A stretch of 64,000 nucleotides of DNA from Chryseobacterium sp. GTDB taxonomy: Bacteria > Bacteroidota > Bacteroidia > Flavobacteriales > Weeksellaceae. The position numbers and the translations under genes are program-made. Shown piece after piece: positions 1-64,000 of the stretch. Numbering within the stretch: the stretch's first letter is position 1; each line of letters starts with the position of its first letter. The notes beneath the pieces were generated by a model. It searched no databases. It saw only the letters and a program-made list of their open reading frames with translations, and was not told the DNA's origin. Where the stretch lies: the NCBI GenBank assembly GCA_031277615.1, contig JAITMC010000013.1, positions 62,001-126,000 of the forward strand. Direction: 5' to 3'.

Positions 1-273
1 AAAATCAGGAAACTCTTCTTTTAATTCCCTGTGGTTGTAGATTTCACCGTTTACGGCCAGGACTACTTTTTCGTCCTTGGTCAATAAAGGCTGTTTTCCG
101 GAAGTAGGATCTACAATGGCAAGTCTTTCATGAGAAAAAATAACCTGATCATCCTGGAATATTCCGCTCCAGTCCGGACCTCTGTGGCGGATCTTTTTAG
201 ACATTTCCAGAACCTGAGGTCTTAATATTTCGGTTTTTTGTTTGGCATCAAACAAACATACAATTCCACACAT
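1..273 (-). CDS. asnB: asparagine synthetase B (glutamine-hydrolysing), N-terminal part
   Basis: Partial gene running off the left edge; only the first 91 codons are present. The protein begins MCGIVCLFDA, so the nucleophile Cys2 of a class II (Ntn-type) glutamine amidotransferase is exposed after Met removal. It continues with RHRGPDWSG, HERLAIVDP and AVNGEIYNH, all hallmarks of the glutaminase domain of AsnB, which passes ammonia to the C-terminal synthetase domain to make asparagine from aspartate and ATP. The C-terminal domain lies outside the window. A good flavobacterial promoter lies just upstream (295-325). Other class II amidotransferases such as GlmS and PurF start differently, so the AsnB call is firm. 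Confidence 0.93.
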   Translation of the reverse strand, partial: MCGIVCLFDAKQKTEILRPQVLEMSKKIRHRGPDWSGIFQDDQVIFSHERLAIVDPTSGKQPLLTKDEKVVLAVNGEIYNHRELKEEFPDF

Positions 274-294
274 TTTTTTATCATTTTATTAAGA

Positions 295-325
295 CAAAAG
301 TAAAATTGATGTTTAAAATTAACAA
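295..325 (-). promoter_or_regulatory. Bacteroidota-type promoter of asnB
   Basis: On the minus strand TACTTTTG (302-295) matches the -7 consensus TAnnTTTG. It is preceded by TTG (325-323) with a 20-nt spacer. The box ends 22 nt before the asnB start. Confidence 0.6.
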
Positions 326-556
326 TAAAAATTTAATAAAAGTTAATATTTTTAATTAAATAATTTATTTAAACGAAAAATATTAATTACAATGAATGAT
401 AATTATTAATTTGATTAATTTTTTTCACTTCAGGAAAATCTGCCTATACTATACAAAATAAAAATGAAATAATTATTAATATATGGTAATTTATTATATG
501 AATTTTAGCCCTTACTTTGTGGCTCGAAATAATTTTTTTTCATCATTTGTGTTTTT

Positions 557-587
557 ACCTTCTTGCAATTCTCTTTGCAAGAAGGTT
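557..587. terminator. strong hairpin downstream of the PNGase F-like gene
   Basis: A 12-bp perfect stem (557-568 with 576-587) begins 6 nt past the stop of the minus-strand gene. The T-rich tail (TTTTGTTTT) is on the plus-strand side and the minus-strand side is followed by AAAAAC. It is therefore a 3' end hairpin, but not a textbook terminator for the minus-strand gene. The remaining gap 274-592 is AT-rich and shows no gene. Confidence 0.45.
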
Positions 588-592
588 TTGTT

Positions 593-2260
593 TTATTGGG
601 ATCCCAGTAAAACCCCGGATACATTCCATGAACTGAAACTGTTTCCTTCCGTAGGTCCTTGTGGGATTTTGATCTGTATGCTGTGGGTGCCTGCCTTCAG
701 ATCGCCGAGGGAAATAAAATTGGGATTGGTAACTGTTCCCGGGCACCAGTTTGACCTGCTGAGGTCCGAAGAAGAGAGACCGTCCGGAAAATTACCGGAT
801 GCCGGATTATACAAACGATAAGAACCGCAATCGGTCCTCCACGGTACAAAAGAGTAGGTCATTTTCCCATCCATCCATACAGAATTGATTTTCGGGACAA
901 ATTCATCCCCGTTTTCCCATCCGCCATGCCCTGTGGTAATCAGTCTGAGCTGGGCATTTTTCAGGTCTTTCTTTAAGGTAAACTCAACAAAAAGCCCTTT
1001 GTCCTTATCAAACATCGTAGAATAATCCTGGCCTGCCATTTCCATAATGTTCAGCGTGTTGAAAACAGGGATCACCGCATTATTCCTGTAAACCGTCTGG
1101 TCGCTTTTATGGATCGTTATTTCAAGGCTTACTTTGTGGCCGCCTTTATCATAGTTACCGATAAAAGCCCCAACCCATACTTCTTTTTCAGAAAGAGAAG
1201 GCTTAAGCTCAGTAATTTCCTGCCGGAAAGGGCTGATCGTCTGCCAGTCTTTTCCTTTCAGCTGAATATGGTTGAATTTCTGAATTCCAAAAGCCGTAAA
1301 AAAGCGCATCATCTCTATAGCCGGGCTGTACTTTTCATTAGCAGCAACTCCATAATACTGTTTTCCGTTGCCGTTGTCATAGGCAGGAAGCGTTTTGGCT
1401 CCTTTCTCAAGCCCGTCAAAAAAAGAAACTTCTTTATCCTGAGGAACAAAAAATACAGTTCCGGTTCTGTCATACGCATCACCATTGGATTGCTGCTTAA
1501 GCTCCACAAAGATATTTTCCCCTGCACTGATCGCCGGAAATTTTACTTTTTTAAGAATGATAGTTCCGTTGGCGAACCTTTTTACCTGCTCATCAGACCG
1601 GGATTCATCTGAAAAATTAATGGTTTCATTGTCGAAAACTTTTAAAATGGTGAAACGGCTTTTCCAGAGAAGATCCTTATAGCTTAAAAGGTCTGTAGAC
1701 TGCACAGAACCTTTGATGATATGATCAATATCCGTTTTCTTTACTTTTTTGATGGAACTTGCCGTAATCAGTGAGTTCTTATTTCTTTCAATTTCAAGAA
1801 CAAATCCTAAATTCTGTCCCAGAACAGAGGGCCCACCCTGAATTTTCAGATCCTGGGTATACCAGATCTCGATGGTATTGGAATTGATTTTAGTTACCGC
1901 TTTTTTGCAGGTATAGCCTAAGATTTTCTTTGTTTCGCCGGTGAACTCAAAAGATTGCTTTTTGATGGACTCTGCATCTGAAGAGGAAATCGTTTCTCCC
2001 GGTTTCAGAAATGCATAAGAAACAACCGTATTGGAAGGTTTCTCAATTTTTGTGATCTCAAAAGGATAACTGCTTTTCTGCTCACGGATCGCTTGATTCA
2101 GAATGAAATTCTCTTTCTCATCAGCCCAGACCAGCGTAAGAGGCTGATCAGCCTGTACTTTACCATTGGACGAACTGGTATACTGAACTTCATAAGCCTG
2201 TGCGGAAGACAGACAGAAGAAAAAGAGCGTGAAAAAGCTTAAAACAGTTTTTTTATACAT
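593..2260 (-). CDS. secreted GLPGLI-like / PNGase F-like fusion protein
   Basis: A 555-aa protein with a Sec signal peptide (residues 1-22, ending SSAQA). Residues about 25-175 resemble the Bacteroidota GLPGLI family, including the typical KKILGYTCKKA segment near 111-121. The C-terminal half (about 235-555) resembles peptide-N-glycosidase F, a double jelly-roll amidase that removes whole N-glycans from asparagine. The segment NGDAYDRTGTVFF aligns with the PNGase F segment carrying catalytic Asp60, giving Asp264 here, and GWENGDEF places Glu453 at the position of Glu206. The position of Glu118 does not look conserved, so activity is not certain. The WCPG segment near 505-508 is also shared. 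The export signal and surface-enzyme fold suggest action on glycoproteins outside the cell. It stands alone, without a glycan-utilisation locus beside it. Confidence 0.78.
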   Translation of the reverse strand: MYKKTVLSFFTLFFFCLSSAQAYEVQYTSSSNGKVQADQPLTLVWADEKENFILNQAIREQKSSYPFEITKIEKPSNTVVSYAFLKPGETISSSDAESIKKQSFEFTGETKKILGYTCKKAVTKINSNTIEIWYTQDLKIQGGPSVLGQNLGFVLEIERNKNSLITASSIKKVKKTDIDHIIKGSVQSTDLLSYKDLLWKSRFTILKVFDNETINFSDESRSDEQVKRFANGTIILKKVKFPAISAGENIFVELKQQSNGDAYDRTGTVFFVPQDKEVSFFDGLEKGAKTLPAYDNGNGKQYYGVAANEKYSPAIEMMRFFTAFGIQKFNHIQLKGKDWQTISPFRQEITELKPSLSEKEVWVGAFIGNYDKGGHKVSLEITIHKSDQTVYRNNAVIPVFNTLNIMEMAGQDYSTMFDKDKGLFVEFTLKKDLKNAQLRLITTGHGGWENGDEFVPKINSVWMDGKMTYSFVPWRTDCGSYRLYNPASGNFPDGLSSSDLSRSNWCPGTVTNPNFISLGDLKAGTHSIQIKIPQGPTEGNSFSSWNVSGVLLGSQ

Positions 2261-2370
2261 AATGCAGAGGTAGATTTTCTCGAAGATAATGTTAATACTT
2301 AAAGGTTATTTTCCAGATAATTAGTAGGTAATAAATAGGTAAATGTTACGTTTAGGTTAAAATAGCAACC

Positions 2371-3312
2371 ATGAAACATTGCTTTTTATTTGTATTCCTC
2401 TTGGTTTCGAATTTTTATCTGGCTCATAAACCAAAGATAAAGGCTCAGAATTTCGGAAATGTTAAAACATTTTATTCGTCATATTTTAATTTTACCTAGG
2501 CAGTCAGTTCTGAAGAACTTAAAATTAAGATTTTGGGAGAACTTTCTCAGGATATAGCAGAAAGACTACATTATAAAGACACTATTATGATTGAATATTA
2601 TGTGCGTTTGAACGAAGGGAGAAAAATGTTTATTCTGGAAAATGAAAATTCCAATTATAAACTTCCTGCACTGGTGGATGGACATATAATAAAAAGTAAC
2701 GGGTCTGGATTGGCTATAAGAGTAATGGATCAAAAGGTGAATATTGATGAAATTTTACAACTCGTCGAATATACAATTATAAACCGGGCAAAAATAAATA
2801 AATATTTACAGGCTGTTACGTTTCCTTATGGTGAGAATGATTATATTGATGTACAGGCTAATTCAGAGGAATTTATCAGCACGATTCTCAAAAAAAAGTC
2901 GAAAATAGTTGCTGAAGTGATGAAAAAGAATGTTGCTCTTATGGCTAACAGTTTTTTGCAAACAAAACTATTTTGGGAAAATAACGAGTTTGTTTTTGGA
3001 ATGAATGATACTCCACCTTCAGAAGGATACCGTATACCTGAATATTCACATTATAAAATTCCTGATTTTAATTACTATATTAATTCTAACTGGTCAGACT
3101 TTTTTCTGATCTCAAGAAAAAACGAGGGATTAGTGTATTTTGATGGAATGCAGGAACATACTTCACCTATTGCCGTTCCTGAATATTCCAGTATTATTTA
3201 TCCTTTTAACATATCAAAAGATAGATTCAGTAATAAAGTTATTGTATCGAATAATGGAGAAAGTTTTTATGTCTATGATATACACAAAAAAACTACCCTG
3301 AAAGTAGAGTAG
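2371..3312 (+). pseudogene. unknown secreted protein interrupted by an in-frame TAG
   Basis: A 313-codon reading frame starts at ATG 2371 with a signal-peptide-like start (MKHCFLFVFLLVSNFYLAH). It is broken only by TAG at 2497-2499 (codon 43) and then stays open in the same frame to 3312. The downstream part could be translated from TTG 2533, but that would lose the signal peptide and has no convincing ribosome site. No family is recognised. The body is hydrophilic with many Tyr, Asn and Lys, a feature of extracytoplasmic proteins of this group. The frame is otherwise intact, so the lesion is recent, a sequencing error, or read through. It is AT-richer than its neighbours. Confidence 0.7.
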
Positions 3313-3342
3313 TTTATATATAGCTGTATGGATGATTAAGGT

Positions 3343-4548
3343 TTACGAAACTCTTTCGATGAGAGCCATATAGAAACCGTCATATCCGGTGCTCGGCATT
3401 ACTTTTTCATCTTTGATCATCCTGAATCCGGGATTGTTTTTCAGGAATTCCTCTACCTGAAGATTATTTTCCGAAGGAAGGATAGAGCAGGTAGCATAGA
3501 CCATTTGCCCTCCTTTTTTCAGCATTTTAGAGTAATCCTGAAGGATCTGCTGCTGTTCTTTTTTGATACGGTCTATAAAATCCTGATCGATTTTCCATTT
3601 GCTGTCGGGGTTTCTTTTCAAAACACCCAGTCCGGAACATGGGGCATCAATCAGAAGGCGGTCAGCTTTCTCATGAAGACGTTTGATTACTTTATTATCA
3701 GAAATCATACGGGTCTCGATATTGTGAGCACCGGCTCTTTTGGCACGGCGTTTAAGCTCGGCAAGCTTCCATTCAAAAATATCCAGAGCAATGATCTGTC
3801 CTTTATTTCCCATCAGTGCAGCCAGGTGAAGCGTTTTTCCTCCGGCTCCTGCACAGGCATCCACCACTCTCTGTCCTTCTTTTACATCCAGAAAATAGCC
3901 GATCTTTTGTGAAGATGCGTCCTGAACTTCAAACAGCCCTTCTTTAAAAGCAGTGGTCAGGAAAACATTTTTCTTTTCTTCCAGCTGTACGGCATCCGGG
4001 TAATTTTTAATCGGATAGGAAACCACATTTTCATCAGCAAGATCAGAGATCAGCTCTTTGGTAGATGTTTTCAGGGTATTGGTTCTTAAAACCGTTGGCG
4101 CCTGCTCATTCAGGGCATGCATTTCTTTTTCCCAGCCGGCTCCCAATTCCTTTTCCAGAGTTTCGGCCAGCCATTCAGGAATGGAATGTTCAATGGCTTT
4201 AGTAGGAACTGTATTTTTTTTAAGTTTGGTAAGGATATCAGCAATTTTAATTCCGTCAAACTCTTCAAATTTCTTATAGTTGGTCTTGCTCCAAAGCAGA
4301 TAAGCAAGGATCAGTTTATAGATGTTGTTGGGTTTTACTCCCTCACCCATATAATATTCCAGACGTCTCTTCCAGCGGATGATATTGTAGAAGATCTCAG
4401 AAACAACGGCTCTGTCCTGGCTTCCCCATTTTTTATTCGCTTTTAAAAGTCTTTCGATTACTTTATCGGCATATTTATTTTTCTCGAAAAATGTTTCCTG
4501 TAAAGCATCGTGAATTCCGATCGCCAGGTTTCTGTGAATAAGTTCCAT
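3343..4548 (-). CDS. RsmB/NOP-family rRNA cytosine-C5 methyltransferase
   Basis: A 401-aa SAM-dependent methyltransferase of the RsmB/Nop2/Sun family, which methylates cytosine C5 in rRNA. The N-terminal 130 residues resemble the NusB-like RNA-binding domain. The catalytic part has the SAM loop DACAGAGGKT, the DAPCSGLG motif, and YATCSILPSEN holding the TC cysteine nucleophile. I start it at ATG 4548 (MELIHRNLAIG). The reading frame is open up to 4665, but the extra residues encoded there look like non-coding sequence and the promoter of the divergent yjdM lies close by. The exact target base is not evident. It runs convergently with the amber-broken gene. Confidence 0.88.
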   Translation of the reverse strand: MELIHRNLAIGIHDALQETFFEKNKYADKVIERLLKANKKWGSQDRAVVSEIFYNIIRWKRRLEYYMGEGVKPNNIYKLILAYLLWSKTNYKKFEEFDGIKIADILTKLKKNTVPTKAIEHSIPEWLAETLEKELGAGWEKEMHALNEQAPTVLRTNTLKTSTKELISDLADENVVSYPIKNYPDAVQLEEKKNVFLTTAFKEGLFEVQDASSQKIGYFLDVKEGQRVVDACAGAGGKTLHLAALMGNKGQIIALDIFEWKLAELKRRAKRAGAHNIETRMISDNKVIKRLHEKADRLLIDAPCSGLGVLKRNPDSKWKIDQDFIDRIKKEQQQILQDYSKMLKKGGQMVYATCSILPSENNLQVEEFLKNNPGFRMIKDEKVMPSTGYDGFYMALIERVS

Positions 4549-4701
4549 AATTGGTTCTGCTGTTTTGAATCTGCAAAAGTACGAATTATAGTTGAGAGTT
4601 GAAGAGTTTGGATGCCGGAGGAGGAATAAGGGCATAATGACAGGTGAATAGTGATATTTTTCCAACCTCTATGTCTCACATCTATCCGTCTTTTCTCCCT
4701 C

Positions 4702-4733
4702 TTGACTCTAACCTCCAAAAAGCTCTACCTTTG
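4702..4733 (+). promoter_or_regulatory. promoter of yjdM
   Basis: TTG (4702-4704), 21-nt spacer, TACCTTTG (4726-4733), a full match to the Bacteroidota housekeeping promoter, ending 15 nt before the yjdM start. Confidence 0.6.
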
Positions 4734-4748
4734 TAAAAAATTAAAAAT

Positions 4749-5093
4749 ATGAGTGATACTGTACTTTGTCCGAAATGCAGCTCAGAGTTTACCTACCCGA
4801 GCGATAATATGATGGTATGTTCCCAGTGTTTCTATGAATGGAATCCTGAAGAAACTGCTTCAGAAGCTTCCAGTGAAGGAAAAATCGTGGATTCTAACGG
4901 AAATGAACTTGTTGACGGGGATTCTGTGGTGGTGATCAAAGATCTTCCGGTAAAAGGAGCTCCAAAGCCGGTAAAAGCGGGAACTAAAGTGAAGAATATC
5001 CGTTTGAGACCGGGTAGCGATCATAATATTGACTGTAAAATTGATGGTTTCGGAGCCATGGCTTTGAAATCAGAATTTGTGAAGAAAGCATAA
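4749..5093 (+). CDS. yjdM: YjdM/PhnA-family zinc-ribbon protein
   Basis: A 114-aa protein with an N-terminal zinc ribbon (Cys7, Cys10, Cys24, Cys27) followed by a small SH3-like domain with the conserved [14 protein letters not shown] segment. Length and layout match the YjdM family, historically called PhnA and annotated for alkylphosphonate uptake. That older function is doubtful: no phn genes are nearby and E. coli yjdM is not part of the phosphonate operon proper. It is monocistronic with its own promoter (4702-4733). Confidence 0.88.
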
Positions 5094-5450
5094 GGCGGAC
5101 AGCTGACTTTTTTCTGCTTACTTCTGGCTTGATTTGAAATGATAAACAACTTTAGCCATCAGCAAAAAGCGGTCAGCCAATAGCTATTTAAGCCCACAAA
5201 AAAAGGAAAGAATTGGACAGTGTAATCTTTCAGAGACTTAATTGCAAAGAGCTGCTAATGTCCGTCTCAGGGCAGAAAGAGAATTAACCAAAAATTTCCT
5301 TATGCTGTGTAGATACAAATGTAAGAAAAAGTTTTATAACGGCTTCTTATATTTGTATTTTTTTTATCCACAAACTAACAATAAGTGTAAGATAATCTTT
5401 GAGTTAGGAGTGAAAGAGAAATAGTATGAGTCACAGTGGTCTTTCTCTTT
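5094..5450. other. 357-bp intergenic region with a possible small transcript
   Basis: No convincing protein gene; the open frame 5242-5424 has no family features. A TATATTTG box (5348-5355, plus) is followed about 60 nt later by a 9-bp hairpin AAAGAGAAA/TTTCTCTTT with a T-run (about 5413-5452). A short plus-strand RNA is possible, but no TTG is found at the right distance. The hairpin may instead end the convergent transcripts. Confidence 0.25.
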
Positions 5451-6389
5451 TTAATCAAATGAAACGGCTGTAATACCGCTTATTTTTTCATCGGTATAGA
5501 CTATGATTTCTTTATTTTTTACCTTTAATTTATTCCAGTAATGGGTGCCGGCGAATCTGCTTTCCAGAACCTCGGCTTCCAGTCCGTTTTCAGTAATTTT
5601 TATTTCTTTTGGGTAATAGAATGATTTGGAAATCCGGAAACCGGTCCTCTCAGTTTCATCAAAAATATTGACTTCTCCGAAAAGCCTGGCCACATAAGAA
5701 TTGTAAGGGTTTCTGTAGGTCTCTTCAGGGCCGTCATTCTGAATAAGCCTTCCGTTCTGCAAAATAACAATCTGATCCAGCCACGGCATAATATCCTGAA
5801 GCTCATGAGTGGAGATAATCAGGGAGATATTGTGCTGCTTTACATACCGGAACAGCCTTTCACGAAGCTCTATTTTCCTTGGAAAGTCGAGATTACTGAA
5901 AGGTTCGTCCAGAATAAGAAGTCTGGGAAGAACAGAAAGGGCTCTTGCAATGGCTACTCTCTGCTGCTGACCCCCACTCAGGTATTTGGGAAGAACATCC
6001 GCAAACTCCTGAAGGCCTACAACGTCCAGAAGCTCCATGACGGTTTGTTTTTTCCGGGTTAAATTGATATTGGAAATAAATTTTCCCACATTTTCGGCAA
6101 CGGTAGCATACGGCATCAGATCGAAATTCTGGGCTACAAATTTCATTTCCGGTTCTCCGGGAACGAGATTTCCTTTCGGACCCATCAGGGGGGCTCCGTT
6201 GAAGATGATGTCGCCGCTTTCCCAGTCGAGAAGTCCGTAGATGAGACTCAAAAGGGTAGATTTTCCACATCCGCTTTCTCCGGCCAGGGCAATGATCCTC
6301 CCTTCCTCAAATCTCAGATTGAGGTTCTGGAAGAGCGGTTTTTCTTTGGTATGAGAGAAGTATAAATTGTTTATTTCTAATAGCATCAT
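5451..6389 (-). CDS. ABC transporter ATP-binding protein (Fe3+/polyamine-type)
   Basis: A 312-aa ABC ATPase. Walker A is GESGCGKST (37-45), the signature is LSGGQQQR (137-144), Walker B is LLILDEP (157-163), and the switch histidine is His195 (STHE). The roughly 80 C-terminal residues after the ATPase core resemble the regulatory TOBE-like tail of PotA/FbpC-type importers for ferric iron, polyamines or sulfate. No permease or binding-protein gene is next to it, so the substrate is unknown and its partners must be encoded elsewhere. A second Met directly follows the first; the start could be 6386. Confidence 0.85.
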   Translation of the reverse strand: MMLLEINNLYFSHTKEKPLFQNLNLRFEEGRIIALAGESGCGKSTLLSLIYGLLDWESGDIIFNGAPLMGPKGNLVPGEPEMKFVAQNFDLMPYATVAENVGKFISNINLTRKKQTVMELLDVVGLQEFADVLPKYLSGGQQQRVAIARALSVLPRLLILDEPFSNLDFPRKIELRERLFRYVKQHNISLIISTHELQDIMPWLDQIVILQNGRLIQNDGPEETYRNPYNSYVARLFGEVNIFDETERTGFRISKSFYYPKEIKITENGLEAEVLESRFAGTHYWNKLKVKNKEIIVYTDEKISGITAVSFD

Positions 6390-6450
6390 ACAAATGTAAG
6401 GTTTTTATGAAAAAATAATTTTTTTTATTATATTAGCGGAAGTAATAAAA

Positions 6451-7122
6451 ATGTATCAAAAAATGAGAAAAAAACTGTTTTCGTTAGCTATTCCCGCTTT
6501 ATTTGTAGCCGCTGTAATGGTTTCCTGTAAAAAGGACAAGCCGCTTACCAGCGAAAGCAATGAAGTAACGACAACCAAAGAAGGAAGTCAGTACACGCTG
6601 GATACTCTGAACAGTAAAGTGGAGTGGAAGGGATATAAGGTATTCAAATCTGAAAATACAAGCCATTTCGGAACCATTAAGTTTGAAAGCGGTGATGTAA
6701 CCGTAAAAGACGGAAAGCTTGAAAGCGGAAAATTTGTTGCGGATATGAATTCTTTAACGTCCGTAGATTTAAAGGACGATGCAGAAAGTTTAGGGAAACT
6801 GAACGGACATCTTAAGAGCGGAGATTTTTTTGAAGTAGAAAAATTCCCAACCGCCTCTTTTGAAATTACAAAAGTAACGCCGGCTGCAGAAGGAGATTAC
6901 AATACTCTTTTAGACGGTAACCTGACGATTAAAGGAATTACAAAACCGGTTCAGTTCAAAGCCAATGTTTCTGTGAAAGATGGTGAAGTAAGCGTGGCAA
7001 CAGAACCTAAAGATATCAAAAGAGAAGAGTTTGGCGTGAAGTTCCAGGCTCCTGCTGAAAACGGGGTGATCAAAGATGAGGTAACACTTCAGATCAACGT
7101 TAAAGCCTTAGAAAAGAAATAA
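6451..7122 (+). CDS. YceI-family lipoprotein
   Basis: A 223-aa lipoprotein: hydrophobic signal with lipobox AVMVSC, then KKDKP. The mature part matches the YceI lipocalin-like fold: NSKVEWKGYKVFKSENTSHF, then GKFVADMNSLTSVDL, and the closing NGNLTIKGITKPVQF-like strand (DGNLTIKGITKPV). Homologues bind polyisoprenoids or similar amphiphiles in the periplasm; the ligand here is not known. The upstream GGAAG at 6436-6440 suits the start at 6451, though Met5 (6463) would also give a good signal peptide. It is monocistronic. Confidence 0.88.
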   Translation: MYQKMRKKLFSLAIPALFVAAVMVSCKKDKPLTSESNEVTTTKEGSQYTLDTLNSKVEWKGYKVFKSENTSHFGTIKFESGDVTVKDGKLESGKFVADMNSLTSVDLKDDAESLGKLNGHLKSGDFFEVEKFPTASFEITKVTPAAEGDYNTLLDGNLTIKGITKPVQFKANVSVKDGEVSVATEPKDIKREEFGVKFQAPAENGVIKDEVTLQINVKALEKK

Positions 7123-7215
7123 TTTTTTTATTTAAGTGAAATAAGTGATTGAAGTCTGCCTCCGAAAAAGGGGCAGATTTTTTTATGACAGATTCATTAT
7201 TCAACTTAAAAACCG

Positions 7216-7223
7216 TATTTTTG
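7216..7223 (+). promoter_or_regulatory. -7 box of pheS
   Basis: TATTTTTG matches TAnnTTTG, 25 nt before the pheS start. No TTG is seen at a suitable distance upstream. Confidence 0.4.
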
Positions 7224-7248
7224 CAAAACATTTTGAAAGGGTAAAACA

Positions 7249-8259
7249 ATGATAGAAAAGATAGAAGAACTACTGACCGAGGTAAACAGCTTCAATGCTA
7301 CATCTAAGGAGGAAATAGAAAACTTCCGAATCAAGTACAATGGTAAGAAAGGGGTTCTGAATGATTTTTATGAAACATTAAAGACCATTCCCAACGACCA
7401 GAAGAAAGAATTCGGACAGAGAATCAATTCTTTGAAAGTAGCTGTTAACGGAAAACTGGAAGATCTGAAGGAAAATTCCCAGGCTTCAGCTGTGGTTGAA
7501 AAGGAAGATCTTACCAGACCTGCTTTTCCTTTGGATCTGGGATCAAGACATCCGATCAACCTGGTAAAAAACAGAATTATCGAGATTTTTAAATCGATAG
7601 GTTTTGCTGTGGCCGATGGTCCTGAAATTGAAGACGACTGGCACAACTTTACCGCATTGAACCTTCCTGAATATCATCCGGCAAGAGATATGCAGGATAC
7701 TTTCTTCATTGAGCAAAACCCGGACATTCTTTTAAGAACGCACACTTCTTCCGTACAGATCCGTTATATGGAAGAAAACCAGCCGCCTATCAGAATCCTG
7801 TCTCCGGGAAGAGTATTCAGAAATGAAGCGGTTTCCTCACGTTCACACTGTATCTTCCATCAGATTGAAGGATTATATATTGATGAGAACGTAAGCTTTG
7901 CAGACCTGAAGCAGACTATCCAGTTCTTTACCACGGAACTTTTCGGAAAATCCAAGATCAGAATGAGACCGTCTTATTTCCCGTTCACAGAACCGAGTGC
8001 TGAGATTGATGTATACTGGGGATTAAACTCTGAAACAGATTACAGAATTACCAAAGGTACAGGATGGCTTGAAATTATGGGCTGTGGAATGGTAGATCCT
8101 GCAGTACTGAAAAATGTAAATATTGATGCCGAGAAATATTCAGGCTACGCCTTCGGAATGGGAATTGAAAGAATCGTTATGCTTCTTTACCAGATGAGCG
8201 ATATCAGAATGTTTTTTGAAAATGACATCCGAACTCTGGAACAGTTCAAAACATTATAA
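7249..8259 (+). CDS. pheS: phenylalanyl-tRNA synthetase alpha subunit
   Basis: A 336-aa class II aminoacyl-tRNA synthetase subunit. It has an N-terminal coiled-coil arm (about 1-90), then a catalytic core with [17 protein letters not shown], the motif 2 region [10 protein letters not shown]...[18 protein letters not shown], and the motif 3 arginine in [11 protein letters not shown]. It charges tRNA-Phe as an alpha2-beta2 enzyme with PheT, whose gene is not in this window. Length is normal for the family. A strong terminator follows, so it is transcribed alone. Confidence 0.97.
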
Positions 8260-8265
8260 AAAATC

Positions 8266-8299
8266 AACCCTCCGGAATTTCCGGAGGGTTTTGTTTTTA
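8266..8299 (+). terminator. rho-independent terminator of pheS
   Basis: A 10-bp GC-rich stem AACCCTCCGG/CCGGAGGGTT with a 5-nt loop, followed by TTGTTTTT, 7 nt after the pheS stop. Confidence 0.85.
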
Positions 8300-8460
8300 A
8301 TTACTGACTTAAGAAACAAAACGTAATTAAAAACGATCTTATTGAAAAATTACAACGTGTTTTTTTAAGGCTTTCAGGAAAGATTGAAGGAGAATTACTC
8401 CGTTTTTCCTGCTCTTATAATAAAGACAACCGGCTTTGCAGAAGTATTACATCAGGAATA

Positions 8461-8487
8461 AAAAAAAGTCTGTAAAACTTTACAGAC
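8461..8487 (-). terminator. terminator of the DUF3108 gene
   Basis: Read on the minus strand: stem GTCTGTAAA/TTTACAGAC followed by seven T residues, about 30 nt past the stop. The rest of 8300-8518 shows no gene. Confidence 0.7.
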
Positions 8488-8518
8488 ATTGAACGGTAAT
8501 AAAAACCGGTATGGTGTT

Positions 8519-9289
8519 TTATTTGGTAAATTTCAACGGATATTTGACGTTTTTGTAATCATCGATGCTGGCTTTCAGAGATCCTACGGCAAGTTCGGCC
8601 TTCAAAAGCATCGGAATGTGATTGGCATCATTGGAAACCCACATCGTTACCCCTTCTTTTTCTTTAAATACCCGGCCGCTTTTTACCGACGGGATGATTT
8701 TTAAACAGTTGATTTTACCGAATTTGGTTTTAAGATCTTCCGTTCCGGTTACCTTCAGCTGAAAAGGAAACATTTCATCATCAATCCATACATTCATATT
8801 GATGACTGTACCTACTTTCAGCTCATTAGGACTTTTGCTCCTTAAATAATAAAAACAGGAAAGCATATCCTGAACTCCTTTTACAGATTTTACAACTTTT
8901 GAGCCGTTAGCCGGATTTTTTTTATCCGTTAAGATCAGGGTATTATCATTGTGGTTAAAAACGGTTTCAAAATGCTGGCGGTATCCTCCTTCCCGTACGT
9001 TTCTCACATAGAAGCTGGGCAGTCCCGTCTGAATGTTAATAAAGCTTTCATACAGGTCTTCCACCTTAAAGAAGGCTTTTACGGCACCGGTAGTCTGTCC
9101 CGTACCTTTTACGTACAGGTGCGGAACCCCCATATAATTGGTGGTCTTGGTGGTAAGATTGGCTGTTCCGGCATTCAGAATACCGTAATGTATTCTGAGG
9201 GTAATAGACTCACCGTCAGCAATATTGTCAACCTGGGCCTGGCCTATGAAGAACAGGAGTACTGCGAAAAGATTTAAAATTTTCTTCAT
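8519..9289 (-). CDS. DUF3108-domain exported protein
   Basis: A 256-aa protein with a signal peptide (MKKILNLFAVLLFFIGQAQ). The mature part fits DUF3108: an opening beta-strand block GESITLRIHYGILNAGTANL, VKGTGQTTGAVKAFFKVEDLYESFI, then KSVKGVQDMLSCFYYLRS and a closing TMWVSNDANHIPMLLKAEL. Members are periplasmic beta-sheet proteins of unknown role with an LolA-like shape. It is monocistronic, with its own terminator, and has an unusual sigma54-like element just upstream (9303-9319) that is shared with the gene at 41005. Confidence 0.8.
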   Translation of the reverse strand: MKKILNLFAVLLFFIGQAQVDNIADGESITLRIHYGILNAGTANLTTKTTNYMGVPHLYVKGTGQTTGAVKAFFKVEDLYESFINIQTGLPSFYVRNVREGGYRQHFETVFNHNDNTLILTDKKNPANGSKVVKSVKGVQDMLSCFYYLRSKSPNELKVGTVINMNVWIDDEMFPFQLKVTGTEDLKTKFGKINCLKIIPSVKSGRVFKEKEGVTMWVSNDANHIPMLLKAELAVGSLKASIDDYKNVKYPLKFTK

Positions 9290-9302
9290 GGTATCATTTT
9301 TA

Positions 9303-9319
9303 CAAAAACACTGCCAAAA
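9303..9319 (-). promoter_or_regulatory. sigma54-like -24/-12 element upstream of DUF3108 gene
   Basis: Minus strand TTTTGGCAGTGTTTTTG resembles the -24 TGGCA / -12 TTGC layout of sigma54 promoters, although the last base of the -12 GC is not kept. The identical 17-mer lies upstream of the gene starting at 41796. Confidence 0.4.
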
Positions 9320-9445
9320 TAAAAAACACCGGATAATTGCAGGTATTTGATAAATCTCAGGTTTTTATTTAGAATCAATTAAATATGCTTCGCATTAAAA
9401 TTAGTAAATTTGCAGTTATATGTATAATTAAATTATCTTTTTATT

Positions 9446-10501
9446 ATGATAACTACCGATATATTGATCATAGGTGCCGGTCCTACCGGACTTTTTGCTG
9501 TATTTGAAGCAGGATTATTGAAAATGAAGTGCCATATTATCGATGCGCTTCCACAGCCGGGAGGACAGTTGGCCGAGCTTTATCCTAAAAAACCTATTTT
9601 CGATATTCCGGGATATCCTTCAGTAAATGCCGGAGAATTGGTGGATAATTTAATGGAGCAGATCAAACAGTTCCAGCCGGGATTCACTTTGGGCGAAACT
9701 GCGGTTTCTTACACAAAAGTAGATGATGAATGGTTTGAAGTGATCACCAACAAAGGAACCGTTCACAGATGTAAGGCTATTGCCATTGCCGGTGGATTGG
9801 GAACTTTTGAACCGAGAAAACCTACTTTTGAAAATGTAGCTGATTATGAGGAAAAAGGCCTTGAATATTTCGTGAAAGAACCTGAACATTTCAGAAACAA
9901 AAAAGTAGTGATTGCGGGTGGAGGAGATTCTGCGCTTGACTGGAGTATTTTCCTTGCTAATGTTGCCAGTGAAGTAACCTTAATTCACAGAAGAAATGAG
10001 TTCAGAGGAGCTTTGGATTCAGTAGAAAAAGTTCAGGACCTGAAAAACGAAGGAAAAATCAAATTAATTACTCCAGCTGAGGTAACAGGTATCAGAGGAG
10101 ATGGAAAAGTAGAAGCAATCACTGTACAAAAGGATGGCGAGGATGCTTTTGAAATTGAAACAGATTATTTCATTCCATTGTTCGGATTAACTCCAAAATT
10201 AGGCGAGATCGGAAACTGGGGGCTGAATATCGAGAAAAATGCAATTGTAGTCAACAACGCACTTGATTATCAGACCAACATTGATGGGATCTATGCCATC
10301 GGGGATATCAATACCTATCCGGGTAAGTTAAAGCTGATCCTTTGCGGATTCCACGAAGCTACTTTGATGTGTCAGAGTGTATATAACAGACTTAACCCTG
10401 GAAAAAAATTCGTTCTGAAATATACTACCGTAAGTGGAGTAGACGGGTTTGACGGAAGCCGTAAAGAGGCTGAGAAGGCAGTTGTTAAAAAAATTGACTA
10501 A
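9446..10501 (+). CDS. thioredoxin-reductase-like ferredoxin-NAD(P)+ oxidoreductase
   Basis: A 351-aa FAD enzyme. The FAD-binding GAGPTG is at residues 10-15, with PQPGGQLAELYPKKPIFDIPG just after. A second nucleotide fold for NAD(P)H begins at VVIAGGGDSALDW (about 150-162), and GIYAIGDINTYPGKLKLI binds the flavin near the C-terminus. The CxxC of true thioredoxin reductases is absent, which places it in the ferredoxin-NADP reductase type 2 family. It most likely transfers electrons between NADPH and the [2Fe-2S] ferredoxin encoded 77 bp downstream. A TAAATTTG -7 box lies at 9405-9412. Confidence 0.92.
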   Translation: MITTDILIIGAGPTGLFAVFEAGLLKMKCHIIDALPQPGGQLAELYPKKPIFDIPGYPSVNAGELVDNLMEQIKQFQPGFTLGETAVSYTKVDDEWFEVITNKGTVHRCKAIAIAGGLGTFEPRKPTFENVADYEEKGLEYFVKEPEHFRNKKVVIAGGGDSALDWSIFLANVASEVTLIHRRNEFRGALDSVEKVQDLKNEGKIKLITPAEVTGIRGDGKVEAITVQKDGEDAFEIETDYFIPLFGLTPKLGEIGNWGLNIEKNAIVVNNALDYQTNIDGIYAIGDINTYPGKLKLILCGFHEATLMCQSVYNRLNPGKKFVLKYTTVSGVDGFDGSRKEAEKAVVKKID

Positions 10502-10578
10502 ATTTGCTGCCGGGAAAATGATATGTCAGGCATAAAAAACCGGGGTGTCATTAACTATTAACCAGCAATTATCAGTAA

Positions 10579-10908
10579 ATGAACGATATCAATATTAAAA
10601 TCACCGACCGGGAAGGGGTAACCCACGATGTGGTAGCACCCACGGATATGTCTATGAATCTCATGGAAATCATCCGTTCATATGAACTGGCCGAAGAAGG
10701 GACCATCGGTGTATGCGGAGGAATGGCCATGTGTGCTTCATGCCAGGTATATGTGATCAGCGATCCGGGACTGGAGCCTATGGGGGACGAAGAAGATGCC
10801 ATGCTTGCAGAAGCTTTCCATGTAAAAGACAACAGCAGACTGGGATGCCAGCTGCATATTGTAAATGAAATGGAAGGTCTGGAAGTGGAAATTGCTCCTT
10901 ATCCTTAG
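10579..10908 (+). CDS. [2Fe-2S] ferredoxin, adrenodoxin type
   Basis: A 109-aa ferredoxin. Cluster ligands are Cys46, Cys52, Cys55 and Cys90 in the C-x5-C-x2-C-x34-C spacing of adrenodoxin-like proteins, within GVCGGMAMCASCQVYV and RLGCQLH. It follows the ferredoxin reductase gene in the same direction and before the next terminator, so the two probably form an electron-transfer unit. The terminal acceptor (a monooxygenase, desaturase or similar) is not obvious from the neighbours. Confidence 0.93.
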   Translation: MNDINIKITDREGVTHDVVAPTDMSMNLMEIIRSYELAEEGTIGVCGGMAMCASCQVYVISDPGLEPMGDEEDAMLAEAFHVKDNSRLGCQLHIVNEMEGLEVEIAPYP

Positions 10909-10932
10909 AAGATATTTTTTAATCTTAATATG

Positions 10933-10973
10933 AAGCCCGTTTGAGTTTTTCTCAAACGGGCTTTATTTTTTTA
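10933..10973 (+). terminator. terminator of the FNR-ferredoxin operon
   Basis: A 13-bp stem AAGCCCGTTTGAG/CTCAAACGGGCTT with a TTTTT loop and a T-rich tail, 25 nt after the ferredoxin stop. Confidence 0.85.
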
Positions 10974-11368
10974 TCCTTTTTTGGAGTCAGCCTCAAATAC
11001 AAAAATAAGAAATTTTATAAAGTATATTTTTTCAAATCAGAATGAAGATTTTTATCGCAAAGGACTTGTGGTTCGATGTATGATTTCAGAGTGCAAAGAA
11101 TGTGGCTTTGCCGCTGAAGAAACTTTATGGTTATGCATTTGCTTCATCAAATCAACAGAGTTGATTCCATTCTTTGCCTCCTAAAATCAACATTTTGATT
11201 CGTGAAACTTTGCGTCTTCAAAAAAAATGCAATTAATTTAAATAAAGAGTATGTTTAAATTCAATTTCTGCCTTTTGCACTTGATCCCTTTTTTGCAGGC
11301 TGGAATTTCGGATGGCCTGCATTATAAAAAAGAGGAAATACTTTTAAAATATTCCCTCTCTTTTATTA
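10974..11368. other. 395-bp intergenic region without a recognised gene
   Basis: Contains short open frames only (10981-11184; 11251-11385), with no family features. Phrases such as CTTTGCCGCTGAAG and GAAACTTTGCG resemble the degenerate intergenic text seen again near 60.3 kb. Near 11337-11375 an imperfect hairpin (AAAGAGGAAATA with TATTCCCTCTCTTT) sits just past the stop of the minus-strand LOG gene and may be its terminator. Confidence 0.4.
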
Positions 11369-11950
11369 TTATATTTCCTCTTTAGAAATCCATTTTCCAA
11401 CAGTTGGGGCTTCGTAGCTCCTCATTTTTTCCAACAGTTCTTCTATACGGTCGCTGATCAGCAGCATATCTCTGTTGATCTGCTTTAAAAATCCTTGATC
11501 TACCATAGTCTGAACCAATCTGATGAGATCGTCATAAAATCCGTTGATATTAAGAACTCCGATCGGCTTTTTGTGAAGTCCCAGCTGTGCCCAGGTAATC
11601 ATTTCAAAGAATTCTTCCAGGGTCCCGTAGCCTCCGGGAAGGACGATTACACCGTCACAGAGCTCATTCATCCTGGTTTTTCTTTCATGCATGGTCTCTA
11701 CGAGAATCAGCTCAGTGAGTTGTTTGTGCGCGATCTCTTTCGATTGCAGGAAGTGAGGGAGAACTCCGGTTACTTTTCCTCCGGAATTTAAAGCTCCGTC
11801 AGCAACAGCTCCCATTAAGCCTACATCTGCTCCGCCATAGATCAGCTGGATATTCTGTTCTGCTAAAGTCTGACCGAGTAAAATAGCCTGTTCTTTAAAA
11901 ATGTCCTCAGAGCCGAAGCTTGAGCCACAGAATACGGTGATACTTTTCAT
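11369..11950 (-). CDS. LOG-family (TIGR00730) nucleoside 5'-monophosphate phosphoribohydrolase
   Basis: A 193-aa Rossmann-fold protein with the family signature PGGYGTLEE at residues 105-113 and the upstream HERK segment at 89-92 that supplies the active-site Arg/Lys. LOG proteins cleave adenosine-type monophosphates to base and ribose 5-phosphate and were first known for releasing active cytokinins. In non-plant bacteria the physiological substrate is unclear. Length is normal. It probably forms a short transcript on its own after pepD; the spacing to pepD is about 110 bp. Confidence 0.9.
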   Translation of the reverse strand: MKSITVFCGSSFGSEDIFKEQAILLGQTLAEQNIQLIYGGADVGLMGAVADGALNSGGKVTGVLPHFLQSKEIAHKQLTELILVETMHERKTRMNELCDGVIVLPGGYGTLEEFFEMITWAQLGLHKKPIGVLNINGFYDDLIRLVQTMVDQGFLKQINRDMLLISDRIEELLEKMRSYEAPTVGKWISKEEI

Positions 11951-12058
11951 AATAATAGGTTTTTATGTTTAAAAGGTTATTCATCATTTGAAATGGACTA
12001 AAATTAAAATATCCAAAATCATAAGACTTTGGATATTCAATATAGCAATAGTATTCAT

Positions 12059-13501
12059 TTATTTCAAAGGGATATTCGCTAAAATATCTTTTGTAAAGCT
12101 CCAGAACTTCTGTGCTGAAGGAATGTTGGCTTTTTCATCAGGAGAATGGGCGCCTCTGATGGTAGGACCGAAACTTACCATTTCCATTTCAGGATAATTG
12201 GCTCCGATGATTCCGCATTCCAGTCCTGCGTGGCAGGCCACAACGTGAGGTTTTTCGCCAAACTTCTCAGTATAGAGTTTCTCCATCAGCTGAACGATTT
12301 CAGAACCCGGCTTTGGCTTCCATCCAGGGTAAGATCCGCTGAATTCTACATCCATTCCGGCTAATTCTGCCACTGATTTCAATTGTTCTGCGGTAGAATA
12401 TTTGGAAGAATCTACAGAAGATCTGGTAAGGTTAAGGATTTTTAATGCTCCACCTTTTAATTCTACTCTTGCCACGTTATTAGAAGCTTCTACAAGATCG
12501 GCAACGTCCGGGCTCATTCTGTAAACGCCGTTGTGAAGAGCCTTTAAAGTAAGAATTATTTTTTTTGAATCAGCTTCTGAAACCGCCTTATCAGAAGAAG
12601 TGGAGTTTTCGATATTGATCTGAAGGCCCGGTTCTACAGAAGCAAACTCTTCCAGAATCTCTTTTTTAAGAGCAGTAACCTCTTCAATGAATTCCTGAGC
12701 GTTTCTTACCGAAACCATAGCGACACCTTCTCTTGGAATTGCATTTCTAAGACCTCCGCTGTCGATAGAGATCAGCTGGATGTTTTCTTTCGCAATACCT
12801 TTGTAAAGAAGTCTTCCCAGGATGATATTGGCGTTTCCGAAACCTTTATGAATGTCCATTCCGGAATGTCCGCCCTGAAGTCCTTTCACTTCAATTCTTA
12901 CGGTTTGTCCTTTCTGATCTTCTACGGCATAGTTTTGAGTAATGGTTACATCCACACCTCCGGCACAGCCGATATCAATTTCATCATCTTCTTCCGTATC
13001 CAGGTTCAACAGGATTTCTCCCGTAAGCTGGCCTGGTTTTAAACCTAAGGCACCGGTCATTCCTGTTTCCTCATCGATGGTAAATAAAGCTTCTAATGCA
13101 GGGTGGGGAATATCTGAACTTTCAAGGATCGACATGATGGTTGCCACGCCTAAACCGTTATCAGCTCCCAAAGTAGTTCCTTTCGCTTTCACCCAGTCAC
13201 CATCAATCTCCATTTTGATTCCTTCTGTTTCAAAATCAAAGTTGATATCATTGTTTTTCTGGCATACCATATCCAGGTGTGACTGCAGCACAACCGATTT
13301 GCGGTTTTCCATTCCCGGAGTAGCCGGTTTTTTGATGATCACATTTCCTGTTTCATCCACAGTGGTTTCCAGTCCAAGATTTTCACCGAATTCTCTGATG
13401 AAAGCAATTACTTTTTCTTCTTTTTTTGATGGTCTTGGAACAGCATTCAGTCTGGAGAAATTTTTCCAGATAATCTGCGGTTCTATATTAGATAATTCCA
13501 T
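12059..13501 (-). CDS. pepD: aminoacyl-histidine dipeptidase (PepD-type, M20)
   Basis: A 480-aa zinc metallopeptidase. Metal and catalytic residues are His75 and Asp77 (QSHLDMV), bridging Asp113 (GADNGLGVA) and the general base Glu143/Glu144 (IDEETG). The length and full motif set match PepD-like cytosolic dipeptidases that hydrolyse Xaa-His and other unspecific dipeptides. There is no signal peptide. It is a single gene, with a terminator of the upstream lipoprotein gene right before its start. Confidence 0.93.
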   Translation of the reverse strand: MELSNIEPQIIWKNFSRLNAVPRPSKKEEKVIAFIREFGENLGLETTVDETGNVIIKKPATPGMENRKSVVLQSHLDMVCQKNNDINFDFETEGIKMEIDGDWVKAKGTTLGADNGLGVATIMSILESSDIPHPALEALFTIDEETGMTGALGLKPGQLTGEILLNLDTEEDDEIDIGCAGGVDVTITQNYAVEDQKGQTVRIEVKGLQGGHSGMDIHKGFGNANIILGRLLYKGIAKENIQLISIDSGGLRNAIPREGVAMVSVRNAQEFIEEVTALKKEILEEFASVEPGLQINIENSTSSDKAVSEADSKKIILTLKALHNGVYRMSPDVADLVEASNNVARVELKGGALKILNLTRSSVDSSKYSTAEQLKSVAELAGMDVEFSGSYPGWKPKPGSEIVQLMEKLYTEKFGEKPHVVACHAGLECGIIGANYPEMEMVSFGPTIRGAHSPDEKANIPSAQKFWSFTKDILANIPLK

Positions 13502-13531
13502 TGAAATTTATTTTTCTCAAAATTACGAAAT

Positions 13532-13565
13532 AAAAAATGCTTCCGTGAATCCGGAAGCATTTTTT
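13532..13565 (-). terminator. terminator between lipoprotein gene and pepD
   Basis: A near-symmetric hairpin AAAAAATGCTTCCG / CGGAAGCATTTTTT with T-runs on both strands. It lies about 50 nt past the stop of the 13614-14105 gene and 30 nt upstream of pepD. Confidence 0.75.
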
Positions 13566-13613
13566 ATAAGCCGTTTTTCAGGATCATGGGCCTGAATGAC
13601 CGATATACGTCTG

Positions 13614-14105
13614 TTAACATCCGCATTCCCCGTAAATAGGCATTGTTTCTACAGTTCCATCCGGTTTTTCAATCGTCAGGGTCCCGTCAAATAATAAAGC
13701 TTCCTCGCCTTTTATCTTCTTACCTTTTACAGAGATTTTGTAGTTGTCGTTTTCTATTTCTTTGGTCAGTTCCTCGTCTGCTTCCATATCACTGGAAGAG
13801 ATCAGGTTCAGCGCCAGTCTCTGGCCGTCCAGTTTCATATAAGCTGTTTTTCCGGCATCATCGGCATAGATGTATTTTTCTGCTTCAAAATCGGCTTTGT
13901 TTCTGGCAAAATAACATGAACATTCTTTGATTTCTTTCGGAAAAGGAAAGACATCTACCAGAATTTTTCCTGATGAAGTTTCGCTTTTTACAGAATCCTT
14001 TGCGATATTCAAAGAATCCGACGGGGTCTGGCTGGTAACGGACTCTTTATCTTTTTTACAAGCCGTTAGAACCAATGCTGAAAAGAAAATAATCAGATAT
14101 CTCAT
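13614..14105 (-). CDS. hypothetical lipoprotein
   Basis: A 163-aa lipoprotein with a short signal and lipobox LTAC followed by KKDKES. The mature part contains a CSCYFARNK segment and ends in GECGC, so cysteines cluster at two sites and could bind metal or form disulfides. The central segment ISVKGKKIKGEEALLFDGTL looks beta-rich. I do not recognise a characterised family. It lies 19 bp after the LURP-one gene in the same direction and may be co-transcribed with it. Confidence 0.7.
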   Translation of the reverse strand: MRYLIIFFSALVLTACKKDKESVTSQTPSDSLNIAKDSVKSETSSGKILVDVFPFPKEIKECSCYFARNKADFEAEKYIYADDAGKTAYMKLDGQRLALNLISSSDMEADEELTKEIENDNYKISVKGKKIKGEEALLFDGTLTIEKPDGTVETMPIYGECGC

Positions 14106-14124
14106 TGTTTTGTATTTTTAGGGG

Positions 14125-14730
14125 TTAGCCTCTCGATCTTTCCAATAGGACCATCATGAGTAATGATAAGATCACAAGACTTTCGTCTTCATCATCAATA
14201 TCGATCATTCTGTCCAGCTGGAATCTTCTTCCGAAGAATGAAGGCATTTTTTTCATTTTAAAATATGCTTTTCCGTCTATTCCGGTTACCGTGTACGATG
14301 GATTGAGAAAATAGCCTGTAAACATTCCGATAATCGGTAATTCTCCCACGAAACCATCCCAGAATCTTACCCAGGCACTGTCTTCCTGAACTTTGAATTT
14401 CGGCTGATCATGGGCATCCAGAATATCATAGCTTGCTTTCCATAATGAACGCATTCCTTTTCTGGCCAGTCTTCCGTAATTTTTGTTTTCAGTAATGTCA
14501 TTTAAAGAATAGGACGCATTGAAATCAATCCATTGGTTGGCCCGGATTCTGAAAAGTTCTTTAGACTTGCTTTCATCGTTGAAAACAATAACATCTTCTT
14601 TTAATTTGAACATTTTCTGACGTACATAGGCTACATAGTTCCCGTTTCGGTCCGTAATGTTGAAATCGCTGGCTAATGTTGTAATTTTAAATTTGAAATC
14701 CAGCGGATAATTGAGGTTTTTAAGTACCAT
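14125..14730 (-). CDS. LURP-one-related / scramblase-like protein
   Basis: A 201-aa protein with the features of the LURP-one-related (Tubby C-terminal-like) fold. Residues about 10-110 carry repeated short strands (FKITTLASDFNITDRNG, VAYVRQKMFKLKEDVIVF), and about 135-180 contain the hydrophobic GMFTGYFLNPSYTVTG plus the FFGRRFQLD segment. The C-terminus has a hydrophobic stretch (ESLVILSLLMMVLLE), as in membrane-anchored scramblase-like members. The biochemical role in bacteria is unknown. It precedes the lipoprotein gene 13614-14105 in a possible two-gene unit. Confidence 0.7.
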   Translation of the reverse strand: MVLKNLNYPLDFKFKITTLASDFNITDRNGNYVAYVRQKMFKLKEDVIVFNDESKSKELFRIRANQWIDFNASYSLNDITENKNYGRLARKGMRSLWKASYDILDAHDQPKFKVQEDSAWVRFWDGFVGELPIIGMFTGYFLNPSYTVTGIDGKAYFKMKKMPSFFGRRFQLDRMIDIDDEDESLVILSLLMMVLLERSRG

Positions 14731-14779
14731 TAGTTTATTTTTTCTTCAATTAATATTCAGAGCTCAAAGATAAAGGTTT

Positions 14780-14900
14780 TTTTAGAGAGTTGAGGGGAGA
14801 TGGAGAGATAATAGGCGGGGAGATGATAGATGGAGGGGTGATGGGTGATGGATGATGGATGATGGATGATGGGGGATGGGGGATGAGATGGGGGTGAAGA
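14780..14900. repeat. G-rich GATGGAT low-complexity repeat
   Basis: The heptamer GATGGAT occurs three times plus a partial at 14847-14872, embedded in GGGTGATGG-type sequence, and is followed by three G5 runs (14871-14875, 14878-14882, 14890-14894). Related text recurs at 22.2 and 24.8-25.2 kb. The rest of the 14731-15179 gap holds a second degenerate motif (ACTCTCCAACACTCCAAC near 15026-15060) and no gene. Confidence 0.8.
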
Positions 14901-15179
14901 GGTTTGTTTTGTTTATAAGATTCTGATGAATAGCTGTTGACTTCAAAAACCGACAAGTGAAGCGAGTTGATCGTTCACTACTGATTATTCACCTTTCACT
15001 ATTACCCTATTCCTTCCCCCGGCACTGAAACTCTCCAACACTCCAACTCTCCAACACTCATAGATAAAGACGGATAAATGAGAGACAATCGAAGGGGCTT
15101 GGTTTTGTTTGTGGATATGGAACGGAAAGCATTTGGGAAACTGCTGGGACGCTTCAACTATATTCCTTATTTTTGCGTC

Positions 15180-15791
15180 ATGGATTACCCTAGTAAAGTT
15201 TTGGCAAAGGCAGTAGATGAAATTTCGGGGCTGCCCGGAATCGGAAGAAAAACAGCTTTGCGGCTGGCCCTGCATCTATTGAAGCAACCCAGTTCAAGGG
15301 CTGTAGGACTTGGAAACTCCCTGATTAATCTGGTTAATGAAATAAAATACTGTAAAGAATGCCATAACTTCTCTGATTTTGACGTGTGCGAAATCTGCGA
15401 TAATGAAAAACGAAGTAATGAGCTGATCTGTATTGTGGAAGATGTACGGGACGTTATCGCTATTGAAAATACGGGAAAATACACCGGAAAATACCTTATT
15501 TTAGGAGGGAAAATATCGCCGATGGAAGGAATTGGACCTTCCCAGCTGAATATTCCAAGCATTGAAAGAAAGTTAAATGAAGGCAAAGTAAAAGAATTCA
15601 TCTTTGCACTGAGTGCCACCATGGAGGGCGATACAACAGCTTACTACATCTATAAGAAATTTAAAAATTTCAACGTGAATTTTTCAAGCATTGCCAGAGG
15701 TATTTCAGTAGGGGACGAACTGGAATATGCGGATGAGATTTCTCTGGGAAGATCCATTATCAACAGACTTCCGTATAACGAAAAAGATTAA
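15180..15791 (+). CDS. recR: recombination mediator protein RecR
   Basis: A 203-aa RecR. It has an N-terminal helix-hairpin-helix (GLPGIGRKTALRLALHLL), a C4 zinc finger (CKECHNFSDFDVCEIC) and a Toprim domain (LICIVEDVRDVIAIE...KYLILGGKISPMEGIGPSQL). With RecO/RecF it loads RecA at gaps. The start at 15180 (MDYPSKVLAKAV) is fixed by the family; the 34 codons open upstream are not conserved. A TATTTTTG box ends only 4 nt before this ATG, so the transcript may be nearly leaderless. The glycosyltransferase gene begins 1 nt after the stop. Confidence 0.96.
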   Translation: MDYPSKVLAKAVDEISGLPGIGRKTALRLALHLLKQPSSRAVGLGNSLINLVNEIKYCKECHNFSDFDVCEICDNEKRSNELICIVEDVRDVIAIENTGKYTGKYLILGGKISPMEGIGPSQLNIPSIERKLNEGKVKEFIFALSATMEGDTTAYYIYKKFKNFNVNFSSIARGISVGDELEYADEISLGRSIINRLPYNEKD

Positions 15792-15792
15792 T

Positions 15793-16626
15793 ATGAAGCT
15801 GTCTGTTATCATCGTTAATTACAATGTTACGAAGCTGCTCAGAAGCTGTCTTTTATCCATCCGGAAGTATACGGATGAAGAGCGTTGTGAGGTGATCGTT
15901 ATCGACAATGCTTCTACGGATTCTAGCTGGAAAGACCTTATTGCTGAGTTTCCGGAAATACGTTTTATCGCTTCCAAAACCAATGACGGTTTTGCCAAAG
16001 CGAATAATAAAGCCATTAAGACAGCATCAGGAGAATATCTTCTGATCCTGAATCCTGATACGGAACTGGAGAGTTTCTGCCTCGGCGAACTTCTGGAATT
16101 TGCCGGTTCCCAACCTGATTTCGGAGGGCTTGGAGTAAGAATGCACGATGCAAAAGGTGTTTTTCTGCCTGAAAGCAAACGTTCTGTTCCCGATATGTTC
16201 AACTCCTTTGAAAAGCTGTTTACCAACTTTAAGAAAAATAATTCAAAATCCTATTACAGGAATGATATCGATGAATATGCCGTAGCAGAGGTAGAAGTGG
16301 TTACCGGAGCGTTTCTGTTGGTGAAAAAAGAGGTGTATGAAAAAATAGGAGGGCTGGATGAAGCCTACTTTATGTATGGAGAAGATATTGATCTGTGCTA
16401 CACCTTATTAAAGAACGGTTACCGGAACTATTATTACGGAAAGGTTTCCATTCTTCATCATAAAGGGGAAAGCACCGTAAAAGATGAGGTGTATCTCGAA
16501 CGGTTCTATGGGGCGATGCAGATCTTTATTGATAAATATTATAAAAGTTTAAAACCGCTTCAGTACTCATTTTTAAAAGCGGGATTGAAACTCAGACATA
16601 AAATTGAAAAGATTAAGCTTAAATAA
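15793..16626 (+). CDS. glycosyltransferase family 2
   Basis: A 277-aa GT2 enzyme. It begins MKLSVIIVNYNVTKLL, has the sugar-nucleotide binding segment DGFAKANNKAI and the DxD-type motif LILNPDTELE, then the acceptor-side YGEDIDLCYTLLKNGY. It resembles the rhamnosyltransferase-like group that builds surface polysaccharide. I start at ATG 15793, one nucleotide after the recR stop, so it is translationally linked to recR. A longer open frame reaches back into recR but is not conserved. There are no membrane spans. The donor and acceptor sugars cannot be told from sequence. Confidence 0.9.
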   Translation: MKLSVIIVNYNVTKLLRSCLLSIRKYTDEERCEVIVIDNASTDSSWKDLIAEFPEIRFIASKTNDGFAKANNKAIKTASGEYLLILNPDTELESFCLGELLEFAGSQPDFGGLGVRMHDAKGVFLPESKRSVPDMFNSFEKLFTNFKKNNSKSYYRNDIDEYAVAEVEVVTGAFLLVKKEVYEKIGGLDEAYFMYGEDIDLCYTLLKNGYRNYYYGKVSILHHKGESTVKDEVYLERFYGAMQIFIDKYYKSLKPLQYSFLKAGLKLRHKIEKIKLK

Positions 16627-17027
16627 TGCTGGGTTTGGGCTTGGAGGTTTGAGAGTTGGAAGGTTGGAGAGTTTGAGTGTTGTTTGAGAATTTTAAGATA
16701 GAAATGGGAGAACATAAAGAGTAAATATTGATCACTTTTTTCTTCTTTTAATCACCCACATTAGTTATTTTTTTAGTTTAAAACTTTACGCAGAGCGGTT
16801 TTCTTACGCTTTAAAAAATCTGATATTTTTTATCAACTGGATATAAGATCTGCTCCATCTGCGGAATCTGCGGGAGAATCACCACAAACATCCGTGAAAT
16901 CAGTGGGATCTGCGGGAAATTATTTAATCCATATCAGCCACAAAATATTCAATTTACACCCTTGTATTTTTATGTTGATCCATTATGATAATCTTCCTGA
17001 TCCCTCTTCAGGTGACAATAAAAAAGC
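16627..17027. repeat. intergenic region made of degenerate dispersed repeats
   Basis: No gene is seen. 16636-16684 has GGAGGTTTGAGAGTTGG-type text that is an inverted relative of 15026-15060. 16845-16925 has AGATCTGC...CTGCGGGAAA-type text that belongs to the CCCACAGAT / ATCTGTGGG family found again at 49.0, 51.3, 60.5 and 61.6 kb. Confidence 0.6.
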
Positions 17028-17030
17028 AGT

Positions 17031-17064
17031 TCAAAAATTTTTGAACTGCTTTTGTTTTATATAA
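17031..17064 (-). terminator. terminator of secG
   Basis: A 16-bp perfect palindromic stem AAAAGCAGTTCAAAAA / TTTTTGAACTGCTTTT. It lies 16 nt past the secG stop and is usable on both strands. Confidence 0.75.
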
Positions 17065-17079
17065 AGTATTGACTTTCTG

Positions 17080-17430
17080 TTATTTTGCAGGAGCAGGCGT
17101 TTGAGCCGGAGTGGTTGTAGAAGCCGGAGCAGACTGTTGTTTTGCAGGTGCTTCTTTTTTCACCGGTTGCTGTTGTGCAGGAGCTGCTGTTGAAGGCTTC
17201 CCTGTGATCACAACACTTAAAAGGATAAGAACGATAATTGTTCCGCCTAAAGTCCATGTTGCTTTTTCCATGAAATCATTGGTTCTCTGTACCCCGAACT
17301 GTGCAGAAGATGCACCTCCGAAAGTACTGGAAAGGCCTCCTCCTTTAGGATTTTGAGCCATAACGACGATTACCAATAAAACGCTGGCAATCATAACAAG
17401 AACCATCAATAGTGTAAATATAGTATCCAT
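17080..17430 (-). CDS. secG: preprotein translocase subunit SecG
   Basis: A 116-aa SecG. There are two transmembrane helices (about 3-24 and 57-76) joined by the conserved cytosolic loop AQNPKGGGLSSTFGG, which lies against SecY. The tail after residue 80 is a low-complexity Ala/Pro/Gln/Thr stretch, common in Bacteroidota SecG and absent from the E. coli protein. It supports SecA-driven export through SecYEG. A CAAATTTA on the plus strand (17456-17463) gives a minus-strand TAAATTTG -7 box 25 nt upstream. It is monocistronic. Confidence 0.95.
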   Translation of the reverse strand: MDTIFTLLMVLVMIASVLLVIVVMAQNPKGGGLSSTFGGASSAQFGVQRTNDFMEKATWTLGGTIIVLILLSVVITGKPSTAAPAQQQPVKKEAPAKQQSAPASTTTPAQTPAPAK

Positions 17431-17510
17431 TAATTCTGATATCTTTTTGAATGGGCAAATTTAATCTTTTTTTACTGAATGACAAAAAAAGAAGCCTCTA
17501 AATGTTATTA

Positions 17511-17545
17511 AAAATAAAAACGGCAGCGTTGGCTGCCGTTTTTTA
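17511..17545 (-). terminator. terminator of the M16 peptidase operon
   Basis: A GC-rich 9-bp stem AACGGCAGC/GCTGCCGTT with loop GTTG; the minus-strand tail is TTTTATTTTT. It is 24 nt past the stop at 17564. Confidence 0.85.
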
Positions 17546-17563
17546 TATGAAAATGGACTGTTT

Positions 17564-19594
17564 TTATTTAAAATCAGAATCTTTGGCCTTGTTCAGCTCA
17601 ACAGATTTTGCCGTCAGCTCAACGTCCATTCCACCCATATTCTGGATGGTGGTAAACGGAAACTTAACGCCGGATACGTCTTTGTAGTTGCTGTAACTGG
17701 TAGGAATAGAACCACCTTCAGATACTTTGATCTCACCGGTTTTAAGACCGGTCTTTACACTGTAATAATACGTGTCTTTAGGTCCTTTTACAACATAAGA
17801 ATCCTCATTGTTGTACTTTTCAATTCCCGCTACTTTAATATCTGCGGATTTGGCGAAAGTAAGTTCAGGGAAAATTTCAGGATCTGCCATTTCAGCTTTC
17901 TGTTTATCATTCAAAGGAAGTTTCTGCCCCTGACCTTCCTGATAACCTTCTTTACCGTCAAAAACGATTTTCTGAAGCGTGTTTCCTGCCATTTTAAGTT
18001 CCATAAACATTTTACCGCCTTTACCCTGAATCAGCTTCATGGTCATATCCATACCCTGGATTTTAGTGGTGGCATCTGTTGTAACGGAAGTTACTTTCTG
18101 TACTGCTGCCAACCCACCGATAGCATTGATGTACTTATCTGCTACAGAGGCGGCAGTAACATTGGCATCAACCTTTTGTACGGCTGGTTTTGCAATCGGA
18201 TTGGCATCTCTGTCGAAATACTTTACAGGATAGCCCAGCTTTTCCAGTCCTTCAGAAATATCAGAAGCTTTTCCTGCGATAAAAATTCTGCTCTGGTTAG
18301 GAAGAATCGTCGTTTTAGCAGCGGAAGAAACATCAGCGATGGTTACTTTATCAATAGACTTCAGATAATTGGAATAGAAATCTGCCGGAAGGTCCTGAAC
18401 TTTCTGGTTCAAAGCAAATCTTGCGATGGTTTCAGGTTTTTCCAGAGACATGATGAAAGATCCTTTCAGTTTTGCCTTTGCATTTTCCAGCTCTTCAGGC
18501 TTTATGGTGGTAATCCCGCCAAGCTCATTCATAAATTCCTTAACTGCCTTATCCGTCACTTCATTTCTTACGCTGGCTTCAGCAGAAAATACAGGCGTAT
18601 ATTTGCTGGCACTCAGGCTGGAATAAGCTCCATAAGTAAATCCGTTCTTTTCACGAAGGTTCATGAAAAGTCTTGCTTCTGCACCTCCTCCAAGAATATA
18701 ATTGGCAATGGTAGCCGCAAAATAATTCGGATCCTTCATTTTTAAAGTCGTCATATTGCCTACAGATACTACAGACTGTACTGCGGAAGGAACATCAACG
18801 ATGTTGATCTCTGTTTTGGCAAGATTGGAAGCCGGCTCCAAAGAGGCGAACTTAGTCCCTGCTTTTTTCCATCCTCCAAAAGCCTTTTCAACCAATGGCT
18901 TTATTTTGTCGAACTTCACATCCCCTACAATCACCAGGTAAGCATTGTCCGGAGTATAATATTTGCTGTAAACATTCTGTACATCAGAAAGCTGAATCTT
19001 ATTGATAGACTCTATCGTTTCAAACTCCCCTCTTGACGTATTTTTTCCATACATCAAAGCATTGGAAACTCTTGCCGCGATAGAAGGCGCATTCTTTTCG
19101 TCTGCTTTTAAGCCCTCAATCGTTCTTTCTTTAGAGTCTTTGATCTCCTCTGCGGAAAAGTTCGGGTTTACGATCGCATCTGCCATCAGTCCTAAAACTT
19201 CAGGGAAATATTTGGACAGAGAACCTGCGGAAGCTCCTGCTGATGAAAAACTGATTCTGGCTCCCAGGAAATCCACCTTTTTGTTGAACTCATCCTTGCT
19301 TAGGTTTTTGGTTCCGTTTTCAAGCTGCTCGGCCATAATTTCACTTACCCCTGTTACGGTTCCTTCATAATAAGGAGGTCTGTCCATGGAAAGGCTTGCG
19401 CTTACTCTTGGCAGCTTGTTATTTTCCACCACCATTACAGTAAGTCCGTTGCTCATCTGGAATGTTTTTGGCTTGGCAATGTTGATGGCAGGAGTAGGTC
19501 CCGGCTTCGGCATTGCGTTAAGGTCTATTTTTTGTGCAGAAAGCATTCCTGCGAATAAAAATGCTGCCGCTATATATGTTAATTGCTTTTTCAT
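17564..19594 (-). CDS. M16 peptidase-like protein with C-terminal lipoprotein-sorting-like domain
   Basis: A 676-aa exported protein (signal MKKQLTYIAAAFLFAGMLSAQ). Residues about 45-190 and 200-390 form the two M16 half-barrels, but the zinc-binding HxxEH is replaced by a non-metal sequence (MAEQLENGTKNL). It is therefore the inactive partner subunit, like the alpha subunit of processing peptidases. After about residue 475 a further roughly 200-residue beta-rich domain resembles outer-membrane lipoprotein-sorting (LolA-like) domains. It follows the active M16 gene by 45 bp and probably dimerises with that product in the periplasm. Confidence 0.88.
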   Translation of the reverse strand: MKKQLTYIAAAFLFAGMLSAQKIDLNAMPKPGPTPAINIAKPKTFQMSNGLTVMVVENNKLPRVSASLSMDRPPYYEGTVTGVSEIMAEQLENGTKNLSKDEFNKKVDFLGARISFSSAGASAGSLSKYFPEVLGLMADAIVNPNFSAEEIKDSKERTIEGLKADEKNAPSIAARVSNALMYGKNTSRGEFETIESINKIQLSDVQNVYSKYYTPDNAYLVIVGDVKFDKIKPLVEKAFGGWKKAGTKFASLEPASNLAKTEINIVDVPSAVQSVVSVGNMTTLKMKDPNYFAATIANYILGGGAEARLFMNLREKNGFTYGAYSSLSASKYTPVFSAEASVRNEVTDKAVKEFMNELGGITTIKPEELENAKAKLKGSFIMSLEKPETIARFALNQKVQDLPADFYSNYLKSIDKVTIADVSSAAKTTILPNQSRIFIAGKASDISEGLEKLGYPVKYFDRDANPIAKPAVQKVDANVTAASVADKYINAIGGLAAVQKVTSVTTDATTKIQGMDMTMKLIQGKGGKMFMELKMAGNTLQKIVFDGKEGYQEGQGQKLPLNDKQKAEMADPEIFPELTFAKSADIKVAGIEKYNNEDSYVVKGPKDTYYYSVKTGLKTGEIKVSEGGSIPTSYSNYKDVSGVKFPFTTIQNMGGMDVELTAKSVELNKAKDSDFK

Positions 19595-19639
19595 TTGTAA
19601 AAATTATTATGGTAATCAATTTTCCCGGTATTCAGTGGA

Positions 19640-20953
19640 TTACTTTTTTTCAGGAAGATAATTAATGATTACTCTTTGGTTAGAATTCAGATACTTTTTA
19701 GCCGCATTTTGCAGATCCTGTCTTGTGATAGATCTGTAGATGTCGATCTCCTTATTGATAAGGTGTGTATCTCCCATCAGTACGTGGTTGGTTGCCAGTG
19801 AAGCGGCAATTCCCTGAATACTTGAATTGGCATTTACAAACTGATTTTCAAACTGGTTCTGAAGTTTCTGATAATCTTCTTCAGAAATAAGCGTAGTCTG
19901 AACTTTTTTGATCTCTTCATCAATTACTTTTCTGAGATCTGTTTCCGGAGTAGGTCCCATCGGGATTGCGAAAAATGCAAAAACCCCGTCTTTTTCAAAA
20001 GCAATCGGGTTGGCAGAAACCTGTAAAGCTTTCTTATCCTGATCTACCAGCTTTTTGTACAGAACAGAAGATTTTCCACCGCTTAAGTAGGCAGAAAGCA
20101 TCTCCAGCACTTTAGAATCTCTTTCTGTGTTAGAAAGGGTTCTGTACCCGTAGATATAAGCAGGAAGCTGAATGTTGGCATCCGTATAGGTCACCACTTT
20201 TTCCTGGGTAATAGGAGCATCTTTAGTGTAGTTTCTGGTAACAGCCGTTCCTTTTGGAATGCCTCCATAATATTCCTGAATCCATTTTTTAGTCTGTTCA
20301 GGCTTAATGTCTCCGGCAACGACTAAAGTAGCGTTGTTCGGGATATAATATTTTTTATAGAAATTCTGGAATTCTTCAAGCTTGGCAGCATTCAGGTCTT
20401 CCATAGAACCAATGGTAGACCAGTGGTACTGGCTGTTGGTAAACATATTGTTAAGAATAGCCGTGAAAAGATTTCCGTAGGGCCTGTTGTCCATACTCAG
20501 TCTCTTTTCTTCCTTTACAACCTCTCTCTGGGTATCCACTCCAATCTGGTTGATCACGGCATGGCGCATTCTTTCAGCTTCCATCCACAGTCCCAGCTGT
20601 TCGTTGTTGGAAGGGAAAGTTTCGTAGTAATAAGTTCGGTCATTGGTGGTGTTGGCATTGTTTTGTCCTCCGTTGGAAGATACGATTTTCATCCATTCAC
20701 CTCTTTTGATGTTAGGGGTTCCTTCAAATAAAAGATGTTCAAAAAAGTGAGCAAAACCGGTTCTTCCGGCAGCTTCATCCTTAGCCCCTACATGGTACAT
20801 TACTCCTGTCGTAACTACCGGTGCAGAATTGTCCTGATGAAGAATTACGTGAAGGCCGTTTGGCAGGTCATACTCTTCGAATTTAATTTGTTGCGCGTTC
20901 AGCATCATTCCGAAAAAAGAAGCTGCTGCAACAGAAAGAAGTCGTTTTTTCAT
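19640..20953 (-). CDS. M16 family zinc peptidase (active subunit)
   Basis: A 437-aa exported peptidase. The signal peptide ends near residue 20 (MKKRLLSVAAASFFGMMLNAQ). The inverted zinc motif HFFEH is at 69-73 and the downstream glutamate that completes the site lies in REVVKEEKRL. The second M16 half includes AYLSGGKSSVLYKKLVDQ. It probably degrades peptides in the periplasm together with the catalytically dead partner encoded directly downstream. I chose Met 20953; the seven extra codons open upstream lack a signal character. Confidence 0.92.
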   Translation of the reverse strand: MKKRLLSVAAASFFGMMLNAQQIKFEEYDLPNGLHVILHQDNSAPVVTTGVMYHVGAKDEAAGRTGFAHFFEHLLFEGTPNIKRGEWMKIVSSNGGQNNANTTNDRTYYYETFPSNNEQLGLWMEAERMRHAVINQIGVDTQREVVKEEKRLSMDNRPYGNLFTAILNNMFTNSQYHWSTIGSMEDLNAAKLEEFQNFYKKYYIPNNATLVVAGDIKPEQTKKWIQEYYGGIPKGTAVTRNYTKDAPITQEKVVTYTDANIQLPAYIYGYRTLSNTERDSKVLEMLSAYLSGGKSSVLYKKLVDQDKKALQVSANPIAFEKDGVFAFFAIPMGPTPETDLRKVIDEEIKKVQTTLISEEDYQKLQNQFENQFVNANSSIQGIAASLATNHVLMGDTHLINKEIDIYRSITRQDLQNAAKKYLNSNQRVIINYLPEKK

Positions 20954-21164
20954 AAAGCAGAAATTGTTTTGCATAAATAAGTAGATAAAATGCCGGATTT
21001 GTTACATTTTATGGTGAATATTTATGAAGAAAATATATATTTACTAAATACTTGTATCCCTATGATTAAAATTCTGTTTTCTTTACCATGGCATATATGT
21101 TTTCTCACACCAGAACCGCAACGTGCCGGTTTAAAACAGAATCCCTTTTGAAAATGAGAATCCT

Positions 21165-22142
21165 ATGAAACCTGAAATAAAAGTTTATCTGTATTTTTGG
21201 CTGGCCCTGATGAGTTCAGGACTTAATGCACAGCATGTGGAAAATGAAGCGGGATTTAAAAAATGTAAAAAGGAGTGGAATAAGAAGATCTGCCTTTCGG
21301 ACGAAGATCATGACGGACTTCCTTTTTATCTTGATGAATGTCCGAAAGAAGCGGGACCATCTGAAAATAAAGGCTGTCCATGGCCCGACCAGGATAAAGA
21401 CGGCGTGACAGATAAGGACGATGCCTGTCCTGATGTATCCGGAGCATCTGAAAACAATGGCTGTCCGTGGCCCGATACCGACGGGGATGGTGTTTTGGAT
21501 AAAGATGATGACTGTCCCACTCATGCAGGATTATCCCAATACAAAGGTTGTCCCAAACCATACCGTATTGATTGTGAAAAGCAGCAGCAGGAAGACAGTC
21601 TTGCCATGGCAAAACTGAGAATGGATTATAAAGAGATTGATAAAGTTTATCATAAACTCAGCAGAGTTATGCTGGACCCGGTCAAAAAATATAACCTGAA
21701 GAATATAAGACTGTTGATTACACTCATCGACTGGGGACCAAGCTGTCATTACGGAGATGGTTGCAGCCGGAAGTGGGAAAATAATCCGGCTAATTATTTA
21801 CGAAACAAATTCTGGAATAAAACAGCCCTCGAAAACATATACAATCGGAAAGAAGTGGGTGAAATCCATTTCTCAAATAAGTTCTGGCCGGAGCTGTTAC
21901 CCGAGCTCAGAGAATTTCTGGATCTTTCCCTGTACAATTATCTGATGACATATAGAATAGAAGGGGAAACAAGAATCGTAATGACGAAAAAAAGAAAAGA
22001 GCCGGCGCAGTATGTTGAAGTATCAGTGTATTTTAAAAGCCCACACAATGTTGAAATTACAATGACCGGTAATTCTTTTTCTGTCAGTAATCAATATGAA
22101 TATGACGGGAAAAACTGGGTGCTGACCAATGATCTGAAATAA
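21165..22142 (+). CDS. thrombospondin type 3 repeat protein, exported
   Basis: A 325-aa protein with a signal peptide (cleavage near LNAQ, residue 23). Residues about 45-130 hold three or four thrombospondin type 3 calcium-binding repeats ([45 protein letters not shown]), each closed by a GCP-containing segment. In flavobacteria such repeats usually link a barrel to an OmpA domain in the outer membrane. Here the C-terminal 190 residues are not OmpA-like, and I do not recognise them. The gene is monocistronic, with repeat-rich sequence after it. Confidence 0.75.
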
Positions 22143-22177
22143 GCATTGCTGAATATACAGCCCTAAAGGTGAGATTA

Positions 22178-22320
22178 ATGGGATGGATGATGGATGAAAG
22201 AAGTTGGAAGTTACTTTTGTGATCAATGGCAAACTTGATTATCCATTTAAATGACTTAAATAAACAGGACCGGTTGTCCCTCTACGACCTGATAACTTCC
22301 CTCATCCATCACCCTGCATC
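22178..22320. repeat. dispersed GGATGATGG repeat, inverted copies
   Basis: The left end has GGGATGGATGATGGATG (from about 22179). The right end has CCCTCATCCATCACCC (about 22293), which is the reverse complement of the GGGTGATGGATG text at 24872. The element thus has inverted, degenerate ends and lies between two plus-strand genes. The 22143-22429 gap holds no gene. Confidence 0.6.
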
Positions 22321-22376
22321 AAACCAAAGAAAATCAGTAATTCTCATCCCAACTCACGTTAAATTAGCCTCATAAT

Positions 22377-22406
22377 TTGAATTCTCCTTTGAATGCATTA
22401 ATTTTG
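22377..22406 (+). promoter_or_regulatory. promoter of the UvrD-like helicase gene
   Basis: TTG (22377-22379), 19-nt spacer, TAATTTTG (22399-22406), full consensus, 24 nt before the start codon. Confidence 0.6.
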
Positions 22407-22429
22407 TGTTCCAAAAAATTTTTTGCAGC

Positions 22430-24760
22430 ATGGATTATCTGAAAGGACTCAATGAATCACAATATGAAGCCGTTACCACTTTACAGGGACCTCTGATGGT
22501 ACTTGCGGGAGCGGGTTCCGGAAAAACACGTGTGCTTACGATGCGTATTGCCCACCTGATTAATAACGGAGTGGATCCTTTCAATATCCTGGCCCTGACT
22601 TTTACCAATAAAGCGGCCCGCGAAATGAAAGACCGTATTGCCAAAGTGGTGGGAACCAGCAATGCAAGAAGTCTATGGATGGGAACCTTTCACTCGGTTT
22701 TTGCCAGAATTCTGAGAATTGAAGCCCATTATCTGGGCTATCCTTCCAATTTTACGATTTATGATCAGCAGGATGCCCTGAACGTGATCAAGAAAGTACT
22801 GAAGGATATGAATATTGATGCCGATCTTTATAAACCCAAAAAAGTTCAGGCCAGAATTTCTACCTATAAAAACAATCTGATCACAGTAAAAGCATATTTC
22901 AACAATCCTGAACTGATGGAGGCCGATGAAAAAGCCAATATGAAATTCATCGGGCAGATCTATCAGAAGTATGTGGATGCCTGCTTCAGAAACGGATCGA
23001 TGGATTTTGATGACCTGTTGCTGAAAACCAATGAATTGCTGACCCGTTTCCCGGAAGTGCTGGCCAAATATCAGGACCGGTTCAGGTATATTATGGTAGA
23101 TGAGTACCAGGATACCAACCATTCACAGTACCTTATTGTAAAGGCCCTTGCTTCAAAATTTGAAAACATCTGTGTGGTAGGGGATGATGCCCAGTCTATT
23201 TATTCCTTCCGTGGAGCCAATATCTACAATATCCTCAACTTCAAAAAGGATTATCCTGATGCCATGACGGTTTCACTGGAACAGAATTACCGTTCCACAC
23301 AAACGATTGTGAATGCTGCGAATGTGGTGATCGCCAAAAACCTTCAGCAGTTCAAAAAGAATGTGTTCAGTGATAACGAAGAAGGCGATAAAATTAAAGT
23401 ATACCGTTCCCTTTCCGATGCGGATGAGGCCAACTTTGTTGCCGGAAATATCTGGGAACTGCGTAACCGCGATCAGAGAAAATATAGCGATTTTGCTATT
23501 TTATACAGAACCAACTCGCAGACCAGAGCATTTGAAGATGCATTAAGACGTAAGAATATCCCATACAAAGTATATGGCGGACTTTCTTTCTACCAAAGAA
23601 AAGAGGTGAAAGACCTGATCGCCTATCTAAGACTTCTGATCAATGAAAATGATTCCGAAGCTCTGACCAGAATCATCAACTATCCAGCCAGGGGAATCGG
23701 TGAAACCACACAGAATAAGCTGATCGTTTTTGCAGATGCACAAAATGTTTCCGTTTCCAAAGTGTTGGATAATTTGCCGATGTATGCTCCGCAATTGGGA
23801 CTGAATAACGGTGTTTTAAACAAACTGAATGACTTCTGGTCTATGATTAAAGCATTCCAGGTATTGCTGAAAACCGAAACGGCGTACAGCGTAGCAATGG
23901 AAGTAGCTAAACGAAGCGGACTGATCAAATTTTTAAAAGATGATCAGACACCGGAAGGAATTTCCCGTGTAGAAAACGTGCAGGAACTCATGAACTCCAT
24001 GCAGGGGTTCATCGAAGAGCAGATGCAGCTGGAGGACGGAGATCCGAGCCTGTCAAACTTCCTTGAGAATATTGCTCTTTCTGCTGATACCCAGGACAAG
24101 AATCTGGAAGATGATATGGTTTCGCTGATGACCATTCACCTTTCAAAAGGGCTTGAATTCCCGGTAGTTCACCTTGTGGGGCTTGAAGAAAATCTTTTCC
24201 CGAGCTTTATGAGTTCTGCCACAAGAGAAGATCTGGAAGAAGAAAGACGTCTCTTTTATGTAGCCCTCACCAGAGCTGAAAAACAGGTATTCTTTTCGTA
24301 TGCTGTTTCCCGTTTTCAATGGGGAAAAATTACGGATGCAGAGCCTTCAAGATTTTTAAGTGAAGTAGATGAAGAGTATATTGAATTCATTAATCCGGCC
24401 ATGGAAAAAAGATTTATCAATAATGCAGGACTGAAATCCAATATTTTTGATGAGCATCCTTCCGAGCAGCGTTCTTTCCGAAAAGTAGAAAAGAAAACCA
24501 TCGACAGAGGAGATGATTCAAAACCTGCTCCTGAAGCAAGAAAGCTGAAACCGGTAAGTACAGCTAAAATTATCAACCCGAGCGGTGCCTCTTCCCAGGA
24601 TATTGAAGTAGGGGATAAGGTAAGACATGACCGTTTCGGAATAGGGGAAGTGGTTTTCCTGGATGGTACAGATCCTCAGAATATCAAAGCAAAAGTGGCT
24701 TTCATGCATGAAGGAGAGAAAAACCTGATCCTGAAATATGCCAAACTTACGAAAATATAG
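22430..24760 (+). CDS. uvrD: UvrD/PcrA-type DNA helicase
   Basis: A 776-aa superfamily 1A helicase. Motif Q and the Walker A AGAGSGKT are at residues 26-33, motif II DEYQDTN is near 223, DDAQSIYSFRGA (motif III) and QNYRST (motif IV) follow, and the C-terminal motifs include TIHLSKGLEFPVVHLVGLEENLFPS and ALTRAEKQ. The last 50 residues (VGDKVRHDRFGIGEVVFLDG) form the tudor-like tail that binds RNA polymerase in PcrA/UvrD. It unwinds DNA 3' to 5' in excision and mismatch repair and clears stalled polymerases. The start at 22430 (MDYLKGLNESQ) is the conserved one and it has its own promoter. Confidence 0.95.
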   Translation: MDYLKGLNESQYEAVTTLQGPLMVLAGAGSGKTRVLTMRIAHLINNGVDPFNILALTFTNKAAREMKDRIAKVVGTSNARSLWMGTFHSVFARILRIEAHYLGYPSNFTIYDQQDALNVIKKVLKDMNIDADLYKPKKVQARISTYKNNLITVKAYFNNPELMEADEKANMKFIGQIYQKYVDACFRNGSMDFDDLLLKTNELLTRFPEVLAKYQDRFRYIMVDEYQDTNHSQYLIVKALASKFENICVVGDDAQSIYSFRGANIYNILNFKKDYPDAMTVSLEQNYRSTQTIVNAANVVIAKNLQQFKKNVFSDNEEGDKIKVYRSLSDADEANFVAGNIWELRNRDQRKYSDFAILYRTNSQTRAFEDALRRKNIPYKVYGGLSFYQRKEVKDLIAYLRLLINENDSEALTRIINYPARGIGETTQNKLIVFADAQNVSVSKVLDNLPMYAPQLGLNNGVLNKLNDFWSMIKAFQVLLKTETAYSVAMEVAKRSGLIKFLKDDQTPEGISRVENVQELMNSMQGFIEEQMQLEDGDPSLSNFLENIALSADTQDKNLEDDMVSLMTIHLSKGLEFPVVHLVGLEENLFPSFMSSATREDLEEERRLFYVALTRAEKQVFFSYAVSRFQWGKITDAEPSRFLSEVDEEYIEFINPAMEKRFINNAGLKSNIFDEHPSEQRSFRKVEKKTIDRGDDSKPAPEARKLKPVSTAKIINPSGASSQDIEVGDKVRHDRFGIGEVVFLDGTDPQNIKAKVAFMHEGEKNLILKYAKLTKI

Positions 24761-24825
24761 AATACTTCAGTGTACTGCTGATACAATAAGATAAAACGGA
24801 TCCGGATAGGGTTCGTTTTTTTTGA

Positions 24826-25245
24826 TGGAAGTTGAGGTTGGATGATGGAAGTTATAGAGTTCATATTGGCTGGGTGATGGATGCTGGATGAGGGAAGTTA
24901 TGGAGTGCCTGGATATGATGAAGGCTATTATAGCATAGGAGTTTTTTTAACTTCATATTGGATGGGTGATGGATGCTGGATGAGGGAAGTTATGGAGTTC
25001 CTGGAATATGATGAAGGCTATTATAGCATAGGAGTTTTTTTAACTTCAAAGTTTTGTTATAGTTATAGTTATAGTTATAGTGAATGGGTGATGGATGCTG
25101 GATGAAGGGAGTTATGAAACTCCCGAGAATATAATGACGCCCTATTCAATACAATTTTACTCATTGATTAAAATAGCTTCCATAGGTACTGATAACATAT
25201 CGTAACACCCATCACCCCTCATCAATCTTCCATCACATTCCACAT
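24826..25245. repeat. 92-bp tandem duplication plus TTATAG repeat
   Basis: A unit starting GGGTGATGGATGCTGGATGA at 24872 recurs at 24964 (period 92), including the shared GATGAAGGCTATTATAGCAT segment, and partially again at 25086. Between the second and third copies lies TTATAG repeated about four times (25056-25079). The right end (25205-25240) has CACCCATCACCCCTCATC, an inverted copy. Open frames here are products of the repeat. The flank up to 25291 has no gene. Confidence 0.85.
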
Positions 25246-25291
25246 AGACAAAAGCTATAACGCATTTTCAAAAACTAAAAGTCTATTAATT

Positions 25292-25321
25292 TTGTAGACT
25301 AATAAAATTATTCTACATTTG
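25292..25321 (+). promoter_or_regulatory. promoter of the TonB receptor gene
   Basis: TTG (25292-25294), 19-nt spacer, TACATTTG (25314-25321), full consensus, about 40 nt upstream of the start at 25362. Confidence 0.65.
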
Positions 25322-25361
25322 CCACTCAAAAAAACATAAACTATTAATGGATGTAAAGGAT

Positions 25362-28124
25362 ATGAAAAATAAAAATACCATCTTATCAGCGTCTGTCTTA
25401 TTTTTTCTGGGAACTTTTGCTTTCGGACAGGAGAAGCAGAAAGACAGTCTGAAAACCAATAATGTAGAGGAGGTTGTTGTGCTTGGCTCAAGGGCAGGAG
25501 CCCGATCTAAAGTTGACAGCCCCGTTCCAGTGGATGTCTTCAATCTGAAAGAAGTTTCCGTAGTTCTTCCGCAGTCGGGTATCGGGCAGATCCTGAACTC
25601 ACTGGCACCGTCGTTCACTTCTACCATTCAGACGAATTCAGACGGAACGGATCATTTGGATCCTGCCCAGCTGAGAGGTTTGGGACCCGACCAGGTGCTG
25701 GTATTGGTGAATGGAAAAAGAAGGCATACTTCGGCTCTGGTGAATGTAAACGGAACACCGGGAAGAGGAACGGTAGGAACCGATCTTAATGCGATTCCCT
25801 CATTCGCTTTGAACAGAATTGAAGTGCTGCGTGACGGAGCTTCCGCCCAATACGGCTCTGATGCAATTGCCGGAGTCATCAACCTGGAACTCAAAAAAGA
25901 TACAGGAAAACTGACAGGGCAGGTGACCTATGGCGGAAATCTCACTCCAACCGCCAATGATCACACCGGTAATTTTGACGGCCAGAATATCCAGCTCGAT
26001 TTTAACTATGGAAATAAGATCGGAACCCGAGGCGGTTTTTATAATATTACCTGGTCGTCCCAATTCAGAGATCCTACATCCAGGGCCGGAGCCGAAAGCG
26101 GGAGTATCTATAATGCTTATAACGCCATTGAAAAAAGGGCGATGAATGACGGGGTAAACCTTTCTTCGTTGTTCGGTAATATCAACAATACTCCCAATTC
26201 ACAGCAGATTATTGATTATATCCATCAGTATTCACAGGGAGTGGGCTATTTCAGTGCGGCACAGCAAAGTGCCATTCAGAATACATCCATTATACAGGAC
26301 ATCAAAGATGCGCAGGGAAATGTCATCCAGAAAGGACTTCAGTCTTTATTGAACTTTGATGTCACAGATCAGGAACTGGCTTACAGAGGACTCACAAGAA
26401 AAGACTTCAATATGCAGGTTGGTCAGTCTAAACTGAATAATCACCAGCTTTTTGCCAATATAGAGGTTCCGGTAAGTGATGACTGGAAAGTCTACTCTTT
26501 TGGAGGGTACAGCATCCGGCATGGGGTTTCAGGTGGGTTTTACAGAAAACCGAATCAGAGCCGAACCTTTACAGGAATTCATGCAGACGGATATCTGCCA
26601 CAAATCGGAACGGATATTCAGGATCTGTCATTTGCAGCAGGAATCAAAGGAAACTGGAACGGATGGCATATTGATTTAAGCAATACTTTCGGTCAGAACT
26701 CATTTACCTATAACATCAGGAATACCGGAAACACTTCTTTGCGATTCAATTCTCCCGATGAGTTTGATGCCGGAGGTCTTAGATTTTCCCAGAATACCAT
26801 CAATCTGGATTTTTCTAAAAAATATGATGTCTGGAACGGAATTAATGTAGCCTTCGGAGTGGAACACCGCTATGAAAACTTCAAAATAACAGCGGGCGAG
26901 GAAGCTTCATATGCCACCTATGATATTTCAGGAAATATCTGGAACAATAAGAGCCAGAGGCCTACGGATTTCTTCGGAAATGCACTGCCGGGAGGTTCTC
27001 AGGTATTCGGAGGCTTTAAACCGGCCAATGCAGTGGATAAAAACAGGCAGTCTGTTGCTGCTTATGCCGATGTGGAATTCAACTTCACCAACTGGTTTCT
27101 GGTAGATGCGGCTGCGAGATATGAGAATTATTCGGATTTCGGATCAACATTTAATTATAAATTGGCTTCAAGGGTAAAAGTGGCACCTAATTTCAATGTG
27201 AGGTTAGCCGGATCTACAGGGTTCAGAGCACCTTCTATCCATCAGATCTATTATAATGTAACGTCTACATTATTTACGAACAGTCAGCTCCTGGAAGTGG
27301 GAACCTTCAGTAATGATTCCAAAATTGCAGAATTGCTGGGAATGCCTAAGTTAAAGCAGGAAACTTCAAAATCCGCAAGTGTAGGATTTACCTATAGAAT
27401 TCCTTCCGTGAATATATCTGTTACGGCCGACGGATATTTTACAAAAATCGATAACAGAATTATTCTTACCGACCAGTTCTTAAGAGCCAGTGTTCCGGCC
27501 GCAGCACAGGAAGCTTTTGATGCTGAAAATGTAAATGGTGCACAATTTTTCACCAATGCCATAGATACGGAAACACGCGGAGTGGATGTTGTCATTGCCC
27601 ATAATATGAGGGTTTCCGGATTGAAACTGGATAACAGCTTTGCCGTAAATCTCAGCCAGACCAAGAGGGTGGGAGATATTCATTCATCGGGATTACTCCA
27701 GTCTGCCAACCTCGAAAATATATATTTCTCTGAAAAATCAAGAGTTTATCTGGAAGAAGCGGTTCCAAGAGTAAAAGCCAGCCTGTCGCATACCCTTTCC
27801 TGGAAAAATGCCAGTTTGTACCTTAGAAATACCTATTTCGGAAAAGTAACCGGAGCTGATATTATTGATGTTAACGGAGACGGAATTGCAGGACCCAATG
27901 AACATCAGCAGATCACGGCTAAAATCATTACAGATCTTTCACTGGCTTATCAGTTTACAAAAAATGTGGGACTGACCATTGGGGTGAACAACCTGTTTGA
28001 TATTTATCCAACCAGAAACCTGCCGGCTTCTACGAACAATGATCAGTTCATCTATTCGCGCTCCACGTCACAGTTCGGACAGAACGGAAGATATGTATTT
28101 TCCAGACTTAATTTCAATTTTTAA
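25362..28124 (+). CDS. TonB-dependent receptor (about 920 aa)
   Basis: An outer-membrane receptor with signal peptide (MKNKNTILSASVLFFLGTFAFGQ), TonB box region VEEVVVLGSRAG (about residues 34-45), a plug domain with LRGLGPDQVLVLVNGKRRHTSALVN and LNRIEVLRDGASAQYGSDAIAGVINL, and a 22-strand barrel ending in Phe (RLNFNF). It has no N-terminal carboxypeptidase-like domain, so it is not a SusC protein; its plug resembles siderophore or metal receptors. I prefer Met6 of the open frame as start. No lipoprotein partner follows; a strong terminator ends the transcript. The ligand is unknown. Confidence 0.92.
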   Translation: MKNKNTILSASVLFFLGTFAFGQEKQKDSLKTNNVEEVVVLGSRAGARSKVDSPVPVDVFNLKEVSVVLPQSGIGQILNSLAPSFTSTIQTNSDGTDHLDPAQLRGLGPDQVLVLVNGKRRHTSALVNVNGTPGRGTVGTDLNAIPSFALNRIEVLRDGASAQYGSDAIAGVINLELKKDTGKLTGQVTYGGNLTPTANDHTGNFDGQNIQLDFNYGNKIGTRGGFYNITWSSQFRDPTSRAGAESGSIYNAYNAIEKRAMNDGVNLSSLFGNINNTPNSQQIIDYIHQYSQGVGYFSAAQQSAIQNTSIIQDIKDAQGNVIQKGLQSLLNFDVTDQELAYRGLTRKDFNMQVGQSKLNNHQLFANIEVPVSDDWKVYSFGGYSIRHGVSGGFYRKPNQSRTFTGIHADGYLPQIGTDIQDLSFAAGIKGNWNGWHIDLSNTFGQNSFTYNIRNTGNTSLRFNSPDEFDAGGLRFSQNTINLDFSKKYDVWNGINVAFGVEHRYENFKITAGEEASYATYDISGNIWNNKSQRPTDFFGNALPGGSQVFGGFKPANAVDKNRQSVAAYADVEFNFTNWFLVDAAARYENYSDFGSTFNYKLASRVKVAPNFNVRLAGSTGFRAPSIHQIYYNVTSTLFTNSQLLEVGTFSNDSKIAELLGMPKLKQETSKSASVGFTYRIPSVNISVTADGYFTKIDNRIILTDQFLRASVPAAAQEAFDAENVNGAQFFTNAIDTETRGVDVVIAHNMRVSGLKLDNSFAVNLSQTKRVGDIHSSGLLQSANLENIYFSEKSRVYLEEAVPRVKASLSHTLSWKNASLYLRNTYFGKVTGADIIDVNGDGIAGPNEHQQITAKIITDLSLAYQFTKNVGLTIGVNNLFDIYPTRNLPASTNNDQFIYSRSTSQFGQNGRYVFSRLNFNF

Positions 28125-28151
28125 TATTTTTTGACTTTCTATTATTATGCA

Positions 28152-28187
28152 CAGACAGGTCCTTTTTCAGGACCTGTCTGTTTTTTA
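28152..28187 (+). terminator. terminator of the TonB receptor gene
   Basis: A 12-bp stem CAGACAGGTCCT/AGGACCTGTCTG followed by TTTTTT. It lies between the convergent TonB receptor and tenA genes. Confidence 0.85.
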
Positions 28188-28207
28188 TGATAAAAGATAG
28201 GTAATCA

Positions 28208-28858
28208 TTACTTCCATGTTTTCAATTCATAAGCCGCTTCCCAGAAATGATACTCCATTCTTGATGACATTACAAAAGCTTCCGTCATTTTTTTGCGGGT
28301 TTGTTCCGTGCTGTTTTCGGCTGCCTTATCGCAGATCGCAATAGCATGATCTACCGCTGCGGAAAACTCATCTCCGCCATAGGTATCGATCCATTTCTGA
28401 TAAGGATTATGATCAGTGCCGGGCTGGCTCAGAATATAATTTCCGACTTCACGGTAGATCCAGAAACAGGGCAATACGGCCGCAATGGCAACTTCTACAG
28501 CTTCCAAAGCGGTGGTGCTTCTCAGAAAATGAATATAATGATGGCAGGCAGGCTGTAAAATACCTTTATCGGTAACCCCAAAATCAATAAAATAAGATTC
28601 ATGCAGTGCATTTTCCACAACAATGGCATTTTCTGCAAACCGCATGAAAGCCAATACATCAGGAAGATCCTGGATTCTGGCAGCAATCAGGGAAAGTGTT
28701 CTCCCGAAATGTTCAAGATATAAAGAATCCTGAGCCATGTAAAAACGGAATTTTTCCTGTGGCAGCGTCCCATCAGATAATTCTTTAATAAAAGGCATTT
28801 CCAGAATCGACTGATAGCGTTTTTCTATGATTTGCCAGGTGTGTTCAGACCATTTCAT
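28208..28858 (-). CDS. tenA: TenA, thiaminase II / aminopyrimidine aminohydrolase
   Basis: A 216-aa all-helical TenA. The nucleophile Cys131 is in LPCFWIYREVG, Asp44 in YMAQDSLYLEHF, and a late glutamate in MEYHFWEAAYEL. It hydrolyses degraded thiamin pyrimidines (aminomethyl-HMP) to HMP for reuse. It is the last gene of the thi salvage operon and its start overlaps the thiD end by 14 nt. That context, right after the HMP kinase, supports the salvage role over thiamin destruction. Confidence 0.94.
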   Translation of the reverse strand: MKWSEHTWQIIEKRYQSILEMPFIKELSDGTLPQEKFRFYMAQDSLYLEHFGRTLSLIAARIQDLPDVLAFMRFAENAIVVENALHESYFIDFGVTDKGILQPACHHYIHFLRSTTALEAVEVAIAAVLPCFWIYREVGNYILSQPGTDHNPYQKWIDTYGGDEFSAAVDHAIAICDKAAENSTEQTRKKMTEAFVMSSRMEYHFWEAAYELKTWK

Positions 28859-29678
28859 TTTTGATAAGTTTTTGTGGATTAAAAAAGTGATTTAAAGGAC
28901 CGTTCCCGAATCCGGTCTGCACGTCTTTTCCGTTTTCTATAGCACGATAAACATATTGTTGTCCTAAAGATACAGCTTCATACAACGTCTTTCCCTGTGC
29001 GAGAAAAGCTGCTATGGCAGAAGAAAGGGTACATCCGGAGCCATGGGTATTATTGGTATCGAATTTTAGCGTTTCAAAAGAATGGTAATGACCGTTTTCA
29101 TCACAGAAAAGCGATGTTATCATTGAAGTCTCCTGATGTCCGCCTTTAAGAAGTATACTCCTGCAGCCCAGTTTTTTGATTTTTTCTCCGGCGGCATACA
29201 GGTCTTCAATCGTATGTACCGGTATGTCTGCGAGAATGGAGGCTTCATCCATATTCGGAGTGATGACATCAGCGATCGGGAAAAGCTTTTCAGTGATGGC
29301 GGTAATGGTTTCCTCCTCAATCAGCCGGTGTCCGCTGGTTGCCACCATAACGGGATCAAATACAAGGGGTATTTTTTTATATTTTGCTAAAGTGGAAACA
29401 ATGGTTTCTACCAGTTGGGGAGTGTGAACCATTCCTATTTTAATGGCATTAGGAAAAATATCATCGAGGATGGCTTCGATCTGATCTGCCACTGCTTCTA
29501 CAGGAATAGGGTAGATTTTTCTTACGCCCTGAGTATTCTGTACAGGTAATGCTGTAAGTACGGAAGTAGAAAAGCATCCTAAAGCAGAAGCTGTTTTAAT
29601 GTCAGCCTGAATGCCTGCGCCTCCGCTTCCGTCAAATCCTGCAATCGTAAGCACGGATGGATAGGTGTATTTTTTCAT
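28845..29678 (-). CDS. thiD: hydroxymethylpyrimidine / phosphomethylpyrimidine kinase
   Basis: A 277-aa ribokinase-fold kinase. The N-terminal substrate loop is TIAGFDGSGGAGIQADIKTA, MVATSGHRLI sits in the middle, and the anion-hole and catalytic Asp region is THGSGCTLSSAIAAFLAQG. It phosphorylates HMP twice to HMP-PP for ThiE. It overlaps thiE by 4 nt upstream and tenA by 14 nt downstream. Confidence 0.95.
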   Translation of the reverse strand: MKKYTYPSVLTIAGFDGSGGAGIQADIKTASALGCFSTSVLTALPVQNTQGVRKIYPIPVEAVADQIEAILDDIFPNAIKIGMVHTPQLVETIVSTLAKYKKIPLVFDPVMVATSGHRLIEEETITAITEKLFPIADVITPNMDEASILADIPVHTIEDLYAAGEKIKKLGCRSILLKGGHQETSMITSLFCDENGHYHSFETLKFDTNNTHGSGCTLSSAIAAFLAQGKTLYEAVSLGQQYVYRAIENGKDVQTGFGNGPLNHFFNPQKLIKNEMV

Positions 29679-30307
29679 TTTAAAATCTCATTTTTTAATT
29701 CATAAGCCGCTTTTTGAGGATCGTGAGCTCCACATATCGCCGAAACAACAGCAATACAGTCGGCTCCCGCTTTGATGACTTCACCTGCATTGCCGTGGTG
29801 AATATTGCCGATCGCAACTAAAGGTTTATCGGTAAGAGCTCTGATCTTCGCTATGCCTTCAAGCCCCCATTCCGTTACAGTATCCGTTTTGGTTGAGGTT
29901 TTAAAAACAGGACTTATTCCCAGATAATCAGAAACTGAAGTCTGTTCATTTTCAAGCTGGGAAAGATATTCCACAGAATAACCGATTATTTTATTTTTAA
30001 GAAGGGGCTGCTGTCTCAGATAAACAGGGGCCGAATCATTATTTCCAACGTGAATTCCGGCTGCATTCACCCGTTCTGCCACTTCAATATTGTCATTGAT
30101 AATAAGTGGAATATTGTATTTTTCAGTAATCTCAATAAGCTGTCGGGCCTTTTCTAGAAATGAAGCGGTACTGCAGTTTTTTTCTCTCAGCTGAACGATA
30201 TCTACGCCGCCAAGAATAGCCTGTTCTGCCACTTCAGAAAGATTTTTTCCGCCACAGTCTGCTTCGGAAATAACGAGATAAAGCTGATAAGGGAAAGAAA
30301 AACTCAT
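29675..30307 (-). CDS. thiE: thiamin phosphate synthase
   Basis: A 210-aa TIM-barrel enzyme. Key segments are VDIVQLREKN, PLIINDNIEVAERVNAAGIHVGNND (pyrophosphate and Mg binding) and the late PLVAIGNIHHGNAGEVIKAGADCIAVVSAI. It joins HMP-PP with thiazole phosphate to form thiamin phosphate. It starts inside the thiM stop (ATGA overlap) and ends inside the thiD start, so translation is coupled through the operon. Confidence 0.95.
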   Translation of the reverse strand: MSFSFPYQLYLVISEADCGGKNLSEVAEQAILGGVDIVQLREKNCSTASFLEKARQLIEITEKYNIPLIINDNIEVAERVNAAGIHVGNNDSAPVYLRQQPLLKNKIIGYSVEYLSQLENEQTSVSDYLGISPVFKTSTKTDTVTEWGLEGIAKIRALTDKPLVAIGNIHHGNAGEVIKAGADCIAVVSAICGAHDPQKAAYELKNEILK

Positions 30308-31101
30308 GAGTGTTCAATTTTCAGATGATGAAGGAATTCTTCTTGAGTAATAGTATACAATTTATCTAACAGGTTAACCTGTAAACTTCCCGGTCCCTTA
30401 CTTTCCTGAGCAGCCAGTTCGCCGGATATGCCCAGCAATGCCATCGCCGCGGTTGCAGCAATCAAAGGATCTTCCTGAATTCCTGCAAATGCACCTGTTA
30501 ATGCAGTAGCAGAACATCCGAGACCCGTTACTTTGGTCATCATTGGATGCCCGTTTTTAATGAAAATTTTCTGCTTTCCGTTTAAAATAATATCGGTTTC
30601 TCCTGAAATACAGACTGTTGCTCCATATTGCTCCGCAAGAATCTGTCCTGCATGAACAGCCTCATTGCTTTGTGCTGTGCTGTCAACCCCTTTGGTAACC
30701 GTAGAATTGGTTTTGGAAAGCGCAATAATCTCAGAAGCATTTCCCCTGATCACTGTGGGATGATATTGTAAAAGCTGCTTCAAAACCTGATCCCGGAAAG
30801 AAGTGGCTCCCGCTCCCACAGGGTCCAGAATCCAGGGTTTGCCGATGGAATGGGCAGACTCTGCGGCCATCAGCATAGACTCAGACCAGTATTCATCAAG
30901 CGTACCGATATTAATAACCACTGAATGAGCAATATTGACCATTTCGCGGATTTCAGATTTAGCATGCGCCATAATAGGGGAAGCTCCGGCAGCCAAAAGA
31001 GCATTGGCGGTATTGTTCATCACTACATAATTGGTGATGCTGTGAACCAGAGGAGAAATTTGTCTGACAAGCTGTACCTGTTCCCAAAGAATTTTTTCCA
31101 T
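30304..31101 (-). CDS. thiM: hydroxyethylthiazole kinase
   Basis: A 265-aa ThiM. It has SPLVHSITNYVVMNNTANAL at the start, AAGASPIMAHA, PWILDPVGAGAT, and the nucleotide-binding GLGCSATALTGAF. It phosphorylates thiazole (THZ) salvaged from the medium. I start at MEKILWEQ (31101), as in homologues; an in-frame ATG at 31110 adds three codons. It is the first gene of the operon, 77 nt downstream of a TPP riboswitch. Confidence 0.94.
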   Translation of the reverse strand: MEKILWEQVQLVRQISPLVHSITNYVVMNNTANALLAAGASPIMAHAKSEIREMVNIAHSVVINIGTLDEYWSESMLMAAESAHSIGKPWILDPVGAGATSFRDQVLKQLLQYHPTVIRGNASEIIALSKTNSTVTKGVDSTAQSNEAVHAGQILAEQYGATVCISGETDIILNGKQKIFIKNGHPMMTKVTGLGCSATALTGAFAGIQEDPLIAATAAMALLGISGELAAQESKGPGSLQVNLLDKLYTITQEEFLHHLKIEHS

Positions 31102-31177
31102 TGTTAGCATTTAGAGTAAAATAAAAAAGCTTCAGGAAAAATCCAGACAAAGATACACGGCAGGCCATGTATTTTTG

Positions 31178-31250
31178 CTTTTCCCTACGTCGGTGTAAGC
31201 CGTATCAGGTTCAAAGGGACTCTCTCAATTCTTTTCAGAATACCCCTAAA
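31178..31250 (-). promoter_or_regulatory. TPP riboswitch (THI box) of the thiamin salvage operon
   Basis: The minus strand reads TTTAGGGGTATTCTG..., then TTGAGAG, then CCCTTTGAACCTGAT (31218-31204), and closes with CGACGTAGGGAA. These are the conserved P2-P5 elements of the TPP aptamer, including the pyrimidine-sensing TGAGA and the pyrophosphate-sensing helix. It begins a few nucleotides after the promoter and ends about 75 nt before thiM. No obvious terminator hairpin follows, so control may act on translation. Confidence 0.93.
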
Positions 31251-31256
31251 GCGAAA

Positions 31257-31286
31257 CAAATGTATAAAAATTATCAGAGCAGGCAA
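31257..31286 (-). promoter_or_regulatory. promoter of the thi operon
   Basis: Minus strand TTG (31286-31284), 19-nt spacer, TACATTTG (31264-31257). Transcription would start at the first bases of the riboswitch. Confidence 0.75.
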
Positions 31287-31370
31287 AAGCGGGAGGCGTA
31301 TTTTTCTCACAATACATCCATCAGAAGAAAAAAGGTTTGTTAAAGACGAAAACGTTTCATCAATAAGGTC

Positions 31371-31473
31371 CAAATTTATTCAATAGAGGTGGACTTTAGT
31401 CCGCCTCATTTAAAAAAGTTTTAATGATGATTAAGGTGAAATTTATTCAATAGCGGCGGACTTTAGCCCGCCG
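31371..31473. repeat. two direct copies of a GGCGGACTTTAGCCCGCC-type hairpin repeat
   Basis: AAATTTATTCAATAG followed by a GC-rich hairpin occurs twice, 68 bp apart (from 31372 and from 31440). The first stem is GAGGTGGACT/AGTCCGCCTC (31386-31407), the second CGGCGGAC.../..CCCGCCG (31454-31473). A related 18-bp hairpin lies at 62972-63010. The second copy could end transcripts near the hydrolase gene. The rest of 31287-31498 has no gene. Confidence 0.75.
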
Positions 31474-31498
31474 TAATCATAAAATAACCCGAACCGCA

Positions 31499-32533
31499 TT
31501 ATTTTCTCTGTGCAACAATAAAATCCACCATCTGATCCGTCATTTTGTCCAGATGAGCTTTGTCGGTGGTTGAAAAACTGTGGACACCATTTTCAATGAT
31601 GATTAACGAGGTCTGAATTTGGGCTCTTTTCAGTTTTCGGTGCAGCTTTTTTGCCTGACTCAGAGGAACCACCTTGTCTTTATTTCCCTGAACAATTAAA
31701 GTAGGAACACCGCCGGAAACATACTGAACAGGAGATATGGTTTTAAGGGATTCTATTGCCTTTTGCTGATCTGTGTTGATGTCAAAACCTGAAAGTCCTT
31801 TTACCAGATTCTTTTGAAGTTCAATAATTTTTTTCGAGATCATTCCGATCATGGCGACAGGAATGCTGCCTGCGCTGGTATGAAAAAGCTTATTGAGGTC
31901 GGCGGGACCATAATGATCGATTACATAATCCGCTTTTGCAGAATAAGAGGAAAGTTCCGGACTTCCGGTATAAGTGTTGTCGGGTGTATAAGCCGCAAGC
32001 AGAGACAGGTGGGCACCTGCTGAAGCACCGAACAGCCCGATGTTGTTCACATCAAAATTATATTTTTCAGCATTTTTTCTGACCCATCTTACTGCATCTT
32101 TGGTATCTTCCAATGGCAGCGGAAAATGAGTCTGGTCATTCAGAAGGGTATAGTTGATGCTGATTACCGCATACTGCCTATCCATCAGCTTTCTGATGGT
32201 ATTTTCTACATAATCATCGGCATGAATCATTTTATCGCCTTCTATCCATCCGCCGCCATGAACGTAAATTAATACGGGAAGCGGTGCCGATGAAGCATTT
32301 TTAGGCGTGTAAAGATCCAGTGTTAGAGGATTTCCTTTTCTGTTGATCTTATATTCCACATTTTCTTCCACTCTGGCAATTTCAGGAAGAAGCGTACTTT
32401 TCACAGGAGGAGTTTTAACAGGTGCCTGTGAAAAGGATTGTGAAAAAAATAAATGGGAAAAACTTAAAGATAAAATAAAAAACAGGTTTGTGAAAAACCT
32501 GTATATTGATATGTTGTTAATTGTAGAATACAT
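31499..32533 (-). CDS. exported alpha/beta hydrolase (esterase-lipase type)
   Basis: A 344-aa protein with a hydrophobic N-terminus (about residues 11-35). Oxyanion motif HGGGW is at 92-96, nucleophile Ser171 lies in GASAGA, and the acid and histidine are in VQGNKDKVVP (about 285) and GVHSFST (about 314). This is the hormone-sensitive-lipase / BD-FAE-like group of carboxylesterases. The region coding for the signal (codons 12-23) contains a hairpin plus T-run that looks like an intrinsic terminator (32471-32502). No Met is available downstream before residue 102, so the start seems right. The gene follows the DUF3037/HipA pair by 23 bp. The substrate is unknown. Confidence 0.85.
   Translation of the reverse strand: MYSTINNISIYRFFTNLFFILSLSFSHLFFSQSFSQAPVKTPPVKSTLLPEIARVEENVEYKINRKGNPLTLDLYTPKNASSAPLPVLIYVHGGGWIEGDKMIHADDYVENTIRKLMDRQYAVISINYTLLNDQTHFPLPLEDTKDAVRWVRKNAEKYNFDVNNIGLFGASAGAHLSLLAAYTPDNTYTGSPELSSYSAKADYVIDHYGPADLNKLFHTSAGSIPVAMIGMISKKIIELQKNLVKGLSGFDINTDQQKAIESLKTISPVQYVSGGVPTLIVQGNKDKVVPLSQAKKLHRKLKRAQIQTSLIIIENGVHSFSTTDKAHLDKMTDQMVDFIVAQRK
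32471..32502 (-). terminator. terminator-like hairpin inside the hydrolase signal-peptide codons
   Basis: Minus strand ACAGGTTT / AAACCTGT (32502-32495 with 32489-32482), loop of 5, followed by TTTTTTATTTTA. It lies about 30 nt inside the hydrolase reading frame and about 55 nt past the DUF3037 stop. It could end the upstream operon and so attenuate the hydrolase. Confidence 0.45.
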
Positions 32534-32556
32534 AATAAACTTTTTTTAGGAATGTG

Positions 32557-32940
32557 CTATTTTACTAATTCCTCAAAAAGCTTACCAAAAGTGAGATCAA
32601 GATCCTTTGATTTTCCGGGATGAGGTCTGGAGGTCTGTACCACCGAACTTCTCACAGCTGTCAGCCATCGGAAACGTTCCGGAATATCCAGAAGCGTTAT
32701 CGGGCCTCCGTCTTTATCTCCGTCGGCAATTTTCCGGAAGCTTTCAAGATTCTGAATAATGTCGTCATAATCAAGCTTGCTGTGCATCAGCCTGAATTTA
32801 TCGGGGCACAGATAGAATTCTACCCGGATGAACTTCTCTTTTTTAGAGAACATCACCAGTCCGATATTGAAAAATTCTTCCCTTTCAACCTTTGGTACCA
32901 GGCGTATTACCGCATATTCGTATATTTTATCCTCTTGCAT
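32557..32940 (-). CDS. DUF3037 protein
   Basis: A 127-aa protein of the DUF3037 family: it begins YEYAVIRLVPKVEREEFFNIGLVMFSKK and continues to a KSKDLDLTFGKLFEELVK tail. Its function is unknown. Its start overlaps the end of the HipA-like gene by 14 nt, an arrangement seen for this pair in other genomes, which suggests the two proteins work together. It is cytoplasmic, with no membrane segments. Confidence 0.82.
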   Translation of the reverse strand: MQEDKIYEYAVIRLVPKVEREEFFNIGLVMFSKKEKFIRVEFYLCPDKFRLMHSKLDYDDIIQNLESFRKIADGDKDGGPITLLDIPERFRWLTAVRSSVVQTSRPHPGKSKDLDLTFGKLFEELVK

Positions 32941-33700
32941 TTTTGGCTTCGTTTACAAAGATTTGGGAATTTTCCAGTCTTGTTTTCAGGAACCGGAAGT
33001 AGATCTCGCGTATTTCTTCAGGTGTCTCATCGGCATCATTCCAATGCAGCCAGTCTTCAGGAATCAGATTGACAATATCTCTGAACAGCTGATCATTCAG
33101 GACTTCATGGGCAAATGCATCCGCTTCATCCAGCATTTTAGCCTGAGGCAGCAGTACATGGTCTTTTACATATTTAAACGGTGTTTTGGCTGCCATATCA
33201 AAATTCTGCCATGAATGATGGAAATAAAAAGAAGCCCCGTTATCAATCACCCAGAGTTCCTTATGCCACATCAGAAGATTGGTATTTCTGAAAGTCCGGT
33301 CGATATTCGTAATAAAGGCATCCAGCCATACAATCTTGGAGGCCAGAAGCGGATCTGTTTTTACACTGGGATCGTAGGCGATGGAACCGGAAAGATAGTG
33401 AAGTCCCAGATTCAGTCCCTCTGAAAACTTCAGGAGATCCTGTATTTCTTCGTCAGCTTCCGTTCTTCCGAAATCCACATCAAGGTTTACCAGTACCAGC
33501 TCAGGAATCTGTAGTCCCAGAGCTTCGGTGATCTTTCCGCCCAAAAGTTCAGAGATCAGCATTTTCACTCCATGGCCTGCGCCCCGGAATTTCAGTACAT
33601 ATTTAAAATCATCATCAGCTTCTGCCAAAGCAGGAAGAGAGCCGCCTTCCCTCAGAGGAAGGATGTAACGCATGACGGTTACCGTTCTTAAATCCAGCAT
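32927..33700 (-). CDS. HipA-like kinase-fold protein
   Basis: A 257-aa protein with the residues of a HipA/PI3K-like kinase core: a candidate ATP lysine Lys37 (YVLKFRG), the catalytic-loop-like NIDRTFRNTN at 132-141 with Asp134 and Asn139, and the metal-binding VIDNGAS with Asp153. It lacks the usual N-terminal HipB-interaction region of full HipA toxins and no HipB-like antitoxin is adjacent. Its partner is DUF3037 instead. The target is unknown; kinase activity is an inference from motifs. Confidence 0.75.
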   Translation of the reverse strand: MLDLRTVTVMRYILPLREGGSLPALAEADDDFKYVLKFRGAGHGVKMLISELLGGKITEALGLQIPELVLVNLDVDFGRTEADEEIQDLLKFSEGLNLGLHYLSGSIAYDPSVKTDPLLASKIVWLDAFITNIDRTFRNTNLLMWHKELWVIDNGASFYFHHSWQNFDMAAKTPFKYVKDHVLLPQAKMLDEADAFAHEVLNDQLFRDIVNLIPEDWLHWNDADETPEEIREIYFRFLKTRLENSQIFVNEAKNARG

Positions 33701-33715
33701 ACCGCAAAAATAAGC

Positions 33716-34969
33716 TTATTTTTTTATAATCTTCTGAGTGAATTCTGTTTCACCTGCTTTATATCGCAGTATATACATTCCATGGGAAAGGTGGTTCAGG
33801 GGAATGGTGTATCCGGAAGATGTTTTTTCAAGCCTGTAACGGAGCATTCTTCCTGATGCATCAGTCAGTGAAATCACCGATATTTTCCCTTCAGTAATAA
33901 TGTTGATGAAATCCTGTGCGGGATTCGGATAGATCTGAAGAGAAGCTATTTTCTGCTCCTTTGTTCCAAGCGTCCGGAAAGCAACTGTTTTTGTTTTTGT
34001 TGAATTTCTATGGCAGGCATCGGTGGTGAGACTTACCTGATAATCTCCTGAAGAGGTATAGGTGTGCTGCGGGTTTTCCAGTGTTGAACTGGTGCCGTCT
34101 CCGAAATTCCAAAGGAAAGAAGTAGCATTTTGTGTCTGGTTGGTGAACTGTACCGCATTTCCGGATATTTCATAGATAAAACGCGCAGGGACATCATTCG
34201 TATTGACAAACCATGTATCAAAGTCATTGAAAACTGTATTTTTCACTATATTTTTCAGGATTTGTGATTCCGTAGGGGTCAGATTTCCGTTAAAAGAGGC
34301 CAGTTCAGGATCTTTTTTAAATATAATCGTGTAGAAAGTATAAGCCGCAGCCATAGATCCCAAATAACTTGGATGTGATCCGTCTGAAGAATAGAGTTCC
34401 ATTTCGGGATGCTGCTGCCTGATCATTCGCCATACCTTTCCGACAGGAGATACAAGGCTTTCATTCATGACGGCCATTTCCGTATACCGGCTGGAGATCA
34501 GGTTATCCATTCCCTCGTAGGTACATACGGCGGTATTGCCATTGGCACAGTTGCCGGCGTCCCCGTTTTTATAGCCCCACGTCATGAAAAACAGAGGATT
34601 TCCGCAGGCGTTGGTGCTTTTTATCAGTTCTGCGAGCTGTTTGGCGTAGGGGAACATTTCAGTCTGTAAAAACACATCTGAGAAAGACGGAATCTGACTT
34701 TGTTCCTGTAAAACCACATAATCCCAGTTTCCCTGGCTGATTACTGAGGTTACTGCCGGATTTTCCGCATGCTGTTTCAGTCGTGATCCACCGATGGCAT
34801 GGGTTTCATAGGCCAATTCATCACCGGCAGATGCAACGGTAAGCTTTACCAGCTCCGGCAGATCATTGGTATAGGTATAGCTGTTTCCTACAAAGAAAAC
34901 CCTTTTTGTATTCTGGCTGATCAGAAAAGAAAATGAAATCAAAAATAAAAGAAATAGAGATTTTTTCAT
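33716..34969 (-). CDS. T9SS-exported SGNH-hydrolase-like protein with PKD domain
   Basis: A 417-aa secreted protein. After the signal peptide (MKKSLFLLFLISFSFLISQ), residues 20-240 form an SGNH/DUF4886-type domain that begins VFFVGNSYTYTNDLPEL, with the catalytic Ser in GNS, and ends with GSHPSYLGS supplying the Asp/His. A PKD domain follows (about 265-325, SFLWNFGDGTSSTLENPQHT). The last 75 residues are a type IX secretion sorting domain (YPNPAQDFINI...GMYILRYKAG). It is probably released or anchored on the cell surface and acts as an esterase on glycans or lipids. Confidence 0.85.
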   Translation of the reverse strand: MKKSLFLLFLISFSFLISQNTKRVFFVGNSYTYTNDLPELVKLTVASAGDELAYETHAIGGSRLKQHAENPAVTSVISQGNWDYVVLQEQSQIPSFSDVFLQTEMFPYAKQLAELIKSTNACGNPLFFMTWGYKNGDAGNCANGNTAVCTYEGMDNLISSRYTEMAVMNESLVSPVGKVWRMIRQQHPEMELYSSDGSHPSYLGSMAAAYTFYTIIFKKDPELASFNGNLTPTESQILKNIVKNTVFNDFDTWFVNTNDVPARFIYEISGNAVQFTNQTQNATSFLWNFGDGTSSTLENPQHTYTSSGDYQVSLTTDACHRNSTKTKTVAFRTLGTKEQKIASLQIYPNPAQDFINIITEGKISVISLTDASGRMLRYRLEKTSSGYTIPLNHLSHGMYILRYKAGETEFTQKIIKK

Positions 34970-35041
34970 ATATTTAGCTTAGAGTGAATAATACAAATAT
35001 AGCTGTTATTCGAAATACAGTGAACAAAACGTTTTATTTTT

Positions 35042-35884
35042 ATGAAATTGATAAAAGATTTTAATATAAAGCTGGAAAATCCTGATACACGGACCTTTCT
35101 GGCCGATGCCGTTTATCCTGAAACCAGTGAAAAACTTCCTTTGGTGATCTTCGTTCATGGCTATAAAGGGTATAAAGACTGGGGGGCATGGAATCTGATG
35201 GCAGAAAAATTGGGTGAAGCCGGCTTCTTCTTTGTGAAATTTAATTTCTCCCATAACGGAACTACCGTGGATGATCCTCATCATTTTGCTGATCTGGAGG
35301 CTTTCGGGAATAATAATTATTCTAAGGAGCTTTCTGACCTGAGTGTTGTCATCGATCATTTCAGTAAAAATAAACATGTGGATGACCAGAAAATCATTCT
35401 CATCGGGCACAGCAGAGGAGGAGGAATTTCCATCGTAAAAACCTGTGAAGATGAAAGAATAAACGGGCTGATTACCCTGGCCAGTGTAGATACGCTGGAC
35501 CGTTTTCCCAAAGATGAAGCTTTTGAACATTGGAAGGAAAGCGGAGTTTATTATGTACTGAACGGCCGTACCCATCAGGAAATGCCTCATTATTTCCAGT
35601 TTTATGAAGACTTTGAGCAGAATATTCACCGTTTTGATGTAGAGAGGGCAGCTGAAATGGCAAAAGCTCATGTTTTGATTATTCATGGGACAGATGATGA
35701 GAGTGTAAGGGTAAAGAATGCAGAACATCTTCATATTCTCAATCCCAATTCTGAACTGTTTTTGGTGGATCATGCCGATCATACTTTCGGAGCCAGAGAA
35801 CCCTGGACAGATCACGCCCTTCCGGAATTCCTGAACATCGTTACTGAAAAATGCATCGATTTTATTCACAAAAAAATAAAATAA
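35042..35884 (+). CDS. cytoplasmic alpha/beta hydrolase
   Basis: A 280-aa hydrolase of the dienelactone/acyl-peptidase-like group. HGYKGYKDWG (39-48) forms the oxyanion loop, nucleophile Ser124 is in GHSRGGG, and the late HGTDDESV and DHADHTFG segments give the Asp and His. There is no signal peptide. It is divergent from the SGNH gene and followed by a lipoprotein gene 61 bp on. The opposite strand is open over almost the same span, but only this strand shows a protein fold. The substrate is unknown. Confidence 0.88.
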   Translation: MKLIKDFNIKLENPDTRTFLADAVYPETSEKLPLVIFVHGYKGYKDWGAWNLMAEKLGEAGFFFVKFNFSHNGTTVDDPHHFADLEAFGNNNYSKELSDLSVVIDHFSKNKHVDDQKIILIGHSRGGGISIVKTCEDERINGLITLASVDTLDRFPKDEAFEHWKESGVYYVLNGRTHQEMPHYFQFYEDFEQNIHRFDVERAAEMAKAHVLIIHGTDDESVRVKNAEHLHILNPNSELFLVDHADHTFGAREPWTDHALPEFLNIVTEKCIDFIHKKIK

Positions 35885-35945
35885 CCAATTCTGGAATAAA
35901 GTTTGAAGCAACCGATACAAGTATAAATCACCCTAGTCAATAATT

Positions 35946-36395
35946 ATGAAAAAATTAATGGTATGCGCTGCAGCGTTTTCATTGTTAGCCGCTGTTTCCT
36001 GCAAAAAAGATGTTCCGAATACCGCTCCTGCTCCTGTTGAAAAGGCTCGGGAAGTCGTTCTTACACAAAATATTCTGACCAGAAATGTCGGTAAATATCC
36101 TACCGATATTAAGCTGTTTGAGGATCAGGAACTAACGGACAGACTTAAGAAAATGATGGGCGCCGATTATGATGAAATGGTCAAAAATTTCAATGTGGTA
36201 AGCCCTATTAAAACCGAAAATGACGTGTACAGAGCCAATGGCTGTATGCAGCATAACTGCCCGGGATATTACGCCTTTATTTATTTTGATGCTAAAAATG
36301 ATAACTTCAATGTTCTGATCGACAGAGACGGAAAAGTGAAAGAATATATAGAGAAAGCTAAAATTGAAGTGGGAGAGGAGCTGAAAACCAGATAA
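35946..36395 (+). CDS. hypothetical lipoprotein
   Basis: A 149-aa lipoprotein: signal and lipobox AAVSC, then KKDVPNTAPAP. The mature part has a distinct C-terminal block, RANGCMQHNCPGYYAFIYFDAKND, with a Cys/His cluster that could bind a metal. No known family is recognised. It resembles the 13614-14105 lipoprotein only in its N-terminal layout. Confidence 0.7.
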   Translation: MKKLMVCAAAFSLLAAVSCKKDVPNTAPAPVEKAREVVLTQNILTRNVGKYPTDIKLFEDQELTDRLKKMMGADYDEMVKNFNVVSPIKTENDVYRANGCMQHNCPGYYAFIYFDAKNDNFNVLIDRDGKVKEYIEKAKIEVGEELKTR

Positions 36396-36422
36396 TCCCT
36401 AAGAACAGCTGTCTTTTTTATA

Positions 36423-36463
36423 AAATCAACAAAGCCCTGAATTTCAGGGCTTCGTTGATTTTT
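36423..36463. terminator. bidirectional terminator
   Basis: AAATCAAC-A-AAGCCCTGA with TCAGGGCTT-C-GTTGATTT forms a long stem with one mismatch, A/T tails on both sides, between the convergent lipoprotein and flavin-reductase genes. Confidence 0.85.
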
Positions 36464-37286
36464 ATAGGATACTTAAAAGATTCCAGGCTTCTTCAACCCT
36501 GCTTTCCAGCAATAGTTTCCTTGCATCAGCATGGGTGTTTTCATCAGCATGAAAATTTTCAGCCGGCAATACTTCTATATTGGCCAGCATTCCAAGGTCG
36601 TTTCCTGTAAACACTTTGCTGTATTTGATGGCATCCGGCAGAAGATCAAACCCGATTCCTTTTGTGATAAGGGGTTTCGGCACTTCAAAAAGGCTGTTTT
36701 CATTGCTTCTGGAATACCAGTTGCTTCCTAATCTTGCCACCATATCCAGTTTTTGCTGATCCAGATTTCCCGCTTCATTCAGGTATTCTTCCCTGATATG
36801 GATTTTCTGGACTTCACAGATCACCAGGTTTCCGGCTCCGCCCTGATCTCCCAGAGATTTTACCTCCAGCACTTTACATTCAAAGTTAACCGGGCATTCT
36901 TCAATCAGCTTAGGCTTCACCAGATCGGCATCCCTCATCGTCAGGCCGGATTTTACAAATTCATTTACACCTGTTTCATATTCTGTAGAGGCTAAAGAAA
37001 TTTGCTGCACAATAGGGAAATTAACGGTTCCTATCACCACTTCCGGAACTTCCAGAACATTTTCCAGCGTATGTTTCGTGGTATTGTCACGTACTCTCCT
37101 CGACGGTGAAAAGATCAACACCGGAGGAATCGTACTGAACATATTAAAAAAGCTGAAAGGCGAAAGGTTGATATTTCCCTCCTTATCTACCGTAGATGCC
37201 AGTGCAATAGGGCGTGGCGAAACGGCAGTCTGCATAATGGTCTGCAGCTGAACGGAGGTTATTTCTGAAGGGATTACTGTTTTCAT
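36462..37286 (-). CDS. flavin reductase-like domain protein
   Basis: A 274-aa protein of the FMN-binding split-barrel flavin reductase group: SPRPIALASTVDKEGNINLSPFSFFNMFS and FSPSRR form the flavin-binding region, and HTLENVLEVPEVVIGTVN follows. It lacks membrane segments. It lies downstream of fumarylacetoacetase in the same direction, now separated by the GxxExxY cassette. Before that insertion the two genes would have been about 20 bp apart, so it may belong to the tyrosine-catabolic transcript. Its partner enzyme is unknown. Confidence 0.82.
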   Translation of the reverse strand: MKTVIPSEITSVQLQTIMQTAVSPRPIALASTVDKEGNINLSPFSFFNMFSTIPPVLIFSPSRRVRDNTTKHTLENVLEVPEVVIGTVNFPIVQQISLASTEYETGVNEFVKSGLTMRDADLVKPKLIEECPVNFECKVLEVKSLGDQGGAGNLVICEVQKIHIREEYLNEAGNLDQQKLDMVARLGSNWYSRSNENSLFEVPKPLITKGIGFDLLPDAIKYSKVFTGNDLGMLANIEVLPAENFHADENTHADARKLLLESRVEEAWNLLSIL

Positions 37287-37297
37287 TTTTCTAGGTT

Positions 37298-37779
37298 AAC
37301 CACAAAAGGCACAAAAGTTTAAAGTGAAGTTTTTTATCTTTAAAGATCAAAAAAGCATATCATAATATTTATTTACGAAAGTTTCCTGTCCATCTCGATA
37401 TAAATTTTTCACATTAAAATTAATCAAAATGCCTTTCGGTTTTTTCATTAAATTTATATAATTCAGAATTTTGGGCTTTATGAATATCATTTAATTTTGT
37501 AACAGATTTGATTTCTAGTACAATTTGATCTTCAATTAGGAAATCACAAAAGAAATCACATTTCATTTCTTTACCCTTATAATAAACAGGAACTTTTAAT
37601 TCAGATTTAAAATTAATATTTCTCAGTCTGAACTCTTCTTCTAAACATTTATGATATACACTTTCCAATAAACCGGCACCCAGAATTTTGTGAACTTCTA
37701 TGCAGGTGCCGTTTATCTTATAAGTTAAGTCTGTCAAATATGATTGAGTGATCATAAATCTTTTGTGACTTTTGTGGTT
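37298..37779. mobile_element. 482-bp inverted-repeat cassette carrying a GxxExxY gene
   Basis: The left end AACCACAAAAGGCACAAAAG (37298-37317) and right end CTTTTGTGACTTTTGTGGTT (37760-37779) are inverted repeats matching at 19 of 20 positions. They enclose nothing but the frameshifted GxxExxY gene, and they lie 11 nt from the flavin-reductase start and 9 nt from the fumarylacetoacetase stop. No target-site duplication is evident. A very similar sequence without a gene occurs at 60583-60602, so the ends belong to a repeat family. Mobility is my inference. Confidence 0.5.
37347..37755 (-). pseudogene. GxxExxY (PD-(D/E)XK_3) protein, frameshifted
   Basis: The first 95 codons encode a normal GxxExxY-family N-terminus: GLLESVY at residues 28-34 gives the name motif, and CDFLIEDQIVLEIKS holds Asp71, Glu81 and Lys83 of a PD-(D/E)XK nuclease-like site. 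After KLNDIHKAQ the family C-terminus is found in the next frame (ILNYINLMKKPKGILINFNV, then KNLYRDGQETF), up to a TGA at 37347. One extra A (minus strand) in the run at 37469-37472 explains the shift; the frame as it stands stops at 37420 after 111 residues. The conserved residues remain intact before the break. Sequencing error or programmed slippage is possible. Confidence 0.8.
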
Positions 37780-37788
37780 GAATAAAGA

Positions 37789-39036
37789 CTAAACCGTTGG
37801 AATAATTTTACCGCTTACTTCACCGAAACCTACTCTCACACCGTCTTTCTCAGCCCATGCCCTCATGATGACCGTATCATTGTCTTCAATGAATTTTCTT
37901 TCTTCACCGTTGCTTAATGATAAAGGATTCTGGCCTCTCCATGTAAGTTCCATCATGGATCCGAAAGATTTAGGGTCGTTTCCTGAAATGGTACCGCTGG
38001 CATACATATCACCAACTTCCACGTTACATCCGTTTACGGTATGGTGAGCGAGCTGCTGGGTCATGTTCCAGTACATATGTTTGTAATTGCTTTCGCAGAT
38101 GAGGTTTTCTTCGCCGTTTTCAGGTTGAAGATATACTTCAAGGTTGATGTCATAATTTTTATCGCCTTCAGATTTCAGATATTCCAATACTTCAGGATCC
38201 TGCTTTGGAGAAGCTGTTCTGAATGGCTCCAATGCTTCAAGAGTAACGACCCATGGAGAAATGGATGAGCCGAAGTTTTTCGCAAGGAATGGTCCCAGCG
38301 GAACATATTCCCATGACTGGATGTCTCTTGCCGACCAGTCGTTGAAAACCACCATTCCGAAGATGGCATCTTCTGCATCTTTTGTAGAAATACTTTCACC
38401 CATCTCGGTATTTTTACTGATGATAAAAGCCATTTCCAGTTCAAAATCCAGCTGCTTGCAAGGTCCGAAGACCGGTTTATCAGCATCGGCAGGCTTCATC
38501 TGGCCTTTAGGACGGTTGATTTCCGTTCCCGAAACTACAATAGAAGAGGCTCTTCCGTGGTATCCTACAGGAAGGTGCTTCCAGTTGGGAAGAAGGGCAT
38601 TCGCGGGATCACGGAACATTTTTCCTACGTTTGTTGCGTGTTCAATGCTGCTGTAGAAATCCGTGTAATTCGGGATGTGCACAGGCATCATCATTTTCAC
38701 TTTATCAAGATCGTAGAACGCATCTTCAATTGTTTTCTGGTCTTTAGAAAGGGCAGAGCCTTCCTGAAGAAGTTCCTGAATTCTGATACGTACTGCATTG
38801 GTAACAGGTTTTCCCAGTTCGATAAATTCGTTCAGGGTATAGGCTTCAAACACGTTGTCGTCTAAGCCTTCAATATCTTCAAAATATCCAAGATCATACA
38901 GGGTGGCAAGATCTACGATCTGATCACCGATCCGGGTACAGCATCCGATATATTCTTTGTTAAAAACAGTGACTCCGAAAGGAATATTATGGATAGAAAA
39001 GTCCGAGTTCGGGGAATAGTCTACAAATGATTTCAT
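37789..39036 (-). CDS. fahA: fumarylacetoacetase
   Basis: A 415-aa enzyme of normal length with the small N-terminal SH3-like domain (YSPNSDFSIHNIPFGV...) and the catalytic FAH fold: YTDFYSSIEHATNVGKMFRD, LPVGYHGRASSIVVSGT, the metal-binding Glu in QLDFELEMAF and DWSARDIQSWEYVPLGPFLAKNF. It cleaves fumarylacetoacetate to fumarate and acetoacetate, the last step of tyrosine degradation. It lies in the same strand block as hppD and hmgA. Confidence 0.96.
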   Translation of the reverse strand: MKSFVDYSPNSDFSIHNIPFGVTVFNKEYIGCCTRIGDQIVDLATLYDLGYFEDIEGLDDNVFEAYTLNEFIELGKPVTNAVRIRIQELLQEGSALSKDQKTIEDAFYDLDKVKMMMPVHIPNYTDFYSSIEHATNVGKMFRDPANALLPNWKHLPVGYHGRASSIVVSGTEINRPKGQMKPADADKPVFGPCKQLDFELEMAFIISKNTEMGESISTKDAEDAIFGMVVFNDWSARDIQSWEYVPLGPFLAKNFGSSISPWVVTLEALEPFRTASPKQDPEVLEYLKSEGDKNYDINLEVYLQPENGEENLICESNYKHMYWNMTQQLAHHTVNGCNVEVGDMYASGTISGNDPKSFGSMMELTWRGQNPLSLSNGEERKFIEDNDTVIMRAWAEKDGVRVGFGEVSGKIIPTV

Positions 39037-39104
39037 AAGTTTGGATTTAAATTAGGGGTAAGAAAAATAATGTTGTTCATTATTGTTCACCATGAGGGAA
39101 GAAG

Positions 39105-39566
39105 TTATTTCTTCTTTTTGGAATAGGACTCTTCGTCTATCCAGCGGTCTTTGGTGTTGATGTCAATAAGATACAGGATATCTTTTTGCCTGGTGAGCAG
39201 CAGTGTTTTGGTTACCGGAATCGGAACTTTTGTATTTTCGAGCATATCTGCGCGTAAGGAAACGATATTCTTTTTTCTGACGATATCGCCGCTGAAAACA
39301 TTGGAACTGCTTTCGCCGGTGGCTTTATCATCAAAAACCTCCACATAGGTTGCCTGGTTTCCTTTGATAATAATAAAATCTCTTTCCGTGTGATCTGCCG
39401 CGTCTTTAATAAACACAAACTTTTTGTTATCGATGTTTACATTTTCAAGATGCTGGTTGATGCCTTTTCTTTCTTCAAGTCTGTTGAGAATTTCATTAAT
39501 GGTTCCATATTGCGCTTTAAGCCCTAATGTTCCCAGTAACAAAACTCCGATTAAAAATTTCTTCAT
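39105..39566 (-). CDS. hypothetical exported protein in the tyrosine-catabolic block
   Basis: A 153-aa protein with a signal peptide (MKKFLIGVLLLGTLGLKAQ). The mature part is beta-rich (VFIKDAADHTERDFIIIKG, NIVSLRADMLENTKVPIPV) with a lysine tail. I recognise no family. I chose the start at 39566 because it gives a clean signal peptide; the open frame extends 16 codons into the hppD terminator region. It lies between hppD and fahA on the same strand; with a 15-bp terminator upstream it probably has its own promoter. Confidence 0.65.
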   Translation of the reverse strand: MKKFLIGVLLLGTLGLKAQYGTINEILNRLEERKGINQHLENVNIDNKKFVFIKDAADHTERDFIIIKGNQATYVEVFDDKATGESSSNVFSGDIVRKKNIVSLRADMLENTKVPIPVTKTLLLTRQKDILYLIDINTKDRWIDEESYSKKKK

Positions 39567-39580
39567 GTACTGTGTTTTAT

Positions 39581-39620
39581 AAAAAAGTTTTGTCAGAACA
39601 CAGAATTCTGACAAAACTTT
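39581..39620 (-). terminator. terminator of hppD
   Basis: A 15-bp perfect stem AAAGTTTTGTCAGAA/TTCTGACAAAACTTT with a 7-nt loop, followed on the minus strand by a T-run, 18 nt past the hppD stop. Confidence 0.85.
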
Positions 39621-39637
39621 ATCATGATATTATTCAA

Positions 39638-40768
39638 TTAAAGATTTCCTCTTCTTTCCTGCTCTCTTTCCAGCGCTTCAAATAATGCTTTGAAGTTTCC
39701 GGCACCAAAACTCTGTGCGCCGTGTCTTTCAATGATTTCGAAGAACAGGGTAGGACGGTCTTCTACAGGCTTCGTAAAGATCTGAAGCAGATATCCTTCC
39801 TCATCATGGTCAATAAGGATGCCAAGCTCCTGTAATTTTTTAAGATCTTCATCAATATGGCCCACTCTTTCAGGAACCATATCGTAATAAGCTTCCGGTG
39901 GAGCAGAAAGGAACTCTACACCACGTTTTTTCAGTTCGGTTACAGTATGGATAATGTCTTTTGTAGCCACTGCAATATGCTGTACCCCTTCACCTTCGTA
40001 GAAATCAAGATATTCCTCTACCTGAGATTTCTTTTTACCTTCTGCAGGCTCGTTGATCGGGAATTTGGCATATCCGTTTCCGTTGGACATTACTTTAGAC
40101 ATCAGCGCAGAATACTCTGTATTGATCTGCTTGTCATCAAAAGAAAGGATGTTTACAAATCCCATTACTTTTTCGTACCATTCTACGGTAGGAATCATTC
40201 TGTCCCAGTCTACATTTCCCACACAGTGGTCTACATACAGTAAGCCTGCTTCTTCAGGCTGGTAGCTGCTTTCCCACTTTTCATAGCCGGGCATGAAAGC
40301 ACCGTTATAATTTTTTCTTTCAATAAACATGTGAACCGTTTCTCCGTAAGTATAAATTCCGGACATTCTTACTTCACCCTGCTCATCTGTTAACGTTACA
40401 GGCTCCAGATAAGGTTTTCCGCCTCTTTTAGTAGTTTCTTCGAAAGCTGCATAGGCATCGTCTACCCAAAGTGCCAGAATTTTTACTCCATCACCGTGTT
40501 TTTTTACGTGTTCATTGATTGGTGAATCAGATTTAAGACCGGTAGTTAATACCAATCTTATTTTCCCCTGCTGAAGAACATAAGAAGCGCGGTCTCTTAC
40601 TCCTGTTTCAGGACCTGCGTAAGCTACCGACTGAAAACCGAAAGCGGTTTTGTAATAATGGGCAGCCTGTTTTGCATTTCCTACATAGAACTCAATATAA
40701 TCTGTACCGTTGATCGGCAGAAAATTCTCAGCTTGAGCAATTTTTTCGGCAAATGTAAGTGTTGACAT
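39638..40768 (-). CDS. hppD: 4-hydroxyphenylpyruvate dioxygenase
   Basis: A 376-aa two-domain vicinal-oxygen-chelate enzyme. The Fe(II) ligands His181 (VDHCVGNV), His264 (VQHIAVATKD) and Glu344 (LFFEIIERHG) are all present, and the C-terminal helix GAQSFGAGNFKALFEALE closes the site. It converts 4-hydroxyphenylpyruvate to homogentisate. It sits between fahA and hmgA on the same strand. Its own terminator follows. Confidence 0.97.
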   Translation of the reverse strand: MSTLTFAEKIAQAENFLPINGTDYIEFYVGNAKQAAHYYKTAFGFQSVAYAGPETGVRDRASYVLQQGKIRLVLTTGLKSDSPINEHVKKHGDGVKILALWVDDAYAAFEETTKRGGKPYLEPVTLTDEQGEVRMSGIYTYGETVHMFIERKNYNGAFMPGYEKWESSYQPEEAGLLYVDHCVGNVDWDRMIPTVEWYEKVMGFVNILSFDDKQINTEYSALMSKVMSNGNGYAKFPINEPAEGKKKSQVEEYLDFYEGEGVQHIAVATKDIIHTVTELKKRGVEFLSAPPEAYYDMVPERVGHIDEDLKKLQELGILIDHDEEGYLLQIFTKPVEDRPTLFFEIIERHGAQSFGAGNFKALFEALEREQERRGNL

Positions 40769-40901
40769 ATTTCTCTTTTACTTTTATTTATTGGTATGCA
40801 AATTACAAAATTCTCGGTAATAGGGAAAATATTAATCATTAATCCTTGGATTTACTTAACATAAAGTTAAAGAAAAGTTCATTTAAGTATATTTAAGTTT
40901 C

Positions 40902-41006
40902 TTGTACTGAAGTTGGGATACGTACATTTGTATTCACAAAAAACAAGTGGAAAAAAAATATTTCGAAACGCGAAAGCCGTAGAACTTCTACGGCTTTCGT
41001 TGTTTT
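40902..41006 (+). ncRNA. candidate small RNA opposite the gene block
   Basis: On the plus strand TTG (40902-40904), an 18-nt spacer and TACATTTG (40923-40930) form a full promoter. It is followed about 40 nt later by a 14-bp hairpin CGAAAGCCGTAGAA/TTCTACGGCTTTCG (40971-40999) and TTGTTTTA. This would give an RNA of roughly 70 nt from about 40936. The same hairpin lies 5 nt past the stop of the minus-strand gene at 41005 and may simply be its terminator. The other side of the gap, 40769-40900, is AT-rich and empty. Confidence 0.35.
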
Positions 41007-41796
41007 ATCGTACTTCAACCTTTCTGTTGAGGCTTCCTGCATCAGGATTATAATTGTCCCAGATCTTCCATACATTATCTATTTTACGGATAAAATAAAT
41101 CTGGGTATTCAGCTGGTTTACAAAATGTTCTTCACCTGTTTCGCCTACTTTGAATAAAAGATTCCAGAATTCCTGGGATTCCAGTATCTTTTTATCCGGC
41201 TCATCAGTGACCATGTGGATATCGAAAACTTCATAATTGGAACGGTTGTTTCTGGTGACCAGTTGAAAATCCCGGTCGCAGAGTTCTTTACTGAATTGTG
41301 AAGTTCTTTCCAGGAAAGGGGATCCGTCAAAGACCAGATCTTTGAAAAGGTCTGTTTTATGGTCGGGAAAATGTTTATAAAATTCAAACGCGGTTGCACA
41401 ATAGTCATATACCAACTGGGTGAGAAATTCCTGGCTTCCGGTTTCTTTTTTCTCTTTGTTTCTTTTTTTAACGGATAAAATATAATCGTTGAGATCTCTG
41501 TACCCCAGAAAAATACAGATTTTATCGAGGGTTTTTAAGAATCTGAGGTCGCTGTGGGTTTTGTCCTGGTAATCGTTTTCAAAAAAACGCTGTAACGTAA
41601 CATGCGAAATCGTATTTCCTATTTCAAATTTTTTTCCTCCTTTAAGTTCTTCAGCTTCAAATAATTCATCTTTAATGATTTCGGAAAGGATAATATAATG
41701 GCTTCTCTTCCATTCATTCACATTCCCCAAAACAGAGTCCCTAACTTTTGAATGCTTTGCAACTTCTTCTCGTATCGAATTATATATCGTTTTCAA
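41005..41796 (-). CDS. hypothetical protein with HTH-like N-terminus
   Basis: A 263-aa protein with no recognised family. Residues about 55-105 (ISHVTLQRFFENDYQD...RFLKTLDKICIFLGYRDLNDYI) resemble a helix-turn-helix-like segment frequent in Bacteroidota proteins, in which a serine/threonine-start helix precedes the xTLxRFF motif and an LGY-xx-xxDY motif. The C-terminal half (about 120-263) looks like an NTF2-like domain, ending YFIRKIDNVWKIWDNYNPDAG. It lies inside the tyrosine/CoA-transferase block and has a sigma54-like element at 41822-41838. A regulatory role is inference only. Confidence 0.65.
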   Translation of the reverse strand: MKTIYNSIREEVAKHSKVRDSVLGNVNEWKRSHYIILSEIIKDELFEAEELKGGKKFEIGNTISHVTLQRFFENDYQDKTHSDLRFLKTLDKICIFLGYRDLNDYILSVKKRNKEKKETGSQEFLTQLVYDYCATAFEFYKHFPDHKTDLFKDLVFDGSPFLERTSQFSKELCDRDFQLVTRNNRSNYEVFDIHMVTDEPDKKILESQEFWNLLFKVGETGEEHFVNQLNTQIYFIRKIDNVWKIWDNYNPDAGSLNRKVEVR

Positions 41797-41821
41797 TTTC
41801 CTTGGTTTTGAAAGAATTTAT

Positions 41822-41838
41822 CAAAAACACTGCCAAAA
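41822..41838 (-). promoter_or_regulatory. sigma54-like element upstream of the 41005-41796 gene
   Basis: Minus strand TTTTGGCAGTGTTTTTG, identical over 17 bases to the element at 9303-9319, 25 nt before this start codon. Confidence 0.4.
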
Positions 41839-41937
41839 TGTTAAAATTTTTCGGAGCGTTTAATTTTGTATAGTAGAATATCCTGCCTTTGTGAAGCGGA
41901 TTTTGATAGCTGAAAATCCTTTTCTATGCTCATGCAA

Positions 41938-43209
41938 TTACTTAAATCGCTCAAAGGCAGCTTTTTCCAATGCTTCTCTGTCATCAGGATGGGCTATGCT
42001 GATCAGCTCCTGAGCTCTCTGGCGCAGATTTTTTCCATACAGATAAGCAGTACCATATTCGGTCACTACATAGTGAATATGTCCCCTTGTAGTCACTACA
42101 CCGGCACCTTGTTTAAGAAAAGGAACAATCCTTGAAATTCCTTTTTTGGTTCTTGCGGTAATGGCGATGATTGGTTTTCCGTCTTCGCTCAGGGCTGCTC
42201 CTCTCATAAAATCCATCTGGCCACCGATACCGCTGTACTGCATGGTTCCGATAGAGTCGGCACAGACCTGCCCGGTAAGATCAATCTCAATGGCAGAATT
42301 AATGGCTACCATTTTCTTATTTCTCATGATATTGATCGGGAAATTCACATCACTTACATCTCTGAACGCAAAAACGGTATTATCATCCACATAATCATAA
42401 AGCTTTCTTGTTCCGAAACAGAAACTGGTAATGGTTTTATTGTCGTTGTAGCCTTTGTATTTATTGTTGATCACGTCATTCTGGATCAGGTCTATAACAC
42501 CGTCACTCAGCATTTCCGTATGGATTCCCAGGTCTTTGTGATTGCTCAGGCATTTAAGCACCGCATCGGGAATGGTTCCGATACCCATCTGCAGCGTAGA
42601 TTTGTCTTCAATAAGTTCTGCCACGTTTTTTCCTACCAGCATTTCTTCCGGGCCCACTTTTGAGCCGTAGTCTACCGTCGGAAGCTCTTCTTCGTGCCAT
42701 ACAAGCTTGTGAATCCTGCTGATATGGATCATACCGTCACCATGCGTTCTGGGCATCAGCGGATTAACGATTGCAACGATAATCCTGGCGGTATCCACAG
42801 CTGCTCTGGCAATATCCACAGAAGTTCCCAGGGTACAGAAGCCATGTCTGTCCGGAGGCGAAACAGTCACCAGCGCCACATCCAGAGGAAGTATGTTTTT
42901 CCTGAATAAAATAGGGATCTCGCTCAGGAAAACAGGAACAAAGTCACCTCTGTCGGAATTGACGGCATCACGCACCGGAGTGGAAACAAATAAGGAATTA
43001 ATGAAGAACTTATCTTTATACTCGGGTTTTGCAATTTCCACATTTCCCTGCTGGGTGATGGAAACCATCTCTACATTTTCCAGACGGTGTGACTGTCTCG
43101 CCAGTTCATCAATCAGATAATTGGGAGTACAGGCGCTGCCATGGAAAAAAACACGGTTTCCGCTTTTTATGGTATATATTGCTTCTTCTGCGCTGATGTA
43201 ATTATGCAT
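41938..43209 (-). CDS. acetyl-CoA hydrolase/transferase family CoA-transferase (4-hydroxybutyrate/butyryl type)
   Basis: A 423-aa class I CoA-transferase. The predicted catalytic glutamate is Glu232 in GIHTEMLSDG, preceded by STLQMGIGTIPDAVL, and followed by the GIGGQMDFMRGA loop that forms the CoA site. Sequence and length resemble 4-hydroxybutyrate or butyryl-CoA:acetate CoA-transferases. It moves CoA between carboxylic acids. It is followed at 43432 by a second CoA-transferase gene of a different subfamily; the pair lies between hmgA and hppD. Substrates cannot be fixed from the sequence. Confidence 0.85.
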   Translation of the reverse strand: MHNYISAEEAIYTIKSGNRVFFHGSACTPNYLIDELARQSHRLENVEMVSITQQGNVEIAKPEYKDKFFINSLFVSTPVRDAVNSDRGDFVPVFLSEIPILFRKNILPLDVALVTVSPPDRHGFCTLGTSVDIARAAVDTARIIVAIVNPLMPRTHGDGMIHISRIHKLVWHEEELPTVDYGSKVGPEEMLVGKNVAELIEDKSTLQMGIGTIPDAVLKCLSNHKDLGIHTEMLSDGVIDLIQNDVINNKYKGYNDNKTITSFCFGTRKLYDYVDDNTVFAFRDVSDVNFPINIMRNKKMVAINSAIEIDLTGQVCADSIGTMQYSGIGGQMDFMRGAALSEDGKPIIAITARTKKGISRIVPFLKQGAGVVTTRGHIHYVVTEYGTAYLYGKNLRQRAQELISIAHPDDREALEKAAFERFK

Positions 43210-43373
43210 ATTTGCTGCTTTTTTTTAATAAAACTTCATAATAGATTTGATCCTGTTTTGATCTCATAAAAAAGGATCTTCTTTCAAAGATAATCTTTAT
43301 AATGCTTACTTATTCTAATTTTTCGTATGATTTTTAGCGATTTTTATCAATAAAGCATTTTTTTTCTATCGAT

Positions 43374-43410
43374 CAAAAAAAAGGACTGAATGTCATAGAT
43401 TCAGTCCTTT
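43374..43410 (-). terminator. terminator of the succinate CoA-transferase gene
   Basis: A 12-bp stem AAAGGACTGAAT/ATTCAGTCCTTT followed by a T-run on the minus strand, 21 nt past the stop at 43432. Confidence 0.85.
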
Positions 43411-43431
43411 AATTCTGCTGTTAAAGTTTTT

Positions 43432-44937
43432 TTAATTGTAGACTTCAGCTTTTTGTTTCATGCTTCCTGTCTGGGCAAATCTCAGATGCCAGCTGAAAGA
43501 TTCCTCCAGCAGATGAGGAGTATGGCCGCCTCTTTCACAGGCTCTGTCAAAATAAGACTGGAGCTCCTCCCTGTAATCCGGATGCACACAGTTATCAATA
43601 ATTTTCTGTGCTCTTTCGCGCGGTGCCAATCCTCTTAAATCTGCCAGCCCGATATCTGTAACGAGAATATCCACGTCATGCTCCGTATGATCAGTATGGG
43701 AAACCATCGGAAGCACATGGGAGATATTATTTCCTTTGGATGCCGCCTGGGTAACAAAGATACTCAGATAGGCATTTCTTGCAAAATCACCGGAACCTCC
43801 GATTCCGTTCATGATTTTTGTTCCTCCGATGTGCGTGGAGTTTACATTTCCGTAAATATCGAATTCAATGGCTGTATTGATCGCAATGACTCCCAGTCTC
43901 CTGATCAGTCCGGGGGTATTGGAAATATTCTGAGGTCTTAAAACAAATTTTTCTCTGTATTTTGAGAGATTTCCGAACACTCTTTCATAGCATTCCTGGG
44001 AAACGGTAATGGATGAGGCGGAAGCAAAGCTTAATTTCCCTGAATCAATCAGGTCAAAGGTGCTGTCCTGAAGTACTTCTGAAAACATCGTCAGATCATA
44101 GAAATTACTGTCTTTAAATCCTGTAAGAACTGCATTGGCCACTTTTCCGATACCTGCCTGAAGAGGAAGAAGCCTGTCTGTAAGGCGTCCTAAAAGCACT
44201 TCATTTTCAAAGAACGTAAGCAGATGTCTGGCAATAGCGGTGGTCTTTTCATCCGGTTCTGCAATATCTGCCGGGCTGTCTTTAAGATGGGTGAAAACAA
44301 TGGCTTCAATTTTCTCAGGATCAACGGGAATGCTTTTTCTTCCGATCTTGTTCCAGGGGGCTACAATGGGAATAACGTTTCTGTAAGGATAATCTTCAGC
44401 CTGGTATATATCATGAATTCCGTATACCTCTTCCGGAACCTGGGTGTTGATCTCTATGATCACTTTTTTAGCCAGAGCTGCAAAAGTCACGGAGTTTCCT
44501 ACAGAAGTGGTCGGGACGATGCTTCCGTCTCTTTCTATATAAGCGGCTTCAATAACAGCAACGTCAATACTCTGAAGATTTTTATTGTGAAGAAGTTCGG
44601 CACTTTCGCTGAGATGCTGGTCGATGAAGAGAATTTCTCCTTTATTGATCTTATTTCTTAAAACCGGGTCTACCTGAAACGGCATTCTTTTCTTCAGGAC
44701 ATCAGCTTCCGCTAATTTTCCGTCTGTACCGTGCCCGAGTGAAGCTCCGGTCATCAGGGTAATTTTAAGGTTTTCTGTTTTTCCTCTTTCGGCAAGTGCC
44801 GGTAAAACAGCTTTGCTGTCCCCTGCTTTTGTGAAACCGCTGGATCCTACGACCATGCCGTCTTTAATGAATTGTACAGCATTTTCTGCTGTGGTCACTT
44901 TCTGGTGCAGGCTTTCTAATCTGATTCTTTCTAACAT
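43432..44937 (-). CDS. succinate/acetate CoA-transferase (AarC/SCACT type)
   Basis: A 501-aa class I CoA-transferase of the AarC type, close to the 505 aa of the acetic-acid-bacterium enzyme. The catalytic glutamate is Glu287 in MFSEVLQDS, the motif GIGGSGDFARNAYLSIF is intact, and AIEFDIYGNVNSTHIGG is typical. It likely transfers CoA between succinyl-CoA and acetate or a similar acid, which would link the end products of tyrosine degradation to the TCA cycle. It has its own terminator and an inverted repeat in its leader (44955-45002). Confidence 0.88.
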   Translation of the reverse strand: MLERIRLESLHQKVTTAENAVQFIKDGMVVGSSGFTKAGDSKAVLPALAERGKTENLKITLMTGASLGHGTDGKLAEADVLKKRMPFQVDPVLRNKINKGEILFIDQHLSESAELLHNKNLQSIDVAVIEAAYIERDGSIVPTTSVGNSVTFAALAKKVIIEINTQVPEEVYGIHDIYQAEDYPYRNVIPIVAPWNKIGRKSIPVDPEKIEAIVFTHLKDSPADIAEPDEKTTAIARHLLTFFENEVLLGRLTDRLLPLQAGIGKVANAVLTGFKDSNFYDLTMFSEVLQDSTFDLIDSGKLSFASASSITVSQECYERVFGNLSKYREKFVLRPQNISNTPGLIRRLGVIAINTAIEFDIYGNVNSTHIGGTKIMNGIGGSGDFARNAYLSIFVTQAASKGNNISHVLPMVSHTDHTEHDVDILVTDIGLADLRGLAPRERAQKIIDNCVHPDYREELQSYFDRACERGGHTPHLLEESFSWHLRFAQTGSMKQKAEVYN

Positions 44938-44954
44938 GTAATATTGATTTTGGG

Positions 44955-45002
44955 ATAACCACCATTACGTAAAGGTTTGTTATGAAAAATAATGGTGATT
45001 AT
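44955..45002 (-). promoter_or_regulatory. inverted repeat in the leader of the CoA-transferase gene
   Basis: ATAACCACCATTA (44955-44967) and TAATGGTGATTAT (44990-45002) are inverted over 13 positions with one mismatch, 22 nt apart. The left arm ends 18 nt before the start codon. It could be an operator or an RNA stem in the leader. Confidence 0.35.
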
Positions 45003-45031
45003 GAATGTTAACCATATGTTACAAAAATACG

Positions 45032-45070
45032 AAAAAAGACGCTTTAAACAGGTGTTTAAGGCGTCTTTTT
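45032..45070 (-). terminator. terminator of hmgA
   Basis: AAAAGACGCTTTAAACA with TGTTTAAGGCGTCTTTT forms a long stem with one G-T type mismatch and A/T tails, 25 nt past the hmgA stop. Confidence 0.75.
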
Positions 45071-45094
45071 GTATGTCATCAGCAGTAATTTTTT

Positions 45095-46282
45095 TTACTC
45101 CTGGGAACGGTCTTCCATTGTTTTGTCATTTTCTTCCAGCCATGAAGTTTTGTAGGACGGATCTTCCACTTTCAGAGCTTCTTCCGTAATTTTTAGCGGG
45201 CGGAAAGGATCTACCATTACGGCATATTCTTCTGTGAACTTTTTACCGATACTTCTTTCCATGGCGCCCGGGTGCGGTCCGTGTACAATTCCTCCCGGAT
45301 GTAAGGTAAAGTCCATCAGGTCAATGTGGTTACGGCTCATGAAATCACCTTCCGTATAGAACAGCACTTCATCAGAATCAATATTGGAATGGTTGTAAGG
45401 AGCCGGAACAGCCATCGGGTGGTAATCGTACATTCTTGCACAGAATGAGCATACTACAAAATTGTGACCTTCAAAATTCTGGTGCACCGGTGGCGGCTGG
45501 TGGATTCTTCCGGTAATCGGCTCAAAGTTTTTGATGTTGAATTTATAAGGGTAAAAATAACCATCCCATCCTACAACATCAAACGGATGCGTGGCATAGA
45601 TAAAATCGGTGATCTGATTTTCTTTTTTTACTTTAATCAGGAATTCTCCTTTTTCATCCTTAGGCTCTTTAAATGTAGGAGCAATAATATCTCTTTCACA
45701 GAAAGGGGAGTGTTCCAGAAGCTGTCCGAATTCATTTCGGTATCTTTTGGGGGTATAGATCGGAGAGTGGCTTTCCAGAACAAAAAATACAGTATCATCA
45801 GACTGTAATTCCACCTGATAAATGGTTCCTCTCGGAATAATCAGATAATCACCTGTAACAAACTCAAGATCTCCTACAAAAGTTTTGAGAACACCGTTTC
45901 CGTTATGAACGTACAGAAGTTCATCGCATTCTGCATTTTTGTAGAAATAATCCATGGATTTTCTGGGTTTTGCCAGTCCCATTTTAAGGTCGTTGTTCAT
46001 CAGAAGGATCTTACGGCTGTCCATAAAATCATTTTCCGGAGTAACGTTCATCCCCTTGAACATTCTAGGGGCAATATTTTTTTCTACAGCAATCTTTGGA
46101 CTTACATCTTTCGGTACGCCTATAGATTTAATCTGTGTAGGACGGTGGATGTGGTAAAGCAGTGAAGAAATTCCATGAAAGCCTTCTGTGCCGAAAAGCT
46201 GTTCGTAATAGAATTTATCCTCCGGTGATTTGAATACGGTATGCCTTTTTTGTGGGATATTTCCCGCTTGATGATATCTCAT
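45095..46282 (-). CDS. hmgA: homogentisate 1,2-dioxygenase
   Basis: A 395-aa cupin-fold iron enzyme. It begins MRYHQAGNIPQKRHTVFK, and the double-stranded beta-helix region has the HPGGIVHGPHPGAMERS segment that contributes iron-binding His/Glu. It opens the aromatic ring of homogentisate to maleylacetoacetate. Length fits the Bacteroidota branch of the family. The isomerase (maleylacetoacetate isomerase) is not in the window. It is divergent from the TonB receptor gene; a minus-strand TAAATTTG -7 box lies at 46305-46312. Confidence 0.95.
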   Translation of the reverse strand: MRYHQAGNIPQKRHTVFKSPEDKFYYEQLFGTEGFHGISSLLYHIHRPTQIKSIGVPKDVSPKIAVEKNIAPRMFKGMNVTPENDFMDSRKILLMNNDLKMGLAKPRKSMDYFYKNAECDELLYVHNGNGVLKTFVGDLEFVTGDYLIIPRGTIYQVELQSDDTVFFVLESHSPIYTPKRYRNEFGQLLEHSPFCERDIIAPTFKEPKDEKGEFLIKVKKENQITDFIYATHPFDVVGWDGYFYPYKFNIKNFEPITGRIHQPPPVHQNFEGHNFVVCSFCARMYDYHPMAVPAPYNHSNIDSDEVLFYTEGDFMSRNHIDLMDFTLHPGGIVHGPHPGAMERSIGKKFTEEYAVMVDPFRPLKITEEALKVEDPSYKTSWLEENDKTMEDRSQE

Positions 46283-46370
46283 TTTAACTTGATATGTAGT
46301 TTCTCAAATTTACTAATTTTTCGTGAATTGATTTTAACAAGTTTTTTTTAGTGTTTCGTATTTGAAAAAT

Positions 46371-46394
46371 AATTGTTAGATTTGTCTAACAATT
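46371..46394 (+). promoter_or_regulatory. 24-bp perfect palindrome over the TonB receptor promoter
   Basis: AATTGTTAGA (46371-46380), spacer TTTG, TCTAACAATT (46385-46394): a perfect 10-bp inverted repeat. The -7 box TAGATTTG (46377-46384) lies within it and the start codon is 8 nt downstream. The TTAG...CTAA core resembles boxes of DtxR/IdeR-type metal regulators, which is inference. Confidence 0.65.
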
Positions 46395-46402
46395 TTAATT
46401 TC

Positions 46403-48469
46403 ATGAAACGAATATTATTTTCTATTACTTTATTACCCTCCTTTTGTTTTGCGCAGGAGACCGACAGTCTGAATGTGAATCAACCTATAAAGACAGATTC
46501 AGTCTTGGCTTCTCCGGCAAAGACAAAAACAAGCCATATTGAAGATGTCGTAATTACCGGAACCATAAAACCTGTGAGCAGATCCAAAAGTCCGGTAGCG
46601 GTAGAAATTTACAGTCAGAAGTTTTTCCAGAAAAATCCCACGCCCAGTATTTTTGAATCGATAGCCATGGTGAACGGTGTAAAACCTCAGCTGAACTGTT
46701 CGGTCTGCAATACGGGAGATATCCATATCAACGGACTGGAAGGTCCATACACAATGATCCTGATTGACGGGATGCCTATTGTAAGCTCTCTGTCCACAGT
46801 ATACGGGCTGAGCGGAATCCCCAACAGCCTTGTCGACCGGATTGAAGTGGTGAAAGGTCCGGCTTCCTCTATTTACGGATCGGAAGCAATGGGTGGAGTC
46901 ATTAATATCATTACGAAAAATGCACTTACTGCTCCTAAGTTGAGCGTTGACCTGATGACCACAACCTGGAATGAAAATAATTTTGATCTGGGGACGAAAT
47001 TTAATATCGGTAAAAATGCTTCTTCTTTATTAAGCTTAAATTATTTCAGTTTTAAAGAAAAAATCGATCAGAATAAGGACAACTTTACAGATACGGCATT
47101 GCAGAGCAGAATTTCAGTTTTTAATAAATGGAATTTTAAAAGAAAGGAAAACCGTCAGGCGAGTTTTGCGATGAGATATCTGTATGAAGACCGTTTTGGC
47201 GGCGAAATGCAGTGGGACAGATCTCACCGTGGCAGCGATGAGGTGTACGGGGAAAGTATCTACACCAACCGGGCTGAGATTTTCGGTCTGTATCAATGGC
47301 CTCTGAAAGAATATATCGTCACCCAGTTTTCATATAATTACCATGATCAGAATTCATTTTACGGAGCCAATCCGTTTGATGCGCTTCAGAAAGTGGCTTT
47401 TGCACAGACCTATTGGAGTAAAAAATTTAAAAACCATGATCTGACGGCCGGTGCTACTTTTAAAAGAACGTATTATGATGACAATACACCGGGAACCTTA
47501 TCATCAGACGGAATCACGAATGAGCCGATGAAATCTCCCATTTGGGGAGCTTTTGTTCAGGATCAGTGGGAGATTAATGATAAGCATACGCTGCTTCTGG
47601 GGTACAGGTTTGACTATGACAAAATTCACCATGCCGTACATTCCCCGAGGTTTGCCTGGAAATTTTCCCCGAATCCATACCATACCTTACGGTTCAACTT
47701 TGGAACCGGCTTCAGGGTGGTTAACCTCTTTACGGAAGATCATGCTGCCCTTACCGGATCCAGAGAAGTCGTTATTCAGTCGGATCTCCAGCCGGAAAGA
47801 TCGGTTAACGGAAATATCAACTACATCTGGAAAATTCCTGTTGGCAGCCGTTTGCTTCAGTTGGATGCCTCGGCTTTTTATACCTATTTCAGCAATAAGA
47901 TTGTAGGAGATTTTGATACGGATCCTGATCAGATTATTTACGACAATCTTCATGGATATGGAATTTCGAGAGGTGCCTCTATGAATGTGGATTTCTCTTT
48001 CAGCTTTCCTTTGAGCGTAAATCTTGGAGTAACCTATCTGGATGTGTACCAGAAATTCGACAGCGGTCAGAAATCACGGCAGCTGCATGCACCCAGGTGG
48101 AGTGGAACCTACAATCTGAGCTACATATTCAGAAATGATCTGAAGGTTGATTTTACCGGTCAGTTTTACGGACCGATGAGGCTGCCTGTGCTTCCGGATG
48201 ATTACCGGCCGGAGTATTCCCCTTTTTATTCACTGGCCAATATCCAGGTTTCCAAGAGCTTTAAATCCGGATTTGAAGTGTACTGCGGAATCAAAAATCT
48301 GTTCAACTTTACTCCGAAAGATCCTTTAATGCGGCCATTCGATCCGTTTGACAAATATGCGGATGATCCGGTAAGCAATCCCAATCATTATACGTTTGAT
48401 ACGGCATACGGTTATGCTCCGATGCAGAGAATCAGAGGATTTCTCGGGATAAAATATAATCTGAAATGA
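46403..48469 (+). CDS. TonB-dependent receptor, metal/cofactor type
   Basis: A 688-aa receptor: signal peptide (MKRILFSITLLPSFCFAQ), TonB box HIEDVVITGT (45-54), plug with ILIDGMPIVSSLSTVYGL and VDRIEVVKGPASSIYGSEAMGGVINI, then the barrel. The plug has an unusual Cys pair, Cys99 and Cys102 (NCSVCNTGD), which could bind a metal or form a disulfide. The start at 46403 is set by the signal peptide; the longer open frame passes through the palindrome. Its stop overlaps the thioredoxin start by 4 nt, so the pair is co-translated. The palindrome suggests metal-dependent control. The ligand is unknown. Confidence 0.9.
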   Translation: MKRILFSITLLPSFCFAQETDSLNVNQPIKTDSVLASPAKTKTSHIEDVVITGTIKPVSRSKSPVAVEIYSQKFFQKNPTPSIFESIAMVNGVKPQLNCSVCNTGDIHINGLEGPYTMILIDGMPIVSSLSTVYGLSGIPNSLVDRIEVVKGPASSIYGSEAMGGVINIITKNALTAPKLSVDLMTTTWNENNFDLGTKFNIGKNASSLLSLNYFSFKEKIDQNKDNFTDTALQSRISVFNKWNFKRKENRQASFAMRYLYEDRFGGEMQWDRSHRGSDEVYGESIYTNRAEIFGLYQWPLKEYIVTQFSYNYHDQNSFYGANPFDALQKVAFAQTYWSKKFKNHDLTAGATFKRTYYDDNTPGTLSSDGITNEPMKSPIWGAFVQDQWEINDKHTLLLGYRFDYDKIHHAVHSPRFAWKFSPNPYHTLRFNFGTGFRVVNLFTEDHAALTGSREVVIQSDLQPERSVNGNINYIWKIPVGSRLLQLDASAFYTYFSNKIVGDFDTDPDQIIYDNLHGYGISRGASMNVDFSFSFPLSVNLGVTYLDVYQKFDSGQKSRQLHAPRWSGTYNLSYIFRNDLKVDFTGQFYGPMRLPVLPDDYRPEYSPFYSLANIQVSKSFKSGFEVYCGIKNLFNFTPKDPLMRPFDPFDKYADDPVSNPNHYTFDTAYGYAPMQRIRGFLGIKYNLK

Positions 48470-48927
48470 AAAACTTACTTTTATTTTTAATGTTAGTGCC
48501 CTGTTTTTATCTGTCACAGATGAAGACAGGCACTTTTTCTGATCTTGAAGACGATATGAAAAGAGAACCAAGGCCCACGATCATTCACGTATATGCGGAC
48601 TGGTGTGCTGTGTGTAAGATTGAAAAACATAAACTGAACAAAGATCGGGAAATACTAAGCCAGATTAATGATCATTTTTACCTTATCAGTTTTGAAGCGG
48701 AAAAAACAAAAGAAAAAATAAGGTTTCAGGGACGGGAATTCGGATATCTTTCCAACGGGGACTCCGGAATCCATGAGCTGGCACTGGCTTTATCGAAAAA
48801 TAAGCAGCAGCCAGTGTATCCGCTGTGGATTTTTCTGGATAAAAATCAAAATCTTATGTATTATCATGAAGGTATCCTGGAACCTAAAGCAATGAAGCAG
48901 AAACTGCTTGAAATTTCTGCTTTGTAG
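48466..48927 (+). CDS. exported thioredoxin-fold protein
   Basis: A 153-aa protein with a signal peptide (MKNLLLFLMLVPCFYLSQ) and a thioredoxin-like active site WCAVCK near residues 45-50, followed by the fold's beta-strands and the cis-Pro region near YPLWIFLD. It likely works on disulfides in the periplasm. It overlaps the TonB receptor gene by 4 nt, and the receptor has a CxxC in its plug, so it may keep that receptor (or its substrate) reduced. That link is inference. Confidence 0.82.
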   Translation: MKNLLLFLMLVPCFYLSQMKTGTFSDLEDDMKREPRPTIIHVYADWCAVCKIEKHKLNKDREILSQINDHFYLISFEAEKTKEKIRFQGREFGYLSNGDSGIHELALALSKNKQQPVYPLWIFLDKNQNLMYYHEGILEPKAMKQKLLEISAL

Positions 48928-49004
48928 ATTCATTGTCGGAACAACTATGTATATGTGAATAAGTAAATGAAATTGAATGTCTTTTGAATTTATATTAATT
49001 GGGT

Positions 49005-49320
49005 TCCCACAGATGACACAAATTTCACCGATAAAAGATCTGCGTTATCAGCTTTATCTGCGAGAGAATTAAATATGCATTGGAAAAAGAAAAGAACGAG
49101 ATTTAATTATTGTGTTGCTTTTAAGGCACAAGAAAATCTGAGATTTTCAGTGGCTTTTGTAGTTTGAATTTCTGCATTTATATATTTATAGATCTCAAAC
49201 TTGACAAAAAATATCTGTGGTTATCTGTGAGATCCGTGAGAATATAAGAGTATTATAATTGTTATTAAGATCGTTTTTTCTGGTTTCACCAGATACCACA
49301 AATCTTAGAGTCCTTTTTAG
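49005..49320. repeat. dispersed CCCACAGAT / ATCTGTGG family element
   Basis: The text TCCCACAGATGACACAAAT, AAAGATCTGCGTTATCAGC, TTTAATTATTGTGTTGCTTTT and TATCTGTGAGATCCGTGAGA is a diverged single copy of the unit that is tandemly repeated at 51.3-51.8 kb. The ends are inverted relatives of each other. No protein gene is found from 48928 to 49344. Confidence 0.75.
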
Positions 49321-49344
49321 GACCGATGAAGCTATGGGAAATTT

Positions 49345-49815
49345 TTAATCCTCTGCATCAATCAGAATGGCTAACTGGATACAGGGTCGATCGGAACGGT
49401 TGCTCCAGGCATGATTGGTAGCCCTCTGAATAACGATATCTCCGGGTTTCAGCAGAGTTTCACCGTTTTCCATGATGAGATAAAGCTCCCCGGAAAGGAT
49501 GATGATGTAATCCAGCGTTTGGGTCTGGTGCATCAGAGGATGAGGTTCGTCGGGCTTCCATTGTGTGCCGAGGTCTTTATCAGGTGGTATGACCACATAC
49601 CGGAAATAGGTTCCGTTTTTGGGTGTCTGTGGAAATCCGGTATTGGGAATAGGGTATTCCGGTCCTAGTGAAGCAGGCATAGACTGAGTGTTCCACAGAT
49701 CGGAAATAATCAGTCCCGGTAGATGTTCTGTCGTGTTTTCGGAATTCTGGTCTTCGACAATGGTGGATTGGCCATCTTTAATCCCTGTTACGATGCGTCT
49801 TGGTATGGTATTCAT
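49345..49815 (-). CDS. cupin-domain protein
   Basis: A 156-aa protein. The conserved cupin motifs are in the C-terminal half: HPLMHQTQTLDYIIILSGELYLIMENGETL (motif 1, residues about 100-128) and PGDIVIQRATNHAWSNRSDRPC (motif 2). The usual three-His pattern is only partly kept, so metal binding is not certain. It begins 4 nt after the ADH stop and is probably co-transcribed with that gene. Confidence 0.8.
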   Translation of the reverse strand: MNTIPRRIVTGIKDGQSTIVEDQNSENTTEHLPGLIISDLWNTQSMPASLGPEYPIPNTGFPQTPKNGTYFRYVVIPPDKDLGTQWKPDEPHPLMHQTQTLDYIIILSGELYLIMENGETLLKPGDIVIQRATNHAWSNRSDRPCIQLAILIDAED

Positions 49816-49819
49816 TGGC

Positions 49820-50809
49820 TTAATGCTGCATAATAAGTTTATGTCCCTGAGTTTGATTGTTCTTTAAAATGGAATGGGCTTTTAAAACGGTTTCCAGAGA
49901 AAGAGAACCCATTATTTTGTAGTTAGGAGGATTGATCATATTATTTTCAATCAGTCTGGCGATTTCGTTCAGTCCATTCCGGTAATAGGAATAGGTTTTG
50001 GTCATGCTGTAGGTATAATTGGAAATATTCATAATAAGCATTCCTTTGTTAAACAGGGTTTCATGAGCATCTGGAGTCACCAAAGCCGTAACATCCGTGT
50101 AGATACCATTAATCTTTAAAAGGTCTGCGGTAATTTCAGACATCCTATTTCCTACAAGATCAATTCCAATATCAAAAAGCTGATTGTGATTGGCTTTGAA
50201 AAGATTTTCACTAAGATTTTCTTCCCGATAGCTGATGATCTGATCGTTTTTTAATCCTATATTTAAAAGCATCTGCCTGTTTTCTTCACTTCCAACCGTG
50301 GCTATGATCTTCCGGTAACGATGCGCTATTAAAAATTTAATTAGAAATGATCCCACGCCGCCTGCTGCTCCGGTAATCAGAAGGCTGTCCTCCTTACTGG
50401 GTTTCAGACGCTTGAAAATCTGTAAAGCAGTTAAACCTGTCGAAGGAATTGCAGCAGCCTGCTCAAAACTGAGGTTTTGGGGTTTGAATGCAACGATATC
50501 TTCGGGTGCGGTAATATATTCGGCATAAGAGCCATTGCTTCCCATGGAGCCGCTTCCACAATATACCTCATCTCCAATATTGAATTGAGTGGCTTCTGAA
50601 CCTTTTCCGACGATAATACCTGACAGTTCACGCCCTAAGACCGGTGAACTGATCAGTCTCCTTTCTAACTCATTTTCCAGCATCTGATAATCGATGGGAT
50701 TGAAGCCGCTGGCTTTAATCTGAATTAGAACCTCATTGCTTTTCGGGATCGGTTTTTCTGTGAAACCGTCCTCAAGCTGAAAATTTTTATTTAATATAAC
50801 TGCTTTCAT
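49820..50809 (-). CDS. zinc-free alcohol dehydrogenase / quinone oxidoreductase
   Basis: A 329-aa MDR-superfamily enzyme starting MKAVILNKNFQLEDGF. It has IKASGFNPIDYQM, GRELSGIIVGKGSEA, and the NAD(P)H-binding loop ITGAAGGVGSFLIKF. There is no structural zinc loop, so it belongs to the quinone oxidoreductase/crotonyl-like branch. It is divergent from an HxlR regulator with a palindromic operator candidate between them (50874-50889), as in quinone or electrophile stress operons. The frame is open 21 codons further upstream but this start is conserved. Confidence 0.87.
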   Translation of the reverse strand: MKAVILNKNFQLEDGFTEKPIPKSNEVLIQIKASGFNPIDYQMLENELERRLISSPVLGRELSGIIVGKGSEATQFNIGDEVYCGSGSMGSNGSYAEYITAPEDIVAFKPQNLSFEQAAAIPSTGLTALQIFKRLKPSKEDSLLITGAAGGVGSFLIKFLIAHRYRKIIATVGSEENRQMLLNIGLKNDQIISYREENLSENLFKANHNQLFDIGIDLVGNRMSEITADLLKINGIYTDVTALVTPDAHETLFNKGMLIMNISNYTYSMTKTYSYYRNGLNEIARLIENNMINPPNYKIMGSLSLETVLKAHSILKNNQTQGHKLIMQH

Positions 50810-50873
50810 TGTCATTTGATTAGATATACAAATGTAATATGAGAATAGTTTATATTTGCTATCAGTTAACAAT

Positions 50874-50889
50874 AGGTAACCGGTTACCT
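50874..50889. promoter_or_regulatory. 16-bp perfect palindrome between ADH and HxlR genes
   Basis: AGGTAACCGGTTACCT is a perfect palindrome 13 nt upstream of the HxlR start and downstream of a plus-strand TATATTTG -7 box (50851-50858). A further half-like GTTAAC lies at 50865. It is a good candidate operator for HxlR. A minus-strand TACATTTG box for the ADH is at 50836-50829. Confidence 0.6.
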
Positions 50890-50902
50890 TAATGAAACTA
50901 TT

Positions 50903-51280
50903 ATGGCAAAAATCACTGAAAACGGAACCGAAAGGGAAGCCAGCTGTACGGAAGAATTATTTGCAATGAGAGACAGTCTCGATGTGCTGGGGGGCAAATG
51001 GAAGCTGATGATCTTACGGTATTTAACCAACAGAACAGATCAGGAGATTCATTTTAAGAAGCTGCAACGGGGAATTGAAGGAATTTCAGCTAAAATGCTG
51101 AGCAAGGAACTGAAAGAACTGGAAACCAATCTTCTTATAACCAGGACAATCCGCAATACCAGACCCATTACAGTCACTTATGCGGTCACTGAATACGGTA
51201 AATCTGTTTTCCCGGTGACGGAAACATTAGTCAATTGGGGCATTATCCACAGAGGAAAGATCAAAGAATCGATGGGCTAG
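50903..51280 (+). CDS. HxlR-family transcriptional regulator
   Basis: A 125-aa winged-helix regulator with the HxlR signature: a Cys near the N-terminus (REASCTEEL), DVLGGKWKLMILRYL, and the recognition helix GIEGISAKMLSKELKELE with the wing ITRTIRNTRPITVTYAVTEYGKS. HxlR proteins sense electrophiles or quinones through an N-terminal Cys and control detoxification genes. It is divergent from the quinone-reductase-like ADH, its likely target. Confidence 0.92.
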   Translation: MAKITENGTEREASCTEELFAMRDSLDVLGGKWKLMILRYLTNRTDQEIHFKKLQRGIEGISAKMLSKELKELETNLLITRTIRNTRPITVTYAVTEYGKSVFPVTETLVNWGIIHRGKIKESMG

Positions 51281-51294
51281 TGATTAATAATGGT

Positions 51295-51805
51295 TCGCAC
51301 AGATTCACAAATAAAAGATCTGCGTTATCTGTGAGATCCGTGGGAGATACAAGAATGTTACAATTGTCGTTAAGGTCGTTTTTTATGTTTCCCAGAGATC
51401 GCACAGATTTTCACAGATAGAAGATCTGCGTTATCAGCTTTATCTGCGAGAGAATTAAATATATCCATTGAAAAACACAAAGAGCAAAATTTAATTATTG
51501 TGCTGCTTTTAAGGCGTGAGAAAACCGGAGATTTTCAGCAGGCTTTGTAGGTTGAATTTCTGCATTTAAAGATTAAAAAATCTGTGGTTATCTGTGAGAT
51601 CCGTGGGGGATACAAGAATGTTACAATTGTTGTTAAGGTCGTTTTTTATGTTTCCCAGAGATCGCACAGATTTTCACAGATATAAGATCTGCGTTATCAG
51701 CTTTATCTGCGAGAGAATTAAATATATCCATTGGAAAACACAAAGAGCAAGATTTAATTATTGTGCTGCTTTTAAGGTGTAAGAATGAGATCCGTGGGAG
51801 ATACA
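51295..51805. repeat. 263-bp tandem duplication of a dispersed repeat
   Basis: TCTGTGAGATCCGTGGG occurs at 51328 and again at 51591 (period 263), with the same downstream text ACAAGAATGTTACAATTG and TTTATGTTTCCCAGAGATCG in both. A partial third copy of GAGATCCGTGGGAGATAC begins at 51787. The ends CCCAGAGATCGCACAGAT and ATCTGTGAGATCCGTGGG are inverted relatives. No protein gene is convincing in 51281-51805. Confidence 0.85.
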
Positions 51806-52171
51806 TTATTTCAAAAGTACGGCAACAATCGCCAGAATAGCTGGAAGTGCCTGTACAAAAAATATTTTCTTCGTTGCAGAGATGGCTCCGTAAATTCCGG
51901 CTACAGCTACACATCCTAAAAAGAATAATGCAATATTCGTCTGCCATTGGGGATCATCAATGAAAAAAGACCAGATCAGCCCTGCGGCAAGAAAGCCGTT
52001 ATAAAGTCCCTGATTGGCGGCAAGTCCTTTAGTGGGTTTAAATAGTTCCGGGGGCAGAGCAGCTTTAAAGACCTCCTTACCTTTGGTTTCCCAGGCAAAC
52101 ATTTCCATCCACAGGATATAAAGGTGCTCCAGTGCCACAATGGCGATAAGAATTTTGGCGATGAGTTCCAT
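51806..52171 (-). CDS. DUF1304 membrane protein
   Basis: A 121-aa protein with four predicted transmembrane helices. It begins MELIAKILIAIVALEHLYILWMEMF, has the typical GLAANQGLYNGFLAAGL segment of the DUF1304 family, and then FLGCVAVAGIYG. Its function is unknown. It is divergent from the Crp/Fnr gene. Confidence 0.88.
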   Translation of the reverse strand: MELIAKILIAIVALEHLYILWMEMFAWETKGKEVFKAALPPELFKPTKGLAANQGLYNGFLAAGLIWSFFIDDPQWQTNIALFFLGCVAVAGIYGAISATKKIFFVQALPAILAIVAVLLK

Positions 52172-52211
52172 GATTTTATGTTTTTCTCATTGTAAAACTA
52201 AAAAAATAAAG

Positions 52212-52229
52212 TTAAGTTTGGTTACTTAA
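52212..52229 (+). promoter_or_regulatory. inverted repeat over the Crp/Fnr promoter
   Basis: TTAAGT (52212-52217) and ACTTAA (52224-52229), six nucleotides apart, overlap the -7 box TAAGTTTG (52213-52220) just upstream of the regulator start (52238). It could be an autoregulatory operator. Confidence 0.4.
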
Positions 52230-52237
52230 TTGAAAAT

Positions 52238-52810
52238 ATGGATACTTTCAAGGCACATTTAAACAAGTTTATTACGGTAACAGATCAGGAATATGCTTCC
52301 GTATTTTCTTTTTTTCAGGTGATGGATGTAAAGAAGAAACAAAATCTGATGCTTGACGGAGAGATTTGCAGGAATATGTATTTTGTGGCGGAAGGCTGCC
52401 TGAGAAAGTTTTTTATCAATGAAAAAGGAGCGGAGCAAACCACAGAATTTGCTATAGAAAACTGGTGGATTACCGATACTTTTGCCTATGAAAGACAGAT
52501 TCCTTCTCAATTTTCCATTCAGGCTGTGGAACGGTCAACAATTCTGGTGATTGATCTTCAGCAACAGGAACTTCTCCTCCAGAAACATCCGGTAATGGAG
52601 CGTTATTTCAGAATGATCTACCAAAGGGCTTATGCTGCTTCAGAAAGAAGAATCCGCTATCTTTATGAAATGTCCAGAGAAGAGCTTTATATTCACTTCA
52701 GTACGCTGTATCCGTGGTTTATTCAAAGGATTCCACAGTATCTGATTGCTTCTTTTTTAAATTTAACGCCGGAATATCTGAGTGAAATCAGGGCAAAATT
52801 ACGTTCTTAA
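52238..52810 (+). CDS. Crp/Fnr-family regulator
   Basis: A 190-aa protein with a cyclic-nucleotide-binding-like beta-roll (FFQVMDVKKKQNLMLDGEICRNMYFVAEGCLRKFF) and a C-terminal helix-turn-helix of the short Bacteroidota Crp type (QYLIASFLNLTPEYLSEIRAKL). No Fe-S cysteines are seen. It is followed by the DoxX and AhpD-like genes in the same direction and is the likely regulator of that unit. Confidence 0.88.
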   Translation: MDTFKAHLNKFITVTDQEYASVFSFFQVMDVKKKQNLMLDGEICRNMYFVAEGCLRKFFINEKGAEQTTEFAIENWWITDTFAYERQIPSQFSIQAVERSTILVIDLQQQELLLQKHPVMERYFRMIYQRAYAASERRIRYLYEMSREELYIHFSTLYPWFIQRIPQYLIASFLNLTPEYLSEIRAKLRS

Positions 52811-52873
52811 ACCAGTTTAAGATTTTTACGGATGATAAAGCGGAACTTTGTCATGTTATTAAAAGCCAATACA

Positions 52874-53302
52874 ATGACAGATCACAAAAATCAGATTCCG
52901 CAGTTGTTTTTAAGACTTGCCGTTTCCGTAACGATGCTTTCCGCTGTAGCCGACAGATTCGGTTTTTGGGGTAAAGATTCAGCATGGGGAAACTGGGCCA
53001 ATTTTGAAAAATATACCCAACAGCTTACTTTTTTCCTTCCTGAATCATTCAGTACAATTTCTGCCTATGCAGCCACATCCCTGGAAATTCTTTTTCCCCT
53101 GATGCTGATCACAGGCTGGAAGACAAGAATTGCTGCATACGGATCAGGATTTCTGCTGCTGGTTTTTGCTTTGTCAATGACGGTTGCATTAGGCCCCAAA
53201 GCTCCGCTTGACTTTTCGGTGTGGGTAGGAAGTGCAGGTGCCTTTTTACTGGCGGTACAGTCCAGATACTTTTTTAGCATAGATCATTTAACCCAAAAAT
53301 AA
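52874..53302 (+). CDS. DoxX-family membrane protein
   Basis: A 142-aa protein with four transmembrane segments. It has PQLFLRLAVSVTMLSAVADRFGFWG and a late GSGFLLLVFALSMTVALG segment, typical of the DoxX/DoxD group. I start at MTDHKNQIPQ (52874); the frame opens 14 codons earlier. The next gene begins 4 nt after its stop, and the pair DoxX plus AhpD-like is common in oxidative-stress operons. Confidence 0.82.
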   Translation: MTDHKNQIPQLFLRLAVSVTMLSAVADRFGFWGKDSAWGNWANFEKYTQQLTFFLPESFSTISAYAATSLEILFPLMLITGWKTRIAAYGSGFLLLVFALSMTVALGPKAPLDFSVWVGSAGAFLLAVQSRYFFSIDHLTQK

Positions 53303-53306
53303 AATT

Positions 53307-53750
53307 ATGAGTACAAGAATTAATATTGCTGCCGTGGACGCAGCAGCTTACAAAGCGATGATGGGACTGGAAGGATATCTGCAGACGATTTCGCTGAACC
53401 ATATTCAGAAAGAATTAATCAAGATCAGAGCTTCACAGATCAACGGATGTGCTTTCTGCCTGGATATGCATGCCAAAGATGCCATTAAATACGGAGAAAA
53501 CCCTCAGAGAATCTTTATTCTGGAAGGCTGGAGAGAGGCAAAGGAATTTTTTACTGAAGAAGAACAGGTGCTTTTGGCGATGACGGAGGAAATTACCCTG
53601 ATCAGCCAAAAAGGTCTTACCGAAGAAACTTTCCAGAAGGCCAAACAGTATTTTGATGATGCACAGATTTCCCAGATCATTATGGCTATCGTGACCATCA
53701 ATGGATGGAACAGAATTGCTGTGAGTACGCATATGCAGATTGCCAAATAG
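53307..53750 (+). CDS. AhpD-like carboxymuconolactone decarboxylase family protein
   Basis: A 147-aa all-helical protein with the peroxidase motif CAFCLDMH (E-like residue before, Cys-x2-Cys-x3-His) near residues 49-56, the AhpD active-site pattern. It probably reduces peroxides or thiol adducts. It follows the DoxX gene with only 4 nt between and is closed by a strong terminator. Confidence 0.9.
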   Translation: MSTRINIAAVDAAAYKAMMGLEGYLQTISLNHIQKELIKIRASQINGCAFCLDMHAKDAIKYGENPQRIFILEGWREAKEFFTEEEQVLLAMTEEITLISQKGLTEETFQKAKQYFDDAQISQIIMAIVTINGWNRIAVSTHMQIAK

Positions 53751-53773
53751 TTTCGGATGGAATAATTATTAAC

Positions 53774-53811
53774 AAAAAGCAGCATTTCGGAACTGAAATG
53801 CTGCTTTTTTT
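53774..53811 (+). terminator. terminator of the Crp-DoxX-AhpD unit
   Basis: A 15-bp stem AAAAAGCAGCATTTC/GAAATGCTGCTTTTT with a T-run, 24 nt past the AhpD-like stop. Confidence 0.85.
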
Positions 53812-53947
53812 GTGAGAAGACCGGGAAGGAAGTTGTGATAGGAAGCACAATCAATTGCGTATAGATAATGGCTTTACTTTTAACCCATCAAAGGACAGAT
53901 TATTATATTTCGTTTTTCTGAACATCCATCTTCCATCTTCCTTTTTT

Positions 53948-54931
53948 TTACAACTCATTCAATGCGGACTGGATAAAATTCAACTCTTCCTGAGAAAGTT
54001 CAATGGACATTGCTTTTGCATTTTCAACTGCCTGTCGGGCGTTTCTTGCTCCTGCAAGAACTACTGTGATAGCAGGCTGTAAAGTTGTCCAGCGTAATAC
54101 CAGCTGAGAAAGGGTAGCTCCTTTTTGCTGAGCAATAGGCTCAATTTTTTCAAGGAATGTCTTTACTTTATTTAAATCAAATTGCGAGAAATAGCCGTTT
54201 CTGTGGTCGTTTTCCTTCAATTGGTTTTCCTTGAAATATTTTCCGGTCAATAGGCCTCTTTCCATGGGGCTGTATACGATAATTCCGGAGTTGTTTTCTA
54301 AGGAATAAGGGATCAGGTCATTTTCAATAGTACGGTTCAGCATGCTGTAAGAAACCTGGTTGCCGGCTAAATGAAGCGTTCTGTTCGCTTCCTGCATCTG
54401 GGAAACAGAATAATTACTTACCCCGGCGGCCCGTACTTTTCCCTGCTGGATCATAAGCTCCATCGCTTCCATGGTTTCACTGATGGGAGTGGTACTGTCC
54501 GGCCAGTGTAGCTGTAAAAGATCAATATAGTCTGTGCGGAGTCTTTTTAAACTTTCTTCCACTTCCCTGATGACATTCGCTTTTGAAGCATATTTATAAA
54601 CGGGAATTGTTTTTCCGCTTTCTTCAGCATCAAAGAAAAATTCCCCTTTCCCATGATTGCTTCCGTCCCATACCAGCCCGAATTTTGTTAATAGCTGAAT
54701 TTGGGAACGGTCTTTACCTTTTATGGCTTCACCAATCATTTCTTCACTCAATCCGAAACCATAAAACGGTGCGGTATCAATAGAAGTAACTCCATGGTCC
54801 AATGAAGCATGAATAGAGTTGATAGAATCCTGCTTATCGTTTCCGCCCCACATATTCCCTCCGATAGCGAATGCTCCGTGGGTGATGGCTGATAACTGCA
54901 GCTCTGTATTTCCTAATTTTCTGTATTCCAT
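53948..54931 (-). CDS. aldo/keto reductase
   Basis: A 327-aa TIM-barrel reductase of the AKR family: MEYRKLGNTELQLSAITHG, DTAPFYGFGLSEEMIGEAI with the catalytic Asp and Tyr, LQLHWPDSTTPISETMEAM, and a C-terminal NADPH site. Substrate unknown; likely an aldehyde reductase. I start at MEYRKLG (54931). It is on the same strand as the DJ-1, ABM and MdaB genes, which precede it. Confidence 0.92.
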   Translation of the reverse strand: MEYRKLGNTELQLSAITHGAFAIGGNMWGGNDKQDSINSIHASLDHGVTSIDTAPFYGFGLSEEMIGEAIKGKDRSQIQLLTKFGLVWDGSNHGKGEFFFDAEESGKTIPVYKYASKANVIREVEESLKRLRTDYIDLLQLHWPDSTTPISETMEAMELMIQQGKVRAAGVSNYSVSQMQEANRTLHLAGNQVSYSMLNRTIENDLIPYSLENNSGIIVYSPMERGLLTGKYFKENQLKENDHRNGYFSQFDLNKVKTFLEKIEPIAQQKGATLSQLVLRWTTLQPAITVVLAGARNARQAVENAKAMSIELSQEELNFIQSALNEL

Positions 54932-55021
54932 TTTTTTATTTTTGAATAATACAGCCACGAAAGCCCGGCATTATTTCCGTAAGCATTGATCAATGGTTCT
55001 GTGGCTGCTGTTAATTGTATT

Positions 55022-55774
55022 TTATGGGTTGAGTTCTTTTAAAATTGCTTCCCCAACACTTTTTGCAGATTGCGGGTTCTGTCCTGTGATTACTCTCCGG
55101 TCTGCTACTGTATGATTCTGCCAGAGTCCTGATTTCTCAAATTTAGCTCCTCTCTTTTTTAACTGGTCTTCCAGAAGAAAAGGAACAACATCCGTTAATT
55201 GTACTGCCGCCTCCTCTTCATTGGTGAAAGCATTAATCTTTTTGCCATCCACTAAATAGCTGCCATTGCTGAGCCTGATATTCACGAGACCAGCCGGGCC
55301 GTGGCATACTGCCGCTACAATACCTCCATTTTCATAGATCTTTGAAGCGATAGAAGCAAGTTCCGTATTGTCTGCCAGATCCCACATGGCACCGTGTCCT
55401 CCTGCATAATAAATGGTTGAATAATTTACCGGATCAACCTGTGAAGGCTTTAAAGAATGATCGATTTTGTTTTTGTATTCCTTGTTTTCCCAAAATTCTT
55501 TATTGACAGGGTCTTTTAAATCAAATCCGTCTACGGGTGGTGTTCCGCCTTTCGGACTTACGAAGTCTATTTCATATCCGGCTTTATGCAGAACTTTCCA
55601 AGGATGGGAGACTTCGCCAAGATAATAGCCTGTGTCTTCGCCGGTATTTCCTTTTTTGTCATGGCTGGTGACCACGAATAGAATTTTCTTTTTCATACGC
55701 TGGGATTTTTGGTGTTGAGCCTGCAATAATCCGATCATTAACAAGCTTAAAAATAAAACGGCTAGTTTTTTCAT
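55022..55774 (-). CDS. DJ-1/PfpI-family protein with signal peptide
   Basis: A 250-aa protein of the type 1 glutamine amidotransferase-like fold, of the Hsp31-like branch: KKKILFVVTSHDKKG, YAGGHGAMWDLADN, and the nucleophile Cys in AVCHGPAGLVNI. It could be a glyoxalase-like enzyme or a protease. It has an additional N-terminal signal peptide (MKKLAVLFLSLLMIGLLQAQ), odd for this usually cytosolic family; an internal start at MKKKILF would give the cytosolic form. It lies in a redox-gene run. Confidence 0.87.
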   Translation of the reverse strand: MKKLAVLFLSLLMIGLLQAQHQKSQRMKKKILFVVTSHDKKGNTGEDTGYYLGEVSHPWKVLHKAGYEIDFVSPKGGTPPVDGFDLKDPVNKEFWENKEYKNKIDHSLKPSQVDPVNYSTIYYAGGHGAMWDLADNTELASIASKIYENGGIVAAVCHGPAGLVNIRLSNGSYLVDGKKINAFTNEEEAAVQLTDVVPFLLEDQLKKRGAKFEKSGLWQNHTVADRRVITGQNPQSAKSVGEAILKELNP

Positions 55775-55780
55775 GGGATA

Positions 55781-56068
55781 TTAAAGAATTTGAGTGATAT
55801 AAATCTGCGGCTTCTCCTGTAGCTTTTCTTCCACTATATCTCCGAAAGCTTTAATATAGGGCTGCTCGTTATGTTGTGCCAGACCTTCTTCACTTTTCCA
55901 GATCTCATAGAAAATAAACTCATTTTGGTCCTCAATACCCTGATGAAGGCTGTACAGCTCGTTGGCTTCTTCCTTTCTGGTTTCTGTTACCATATGCTGA
56001 AGGATATTCAGTACCTCTTTCTGATGCACTTCTTTTGCTTTGATGACTGCTGTAAGATAAATTTTCAT
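55781..56068 (-). CDS. antibiotic biosynthesis monooxygenase (ABM) domain protein
   Basis: A 95-aa ferredoxin-like alpha/beta protein: MKIYLTAVIKAKEVHQKEV, CELYSLH-like ELYSLHQGIEDQNEFIFYEIWKSEE, and HNEQPYIKAFGDIVEEKL. Members such as YgiN oxidise quinols. It begins at the stop of the MdaB gene (1-nt overlap), a typical ygiN-mdaB pairing. Confidence 0.9.
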   Translation of the reverse strand: MKIYLTAVIKAKEVHQKEVLNILQHMVTETRKEEANELYSLHQGIEDQNEFIFYEIWKSEEGLAQHNEQPYIKAFGDIVEEKLQEKPQIYITQIL

Positions 56069-56682
56069 TAGACTAACTGTGGTTTTAATTCCTGTTTAAA
56101 AACATGTTCAAGGTGCGCTCTGTAAAGTTTCATATCACGCTCTATATGGGCATTCTTCTCCACATCATGGAAATGGAAACTCTCCATCTTTTGTAAAGAA
56201 ACAAAGGCATTCATCCTGTGGAATCCAAATAACGGTCCGTCATCTACACTTGTTTCGTTAAAAAATTCTCCGGGAAGCGTAAAAGCAGTTTCAGGGGCAT
56301 TCCAGCTTGTGGTAACCATATATTTTCTTCCACCCAGCATTCCGCCGGTACCGTAATTGATTTCCGGGTTCTCGGCTTTTCTGCCGTCATTCATATAAAT
56401 TCCTTTGGCATGGCCGGCTGTGAATACATCATCGATATATTTTTTCAATCCGTTCGGAAGCTGGAACCACCAGATGGGAGTATGGTAAATAATGTAATCT
56501 GCCCACACAAATTTTTTCACCTCTTCATCTTTATCATAGCCGTCTGCTACATGGGTAACCATTACTTCCGTATGGTCGAATTTTTTTAATACTTCTAACG
56601 TGTTTTCTGCAATGGTGTGATTATATTTTCCTCCGGAATGTCCGAAGTTCTGTCCGCCGTTAATGATTAATACTTTTTTCAT
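56068..56682 (-). CDS. NAD(P)H-dependent quinone reductase (MdaB type)
   Basis: A 204-aa flavodoxin-fold reductase: KKVLIINGGQNFGHSGGKYN at the FMN site, DYIIYHTPIWWFQLPNGLKKY, TAGHAKGIYMNDGRKA, and GGMLGGRKYMVTTSWNAP. It matches MdaB in length and motifs; MdaB makes quinols with NADPH. Its neighbour ABM protein is the YgiN-like partner, so a quinone redox cycle is likely. Confidence 0.92.
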   Translation of the reverse strand: MKKVLIINGGQNFGHSGGKYNHTIAENTLEVLKKFDHTEVMVTHVADGYDKDEEVKKFVWADYIIYHTPIWWFQLPNGLKKYIDDVFTAGHAKGIYMNDGRKAENPEINYGTGGMLGGRKYMVTTSWNAPETAFTLPGEFFNETSVDDGPLFGFHRMNAFVSLQKMESFHFHDVEKNAHIERDMKLYRAHLEHVFKQELKPQLV

Positions 56683-56997
56683 TTTGATGATTGTTTAAAT
56701 TTTCTGATGCAAAGTTATGGGGTGATTTTGTATAATAAAAATAATATGATTTATAGGTAAGTATTATAAAAATTATAGTTTGTTTGAGGATAAAGATAAA
56801 AGACGAATAGATAGTAGACAGATAGATGATAGATATTGCAGGACCGGTGGATAATAGTGAACATTGGAAAAAATAAGAGTGCAGATAGAGTAAACGGGTC
56901 ATCTGAATCCCATATTATACTTGATAATATGTATAAAAATCATATGGTTTCCGGGTTGATTATCAGGCTTCTCATGTAAATTTGTTATATCAATCGA
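56683..56997. other. 315-bp AT-rich divergent promoter region
   Basis: No gene; the open frame 56660-56902 has no protein character. A perfect 8-bp inverted repeat CATATTAT (56911-56918), spacer ACTTG, ATAATATG (56924-56931) is an operator candidate. Plus-strand promoter for the phosphoesterase: TTG (56956-56958), 18-nt spacer, TAAATTTG (56977-56984). Confidence 0.5.
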
Positions 56998-57750
56998 ATG
57001 AATATGATACAGATTGCGGTTTTTAGTGATGTGCATGGGAATCTTCCGGCACTGGATGCAGTATTGAGTGATATAAGAACAAGGGGAATCCAGCAGAAAT
57101 TCTGTCTTGGAGATCTGGTGGATTTTGCTCCGTGGGGAAATGAAGTTATAGAAAAAATAAAAGTACTCCACATTCCCTGTCTGATGGGAAATCATGATGA
57201 AAGAATCGCTTTTGATATTCCGGTCATTCCTTTGGAAAAGCATTCGAAAGAGGAAACGGAAGCCAGATTTATCGCTATTGACCATTCTAAAAAGCATATT
57301 ACCCGGGAAAATAAAATGTTTCTGTCACAGCTGCCGTTTCATCTGAAACTGAATTATAAAACAGGAAATAAACACTGGAATATCCAGTTGGTTCATTCAG
57401 GAATGAAGAGTAACGATATTTATCTTTATGAAAATGAGAATGATGCGGTTTTTACAGGAATGCTGGAAGAATCCCAGGCGGATATTATTGTAATGGGACA
57501 CACCCACCTATCTTTTAAAAAACAACTGGAAAACAGAAAATGGGCCGTAAACTGCGGTTCTGTTGGCCGCTCCAAAGAAGAGAACAGGCTGGCTTCCTAT
57601 CTTATCCTGACTATCGATGAAAATAAGATCGTACCAGAAATCGTACAATTGGCCTATCCGGTGGAAGAAACTGCCCGCCAGATCGAAGAAAGCGGAATTC
57701 CTGATTATTATGCCGCATTTTTAAGAAATGAAAATATATCAGTATTATAA
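56998..57750 (+). CDS. metallophosphoesterase
   Basis: A 250-aa calcineurin-like phosphoesterase with all metal motifs: DVHGN (11-15), GDLVD (about 40), GNHDE (about 63) and GHTHLS (about 167). It has no signal peptide. It may hydrolyse cyclic nucleotides or similar phosphodiesters; the substrate is unknown. ATG 56998 and 57004 are both usable. The promoter is at 56956-56984. Confidence 0.92.
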   Translation: MNMIQIAVFSDVHGNLPALDAVLSDIRTRGIQQKFCLGDLVDFAPWGNEVIEKIKVLHIPCLMGNHDERIAFDIPVIPLEKHSKEETEARFIAIDHSKKHITRENKMFLSQLPFHLKLNYKTGNKHWNIQLVHSGMKSNDIYLYENENDAVFTGMLEESQADIIVMGHTHLSFKKQLENRKWAVNCGSVGRSKEENRLASYLILTIDENKIVPEIVQLAYPVEETARQIEESGIPDYYAAFLRNENISVL

Positions 57751-57791
57751 TTATTCTGTAATTTTGCATCAGAATATTTATATTTAAAATT

Positions 57792-58703
57792 ATGGTCAAT
57801 TTAGAATGGTACCGCACTTTTAAAGCGATATATAAAACGGGAACCCTCACAGGTGCGGCAGAAGCCCTGTTTATCTCACAACCCGGAGTAAGCCTTCATC
57901 TGGGTTCTCTGGAAGCTTATGTAGGATATAAATTATTTGACCGCACCGGGCGGAAAATGATTCCTACGGAAAGAGGAAAAGTCTTATTCAATGCTGTTTC
58001 CGAGCCACTTACGAAACTGGAGGATGTTGAGAAAAATTTCCAGAAATCTACAGAAAAACTTACCCCAACGATCAGTGTGGGAATGTGTTTTGAGACGTTT
58101 CAGACGACGCTGGAGCAATATGTTTCAACATTACCTTTTAACCTGATCATCAGCTTTGGAGAATATCCTGAAATGCTGGATCAGCTGGATAAAGGGATTT
58201 TAGATCTCATCATTACCCCTAAAAAAGGAGTGTCTCCCAATATAGAACACGAAGCCTTTTCTTCTGAACAGATCATTCTGGTTGGCGGAAAGGACGTGGA
58301 TACGGACAGCTTTCTTGAAACAGCAGCTACAAAAGGCCCCGAACATATTGAAGAATGGCTGAAACAGGAAAAATGGTATGGAACGACAGGAGATATGGAA
58401 CACTTATTCCAGTTCTGGATCATGAATTTCGGGCATAAGCCGAATTTCCGTCCCAATTATATCGTTCCGAATCTGAACTCTATCATCCGGTGTCTGAAAG
58501 GAGGAACAGGACTGGCAGTTGTCCCCGATTTCTTATGTAAAAATGAAATTGATAACGGCGAGATCAAGCTGATCTGGGAAGGTGAGAAAAAACTGGAAAA
58601 TACCCTGTATTTCGGCTGCCGTAAAAAAACAAATTATCATTCTGAAATAGATCATATCAAAGGACTGTTTCGCCGGATGATGGGTAAGAAAGTAATAGCT
58701 TAA
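57792..58703 (+). CDS. LysR-family transcriptional regulator
   Basis: A 303-aa regulator: the N-terminal winged HTH (LEWYRTFKAIYKTGTLTGAAEALFISQPGVSLHLG...RGK) and a LysR effector domain in the C-terminal 210 residues. A TAATTTTG -7 box lies at 57759-57766. The nearest divergent or redox genes (MdaB group, phosphoesterase) are candidate targets. Confidence 0.93.
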   Translation: MVNLEWYRTFKAIYKTGTLTGAAEALFISQPGVSLHLGSLEAYVGYKLFDRTGRKMIPTERGKVLFNAVSEPLTKLEDVEKNFQKSTEKLTPTISVGMCFETFQTTLEQYVSTLPFNLIISFGEYPEMLDQLDKGILDLIITPKKGVSPNIEHEAFSSEQIILVGGKDVDTDSFLETAATKGPEHIEEWLKQEKWYGTTGDMEHLFQFWIMNFGHKPNFRPNYIVPNLNSIIRCLKGGTGLAVVPDFLCKNEIDNGEIKLIWEGEKKLENTLYFGCRKKTNYHSEIDHIKGLFRRMMGKKVIA

Positions 58704-58711
58704 CGAATTCT

Positions 58712-59215
58712 ATGAAAAAAATTACAGAAACGGAACGTCTTTTACTGAGAGAGCTGACGCCTGATGATGCCCCGGAGTTTTTTAAACTTAACGAAAATCC
58801 GGATGTGATCAGATATACCGGAGATCTGCCGTTCGCAGATGTGAATGAAGCCCTGGCTTTTTTACAGAATTACAGGGATTATGACAGGAATGGCTATGGC
58901 AGATGGGCAGTTATGGATAAAGCAGGTCATGAGTTTCTCGGCTGGTGTGGCTTGAAATATCATGAGGATACCCATGAAACAGATATTGGTTTCCGGTTTT
59001 TTGAGGAGCATTGGAATAAAGGCTATGCTTCTGAAAGTGCGGCAGCCTGTCTGCAATATGGATTTGAAACTCTTCATCTTCAGAAGATCATAGGAAGGGC
59101 CATGGCCGAAAATATCGCTTCTGTAAAAGTTCTTCAGAAACTGGGGATGACCTTTGACCGGGAATTTGATTTTGACGGAAAAAGAGGGGTAATTTACACC
59201 ATTGAAAACAAATAG
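58712..59215 (+). CDS. GNAT acetyltransferase (RimJ/RimL type)
   Basis: A 167-aa N-acetyltransferase: ETERLLLRELTPDDAPEFFKLNENPDVIRYTG, GWCGLKYHEDTHETDIGFRFFEEHWNKGYASE, and HLQKIIGRAMAENIASVKVLQKLGM. It belongs to the RimJ/RimL-like ribosomal-protein or amine acetyltransferases. It follows the LysR gene by 9 nt. Confidence 0.92.
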   Translation: MKKITETERLLLRELTPDDAPEFFKLNENPDVIRYTGDLPFADVNEALAFLQNYRDYDRNGYGRWAVMDKAGHEFLGWCGLKYHEDTHETDIGFRFFEEHWNKGYASESAAACLQYGFETLHLQKIIGRAMAENIASVKVLQKLGMTFDREFDFDGKRGVIYTIENK

Positions 59216-59221
59216 ATGAGG

Positions 59222-59686
59222 TCAGAGCAGTGAATAGTTCAGTATGACCATATCCCGCATCTGTAACCCGTTTTCGTAGATCGGGAACGGATAGTTTTCG
59301 ATAAAAAAATCCTTCAGAATTCCTTTTTTCACAAAACCGTTCCTTTCATAGAACCTGATCTGCTGAAATCCAGTATCCGAAGTGCCTACCGCTAAAGTTT
59401 CATATCCATTTTCCAAAGCGATTTCTTTAGCCTTATCCATCAGAATACTTCCGATTCCTTTGCTTCTGAATGTCTCAATAACCGCCATATTTTTGATCTC
59501 TAATTCTGCCGGACTGTTTTCGTATAGGGCCATCACAGCGATATCATCTTCACCATTGTTTAAAAGATAAATGTCGGAATCTAAAATATATTGATCGATA
59601 GCTTCTTTTGTTTCATCGGCGAGCAGCAACAGATCATAAGGAATATCTGAGCCGGCCTCAGTTTTCCTGAAGGTATATTTTTCCAT
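59222..59686 (-). CDS. GNAT acetyltransferase
   Basis: A 154-aa N-acetyltransferase with the acetyl-CoA loop FRSKGIGSILMDKAKEIA and the later GFQQIRFYERNGF segment. It overlaps the next GNAT gene by 1 nt. Its acceptor is unknown. Confidence 0.88.
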   Translation of the reverse strand: MEKYTFRKTEAGSDIPYDLLLLADETKEAIDQYILDSDIYLLNNGEDDIAVMALYENSPAELEIKNMAVIETFRSKGIGSILMDKAKEIALENGYETLAVGTSDTGFQQIRFYERNGFVKKGILKDFFIENYPFPIYENGLQMRDMVILNYSLL

Positions 59687-60120
59687 TACAGACTCATATG
59701 TATGATAGGATAATCTTTTCCCGAACCGTCCTGCTCTGATCTCCCGGTCTGCCTGAATCCCATTTTTTCATAGAAGCCAATGGCCTGCGGATTCTGTTCA
59801 TTAACATCCACTTTGGTAAGGCCCGTTTTTTCCTTCATAAATTCATACAGCTTTCGGCCATATCCTTTTCCCCGGACCTCATTGTGAATGAACAACATTT
59901 CCAGATTGCCCTCTGCAACAGAGGCAAATCCTTGTGCTTCATTATTTTCTGTGATTAAATACACTTCAAGATTCGGAAGATAATCCCTAGGGATCACTTC
60001 CTGAAAGTAATTGAAATCTTCTTCAGCAAGGAAATCATGGGTAGCTTTTACGGCAGATGCCCAGATCTCCATAATTCTTGGATAATCTCCGGCCTCTGCA
60101 AGCCTGAACTGATGCGACAT
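59686..60120 (-). CDS. GNAT acetyltransferase
   Basis: A 144-aa N-acetyltransferase with VRGKGYGRKLYEFMKEK for acetyl-CoA and NPQAIGFYEKMGFRQTGRSEQDGSG. It precedes the 59222-59686 gene and overlaps it by 1 nt, so the two are co-transcribed. The tandem GNAT pair may come from one duplication, but sequence identity looks low. The acceptor is unknown. Confidence 0.88.
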   Translation of the reverse strand: MSHQFRLAEAGDYPRIMEIWASAVKATHDFLAEEDFNYFQEVIPRDYLPNLEVYLITENNEAQGFASVAEGNLEMLFIHNEVRGKGYGRKLYEFMKEKTGLTKVDVNEQNPQAIGFYEKMGFRQTGRSEQDGSGKDYPIIHMSL

Positions 60121-60745
60121 TGTTTATGGTTTTTACAAAAATAGGAATTTAAAATTTACAGCCATCGGACAGAAGATGGAATGATATTACCTCTCATTGC
60201 GGATGTTTTTTAATGCTATGATCGCTATTTTTATCAGGATTTTCTCTGTTTTTTGTTCGCCATGGCGTTTCACTCAGCAAGGAAAGGAATTAACCTTCAG
60301 ACTTAAAGAAAATATTCAACCTTTGCTGAACGAAGTGCCTTTGCGACCGAAAAAAATTATTTAAGAGTTAAAAATCTTTGCCATCGTTGCGGTGAAAAAA
60401 TTATAACCATTTTTCTTGCCTTCTGTATAATTTTCTTAAAATAAAGTGGTTTAAAGGTTTCCCACAGATTCCTCAGATCACACTGATTTTTCTCTCGCTG
60501 GTCTGGCAGATGATGCAGATTTTCTTTTGTGAGCTTCTGTGCGAAATATAATAAACTTTTAAAATAACTAACGTATTAAAATCTTTGTGCCTTTTGTGGT
60601 TTAAAGAGAAATCCTTGCATTTTTCCAACCTGTCAGATAGTAATTTTTAAATAAACAACAGTAATATTGGTAGGCAAAGTTTCCGAATTTTTGTTGCAAA
60701 TTTGTTATACCTTATCTTAATATTAAAAAATTAAAGTAAAAAATT
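60121..60745. repeat. 625-bp intergenic region of dispersed repeat fragments
   Basis: No gene of more than 50 codons with family features is seen. 60457-60530 has TTTCCCACAGATTCCTCAGAT-like text of the 49 and 51 kb family. 60583-60602 (TCTTTGTGCCTTTTGTGGTT) matches 18 of 20 positions of the ends of the GxxExxY cassette, without a gene between. TTTGCTGAACGAAGTGCCTTTGC-like text near 60320 resembles 11.1 kb. Confidence 0.6.
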
Positions 60746-61621
60746 ATGCAAAAAAAGACGTATACAGGACAGCCTGTGGTGACCTTAAATAACGGAGTGG
60801 ATATTCCGGCACTGGGATTTGGAGTATGGCAGATGGAGAATCTGGAAGAATGTGAAAAAGCTGTGGTCAAAGCAATTCAGACAGGTTACAGAATGATCGA
60901 TACGGCGGCGATCTACCAGAATGAAACAGCGGTAGGAAAGGCAGTGAAAAATGGTGGCGTTCACAGGGATGATCTTTTTATTACGTCCAAAGTCTGGGTT
61001 CAGGATCACGGATATGAAAAGACGAAGGCTGCCTTCCGGAGAACATTGGACCGACTGCAGATGGATTATCTGGATATGTACCTGATCCACTGGCCGTATG
61101 GAGATTTCCTTGGAACCTGGAAAGCATTGGAGGATTTATATAAGGAAGGGCAAATCAGAGCAATCGGAGTCTGTAATTTTACGATTGAAAAACTGGAGGA
61201 ATTAAAGGCTAACTCAGCAATACTTCCGGTGATCAACCAGATTGAGCTTCATCCTGTATTTCAGCAGAAAGAGCTTCAGAAGTATGACCGAGAAAATAAT
61301 ATCATCACCCAGCCATGGAGCCCGCTTGGAAACGGAAATGCTGATCTGTTAAATAATGCAGATCTGAAAGCTATTGCTGAAAAATACCATAAAACGGTAG
61401 CTCAGATTATTTTGAGATGGCATTTACAGGAAGGTTTTGTTGTTATTCCGAAATCGGTAACCCCATCAAGAATTGAAGAAAACTTTAATGTATTTGATTT
61501 TGAGCTTACAGAAGATGAAATGAATACCGTTCGTGCTCTGGATACCGGAAAAAGATTATTCTTTGATCCGAAAGATCCGGAATGGGAGCAGAAAATGCTT
61601 AATTCTGTAGCGGATATTTAA
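60746..61621 (+). CDS. aldo/keto reductase (2,5-diketo-D-gluconate reductase type)
   Basis: A 291-aa AKR: DIPALGFGVWQMENLEECEKAV, DTAAIYQNETAVGKAV (catalytic Asp and Tyr), LDMYLIHWPYGDFLGTW, IRAIGVCNFTIEKLEEL and VIPKSVTPSRIEENFNVFDF for NADPH. It belongs to the short prokaryotic AKR5-like group that reduces diketogluconate, methylglyoxal or similar. Terminator-like repeats follow. Confidence 0.93.
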   Translation: MQKKTYTGQPVVTLNNGVDIPALGFGVWQMENLEECEKAVVKAIQTGYRMIDTAAIYQNETAVGKAVKNGGVHRDDLFITSKVWVQDHGYEKTKAAFRRTLDRLQMDYLDMYLIHWPYGDFLGTWKALEDLYKEGQIRAIGVCNFTIEKLEELKANSAILPVINQIELHPVFQQKELQKYDRENNIITQPWSPLGNGNADLLNNADLKAIAEKYHKTVAQIILRWHLQEGFVVIPKSVTPSRIEENFNVFDFELTEDEMNTVRALDTGKRLFFDPKDPEWEQKMLNSVADI

Positions 61622-61636
61622 ATGTAATGATTTATT

Positions 61637-61699
61637 TCCCGCAGATCATATTGATGACGCAGATCTTTTTGATTGGTGAAATTGGTGAGATCTGCGGGA
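61637..61699. repeat. CCCGCAGATC inverted repeat
   Basis: TCCCGCAGATC (61637-61647) and GATCTGCGGGA (61689-61699) are an 11-bp perfect inverted repeat enclosing about 41 nt, 15 nt past the AKR stop. It belongs to the CCCACAGAT repeat family and may end the transcript. Confidence 0.65.
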
Positions 61700-61791
61700 T
61701 TTCTGTTTTCTGCCGGACGGTGATTAATATCATATCCTGTTGAATGTCAGATATTCCTGTTTTTTGTACCTTTTAATTAAAAATAAAGATC

Positions 61792-62856
61792 ATGTTCTGG
61801 CCGGATACAATCAGTAAAAGACTGGGAATAACTTATCCCGTGGTTCAGGCTCCGATGTTTGGAGTGAGTACAGTAAGCATGGCAGCAGCTGCGGCAAAAG
61901 CAGGCTGTCTGGGGTCATTGGCATTGGCCGACCTTTCTCCGGAAGCTTCCGTTAAGCTGATCAGGCAGCTCAGGGAACTGACGGATCAGCCTTTTGCCGT
62001 GAATATTTTTGCCCATACTATTCCTGAAATAACAGAAGATTTAAAGCAGAAATTCATTGAGACCAAAACGTTTTTAGAGCGGTTGGCCAAGGAAAATAAT
62101 ATGGAAGTGAAGCTTCCTGATCTTGAGGATATTAAAGTCAATAGCTATCGGGATTTAATAGACGTTCTTATTGAAGAAAACTGTAAGATTGTAAGTTTTA
62201 CCTTTGGAAATCTCGATGATCAAAGCATTCAGAAACTGAAAGCTAACGGAGTAACCTTGATCGGAACCTGTACTTCCGTAAAAGAAGCTTTAATTCTTGA
62301 AGAATCAGGTATTGATATGATCTGTGTGCAGGGAACAGAAGCAGGAGGACACAGAGGAACCTTTGATGCGGATCACATTCAGCAGATTGGCGGACTGTCT
62401 TTATTATCACAGGTTTATGATCATGTAAAAGTTCCGCTGATTTATGCAGGAGGAATTTATAATGCCAAAACACTGCAAGCGGTAAAAGGCCTGGGAGCAC
62501 AGGGTTTTCAGGTGGGAAATCTTCTGCTGACCTCTGAAGAAAGTGCTTTGGAACCTTTTGAAAAGGAAAGGCTTAAAAAAGTGAGGGAAGAAGAGGTGGT
62601 TTTAACCAAAAGCTTTTCAGGACGCTATGCAAGAGGGATCAGGAATAAATATATAGAAACCGTTGAAAACTCTCCGTATATCTTACCGTATCCTTATCAG
62701 AATAAGCTGACCAATGAATTGAGAAGAGTTTCAAAAACTTTGAAAAATACAGAATTCGTAGGGATCTGGGCAGGACAGTCTATTCATCATTACAGCGAAG
62801 CATCTGCTGAGACCATCCTGAAAAATCTGATCCATGAGGCTGAAAAGACAGGCTAA
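61792..62856 (+). CDS. nitronate monooxygenase-type FMN enzyme
   Basis: A 354-aa TIM-barrel flavoprotein: RLGITYPVVQAPMFGVSTVSMA, VQGTEAGGHRGTF (active-site His-bearing loop), PLIYAGGIYNAKTLQAVKGLGAQGFQVGNLLL and KSFSGRYARGIRN. The motif GGHxG with the late TxxFSGR matches 2-nitropropane dioxygenase-like NMOs. It may detoxify nitronates or act as an enoyl reductase-like enzyme. It is alone on its strand. Confidence 0.9.
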   Translation: MFWPDTISKRLGITYPVVQAPMFGVSTVSMAAAAAKAGCLGSLALADLSPEASVKLIRQLRELTDQPFAVNIFAHTIPEITEDLKQKFIETKTFLERLAKENNMEVKLPDLEDIKVNSYRDLIDVLIEENCKIVSFTFGNLDDQSIQKLKANGVTLIGTCTSVKEALILEESGIDMICVQGTEAGGHRGTFDADHIQQIGGLSLLSQVYDHVKVPLIYAGGIYNAKTLQAVKGLGAQGFQVGNLLLTSEESALEPFEKERLKKVREEEVVLTKSFSGRYARGIRNKYIETVENSPYILPYPYQNKLTNELRRVSKTLKNTEFVGIWAGQSIHHYSEASAETILKNLIHEAEKTG

Positions 62857-62971
62857 ATTATAGTAGATGCAGCTTTAGCAGATCAGCTTCAAAAGTTGTG
62901 AAGCAATTAAATTTATTTACGCTTGTCCTAACTTTTTACTTTAGCCTAATTATCATAGAAAATATTTCCAT

Positions 62972-63010
62972 AATAGATTTCGGCGGGCTGAAAGCCCGCC
63001 GAAATCTATT
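62972..63010 (-). terminator. 18-bp hairpin at the 3' end of mpl
   Basis: AATAGATTTCGGCGGGCT (62972-62989) and AGCCCGCCGAAATCTATT (62993-63010) form a perfect stem with a GAA loop. It overlaps the last bases of the mpl stop region, and its GCGGGCTGAAAGCCCGC core is related to the hairpins at 31386-31473. The rest of 62857-62971 is empty. Confidence 0.75.
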
Positions 63011-64000
63011 ATTTTGTAAGATCCAGTCCGCCGAAGTTTCCTGAACTCATCATCAGGTAAACCCCTTTGGTTTTATCTAAAGTATTCCAATACGCATGAA
63101 GATCTTCAGCATTGGTAAATACCCTTAAGCGATCGTTTTTGAATTTTTCTTTAATGAATTCCGGAGAAATAGGTTCCATTCTTTTGATCTTTAAGGCATC
63201 TTCAGAATAGAAGACAACCGCTTCGTCCAGTCCGTCCATAGCATGGTCATATTGTTCTAGAAAAACAGGATTCAGGCTTGAATAGGTATGCAGTTCAAGG
63301 AATCCGTATCGGGTTTCGTTTTTAAACTGTTCCTGAAAAGCTTTTACCGTAGCTTTTACCTTGCTTGGTGCGTGGGCAAAATCTTTGTATAAAGTGCCTT
63401 TATCTTCCCGCTCTACCTTTTCAAGACGCTTGGAGGCTCCTTTGAAGCTCATGATGGCTTCGTAGAAATCTTCGTCCATAATCCCCAGCTGCTGGCAGAT
63501 ATGTCTGGCTCCTTCCATATTCAGCAGGTTGTGAGCACCGAAAACCGATAGAGGAACATCTCCCATTTCTGTTTTCAGATGTACTTTGCCGTTGCTTATC
63601 TCATATTCCGGAGTTCTGTAAGGAATTTTTCTGAAATAATTTTCGGCTGCTTCCACTACTTTTACCACTTCAGGATCTTCTTCATTATATACCAGAACAC
63701 CCCCTGGCGTAATGCTGGCCGTGAATTTTCTGAACTGCTCAATATAATCGTCGAATGTTTTGAAAACATTGATATGATCCCAGGCGATACCACTCATTAA
63801 AGCAATATTCGGCTGGTAAAGAAGGAATTTTGAACGCAGGTCGATAGGAGAGGAAAGATACTCGTCCCCTTCCAGTACCATAAAATCATTATCCCTGGTA
63901 AGCTTTACCATACAGTCGAAGCCCTCCAATTGTGCTCCTACCATGAAATCCACCTCTTTCTGATGAAAGTTCAGGACATGAAGAATCATGGAGGTAATGG
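63009..64000 (-). CDS. mpl: UDP-N-acetylmuramate:L-alanyl-gamma-D-glutamyl-meso-diaminopimelate ligase, C-terminal part
   Basis: Partial Mur ligase running off the right edge (330 codons present). The first visible residues ITSMILHVLNF lie just after the GKTT P-loop position of the family, which is outside the window. Later come GIAWDHINVF, YNEEDPE, VFGAHNLLNMEGARHICQQLGI, FKGASKRLE, the conserved DFAHAPSKVKAT and a C-terminal SGNFGGLDL. Mpl ligates the recycled murein tripeptide to UDP-MurNAc. The stop region overlaps a strong hairpin. Confidence 0.9.
   Translation of the reverse strand, partial: ITSMILHVLNFHQKEVDFMVGAQLEGFDCMVKLTRDNDFMVLEGDEYLSSPIDLRSKFLLYQPNIALMSGIAWDHINVFKTFDDYIEQFRKFTASITPGGVLVYNEEDPEVVKVVEAAENYFRKIPYRTPEYEISNGKVHLKTEMGDVPLSVFGAHNLLNMEGARHICQQLGIMDEDFYEAIMSFKGASKRLEKVEREDKGTLYKDFAHAPSKVKATVKAFQEQFKNETRYGFLELHTYSSLNPVFLEQYDHAMDGLDEAVVFYSEDALKIKRMEPISPEFIKEKFKNDRLRVFTNAEDLHAYWNTLDKTKGVYLMMSSGNFGGLDLTK

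Follow-up and report, generated by a model that had tools for sequence, protein, structure and literature searches.

The cassette between fahA and the flavin-reductase-like gene

In the window, by which we mean the whole stretch of 64,000 nucleotides of Chryseobacterium DNA that was analysed, a short segment bounded by inverted repeats lies between fahA and a flavin-reductase-like gene. The features concerned are the following.

36462..37286, minus strand: flavin-reductase-like gene (PF01613), the downstream neighbour
37298..37317, plus strand: right end of the cassette, the inverted copy, AACCACAAAAGGCACAAAAG on the plus strand
37347..37475, minus strand: remaining C-terminal codons in another frame, placed by comparison with relatives, start approximate
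37420..37755, minus strand: GxxExxY (PDDEXK_3) ORF of 111 amino acids, apparently frameshifted before the C-terminus
37760..37779, minus strand: left end, upstream of the GxxExxY gene, two CACAAAAG units, AACCACAAAAGTCACAAAAG
37789..39036, minus strand: fahA (fumarylacetoacetase), the upstream neighbour (TIGR01266, 570.8 bits)
60582..60601, minus strand: related end with no gene, probably bounding a gene-less element on one side

The two arms pair at 19 of 20 positions (alternatively, over 23 nt at 91%), and chance is ruled out as their origin by the lack of any such pair in 100 dinucleotide shuffles of the window. The enclosed ORF scores 104.7 bits against TIGR04256 (cut-off 35) and 102.2 bits against PF13366 (cut-off 22), and its residues D71, E81 and K83 are invariant across 29 aligned relatives. 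The three genes point in one direction, the cassette being separated from fahA by 9 nt and from the flavin-reductase-like gene by 11 nt. The best-matching relatives of the flavin reductase identify the genus as Chryseobacterium. The initial annotation of this DNA, which had described the inverted ends, a GxxExxY gene with these three residues and the two narrow gaps, was correct on each of these points. It was right about the gene family and overlooked that the gene is not whole: the ORF spans only positions 1–89 of the 116 in the TIGR04256 profile, and the residues expected at the C-terminus are found in another frame, which runs to a stop at 37347–37349, so that the window copy is evidently frameshifted near 37470, or misassembled. 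Intact copies are present in its relatives.

PDDEXK_3 is the sole ORF of at least 80 amino acids in the cassette; among ORFs of this size there is neither a transposase gene between the inverted ends nor a HuH (Y1) enzyme. A scan found no terminator within the cassette, and a consensus scan restricted to sigma-70 promoters gave 6 promoter-like sites in 37000–38200, compared with 4.2 in shuffled sequence (sd 2.2). The only Rfam match of the window at gathering score is a TPP riboswitch outside the cassette (31165–31257, minus strand, RF00059, 70.8 bits). Five other stretches yielded one match above gathering score, also outside the element: a Flavo-1 RNA (RF01705, 81.3 bits, L327:462-539) separated from a gene-less array element by about 500 bases. 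Comparison of the GxxExxY protein with solved structures gave no convincing match (best E 0.98).

Framing of GxxExxY genes in other genomes

GxxExxY genes were detected in 101 of 198 Bacteroidota genomes and in 140 of 148 Chryseobacterium genomes. When the 250-base flanks were scored for inverted repeats, a score of at least 14 was reached by 42 of the 46 ORF records from the fahA junction (where two fragments can stand for one locus) and by 22 of 40 chosen loci in other Chryseobacterium genomes, six of which are again the fahA junction. None of the 29 highest-scoring GxxExxY matches reached it, and only 2 of 240 control genes did. Twenty-seven of these 29 matches share one operonic context without ends, where the GxxExxY gene touches the following gene or overlaps it, showing that a GxxExxY gene can live without ends; this may be a settled, domesticated copy. 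The ends-free context is seen at L001, L085-L096, L098-L100 and L102-L113.

A sample of 70 Bacteroidota loci was then compared with 81 controls; 30 of the loci had been fetched automatically and 40 chosen, all from among the high-scoring entries of the list and none picked by its flanks. Inverted-repeat scores of at least 14 were found for 32 of the 70 records and 4 of the 81 controls. The gapless score alone is too strict, because differing spacer lengths reduce it to chance values at many loci that are framed by arrays of a heptamer. Two or more inward-facing heptamers (CACAGAG-like, 9–10 nt apart) were present on both sides at 45 of 70 records and 2 of 81 controls; the other 25 records had them on one side (15) or on neither (10). 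The spacing of heptamers peaks at 9–10 nt. With the controls matched for position, by using only genes with intergenic space on both sides (405 control genes in total), heptamers lie on both sides of 33/38 GxxExxY genes and 1/23 other genes in Bacteroidota, and the inverted-repeat score is at least 14 at 15/27 versus 1/50 in the Chryseobacterium sample and at 22/24 versus 0/332 for the fahA loci. The last were scored by inverted repeat only, as the heptamer pattern occurs at 0 of 24 fahA–flavin-reductase cassettes, whose units are CACAAAAG, CACTTAAG or CACATTAG-like. Paired inverted ends are in sum far commoner at GxxExxY genes than at controls, an association that had been anticipated from the window.

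GxxExxY genes are rare on plasmids, occurring in 8 of 72,556 records. Six of the eight were opened: both Bacteroidota plasmids have arrays on both sides, and in those of Sphingomonas, Treponema, Gemmatirosa and Fusobacteria motif copies occur singly, on one side only or around a gene that is broken. On the Sphingomonas plasmid (L275) the GxxExxY gene lies between fabD and fabG, with two motif copies, on the upstream side only. Viral contigs gave three remote matches, and the two that were opened contain no arrays.

Co-variation of the ends with the protein

At 51 loci in 16 genomes that carry several copies, the left arm pairs better with the right arm of its own locus than with any other right arm compared from that genome in 41 cases, with a mean score of 14.7 for the own arm and 8.3 for the others. 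The motif type was also placed on a tree of 81 proteins, which remained from 150 after removal of 49 whose motif type was unclear and of 20 near-duplicates; 56 have a motif ending in AG and 25 one ending in AT. Only 7 changes of type are needed on this tree; 2000 shuffles averaged 21.5 and never gave fewer than 14. Moreover, five genomes (G181, G244, G269, G315 and G319) contain different motif types with different protein branches, and the link between type and branch is thus not only a matter of host descent. These comparisons indicate that motif type follows protein branch, and that ends and gene form one unit. A motif that is helically phased and follows the branch of the protein is best read as the putative binding site of that protein, and the end type of each branch would be a direct candidate substrate for the corresponding GxxExxY protein.

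The intact A-type copies are under purifying selection: among 18 of them, the pairs with dS between 0.05 and 1.2 (32 of 153) give a median dN/dS of 0.05, and the adjacent flavin-reductase gene gives 0.04.

Turnover at operon junctions

The fahA–flavin-reductase junction was compared in 80 Chryseobacterium relatives. GxxExxY sequence is present in 44 of them (two being clear remnants) and there is none in 36, so the gene is not resident here in every strain, and junctions without the cassette exist. The site is occupied by three cassette subtypes, by other palindromes or by other genes; L078 has a truly empty junction, where the stop of fahA overlaps the start that follows. Over the 81 tips of a tree the state changes 34 times, the shuffled mean being 37.0 with 249 of 2000 shuffles at or below the observed value, and turnover is close to random. 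L046 and L038 differ in state, with 95.9% and 97.5% identity in their two flanking genes.

A second junction was studied in another genus of the same order, which we take to be Flavobacterium; it is flanked by an M24-peptidase gene (methionine-aminopeptidase-like) on one side and by a methyltransferase gene on the other. Among the 30 best-scoring of 121 genomes, which were the ones opened, there are 8 CACAGAG-type cassettes, 7 CACGAAT-type cassettes and 10 empty junctions of 19–27 bp; the remaining five comprise two other palindromes, one remnant-like sequence and two stretches in which an AAA_21 gene and a small ORF adjoin the methyltransferase gene, no peptidase gene being found in either stretch. 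Proteins of the CACAGAG and CACGAAT types are only 33–41% identical to one another, with no exception among the 8 and 7 cassettes. The state changes 15 times on 30 tips (shuffled mean 16.9). Flanking genes alone were used to build both junction trees, and the second tree includes nodes with weak support. When empty and filled junctions were compared by eye no target-site duplication could be defined, the junctions being highly diverged.

Equal fluidity of all spacers was rejected, as 7 of 10 other gene pairs, all co-directional, keep a narrow range of spacer length; the length varies in one divergent and two convergent pairs. In many species palindromes of the families ATGCTTCGAC..AGCATGACA and AACCT(C/T)ATAGG replace the cassette, as in the fahA–flavin-reductase spacers of L006, L014 and L038. 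Defence-like genes are also found at the studied junctions where others hold a cassette (L019:4255-4992, L069:2399-4994, L290:2272-3771 and L304:2278-3769), namely FRG/PDC-S15, GmrSD/HEC-06 and an AAA_21 ATPase accompanied by a small second ORF; heptamer clusters are absent from all four loci.

Exchange can be followed within the spacer itself. The GxxExxY genes of L010 and L013 differ by a third-position distance of 0.09, compared with 0.32 and 0.30 for their neighbours; the left 150 bp of L013 are as in its sister L030, and the remainder is L010-like up to the next gene. The breakpoints of this mosaic lie inside the spacer, as for a horizontal replacement that left the neighbours untouched. 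L025 and L055 provide a second, weaker case of exchange within the cassette. Comparison of relatives shows the cassette to be present, absent or swapped at fixed operon junctions.

Replacement of alleles at one site without their neighbouring genes, with a conversion tract inside the spacer and with intact copies that are strongly conserved beside a minority of broken ones, is what would be expected of a free-standing homing endonuclease that cuts cassette-free alleles of the junction and is copied in by repair, the arrays being a by-product or a boundary. We nevertheless regard this explanation as unlikely, for the sequence that co-varies with the protein sits in the cassette's own ends, two distant protein types occupy one junction of about 20 bp, and the family is found at many unrelated junctions. 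Free-standing homing endonuclease genes are single, intergenic nuclease genes that replace alleles and whose copies decay, and the cassette resembles them in all these respects; it differs by its matched inverted ends and by gene-less derivatives that carry the same ends.

Gene-less elements with the same ends

In the genome to which the window belongs, the end pattern is matched with at most 3 mismatches at 54 places, against 6 for the reversed control. The sequence that had been noticed near 60583–60602 is real; it lies at 60582–60601, with two mismatches to the query arm, and this very 20-base variant is repeated at about 197-bp spacing in contig G000:C23. Many of the 54 places are likewise in direct arrays of about 197 bp. 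Four stretches with such arrays, in which the repeated unit carries the end motif, are L184, L185, L186 and L188 (G000:C20, C23, C20 and C2); the units contain several kinds of heptamer, and many have an inner AAAATC..GATTTT palindrome. The same genome has four GxxExxY genes, of which only the window copy has an inverted-repeat score of at least 14.

An 18-base end dimer occurs 1,601 times in the 148 Chryseobacterium genomes and its reversed control not once. Twenty facing pairs of exact ends were picked by hand from the listed places in Chryseobacterium: two enclose GxxExxY, and the other 18, 129–421 bp long, contain no ORF of at least 70 amino acids. In this sample, end pairs frame GxxExxY or nothing, and the possibility that they surround unrelated genes equally often finds no instance. 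The same ends mostly bound gene-less palindromes, and gene-less copies outnumber gene-bearing ones. The initial proposal of a mobile nuclease cassette has to be amended on this point, as well as for the frameshift in the window copy; it is upheld by the unity of ends and gene, by the specificity of the framing, by the co-variation of end type with protein branch and by the existence of cassette-free junctions. The 140 Chryseobacterium genomes with GxxExxY have a mean of 11.3 end dimers, eight of them carrying none, and the eight genomes without detected GxxExxY have a mean of 2.1 (0 to 9), five of them carrying 1–9. Dimer number rises with the presence of GxxExxY as a trend, not as a strict rule.

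Across Bacteroidota a single CACAGAG-type dimer pattern was counted, outside which the motif variants of the window's own genome fall (0 hits). At least three such dimers are found in 28 of the 101 genomes with GxxExxY and in none of the 97 without (Fisher, 1e-9), an association equalled in 0 of 5000 shuffles within families; 73 of the 101 have fewer than three dimers of the counted pattern. Together with the mixed motif types inside five genomes, the within-family shuffles rule out that the link to the arrays is a species effect only. In the two genomes checked by coordinates most dimers are away from the GxxExxY gene: G315 has 17 of 20 elsewhere, and G319 has 18 of the 20 that are listed (21 in total).

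Y1 transposases were also tested, because REP elements are linked with them. The palindromes might be REP/BIME-like repeats of the ordinary kind that a Y1 (RAYT-like) transposase moves, GxxExxY having settled in them as a passenger. The abundance of gene-less over gene-bearing copies would agree with this, as would the six PF01797 matches in the window's own genome and the tendency, among genomes with GxxExxY, for dimer-rich ones to be those with a Y1 gene (PF01797; 27/86 versus 1/15 without, p 0.06); a Y1 transposase is present in 27 of the 28 dimer-rich genomes. Among genomes that have a Y1 gene, however, 27 of 86 with GxxExxY and 0 of 59 without it reach three dimers (p 1e-7), so that Y1 without GxxExxY is never associated with dimer richness, and the end type of a passenger should not track the branch of its own protein. 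GxxExxY predicts dimer-rich genomes better than Y1 does, and we consider the passenger explanation decidedly improbable; Y1 enzymes could be helpers, or the real movers of gene-less copies. At G201:C33:223092-224361 a GxxExxY gene and a Y1 transposase match are about 600 bp apart.

A proposed two-part element in operon junctions

We lean towards a reading in which the segment in the window is a frameshifted copy of a widespread two-part element that resides in operon junctions, a partnership like that of RAYTs and REPINs with a different enzyme. One part would be the gene for a PD-(D/E)XK-family protein (GxxExxY) of about 125–137 residues, the other a pair of inward-facing arrays of a 7–8 bp motif, about one per helical turn. 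The protein would bind its own motif arrays, unite the two ends, and cut or nick there; such a cut could initiate replacement or transposition, and repair templated by a different copy or allele would spread the cassette and its gene-less derivatives, much as RAYTs are supposed to serve REPINs. Once selection for spread lapses, copies would decay, as in the window. Expression would come from operon read-through. Of 91 distinct GxxExxY proteins, 69 are encoded between co-directional neighbours, 20 between neighbours that disagree and 2 at an edge; 67 of the 69 have the same sense as their neighbours, compared with 105 of 119 ordinary genes (105:14), and this mostly sense orientation fits such read-through.

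A wider claim, which we put forward tentatively as having somewhat less than an even chance of being right, is that GxxExxY genes define a class of mobile element not described before, found widely among Bacteroidota and leaving traces in other phyla. Such an element would consist of a single gene, for a PD-(D/E)XK recombinase that recognises its own motif arrays, phased with the helix; it would travel from one operon junction to another and would also move gene-less palindromes whose arrays match. If this is true, it accounts for a large class of intergenic palindromes, adds a type of recombinase with a small fold like that of restriction enzymes, and reveals how operon junctions get remodelled. 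That GxxExxY is instead an anti-phage nuclease exchanged at permissive junctions, with arrays as regulatory or RNA-processing signals, is very improbable: the same junctions do hold FRG/PDC-S15, GmrSD/HEC-06 and, beside the methyltransferase gene, AAA_21 defence-like genes, but those four loci lack the heptamer cluster, gene-less array elements are abundant, and of two GxxExxY proteins scanned one matched Cas4 weakly and the other matched nothing in PADLOC.

Relation to known systems

The nearest known systems are REPINs and RAYTs (TnpA-REP), described in two papers as inverted extragenic palindromes with many gene-less copies and a single associated enzyme gene, enzyme and repeat co-evolving (PMC3116915, PMC8266576). 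The elements studied here share the inverted palindromes, the gene-less copies, the single enzyme gene and the co-variation of enzyme and repeat, and their repeats occur where the enzyme gene occurs (28/101 versus 0/97 genomes). In contrast, the enzyme here is a PD-(D/E)XK-family protein and not a HuH transposase, its gene lies inside the inverted ends, these ends are phased arrays of a motif, and the gene is found in operons, mostly in sense.

By curated score the window gene is a member of the GxxExxY family (TIGR04256, PF13366 PDDEXK_3), and the names of these models mention no framing arrays and assign no role. The passages of PMC8934634 and PMC12085832 that name GxxExxY do so only incidentally, and the passage of PMC2817692 on Chryseobacterium is not about its repeats. 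No description of GxxExxY mobility or of framing repeats was found in the literature searched, a weak negative since most subscription journals fall outside its scope. A nuclease-family gene that is packaged with matched ends and is gained and lost at fixed sites looks like an undescribed kind of mobile DNA.

Insertion sequences with their MITEs also have inverted ends, gene-bearing and gene-less copies, and nesting. The cassette resembles them in its inverted ends, in the two kinds of copy and in apparent nesting, and differs in that no transposase was found in it and no target-site duplication was established. The nesting was noted by eye in L322 and L326, where a gene-less element of one motif type apparently lies within one of another type, which may mean that the gene-less form moves.
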